Source of the DNA: Planctomycetales bacterium
Lineage (GTDB): Bacteria; Planctomycetota; Planctomycetia; Planctomycetales; Planctomycetaceae
DNA: 11,117 nt
NCBI GenBank assembly: GCA_020050375.1
Contig: JAGVKR010000592.1
Coordinates: 1-11,117 of the forward strand
Reading direction: 5' to 3'
The position numbers were made by a program, and so were the translations under genes. Numbering within the stretch: the first letter of the stretch is position 1; each line of letters begins with the position of its first letter. Below the pieces are notes generated by a model, which saw only the letters and a list, made by a program, of their open reading frames with translations, was not told the DNA's origin and ran no database searches. Below are positions 1-11,117 of the stretch, one piece after another.

Positions 1-104
1 CGCTAACGCTTCGGGTCAATATGCGGGATGCCCCTCCCGACGGTCCCCTTCCGCATTCCCCGACCACACGGTCGTCATCGTCACAGCTTCCTGGAAAAAA
101 GATC

Positions 105-133
105 GTGACTCAAAACGCGGCTCCTGCTAGCAT
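105..133 (+). promoter_or_regulatory. Possible sigma70-type promoter ahead of the ligase cassette
   Basis: GTGACT at 105-110 is followed after 17 nt by TAGCAT at 128-133. Each box matches four of six consensus bases (TTGACA, TATAAT) and the spacing is ideal. It lies 63 nt upstream of the chosen start of the first cassette gene. The match is weak and a pattern like this arises easily by chance, so this is only a candidate. Confidence 0.25.
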
Positions 134-195
134 TGCGCGCGGTTGAAACCTTTCAGGCAGCATGGAGGAACCTTCCCCACCGGAAGACGGATCGG

Positions 196-942
196 ATGGA
201 GACGAAGTTACGCGTTGAGATCCTGCCGCAGCCGGACGACTTCACCTGCGGACCGACGTGCCTGCACGCGCTGTACCGCTACTTTGGCGATCACGTTTCG
301 TTGGAGCAGGTGGTTGCCGAAGTGTCGATGCTCGACAGCGGGGGGACGCTCGACGTGCTGCTGGCCAACCACGCCCTCAAGCGCGGGTACACGGCCAAGA
401 TCTTCACCTACAACGTCGAGCTGTTCTATCCCACCTGGTTCGGCCCGGCGGTGGTCGATCTCCGTCAGCGGCTAAGGCTTCAGATGGAGTACAAACGCAA
501 CCCGAAACTCCGCATCGCGACCCAGGCCTATCTCGAATTCCTCGAGCGCGGCGGGCAGATTCGATACGAGGTTTTGACCACGGCCCTCGTCCGCAAATAC
601 CTCGGCCGTGAGATTCCGATTTTGACCGGGCTGAGCGCGACGTACCTTTACGGCACTTCGCGTGAGGATGGGCCCGAAGGACGGCCCGACGACGTTCGGG
701 GCAAGCCGGCCGGTCACTTCGTGGTGTTGTGTGGTTATGACAAAGAAACCCGCGACGTGCTCGTCGCCGACCCGCTCCGAAAAAACCCGCTCTCGGGAAC
801 GAATCAATACCTCGTCAGTATCGACCGCGTCATCTGCGCCATCCTGCTGGGGATCGTGACGTATGACGCCAATTTTCTGATCATCGAACCACGCCAGCAC
901 TCCAGACAGGCCCGCCGTGTCGATTCTCATCGTCGTCAATAA
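196..942 (+). CDS. C39-like (papain-fold) cysteine peptidase or amidase of an amidoligase cassette
   Basis: The 248-aa protein carries a complete C39-type active site. Q12 would be the oxyanion-hole residue and C18 the nucleophile (QPDDFTCGPTC). H174 follows in GHFVVLCGYD and D192 in VADP. There is no signal peptide or membrane segment, so it should be cytoplasmic. It is not part of an ABC exporter, unlike classical bacteriocin-processing C39 domains. I chose the ATG at 196 because homology-like sequence starts just after it and GGAAG lies 9 nt upstream; an in-frame TTG at 133 would add 21 residues with no recognisable features. The gene overlaps the next one by 26 nt, which implies translational coupling with the ATP-grasp ligase. 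Family knowledge supports a thiol hydrolase or transpeptidase. The inferred role is trimming, hydrolysing or transferring the peptide or amide made by the two downstream ligases. The actual substrate is unknown. Confidence 0.8.
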   Translation: METKLRVEILPQPDDFTCGPTCLHALYRYFGDHVSLEQVVAEVSMLDSGGTLDVLLANHALKRGYTAKIFTYNVELFYPTWFGPAVVDLRQRLRLQMEYKRNPKLRIATQAYLEFLERGGQIRYEVLTTALVRKYLGREIPILTGLSATYLYGTSREDGPEGRPDDVRGKPAGHFVVLCGYDKETRDVLVADPLRKNPLSGTNQYLVSIDRVICAILLGIVTYDANFLIIEPRQHSRQARRVDSHRRQ

Positions 943-2389
943 CGTCGCCGAGTGGAAATTCCACATCCCGGGAGTCGAGGTGATCGATGCCTGGTCGTAT
1001 CTCACCCGCCCCGAATACGGTGCGCTGCGGACGGTCAAGCTGTTCAACTTGTGCCGTTCGTATCGGTATCAAACGGCCGGGTATTACGTGACGCTGCTGG
1101 CGACGGCGCGGGGCCACAAGCCGTTGCCCAGCATCACCACGATTCAGGACATGAAGTCGCAGACGATGGTTCGCTTCGTCTCCGACGATCTCGACGATCT
1201 GATTCAGCACACTTTGGCCCCGATTCACTCCGACGAATTCGCGCTCAGCGTCTATTTCGGGCGAAACCTGGCCAAACGCCACGACCGACTGAGCCTGCAC
1301 CTGTTCAATCTGTTTCAAGCGCCACTCCTGAGGGCCCATTTCGAGCGGTGCCATGAGCGCTGGCAGCTCAAGAACATCAGTCCGATCCCGGTGGGAGAGA
1401 TCCCGGAGCCGCATCATGGGTTCGTGATCCAGGAGGCCACCGAGTATTTCGCCGGCCGCCGCTCGAGCGTGCGCAAGCGCGTGCCCGCCAAGTACGACCT
1501 GGCCATTCTGCACAATCCGCAGGACGAACTTTCCCCCTCCGACACCAAGGCGCTCGATCGCTTCGTCAAAGCGGCCGAATCGATGGGGCTCGCGACCGAA
1601 TTGGTCACGCGCGACGACTATGCCCGCATCGCCGAGTTCGATGCGTTGTTCATCCGCGAGACGACGCAGGTCAACCATCACACGTATCGCTTCGCCCGTC
1701 GCGCGACGACCGAGGGGCTGGTCGTCATCGACGATCCCGAGTCGATCCTGAAATGCGCCAATAAAGTCTATCTGGCCGAATTGATGGCTCGGCATAAGGT
1801 TCCCGTGCCGCGGACCATGATCGTTCACGAAGACAATGTCGGCGAGATTGGCAAGACGCTCGGCTTTCCCGTCGTGCTCAAGCAGCCCGACGCTGCTTTC
1901 TCGCAGGGAGTCGTGAAGGCCAATAACGAGCAGGAGTTGCTTGAGCACGCCACTGCCTTTCTGGAGCGCTCGGAGCTTCTCATTGCGCAGGAGTATCTCC
2001 CTACCACATTCGACTGGCGGATCGGGGTCTGCGACGGGCAACCGCTGTACGCCTGCAAATACCACATGGCGACCGGTCACTGGCAGATCGTCAAGAACGA
2101 CGGCGGAGGGGTTCGCAAATACGGCCGCGCCGAAACGATACCCGTCGAAATCGCCCCCCGTCACGTGGTCCGTGCCGCGCTCAAAGCGGCCAATCTGATC
2201 GGCAAGGGCCTTTACGGCGTCGACGTCAAACAGACCAACGGACATTGCTTCGTCATCGAAGTCAACGACAACCCGAACATCGATGCCGGGGTCGAGGACA
2301 AGATTCTCAAAGGTGAATTGTACCGTCGGATCATGGAGACTTTCCTCCGGCGGCTTGAGCGCAAGCGTGCGGGCATTGACGAATCGTGA
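917..2389 (+). CDS. RimK-family ATP-grasp ligase with RLAN-like N-terminal domain
   Basis: The 490-aa protein would form an amide bond between a carboxylate (through an acyl-phosphate) and an amine. Residues 1-150 resemble the RLAN domain (RimK-like ATP-grasp N-terminal), residues about 190-275 form the pre-ATP-grasp region, and about 280-475 the ATP-grasp fold. Visible signatures are the nucleotide-binding lysine in PVVLKQ (K322), the EYLP hinge (359-362), DWRI (366-369), and the metal ligands D436 (GVDVK), E448 and N450 (EVNDNPNID). The start is GTG at 917, inside the preceding gene, with AGACAGG ending 6 nt upstream. No in-frame ATG precedes M80, and the N-terminus MSILIVVNN suits a beta strand. 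True RimK is about 300 aa, so this longer form is not expected to modify ribosomal protein S6. The RLAN-GCS2-peptidase neighbourhood is known from comparative genomics; the product is not known to me. Confidence 0.88.
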   Translation: MSILIVVNNVAEWKFHIPGVEVIDAWSYLTRPEYGALRTVKLFNLCRSYRYQTAGYYVTLLATARGHKPLPSITTIQDMKSQTMVRFVSDDLDDLIQHTLAPIHSDEFALSVYFGRNLAKRHDRLSLHLFNLFQAPLLRAHFERCHERWQLKNISPIPVGEIPEPHHGFVIQEATEYFAGRRSSVRKRVPAKYDLAILHNPQDELSPSDTKALDRFVKAAESMGLATELVTRDDYARIAEFDALFIRETTQVNHHTYRFARRATTEGLVVIDDPESILKCANKVYLAELMARHKVPVPRTMIVHEDNVGEIGKTLGFPVVLKQPDAAFSQGVVKANNEQELLEHATAFLERSELLIAQEYLPTTFDWRIGVCDGQPLYACKYHMATGHWQIVKNDGGGVRKYGRAETIPVEIAPRHVVRAALKAANLIGKGLYGVDVKQTNGHCFVIEVNDNPNIDAGVEDKILKGELYRRIMETFLRRLERKRAGIDES

Positions 2390-2471
2390 CTGTCGTCGTT
2401 GACGTGTGCCAACTTCGCCGGTCGCTCGCCGGCCATCCCACTGATTGCTCCTTTGTCGCACGAACTGTCGC

Positions 2472-3725
2472 ATGAGTCCCCCGGCAGCGCTTCCGCTCTT
2501 TTCCGCCTTCGGGATCGAGCTTGAATACATGATCGTCGATGCCAGCACGCTGGGGGTCCGGCCGATCGCCGACGAGGTTCTTCGATCGTCGGATGGCGCG
2601 ATCACCGGTGAGATCGAGCGGGGCGCCACGAACTGGTCCAACGAGCTCGTCGCTCATGTCGTCGAATTGAAGGTCAGCGAGCCGGCCTGTTCGCTCGACG
2701 ATTTGCCGCAGTTGTTTCAGACGGAGATTCGGGAAATCAACGCTCGCCTATCACCGCACGGCGCCCGTTTGATGCCCGGCGGCATGCACCCCTGGATGAA
2801 CCCGCTTCGCGACACGAAGCTCTGGACGCACGAATACAACGAGGTCTACGAAGCCTTCGATCGGATCTTCAGTTGCCAGGGGCACGGCTGGTCGAATCTG
2901 CAAAGCGTTCATTTGAATCTCCCGTTTGCCGACGATCAGGACTTCGGCCGCCTGCATGCCGCCATCCGACTCGTATTGCCGATTCTGCCCGCGCTCACCG
3001 CCAGCTCTCCGGTGATGGACGGGCGCCTGACGGGGTTCCTCGACAATCGGCTGGAGGTGTACCGGACCAATTCGCGAAAGATTCCATCAATCGCCGGGCG
3101 CGTGATTCCGGAACCGGTCTACACGCGAGTCGATTACGAGCGGCAGATTCTGCAGCGGCTCTACGCCGACATCGCTCCGCACGATCCGGGGGGAATCCTC
3201 CAGCACGAATGGCTCAACGCCCGCGGAGCGATCGCCCGCTTTCAGCGGAGCGCGATTGAGATTCGCGTGATGGACGTCCAAGAGTGCCCGCGGGCTGACG
3301 TCGCTATCTGTGCGGCTGTTGTGGCGCTGCTTGAGGCCCTGGTCGACGAGCGATTCAGCAATCTGGCCGCGCAACAGGCCTTTGCTGTCGAGCCGCTCGA
3401 AAAAATCTTGTTGGCAACGATCCGCGATGCTGACCGGGCTGTGATTTCCGATGTGGCGTATCTCGACGCAGTGGGATATTCCGCCGGGCCATGCACGGCC
3501 GGCGAACTGTGGCGGTATCTGCTCGAAATTCTATGGAGAGAGAAACGGATGGATCTTGGCTGGCAGCCGGTCCTGGAAGTCATTACGAACGAAGGCCCGC
3601 TCGCCCGACGGATTGTCACGTCGCTCCAGGCAGCCGGTTTCAACCCGACCAACTCGCAACCGTTGCTTGAGCTCTATCGCAAGTTGTGTGACTGCCTGGA
3701 GCAGGGGGAATTGCTGAGAAGCTAA
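2472..3725 (+). CDS. GCS2-family carboxylate-amine ligase (YbdK-like)
   Basis: The 417-aa protein belongs to the glutamate-cysteine ligase family 2 of the glutamine-synthetase fold, which makes gamma-glutamyl-type amides with ATP. Visible motifs are the metal-binding FGIELEYMIVD at the N-terminus (E16, E18), a Glu in NELVAHVVELKVSEP (58-71), GMHPW (104-108), QSVHLNLPF (144-152) and EIRVMDVQECP (263-273). The length is typical for YbdK-like proteins. I chose ATG 2472 because the GxExE motif starts 13 residues in; an in-frame TTG at 2445 would add 9 residues. No convincing ribosome binding site is visible. The gene follows the ATP-grasp gene by 82 nt and probably shares its transcript. YbdK itself has only weak glutamate-cysteine ligase activity, so cysteine should not be assumed as substrate here. 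Together with the ATP-grasp enzyme it probably adds two successive amide bonds. Confidence 0.88.
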   Translation: MSPPAALPLFSAFGIELEYMIVDASTLGVRPIADEVLRSSDGAITGEIERGATNWSNELVAHVVELKVSEPACSLDDLPQLFQTEIREINARLSPHGARLMPGGMHPWMNPLRDTKLWTHEYNEVYEAFDRIFSCQGHGWSNLQSVHLNLPFADDQDFGRLHAAIRLVLPILPALTASSPVMDGRLTGFLDNRLEVYRTNSRKIPSIAGRVIPEPVYTRVDYERQILQRLYADIAPHDPGGILQHEWLNARGAIARFQRSAIEIRVMDVQECPRADVAICAAVVALLEALVDERFSNLAAQQAFAVEPLEKILLATIRDADRAVISDVAYLDAVGYSAGPCTAGELWRYLLEILWREKRMDLGWQPVLEVITNEGPLARRIVTSLQAAGFNPTNSQPLLELYRKLCDCLEQGELLRS

Positions 3726-3818
3726 CCTGCAGCGAAGAGACGCGCAGCAGCGAAACCATCCCGCCTTGCGTCTCGTAGCCGCGAGCACGATACTCCTGCG
3801 TCATACTGCTGAAGTGAA

Positions 3819-3843
3819 GACGTGCGAAGAGGCAAGCCCGGTG
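3819..3843 (+). repeat. Imperfect 25-nt direct repeat, copy 1
   Basis: This copy matches 4245-4269 at 23 of 25 positions. The shared core is GCGAAGAG, one variable base, then CAAGCCCGGTG. It lies in the spacer after the GCS2 gene; the second copy lies just after the 89-aa gene, so the pair brackets that small gene. It could be a dispersed intergenic element or the trace of a duplication. Confidence 0.6.
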
Positions 3844-3848
3844 GAAGA

Positions 3849-3924
3849 AGAGCTACAGAGATCAGCGCAGCAGAACGGCAGCCAAGCGCCTCTGCAGCGC
3901 CGACCTCTGTAGCTCTGCCGTTCT
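3849..3924 (+). other. Interlocked inverted repeats (pseudoknot-like element)
   Basis: AGAGCTACAGAG (3849-3860) is perfectly complementary to CTCTGTAGCTCT (3905-3916). AGAACGGCAG (3872-3881) is perfectly complementary to CTGCCGTTCT (3915-3924). The order is A-B-A'-B', not nested, and A' and B' share two bases. In RNA the two helices would form a pseudoknot or compete as alternative structures. CTCTGCAGC at 3891-3899 is a near copy of A' with one mismatch to A. The element ends 37 nt before the ATG of the 89-aa gene. It could be a terminator-like spacer or a regulatory leader; no U-tract follows. Confidence 0.5.
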
Positions 3925-3961
3925 CTCCCCGACTCGCGACTCCTTGTCCCCCAAGTGCTCC

Positions 3962-4231
3962 ATGAATTCCGGTGAATACTGGCGATCCTTGTTCGAGAAC
4001 TGGCCTGCGAGCATGCCCCGACGGGGGCTGCTGATTACGACGTTTGGCGAGGCGATCCCTTTCGTCAGTTATCTGCTCTCTCCCGGCATTCTGTTGCTGG
4101 AGCGGGACAAACCCGATAGCTTGGGGGCTCGTAAAGTGCTCGTCGCCTACGAAGCCATTTCTGCGCTGAAGATCACCGACGTCATCGACCTCGTCCGATT
4201 TCAGGAGCTCGGTTTTCAGTCTCCGAGCTGA
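3962..4231 (+). CDS. Small hypothetical protein, 89 aa
   Basis: I do not recognise a named family; it reads like a conserved orphan of planctomycetes. The N-terminal part has an aromatic/charged stretch (EYWRSLFENWP, residues 5-15), then RRGLLITTFGEAIPF (20-34) and LLLERDKPDSLGARKVLV (44-61), ending in ISALKITDVIDL (67-78). The alternation of hydrophobic residues suggests a small beta-rich domain, perhaps Sm- or SH3-like, and not a membrane protein. There are no cysteines or obvious catalytic motifs. I chose ATG 3962; an in-frame TTG at 3944 would add 6 residues. No Shine-Dalgarno sequence is visible. It sits between the GCS2 gene and the glucose dehydrogenase gene with 236 nt and 123 nt spacers, so it may be transcribed alone. 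GC-rich third positions support real coding. Confidence 0.7.
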   Translation: MNSGEYWRSLFENWPASMPRRGLLITTFGEAIPFVSYLLSPGILLLERDKPDSLGARKVLVAYEAISALKITDVIDLVRFQELGFQSPS

Positions 4232-4244
4232 ACGAGCTCGTGAG

Positions 4245-4269
4245 GACGCGCGAAGAGTCAAGCCCGGTG
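4245..4269 (+). repeat. Imperfect 25-nt direct repeat, copy 2
   Basis: Second copy of the repeat at 3819-3843, with 23 of 25 identical bases and the same orientation. It starts 13 nt after the stop of the 89-aa gene and lies in the 123-nt spacer before the glucose dehydrogenase gene. Confidence 0.6.
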
Positions 4270-4354
4270 AGAGTCGCGAAGATAAGCGAATGGCTGTGGC
4301 GCCGGTTCGTGGATCTGATTCCATCATTCAACTGAATTTCGAAATGACAACGAT

Positions 4355-5458
4355 ATGAAAGCGATTGCTGTTCGTCCCGGTCATGCCAGCAGTGTTCACC
4401 TGGCCGAGTTGCCCAAGCCTCGCGTCGACGACATTCCCGGCGGCCGCGGAGTTCTGGTGCGCGTTCTCAAGGTCGGAGTCGACGCGACCGACCGCGAAAT
4501 CAACGACGCTCTGTATGGCAATGCCCCTCCGGGGTACGACTTTCTCGTGCTGGGCCACGAATCGTTTGGGATCGTCGAAGAAGTCGGGGCCAACGTGCGG
4601 CACGTGAAACCCGGCGACTATGTGACCTGCACGGTCCGCCGCCCTGGGGGATCGATCTACGACAAGATCGGCCGTTCCGACATCACGAGCGAAGAGGTCT
4701 ACTACGAGCGGGGCATCAATCTGCTGCACGGGTTTCTCACCGAGCACTACGTCGACGATCTGGAATTCGTCGTGCGAATGCCGGTCGGCCTCAAGCATCT
4801 GCATGTGCTGGCCGAACCGATGAGCTGCGCCGCGAAAGCAGTCCAGCAGGCGTATGAGGCGCAGAAGCGATTGCAGGTGTGGGACCCCAAGCTGGCATTC
4901 GTCACGGGGGCGGGGCAGATCGGTTTGCTGTCGACGTTGATTCTCCGGCTGCGCGGGCTTGAAGTCTTTACGTTCGCGCGTGGCCTGGCGCCGTGCCTCA
5001 AATCGGAGATTGTCGAAGGGATGGGGGCGCGCTATGTCAGCACGAAGCAGAAGACGCTCAAGCAGTTGGTGGGGGAAGTCGGAAAGCCTGATCTGATCAT
5101 CGAAGCCACCGGTTCGAGCGAAATCGCCTTCGGGGCGATGGAAGTTCTCGGACACAATGGAGTCGAAGTTTGGACAAGCATCACCGGAGGCCAGCGGCGG
5201 ACCGACGTTCCCTCCGACCATGTGAACCTGAACTGGGTTTTGGGGAACAAGTTGCTCCTCGGCTCGGTCAACGCCAATCGCCGTCATTTCGAGCTGGGGA
5301 TCGCCGACCTGGCCTTGGGAGAAGTCACCTATCCGGGGGTGATCGAACGGATCCTCACGAACCCCGTCGCCGGCATCGGCAATTTCAAGGAAATGATGCG
5401 GCTGCTCGTCGAAGACAAAGACGCCCTCAAAGTCTACGTCGACGTCGCCGAAGGATAA
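4355..5458 (+). CDS. Glucose 1-dehydrogenase-like medium-chain dehydrogenase (Zn-type)
   Basis: The 367-aa protein resembles archaeal-type glucose 1-dehydrogenases of the zinc-dependent MDR superfamily, which oxidise D-glucose to gluconolactone with NAD(P)+. The catalytic domain shows [10 protein letters not shown] (40-49), LGHES (66-70) and AEP (153-155). The Rossmann domain carries TGAGQIG (184-190) and a glucose-dehydrogenase-type C-terminal part. Expected zinc ligands are D43, H68 and E154. The usual Cys of GxCGTD is Asp here, as in haloarchaeal glucose dehydrogenases. The lobe that normally holds four structural-zinc cysteines (about 92-120) has only C92, so that site is absent. R209, just after the second Rossmann strand, is compatible with NADP use. 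The ATG at 4355 has no clear ribosome binding site. A related sugar or polyol dehydrogenase remains possible. Confidence 0.82.
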
Positions 5459-5474
5459 AAGTTTAAGAGTTACA

Positions 5475-5535
5475 GAGTTCAAGAGCGACGGCAGGCGAAG
5501 CCCGCCGAATCTCTTCAACTCTTCAACTTTTGAAC
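5475..5535. terminator. Long hairpin, probable bidirectional terminator
   Basis: GAGTTCAAGAG (5475-5485) pairs with CTCTTCAACTC (5511-5521) with one mismatch. Inside this stem GGCAGGC (5490-5496) pairs with GCCCGCC (5500-5506), also with one mismatch, around a GAA loop. CAACTTTTG follows on the + side, and the - side reads into TTAAACTTTTATCC. It lies between convergent genes, the glucose dehydrogenase on + and the UbiA-like gene on -. Position and structure fit shared termination, although neither U-tract is long. A further ACTCTTCAACTC copy at 5533-5544 makes alternative pairing possible. Confidence 0.6.
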
Positions 5536-5563
5536 TCTTCAACTCCTCGCCCGCGGTGGGGCG

Positions 5564-6487
5564 TTACGTGACGGCGAGGAAGCGGGCGAGGGCCTGGGCG
5601 GGGACGAGCAGCAGGACGACGGCGAGGGCGTACATCCTGTTCTCGTTGACGAAGAACACCATCGACGCGTCGAGCATCACCAGCGACATAAGCAGCGTTC
5701 GCACCGATGCCTGCACTTTGGCCGGGACCGGATCGAAAATCGTATTGGCCAATCGACGATTGAGGATGACGCCGGTCGCCGCCAGCAGCAGCAAAGTGTT
5801 CCAGCTTCGAGGGACCATGGACGGATCGTGCCAGTGCAGGGCGAACGCGGCCAGCAGGATCAGCCCGAAATTGATCACTGCGAGCGCTCCTCCAAGTTGC
5901 CAGCGGCTGCTGATGCCGGCCTCCTTGCGGGCGAACCAGGTCACGCCGGTGATGTAGATTCCGAGCGCCAGTGCCACGTGCAATTGTGGATGAGCCCAGA
6001 CAGAGGCCAGCGTTGGGATCCCGGCGATCGGGTCGTCGGCCGTGCTCGCGCCCAGCATCACGTTGAGAAATCGGCACGCTCCCATCGCCGGCGGCCCGAG
6101 CGGCGTCGATTTGAGCGCTCCGTCATAGAGGAAGATCGCTGCCACGATCATTCCCGCGACGATCGCGCTCTGTGTCCCGACGAAGGCGGCGGCCGCGACG
6201 CCGACGACCATCAACGCGGCGCCGAATCGAATCGCCGCCGGAAGTGATACGCGACCGGATGGAATCGGTCGGTTGGGGCGCTCTGCGGCATCGACCTTGC
6301 GGTCGAAGACGTCGTTGAACACCATTCCCGCCAGATACAGCCCCGCCGACGAAACCAGCAACAAGCCGAAGTCACGCTCCGGCGAAAGATCGGGCTGCGT
6401 CAGCAGGTAGCCGAGAAAAATATCGGCCAGCGCCGTAAAGACCGCTGCGAACCGACACAGTTGCAGGTACGAGAGCAACCTTTGCAT
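5564..6487 (-). CDS. UbiA-superfamily prenyltransferase, EboC-like
   Basis: The 307-aa polytopic membrane protein has both UbiA aspartate motifs. The first is NDVFDRKVD (58-66), followed by RPNRPIPSGR (70-79). The second is YDGALK (121-126). These coordinate Mg-prenyl diphosphate. About eight to nine hydrophobic segments alternate through the chain, starting at residues 12-29 and 41-57 and ending near 304. The N-terminal phrase TALADIFLGYL and the MGACRFLNVMLG segment (135-146) look more like EboC, the UbiA-like member of the ebo cluster, than like ubiquinone or menaquinone UbiA/MenA. None of the other ebo genes is present here. The ATG at 6487 lacks a good ribosome binding site. It follows the phosphoglucomutase gene on the same strand by 89 nt and may be co-transcribed. 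The prenyl acceptor is unknown. Confidence 0.83.
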   Translation of the reverse strand: MQRLLSYLQLCRFAAVFTALADIFLGYLLTQPDLSPERDFGLLLVSSAGLYLAGMVFNDVFDRKVDAAERPNRPIPSGRVSLPAAIRFGAALMVVGVAAAAFVGTQSAIVAGMIVAAIFLYDGALKSTPLGPPAMGACRFLNVMLGASTADDPIAGIPTLASVWAHPQLHVALALGIYITGVTWFARKEAGISSRWQLGGALAVINFGLILLAAFALHWHDPSMVPRSWNTLLLLAATGVILNRRLANTIFDPVPAKVQASVRTLLMSLVMLDASMVFFVNENRMYALAVVLLLVPAQALARFLAVT

Positions 6488-6576
6488 ATCGCCATGATAC
6501 CACTGTGAATGCTTTCACCCCAAACCGACCGCGCGGCAGTCGGCTTGGGTGGGATATTGCTCCTGACTCGGCGCAA

Positions 6577-8418
6577 TCAACCTGTCGCCCAAACTTGCTG
6601 GACCCACGCGGAGAGGGCCGACTGAAACTCGCGGAGCTGCCCTTCGGTGCGGGCTTTGACGTCGCCCAGCGCCTCAGGGGCCGTACACGCGGCTTTGGCG
6701 AAGAAATAGAACTTGATTTTCGGTTCTGTCCCTGACGGCCGGGCCGCAAAGCTGATCTCGCACTCTCCGGCTTTCGACTCGAAGATCAACAGATCCCCTT
6801 TGGGATCAGGAAGATCGACGAGCTTGAAGTTGTCGGGGAGCGTTCGCGTTTCGTGCTGCCGGTAGTCGCGGACGCGCGCCAGCTCGATTCCCGCAAGCGA
6901 CGTCGGCGGGTTGCTGGCGAATTCGTCCATGAGCTTGCCGATCAGGGCTTTTCCCTTCGGTCCCTGACATGTTTCCGAACGCTGCGTCTCGACAAAGTAG
7001 CCGTGCTCGAGGAACAGTTCGTCCAATCGATCGAGCAGCGTCTTCCCCTGCTTTCTCAATTCGGCGGCGCATTCACACAGATACAGCGCGGCGATCGCGG
7101 CGTCTTTGTCGCGGGCGTAGCTGCCGGCGAGAAAGCCCAGCGATTCTTCGGCTCCGAAAACGAACCGTTCCGGTCCTTCGCGGTCCATCGTCTGTGCAAT
7201 GTACTTGAAACCGACGAGCAGATTGTCGATCGCTCGAATCCGGTTTGCCTTTGCGATCGACGCGATCAGAGGAGAGGTCACCAGGGTCTCGACGACGAAA
7301 TGTTGCGGCCCCAGCGTTCCCACCGCCCGGCGCTTGCGGCAGACATAATCGGTGAGCAACGCTCCGGTTCGGTTTCCTGAAAGGTGGACGTACTCGCCAC
7401 GCGCGTCGCGAACGCAAACCCCCAGTCGGTCGGCATCCGGGTCACTGGCGAGAATCAGCGCGGCTTCCGTTTTTTTCGCCTGTTCGATCGGGGGACCGAA
7501 CACGGCCGGAAGTTCCGGGTTGGGGAGGTGATTGGGGACGTTCGGAAAGTTGCCATCCATAGCACGCTGCGGCTCGAAGATCTCCACGCCCTCGAATCCG
7601 GCCTCTTCGAGAACACGAAACACCGAAGTTTCCCCCACGCCGTGCAAGGGGGTGAACAACACCGGCAAATCGCGCGCAGAAGAAAGAGTGAGCATTCGGA
7701 CTGTTCGGATGTAAGCGTCGTCGATGGCTTCGCCGACCTGTTCGATCTTTCCCTCGGCGATGGCCGCATCGAGATCGACGAGCGGGATCTCGTTCGACTG
7801 GTAGACGTATTCGATGATTCCCGCGTCGTGCGGCGGCAGAACCTGCGCTCCGGTCGACCAGTACGCTTTGACCCCATTGTCGGAAGGGGGGTTGTGCGAG
7901 GCGGAGATCATTAGTCCGACATCGCACCGCAGATGTCGGACGGCAAAAGACAACTCGGGGGTTGAACGGGGCGCCTCGAACAATGAGACCTGCAACCCGT
8001 GGGCGGCCAGCACGCGGGCCGAGAGTTCGGCGAACTCGCGCGAGCGCAGACGCGTATCGTAGGCGATGACCGCTTTTCCGCCGGGCTTTCCCTTGGCTCG
8101 TGCGAGATAGACGGCGATTCCGTCGGCCGACTCGGCGACGGTTCGTTCGTTCATGGTGGCCGACCCGAACTCCGACATCAGTCCCCGTCGTCCGCCGGTG
8201 CCGAATGGAATGACCTCCCAGAACAGCGAATCGAGCTGCTCGAATTTACCCGCCTCGATCAGTTCGACGATTCGGGCCGCGTATGCCGCGTAGCCCGATT
8301 CGGTCAACCAGCGCTTGATATTTGCGGCCGCGGTGTCGGTGAGTTTTCCCTCGGAAACGGCGGCCTGAAGTCGGGTGAGAGCCTGTGAAGCGGGGGCGGA
8401 AAGCGTTATGTCACTCAT
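6577..8418 (-). CDS. Phosphoglucomutase/phosphomannomutase (alpha-D-phosphohexomutase)
   Basis: The 613-aa cytoplasmic enzyme interconverts hexose 1- and 6-phosphates and links glycogen or cell-envelope sugar pools to glycolysis. All four superfamily motifs are intact. The phosphoserine loop is ISASHNPPSDNG (171-182) with S174 as the phosphorylated residue. The Mg loop is DPDADR (326-331), the sugar-binding loop GAEES (422-426), and the phosphate-binding loop RPSGTEPKIKF (560-570). The length matches the PGM2/long-form phosphomutase group, not the roughly 450-aa GlmM/ManB forms. An N-terminal extension of about 70 residues precedes the PFGTGGRRG segment (71-79). Substrate preference (glucose, mannose, or ribose phosphate as in PGM2) cannot be settled by eye. 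The ATG at 8418 is preceded by no strong Shine-Dalgarno. It is followed on the same strand by the UbiA-like gene. Confidence 0.93.
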   Translation of the reverse strand: MSDITLSAPASQALTRLQAAVSEGKLTDTAAANIKRWLTESGYAAYAARIVELIEAGKFEQLDSLFWEVIPFGTGGRRGLMSEFGSATMNERTVAESADGIAVYLARAKGKPGGKAVIAYDTRLRSREFAELSARVLAAHGLQVSLFEAPRSTPELSFAVRHLRCDVGLMISASHNPPSDNGVKAYWSTGAQVLPPHDAGIIEYVYQSNEIPLVDLDAAIAEGKIEQVGEAIDDAYIRTVRMLTLSSARDLPVLFTPLHGVGETSVFRVLEEAGFEGVEIFEPQRAMDGNFPNVPNHLPNPELPAVFGPPIEQAKKTEAALILASDPDADRLGVCVRDARGEYVHLSGNRTGALLTDYVCRKRRAVGTLGPQHFVVETLVTSPLIASIAKANRIRAIDNLLVGFKYIAQTMDREGPERFVFGAEESLGFLAGSYARDKDAAIAALYLCECAAELRKQGKTLLDRLDELFLEHGYFVETQRSETCQGPKGKALIGKLMDEFASNPPTSLAGIELARVRDYRQHETRTLPDNFKLVDLPDPKGDLLIFESKAGECEISFAARPSGTEPKIKFYFFAKAACTAPEALGDVKARTEGQLREFQSALSAWVQQVWATG

Positions 8419-8488
8419 GTCGGCAGGAACTTTCGTTGCTCGAGCAGCTTTACGCTCTCGAACGGGTTGGATTTTCGAAACCTATCAG

Positions 8489-8509
8489 TGCTAATCGCCA
8501 ACTTTAGCA
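8489..8509. promoter_or_regulatory. Inverted repeat TGCTAA-N9-TTAGCA upstream of the phosphomutase gene
   Basis: Perfect 6-bp half-sites at 8489-8494 and 8504-8509 are separated by 9 nt. The element lies 71-91 nt upstream of the phosphomutase ATG on the - strand, a reasonable operator position. The half-site and spacing recall CIRCE, but the arms point the opposite way, so HrcA binding is not expected. Chance occurrence is quite possible. Confidence 0.25.
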
Positions 8510-8559
8510 ATTCGAGTCCCGGGGTTCGAGGCTCGACGACCGCATCCGCCGCGCGTCCA

Positions 8560-8597
8560 ACAAACAAATCAGCCCGGCTGTCTGGAAACAGCCGGGC
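8560..8597 (-). terminator. Rho-independent terminator of the hsp20 operon
   Basis: Read on the - strand, a 10-bp perfect stem (GCCCGGCTGT paired with ACAGCCGGGC, at 8588-8597 and 8572-8581) has a 6-nt loop. It is followed by TGATTTGTTTGTTG, a T-rich tail. It starts 63 nt downstream of the hsp20 stop codon at 8660. It separates the heat-shock pair from the phosphomutase gene, which therefore needs its own promoter between about 8419 and 8560. Confidence 0.85.
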
Positions 8598-8659
8598 CGA
8601 TGATTGAAAACACTCGCAGCAGCGAAACGGGGGCGATCGTCCACCGTGGCGCGATTCGC

Positions 8660-9097
8660 TCAACCTGCCGCAACGGCGATCTTTCTCGAAGTGGCCTCTT
8701 TGGCCAAGGGCAGTGACAGCTTCAGAATTCCATCCTTGATCGTGGCTGTGATCCCATTGCGGTCAATTTCGTTCGTCAACGTGAACGACCGCTCGTAATC
8801 GCCGATTCCGTACTCTTCATAACTCAGCTTGTAGCCCTCCGGGGTTTCTCCGCTCACGACGCCTTTCACGGTCAGCACGTTTTTCTCGACCGTCACGTCG
8901 ATCCCGTTTTCATCGACACCCGGCATGTCGGCGACCAGCAGGAGGGCCTCGCCCGTCTCCACGATGTCGACCAGCGGCACATAGACCTTTCGGGCCTTTG
9001 TCCGTTCGGTTCCCTCGGGTGTTGTCGATTCCTGCTTGTCAGCGTTTTTCGCCTCGTTTCGGACATCGCAACATTGGTTTCGAGAATTCGCGTTCAT
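8660..9097 (-). CDS. Hsp20-family small heat-shock protein (second of the pair)
   Basis: The 145-aa alpha-crystallin-domain chaperone would bind unfolding proteins without ATP and form oligomers. Residues 1-38 are a polar, charged N-terminal arm containing CC at 9-10. The crystallin domain spans about 39-131, with VYVPLVDIVETGEALLLVADMPG at its start and the diagnostic A-x-x-x-x-GILxL pattern at ATIKDGILKLSLP (118-130). An I-x-V tail motif (IAV, 140-142) can dock into neighbouring subunits. I chose ATG 9097, with AAAGGA 10 nt upstream. A TTG at 9154 overlapping the previous stop (TTGA) would add 19 residues (MNRQVEPTAP...) and cannot be excluded. It is second in a two-gene operon, 53 nt after its paralogue. 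The two differ strongly in the N-terminal arm, which suggests distinct clients or hetero-oligomers. Confidence 0.92.
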   Translation of the reverse strand: MNANSRNQCCDVRNEAKNADKQESTTPEGTERTKARKVYVPLVDIVETGEALLLVADMPGVDENGIDVTVEKNVLTVKGVVSGETPEGYKLSYEEYGIGDYERSFTLTNEIDRNGITATIKDGILKLSLPLAKEATSRKIAVAAG

Positions 9098-9144
9098 GGG
9101 AGGTTTTTCCTTTCTTGAGTCAGAGGGCGCAGTCGGTTCAACTT

Positions 9145-9160
9145 GCCGGTTCAAACCGGC
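9145..9160. other. Intercistronic hairpin at the hsp20 stop codon
   Basis: GCCGGT (9145-9150) and ACCGGC (9155-9160) form a perfect 6-bp stem around TCAA. The stem-loop contains the stop codon (9151-9153) of the first hsp20 gene. No T-tract follows on either strand, so it is unlikely to terminate. An mRNA-processing or translational-coupling role between the two hsp20 genes is possible. Confidence 0.45.
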
Positions 9161-9600
9161 TTCACCGAAATTTTGCGCGGTTTTTGTGTTTCGGGGCGAG
9201 TCATCTTCACCCGCAGGATTCCCTTCTCGTACGCCGCTTCGGTCCGGGAAGGATCGACCTCGAACGGAAGCTTCAACGACCGGCGGAATTGTCCGCTGGG
9301 ACGTTCGCGACGATGAAAGCTGGCCCCTTCCGTCGGTACATCAGCCGGCCGCTCGCTGCTCACTGTCACTGCGTCGCCCGTGACCGTCACATCGACTTGC
9401 GACGGGTCGACTCCGGACATTTCGAGCGTCAGCAGCAGATCGTCCTCGCGGGCATAGAGATTGACCGGCGGGAATTCGCGAGCGACCGTACCGGCGTGAG
9501 ACCGGGCATCAGCCAGCAGGCGGCTCATTTCGTGTTGCAGGTGGCCCATCTCGCGCCAGGGATCCCAAATCCGGCCGCCAAATCGATTGAGCAAGTTCAT
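9151..9600 (-). CDS. Hsp20-family small heat-shock protein (first of the pair)
   Basis: The 149-aa protein has the classic bacterial class A-like layout. The N-terminal arm (1-44) includes WDPWREMGHLQHEMSRLL (12-29), typical of Hsp20. The crystallin domain spans about 45-135, with LLLTLEMSGVDPSQVDVTV (55-73) and the AAYEKGILRVKM signature (122-133). The C-terminal tail has an I-x-V motif (ISV, 144-146). The ATG at 9600 has a strong AAGGAG 8 nt upstream, the clearest ribosome binding site in the window; an in-frame GTG/ATG-type start at 9651 would add 17 atypical residues. It is the first gene of an operon with the second Hsp20, and inverted repeats just upstream may control it. It acts in the cytoplasm as an ATP-independent holdase. 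Confidence 0.94.
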   Translation of the reverse strand: MNLLNRFGGRIWDPWREMGHLQHEMSRLLADARSHAGTVAREFPPVNLYAREDDLLLTLEMSGVDPSQVDVTVTGDAVTVSSERPADVPTEGASFHRRERPSGQFRRSLKLPFEVDPSRTEAAYEKGILRVKMTRPETQKPRKISVKPV

Positions 9601-10248
9601 GGAATTCTCCTTTGTGAATGGGGAACCGAAGACCGTATGACCAACGGTCACGCGGGGCGCGCAGACGCTCTCCAGCCCGGGACTTGCGGATATCCGCCGT
9701 CCGGTCGAACTGTCGCCCCGTGTTGGTTTGTTCGTTCAATGAAAAATGCAAAGTCCGTGCCCAACGGGATTCACCCGATTTGGAACAAAGTCGCGACGGC
9801 CATTTGCTGACGGCGACCGGAAAGCAAATGGGATTCTGAAGCCAACTTGTGGCGACAGTCCTGATAGCCAAAAGTGGTTTTGAGGCACTTGCTGTCCGAT
9901 GAGCATTTGATTTTGGCAGTCGCCCAATGAACGATCGGCGAACTTCTGACTGCCGATTTGACACCGATGCGCGGACGGCGCGACTGATGTTCCGGTTATG
10001 GTGCAGCCAATTTGGCAGCCGGATGCTTTCCGAAGCAAAAGTCGATCACCTTGCGATGGCCGCCCGCTTTCGGTTTCGATTATGACATCCGTGCGGACTA
10101 TGCCTCCTGTCGGGAGAATTCCCTGCCACAGTCGGCGCCGATCGAACGGGTTATGGCAACTAGACCCCCGGGGGAAACCGATGGAATGGATGCGATTCCG
10201 CGCCATGGACGACAGCGCGGGCCGGATCTGACGAAAAGAGTGCCAGGG
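9601..10248. other. Long non-coding spacer with several inverted repeats
   Basis: No convincing protein is encoded here: the open frames have atypical, Cys/Arg/Ser-rich translations without motifs. Besides the elements listed separately, it holds CCATTTGCT (9800-9808) paired with AGCAAATGG (9823-9831). It also holds GGCGAC (9851-9856) plus GCCAAAA (9867-9873) facing TTTTGGC (9911-9917) plus GTCGCC (9919-9924), and CCCCCGGGGG (10165-10174). The base composition looks less GC-rich than the neighbouring genes between about 9720 and 10000. It must contain the divergent promoters for the hsp20 operon and for the membrane-protein gene. A small RNA gene is possible but not shown. Confidence 0.5.
9631..9649. 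promoter_or_regulatory. Inverted repeat GACCGT-N7-ACGGTC, candidate hsp20 operator
   Basis: Perfect 6-bp arms at 9631-9636 and 9644-9649 are separated by 7 nt and lie 31-49 nt upstream of the first hsp20 ATG. This could be a repressor site or a 5'-UTR hairpin of the hsp20 message. It is neither CIRCE nor a recognised HAIR/ROSE element. Nearby, GCGGATATCCGC at 9686-9697 is a perfect 12-bp palindrome. Confidence 0.35.
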
Positions 10249-11117
10249 ATGGACACGAGGTTTGCAGGCTCACAACGGTTGGGAGACCGTCGCCGTCGCC
10301 GTTTGGCGGTCGAGTCGGACGAGGGCCTCGATCCCGAGACGCCGGCGACCGAGCTGCCGTCCGCGACTGGAATTCGGCGGACAGCGCACTCCGAGACAAG
10401 CGAGCCGTTGCGCGACGTCGTCGCGCTCCCCATGAGCGGCCTGGTTCCGGCTCAATGGTGGAAGTACCTGCTCGGCGCGATTTCGGGTTTACTGTCAGGA
10501 AGCGGAATTCTGGCGGCGGGCTGGTACGAATCGATCGGGGCCACCTTCGTCGGACCGGGATTCACTCGGTTGTTTTCCCTCCCCGATGGGCCGGTTGCCG
10601 CCTGGTATGCGGGGCTGCTGCTCAATCTGAGCGCTCAATTGGCCGTCCTGACCTGGTGGGGCCGTTCGCGAAGCCTCAAGGATTTCGACGGCCGTTATCG
10701 AATATGGACACGAACTGCCAGCGTGTGGTTGCTGTTCAGTTTTTGTGCCGCGACCGGCGCGCACCAGGCCTTCAGCGAGACGGTGCTGTACTTCGCGCCG
10801 CAGGACATCTGGGGAATCGACGTGCTGGCGTGGCTGATTCCCGCGTCGGCGGTCGGGTTGGCTCTGCTGGTCACACTGAATCGGGAAATGTCCGATTGTC
10901 GCGCAAGCCGCATATTTTTGTTTCTGGCGGCGACCTGCTACGTCGCCACCGGCGGTCTGCGACTGCCGGTCGAGATTCCTCTGACTGATCGCATGCGGGA
11001 ACTGGCAGTCGTGGGATCGGCCCTTCTGGGACATCTGTGCTTGTTTCTCAGCATGTGGCTGCATGCCCGGCACGTCCTGCACTTCACGCCCGACCCCAGC
11101 CGCGCGCCGCGTCGCCG
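10249..11117 (+). CDS. Multi-pass membrane protein, function unknown (3' end outside window)
   Basis: This open frame runs past the right edge, giving at least 289 residues from ATG 10249. The first 65 residues are hydrophilic and Arg-rich (DRRRRR, 13-18), likely a cytoplasmic tail. About six hydrophobic segments follow, near 72-91, 117-136, 157-176, 190-210, 221-237 and 252-271. A charged phrase between segments 2 and 3, WWGRSRSLKDFDGRYRIW (136-153), looks conserved and could be a cytoplasmic signature loop. I recall similar loops in planctomycete hypothetical proteins but cannot name a family. The frame is open from 9988, so ATG 10153 or 10186 are alternative starts; ATG 10432 would remove the tail. 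I favour 10249 because GC-rich codon bias begins soon after it and AAAAGAG lies about 9 nt upstream. High third-position GC downstream supports real coding. Confidence 0.75.
   Translation, partial: MDTRFAGSQRLGDRRRRRLAVESDEGLDPETPATELPSATGIRRTAHSETSEPLRDVVALPMSGLVPAQWWKYLLGAISGLLSGSGILAAGWYESIGATFVGPGFTRLFSLPDGPVAAWYAGLLLNLSAQLAVLTWWGRSRSLKDFDGRYRIWTRTASVWLLFSFCAATGAHQAFSETVLYFAPQDIWGIDVLAWLIPASAVGLALLVTLNREMSDCRASRIFLFLAATCYVATGGLRLPVEIPLTDRMRELAVVGSALLGHLCLFLSMWLHARHVLHFTPDPSRAPRR

Follow-up and report, generated by a model that had tools for sequence, protein, structure and literature searches.

The window, by which we mean the whole analysed stretch of 11,117 nt from a Planctomycetales bacterium (GCA_020050375.1, contig JAGVKR010000592.1, positions 1-11,117, forward strand), contains a real three-gene cassette of a C39-like thiol enzyme, an RLAN-ATP-grasp ligase and a GCS2 ligase. 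Across the loci compared, the RLAN-ATP-grasp ligase is paired with either GCS2 or GNAT, hardly ever with both, and this either/or pattern is the main, apparently new, regularity. We consider it about an even chance (probability roughly 0.5) that the cassette is a cytoplasmic system for building and recycling a short, N-capped non-ribosomal peptide, with the thiol enzyme as a (trans)amidase. The joint working of such gene families had already been predicted, and their association is not new as such: Iyer et al. 2009 reportedly described neighbourhoods of RLAN/ATP-grasp, GCS2 and papain-like amidoligase genes, the families also present in the window, and predicted novel peptide metabolites or tags. 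No experimental work on the cassette was found in a literature search for which most subscription papers were out of reach.

Gene content of the window

The cassette comprises the following features:

196..942, + strand: C39-like papain-fold thiol enzyme, predicted (trans)amidase; ATG start, 248 aa; assigned by Pfam, invariant Q/C/H/D residues and an AlphaFold2 model
917..942, + strand: region where genes 1 and 2 overlap by 26 nt; also 26 nt long in both relatives compared, L030 and L037
917..2389, + strand: RLAN domain and RimK-like ATP-grasp ligase; GTG start, 490 aa; assigned by PF14401, PF08443 and an invariant active site
2472..3725 (open frame 2445-3725), + strand: GCS2 carboxylate-amine ligase; 417 aa from ATG; assigned by PF04107 and the GhExE signature

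The earlier note had reported three adjacent + strand genes with intact catalytic residues, the first two overlapping by 26 nt. Pfam scores and invariant residues confirmed the genes, and the overlap is exact; the gene calls needed one small correction, the start of GCS2, for which the ATG at 2472 is likelier than the frame start at 2445.

The first product scored 43.3 bits against PF13529 Peptidase_C39_2 (cut-off 24) and, with its Q/C/H/D residues, belongs to the C39-like peptidase superfamily. Its score against PF03412 was 25.3 bits (cut-off 22), yet no single stretch passes by itself. Every one of the 76 aligned rows has the residues Q12, C18, H174 and D192. The AlphaFold2 model (pLDDT 91.9) had papain-fold structural matches and was equally similar to phytochelatin synthase (Alr0975) and C39 peptidases. 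While the predicted papain fold of the product is that of phytochelatin synthase and the C39 leader peptidases, the product differs from the former in having no PF05023 (phytochelatin synthase) match at E ≤0.001, and from the latter in that Pfam found no ABC transporter domain in its 248 aa, so it was not classed as a bacteriocin-leader C39 peptidase.

The second product matched PF14401 RLAN (156.5 bits, cut-off 25) followed by PF08443 RimK (47.4 bits, cut-off 21), which makes it an RLAN-ATP-grasp ligase. Its active-site residues K283, K322, D436, E448 and N450 were invariant in 99 of 99 rows, and aligned N-termini support the GTG start. The nearest structural matches of its model, over residues 193-482, were ArgX/LysX and RimK. 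It differs from these enzymes in its extra RLAN domain, in the absence of a general link to LysW, and in scoring below the cut-offs of both the RimK family of alpha-L-glutamate ligases (TIGR00768, 75.6 bits against 143.4) and LysX (TIGR02144, 76.8 bits against 275.6). Assignment as NAGGN synthetase was also rejected, with no match listed under TIGR03103 (cut-off 569). An antisense frame of 586 aa (881-2641) over the ligase gene is probably a side effect of GC-rich coding.

The third product matched PF04107 GCS2 with 124.9 bits (cut-off 21) and carries the G-h-E-x-E signature of GCS2 ligases (described in PMC2588565), whose residues G14, E16 and E18 were invariant in 74 of 74 rows; it was thus assigned as a GCS2 ligase. 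The GCS2 domain with this signature is shared with YbdK, GCS2 and EgtA ligases, but the product scored below both subfamily cut-offs, reaching 68.7 bits for the YbdK family (TIGR02050, cut-off 176.4) and 19.2 bits for ergothioneine EgtA (TIGR03444, cut-off 370.8).

Conserved gene order

Neighbourhoods were counted in 159 RLAN-ATP-grasp loci, L200 among them, as same-strand matches within 4 kb of the ligase. C39 was present in 122 loci and GCS2 in 128, and since all 122 C39 matches lay upstream of the ligase and all 128 GCS2 matches downstream, the adjacency is not due to chance. The order C39, RLAN-grasp, GCS2 and, where present, FGase (N-formylglutamate-amidohydrolase-like) was fixed for all same-strand matches, 79 of them FGase, and the locus listings contained no C39, GCS2 or FGase match on the opposite strand. 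All three cassette genes occur in this order in 12 phylum-level lineages, and five planctomycete loci (L194, L195, L196, L198 and L199) have both ligases in one frame. No C39 match was nearby in 14 of 125 GCS2-type loci. The earlier note had named a lack of co-occurrence in other genomes as the outcome that would speak against a cassette; the families co-occur in fixed order in Planctomycetes and beyond the phylum, so this test does not refute it.

Out of at least 583 confirmed candidates, the 80 named loci rank best and therefore lean to close relatives; a phylum sample of 294 planctomycete genomes served as the less biased set. Four Pontibacter loci (L100, L117, L124 and L125) have upstream frames which we take, from their sequences, to be argininosuccinate-lyase-like and otherwise arginine-pathway-like. 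An arginine link for the cassette was set aside as too narrow.

Exchange of GCS2 and GNAT

Excluding four loci whose single-frame ligase match was under 1200 nt (short or split) and three duplicates (L180, L181 and L191), a table and ligase tree of 152 loci were obtained. GCS2 alone was found in 124 of these, GNAT alone in 13, both in 1 and neither in 14. On the starred branches of the tree at least three changes of the GNAT label are forced, and one GNAT group is nested within the GCS2 type. Among the 294 planctomycete genomes, 75 had RLAN, 57 had the cassette GCS2 (at most six candidates scored per genome) and 54 had both (Fisher p 1e-37, uncorrected for relatedness). Of the 21 RLAN genomes without cassette GCS2, 18 had GNAT, detected with a profile derived from ligase-neighbour proteins, beside the ligase, leaving three (G168, G290 and G242) that fit neither form, the cause being evident for two. 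The cassette GCS2 was absent genome-wide from all 13 GNAT-type genomes searched. For the 14 loci with neither partner, the genome-wide search covered five, all planctomycete, and four of these carried GCS2 elsewhere.

A papain-like partner, either C39-like or a DUF3335 fused to GNAT, occurs in both forms, though not always. GNAT is fused to DUF3335 in L143, L145 and L193 and to RLAN-grasp in L190 and L192, while that of L129 sits 2.3 kb away. The catalytic residues of DUF3335 and the C39-like family match in alignment (hhalign 96.3%, E 1.7e-9). In 15 genomes searched as GNAT-type for DUF3335, five gave strong matches, one (G348) two partial matches barely above the cut-off, and nine none. The make-up of Ngg resembles the GNAT-RLAN-grasp fusions of L190 and L192; L192 differs in scoring 20.9 bits against TIGR03103 (cut-off 569), and L190 had no listed match. 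DUF3335-GNAT fusions are described, citing Iyer et al. 2009, in PMC10318531.

FGase is an extra fourth gene in half of the loci and is dispensable. It adjoins the ligase in 77 of 125 GCS2 loci, compared to 0 of 13 GNAT loci, and 3 of 19 GCS2-side genomes without adjacent FGase carry it elsewhere. Cultured bacteria with the three cassette genes include Blastopirellula marina (L067) and Thiobacillus thioparus (L072), the latter having FGase as well. None was found at the window locus or elsewhere in its own genome, which is 66.6% complete, nor in a 93% complete genome of the same genus (G057). The earlier reading from a single window was right that the families co-occur but incomplete, as FGase and the GCS2/GNAT exchange, which together are the most telling on chemistry, were invisible there.

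Proposed pathway

In the capped-peptide reading, GCS2 would first use ATP to activate the gamma-carboxylate of glutamate and would then couple the glutamate to an amine on a small partner X, which yields gamma-Glu-X, as its family and intact signature suggest. In the second step, the RLAN-ATP-grasp enzyme would activate a carboxylate left free on the capped unit and attach an amino acid Y, in the manner of LysX/ArgX and RimK, which ligate on glutamate carboxylates. Thirdly, the papain-like enzyme may form an acyl-enzyme on the product, in a manner proposed by likeness to a primitive phytochelatin synthase, followed by hydrolysis or transfer to a second acceptor. Where present, the FGase-like metalloenzyme, which adjoins the ligase only in loci with GCS2, would take off the glutamyl part as a fourth step; the genus of the window apparently lacks this last step.

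In the second form, GNAT stands in the place of GCS2, and the cap would then be acetyl instead of gamma-glutamyl. Given the either/or pattern, the two look like interchangeable amine caps around ATP-grasp peptide ligation. NAGGN synthesis offers a precedent, with Ngg (TIGR03103) acetylating one glutamine and joining a second one (PMC8070244); as in the proposed GNAT form, small amino acids receive one acetyl group and one peptide bond. Somewhat more tentatively, RLAN-ATP-grasp enzymes may build small non-ribosomal peptides of one bacteria-wide family whose amine cap is lineage-specific, either gamma-glutamyl (GCS2, often with FGase as remover) or acetyl (GNAT), commonly with a papain-like transamidase.

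Alternative explanations

It is possible, though we consider it unlikely, that the cassette tags proteins: the RLAN-ATP-grasp ligase would add amino acids to a protein C-terminus or side chain, GCS2 would act in a PafA-like way or cap the tag, and the thiol enzyme, with FGase, would remove it, as RimB does against RimK. Structurally, the ligase domain comes closest to enzymes that act on a carrier (ArgX/LysX, on LysW) or on a protein (RimK, on S6), and the additional RLAN domain might serve to bind a protein. PafA was proposed as a GCS2 derivative (PMC2588565), and RimK is countered by RimB (PMC12239564). However, gene 2 scores under the RimK and LysX cut-offs, the GCS2/GNAT exchange reads more easily as small-amine capping, and carriers were scarce. 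A search for a LysW-type carrier gave no match in the window's own genome, which is 66.6% complete, and five of 13 other cassette genomes have a match at E ≤0.001, only three of them over the cut-off, so LysW was rejected as a general partner of the ligase. Among neighbours of at least 80 aa clustered across 99 loci, none was common to more than seven loci, and no shared candidate of that size was seen for a carrier or for a tag protein of the Pup/PafA type. The earlier argument that the lack of a nearby carrier favours a free metabolite holds to this extent: the scarcity of LysW and of any widely common neighbour fits a free product, without proving it.

Still less probable is a glutathione- or phytochelatin-like thiol or metal-binding peptide, for which GCS2 would supply gamma-Glu-Cys or a closely related compound, to which the ATP-grasp enzyme would add a third residue, and the papain-like enzyme would be a phytochelatin-synthase-like transpeptidase. 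A search for phytochelatin synthase matched 0 of 149 planctomycete genomes, but control genomes gave no match either.

We give slightly less credit to a catabolic route, in which the cassette would consume a compound. A foreign amine would receive a gamma-glutamyl (or acetyl) group, undergo processing and then be released by the thiol enzyme and FGase. Both modifications are known ways of handling amines, and the FGase family is named (PF05013) as a hydrolase of N-acyl glutamate, but a second ATP-using ligase beside GCS2 argues for building, and no oxidase, dehydrogenase or transporter family is widely common near the cassette. A role in anti-phage defence was rejected, as no PADLOC model matched any of the three window proteins or the one FGase relative that was run with them. 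That the genes are chance neighbours from unrelated pathways is very improbable, since the loci lacking GCS2 or a C39-like gene beside the ligase are set against the fixed order in 12 lineages, the fusions and the genome-wide co-occurrence.

Significance

If the capped-peptide reading is true, a dozen phylum-level lineages would have in common a kind of small peptide made by three to four genes, which lend themselves to expression and deletion, and the exchange of GCS2 and GNAT would point to metabolites that differ solely in carrying a gamma-glutamyl or an acetyl cap.

Cassette genes in the window

The window is one whole contig of 11117 bases from a planctomycete source genome that is 66.6% complete, and three plus-strand genes lie at its start, each with a Pfam match above the curated cut-off:

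196-942, + strand, C39-like thiol enzyme
917-2389, + strand, RLAN/RimK-type ATP-grasp ligase
frame open from 2445, likelier ATG at 2472, end at 3725, + strand, GCS2 ligase

The 26-nt overlap of the first two genes, pointed out in the earlier note, is exact and recurs in two compared loci (L030 and L037). One RLAN, one GCS2 and one cassette-type C39 were found in the source genome, all of them those of the window. Among 120 listed homologues of this C39, those with a name from their source are called 'hypothetical protein', 'C39 family peptidase' or 'Peptidase_C39 like family'.

The earlier note had also described the catalytic motifs of the three genes as intact, and this was borne out in alignments made without fragments and stop-containing frames. 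Q12, C18, H174 and D192 of the C39-like enzyme were unchanged in 76/76 rows, and the active-site residues K283, K322, D436, E448 and N450 of the ATP-grasp enzyme in 99/99 rows. In GCS2, the GhExE signature, as described in PMC2588565, was unchanged in 74/74 rows, as were H106, N149, R259 and E263. Judged by these residues, the three cassette proteins look active.

Downstream of the cassette, the window encodes a glucose-dehydrogenase-like protein (4355-5458, +; PF16912, 148.5 bits), a UbiA-type prenyltransferase nearest to EboC (5564-6487, -; 195.9 bits against a cut-off of 250) and tandem HSP20 genes (8660-9651, -; 8660-9154 and 9151-9651, with a 4-nt overlap).

Distribution and gene order

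RLAN was present in 19 of 61 genomes of the family and 75 of 294 of the phylum. We compared 159 loci, comprising 19 from the family (window included), 60 from the phylum and 80 from named contigs, the best 80 of at least 583 confirmed candidates, and counted same-strand matches within 4 kb of the ligase as neighbours. C39 was found in 122 loci, upstream every time (median gap between matches 28 nt, farthest 2360), and GCS2 in 128, downstream every time (median gap 30 nt). A fourth gene, encoding an N-formylglutamate-amidohydrolase-like protein (FGase), was likewise always downstream, in 79 loci, and the neighbour listings of the compared loci held no opposite-strand C39, GCS2 or FGase match. 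According to the lineages named in the sequence records, the order C39, RLAN-ATP-grasp, GCS2 occurs in Planctomycetota, Tectomicrobia, Proteobacteria, Verrucomicrobia, Bacteroidetes, Desulfuromonadales/Desulfobulbaceae, Balneolaceae, Spirochaetes, Ignavibacteriales, Nitrospirota, Omnitrophota and Sumerlaeota. RLAN-ATP-grasp and GCS2 are joined in a single frame of 990 to 1028 aa in five of the phylum loci (L194, L195, L196, L198, L199).

With at most six GCS2 and nine C39 candidates scored per genome, the 294-genome sample contained cassette-type GCS2 in 57 genomes and cassette-type C39 in 51; RLAN was also present in 54 and 50 of these, respectively. G064, G246 and G325 have cassette-type GCS2, yet no RLAN match. 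A cassette gene is in two frames in L103 and L170 (GCS2) and L082 (C39), through assembly errors or decay. In four Pontibacter loci (L100, L117, L124, L125), arginine-pathway-like genes precede the cassette, one of them argininosuccinate-lyase-like.

Exchange of GCS2 and an acetyltransferase

After removal of short or split ligase matches and duplicates, 152 loci remained, of which 124 had GCS2 alone, 13 a GNAT acetyltransferase alone, 14 neither and only one (L064, with its GNAT 2 kb off) both. Cassette GCS2 was absent genome-wide from 13/13 GNAT-type genomes searched. Among RLAN genomes of the 294-genome sample without GCS2, GNAT adjoins the ligase in 18 of 21; as for the others, G168 has a transposase-like frame immediately upstream, the ligase gene of G290 is cut by the contig end with C39 present, and no cassette partner was detected in G242. 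GCS2 lies elsewhere in four of five planctomycete genomes with neither partner adjoining (G048, G053, G046 and G036, where it is in two pieces on other contigs; not G168). The GNAT of L129, 2.3 kb from the ligase, may be no part of the cassette. In a ligase tree built by a quick method, with 47 open branches, the starred branches require the GNAT label to have changed three times or more, and a Nevskiaceae GNAT group (L104, L133, L139, L142) is nested in the GCS2 type, inside a starred set.

In L223-L230 and L200-L202 (ten f12-family planctomycete genomes and G165), RLAN and ATP-grasp are in separate or shortened frames, with GNAT after them in 10 of the 11 loci. Upstream of the orphan RLAN-ATP-grasp gene of L156 is a transposase-like frame (~3267-4517).

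Papain-like partner and FGase

The C39-like partner accompanies GCS2 in 111 of 125 loci. On the GNAT side, DUF3335, a C39-like family, is fused to GNAT in L143, L145 and L193 (266-288 bits), and GNAT to RLAN-ATP-grasp in L190 and L192. DUF3335 and the C39-like family of the window could be aligned with their Q, C, H and D residues in agreement (probability 96.3%, E 1.7e-9). Of 15 genomes searched as GNAT-type, five had strong DUF3335 matches, one had two partial matches near the cut-off and nine had none; the papain-like partner is thus not obligatory in this form.

FGase, found 3' of GCS2 in many loci, belongs to PF05013, on which the two proteins scanned scored 101 and 84 bits. It adjoins the cassette in 77/125 GCS2 loci versus 0/13 GNAT-type loci (Fisher p 1.1e-5, kinship ignored), and was found in none of six GNAT-type genomes, nor in the 66.6% complete source genome or G057 of the same genus. 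Of 19 GCS2-side genomes without an adjoining copy, 3 have one elsewhere. FGase is thus a common but dispensable member, tied to GCS2.

Relation to earlier work and proposed working

RLAN-ATP-grasp and GCS2-type ligases were reportedly noted together by Iyer et al. in 2009, in agreement with the earlier note's remark on surveys. No experimental work on the cassette was found in the literature searched, most subscription papers being outside its reach. On these two grounds, we call the locus a further case of a known, uncharacterised kind of cassette. DUF3335-GNAT fusions are described, citing Iyer et al. 2009, in PMC10318531.

Arguing from patterns of occurrence, both ligases would form amides. 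Because the papain-like enzyme occurs with the ATP-grasp ligase in both forms, its likelier target would be the bond made by that ligase, and because FGase is found with GCS2 only, it would more likely act on the glutamyl moiety. GCS2 and GNAT are both amine acylators and replace each other, so that the simplest shared role would be to provide an N-cap. In Ngg, according to PMC8070244, one glutamine is acetylated and a second glutamine joined to it, which provides a precedent.
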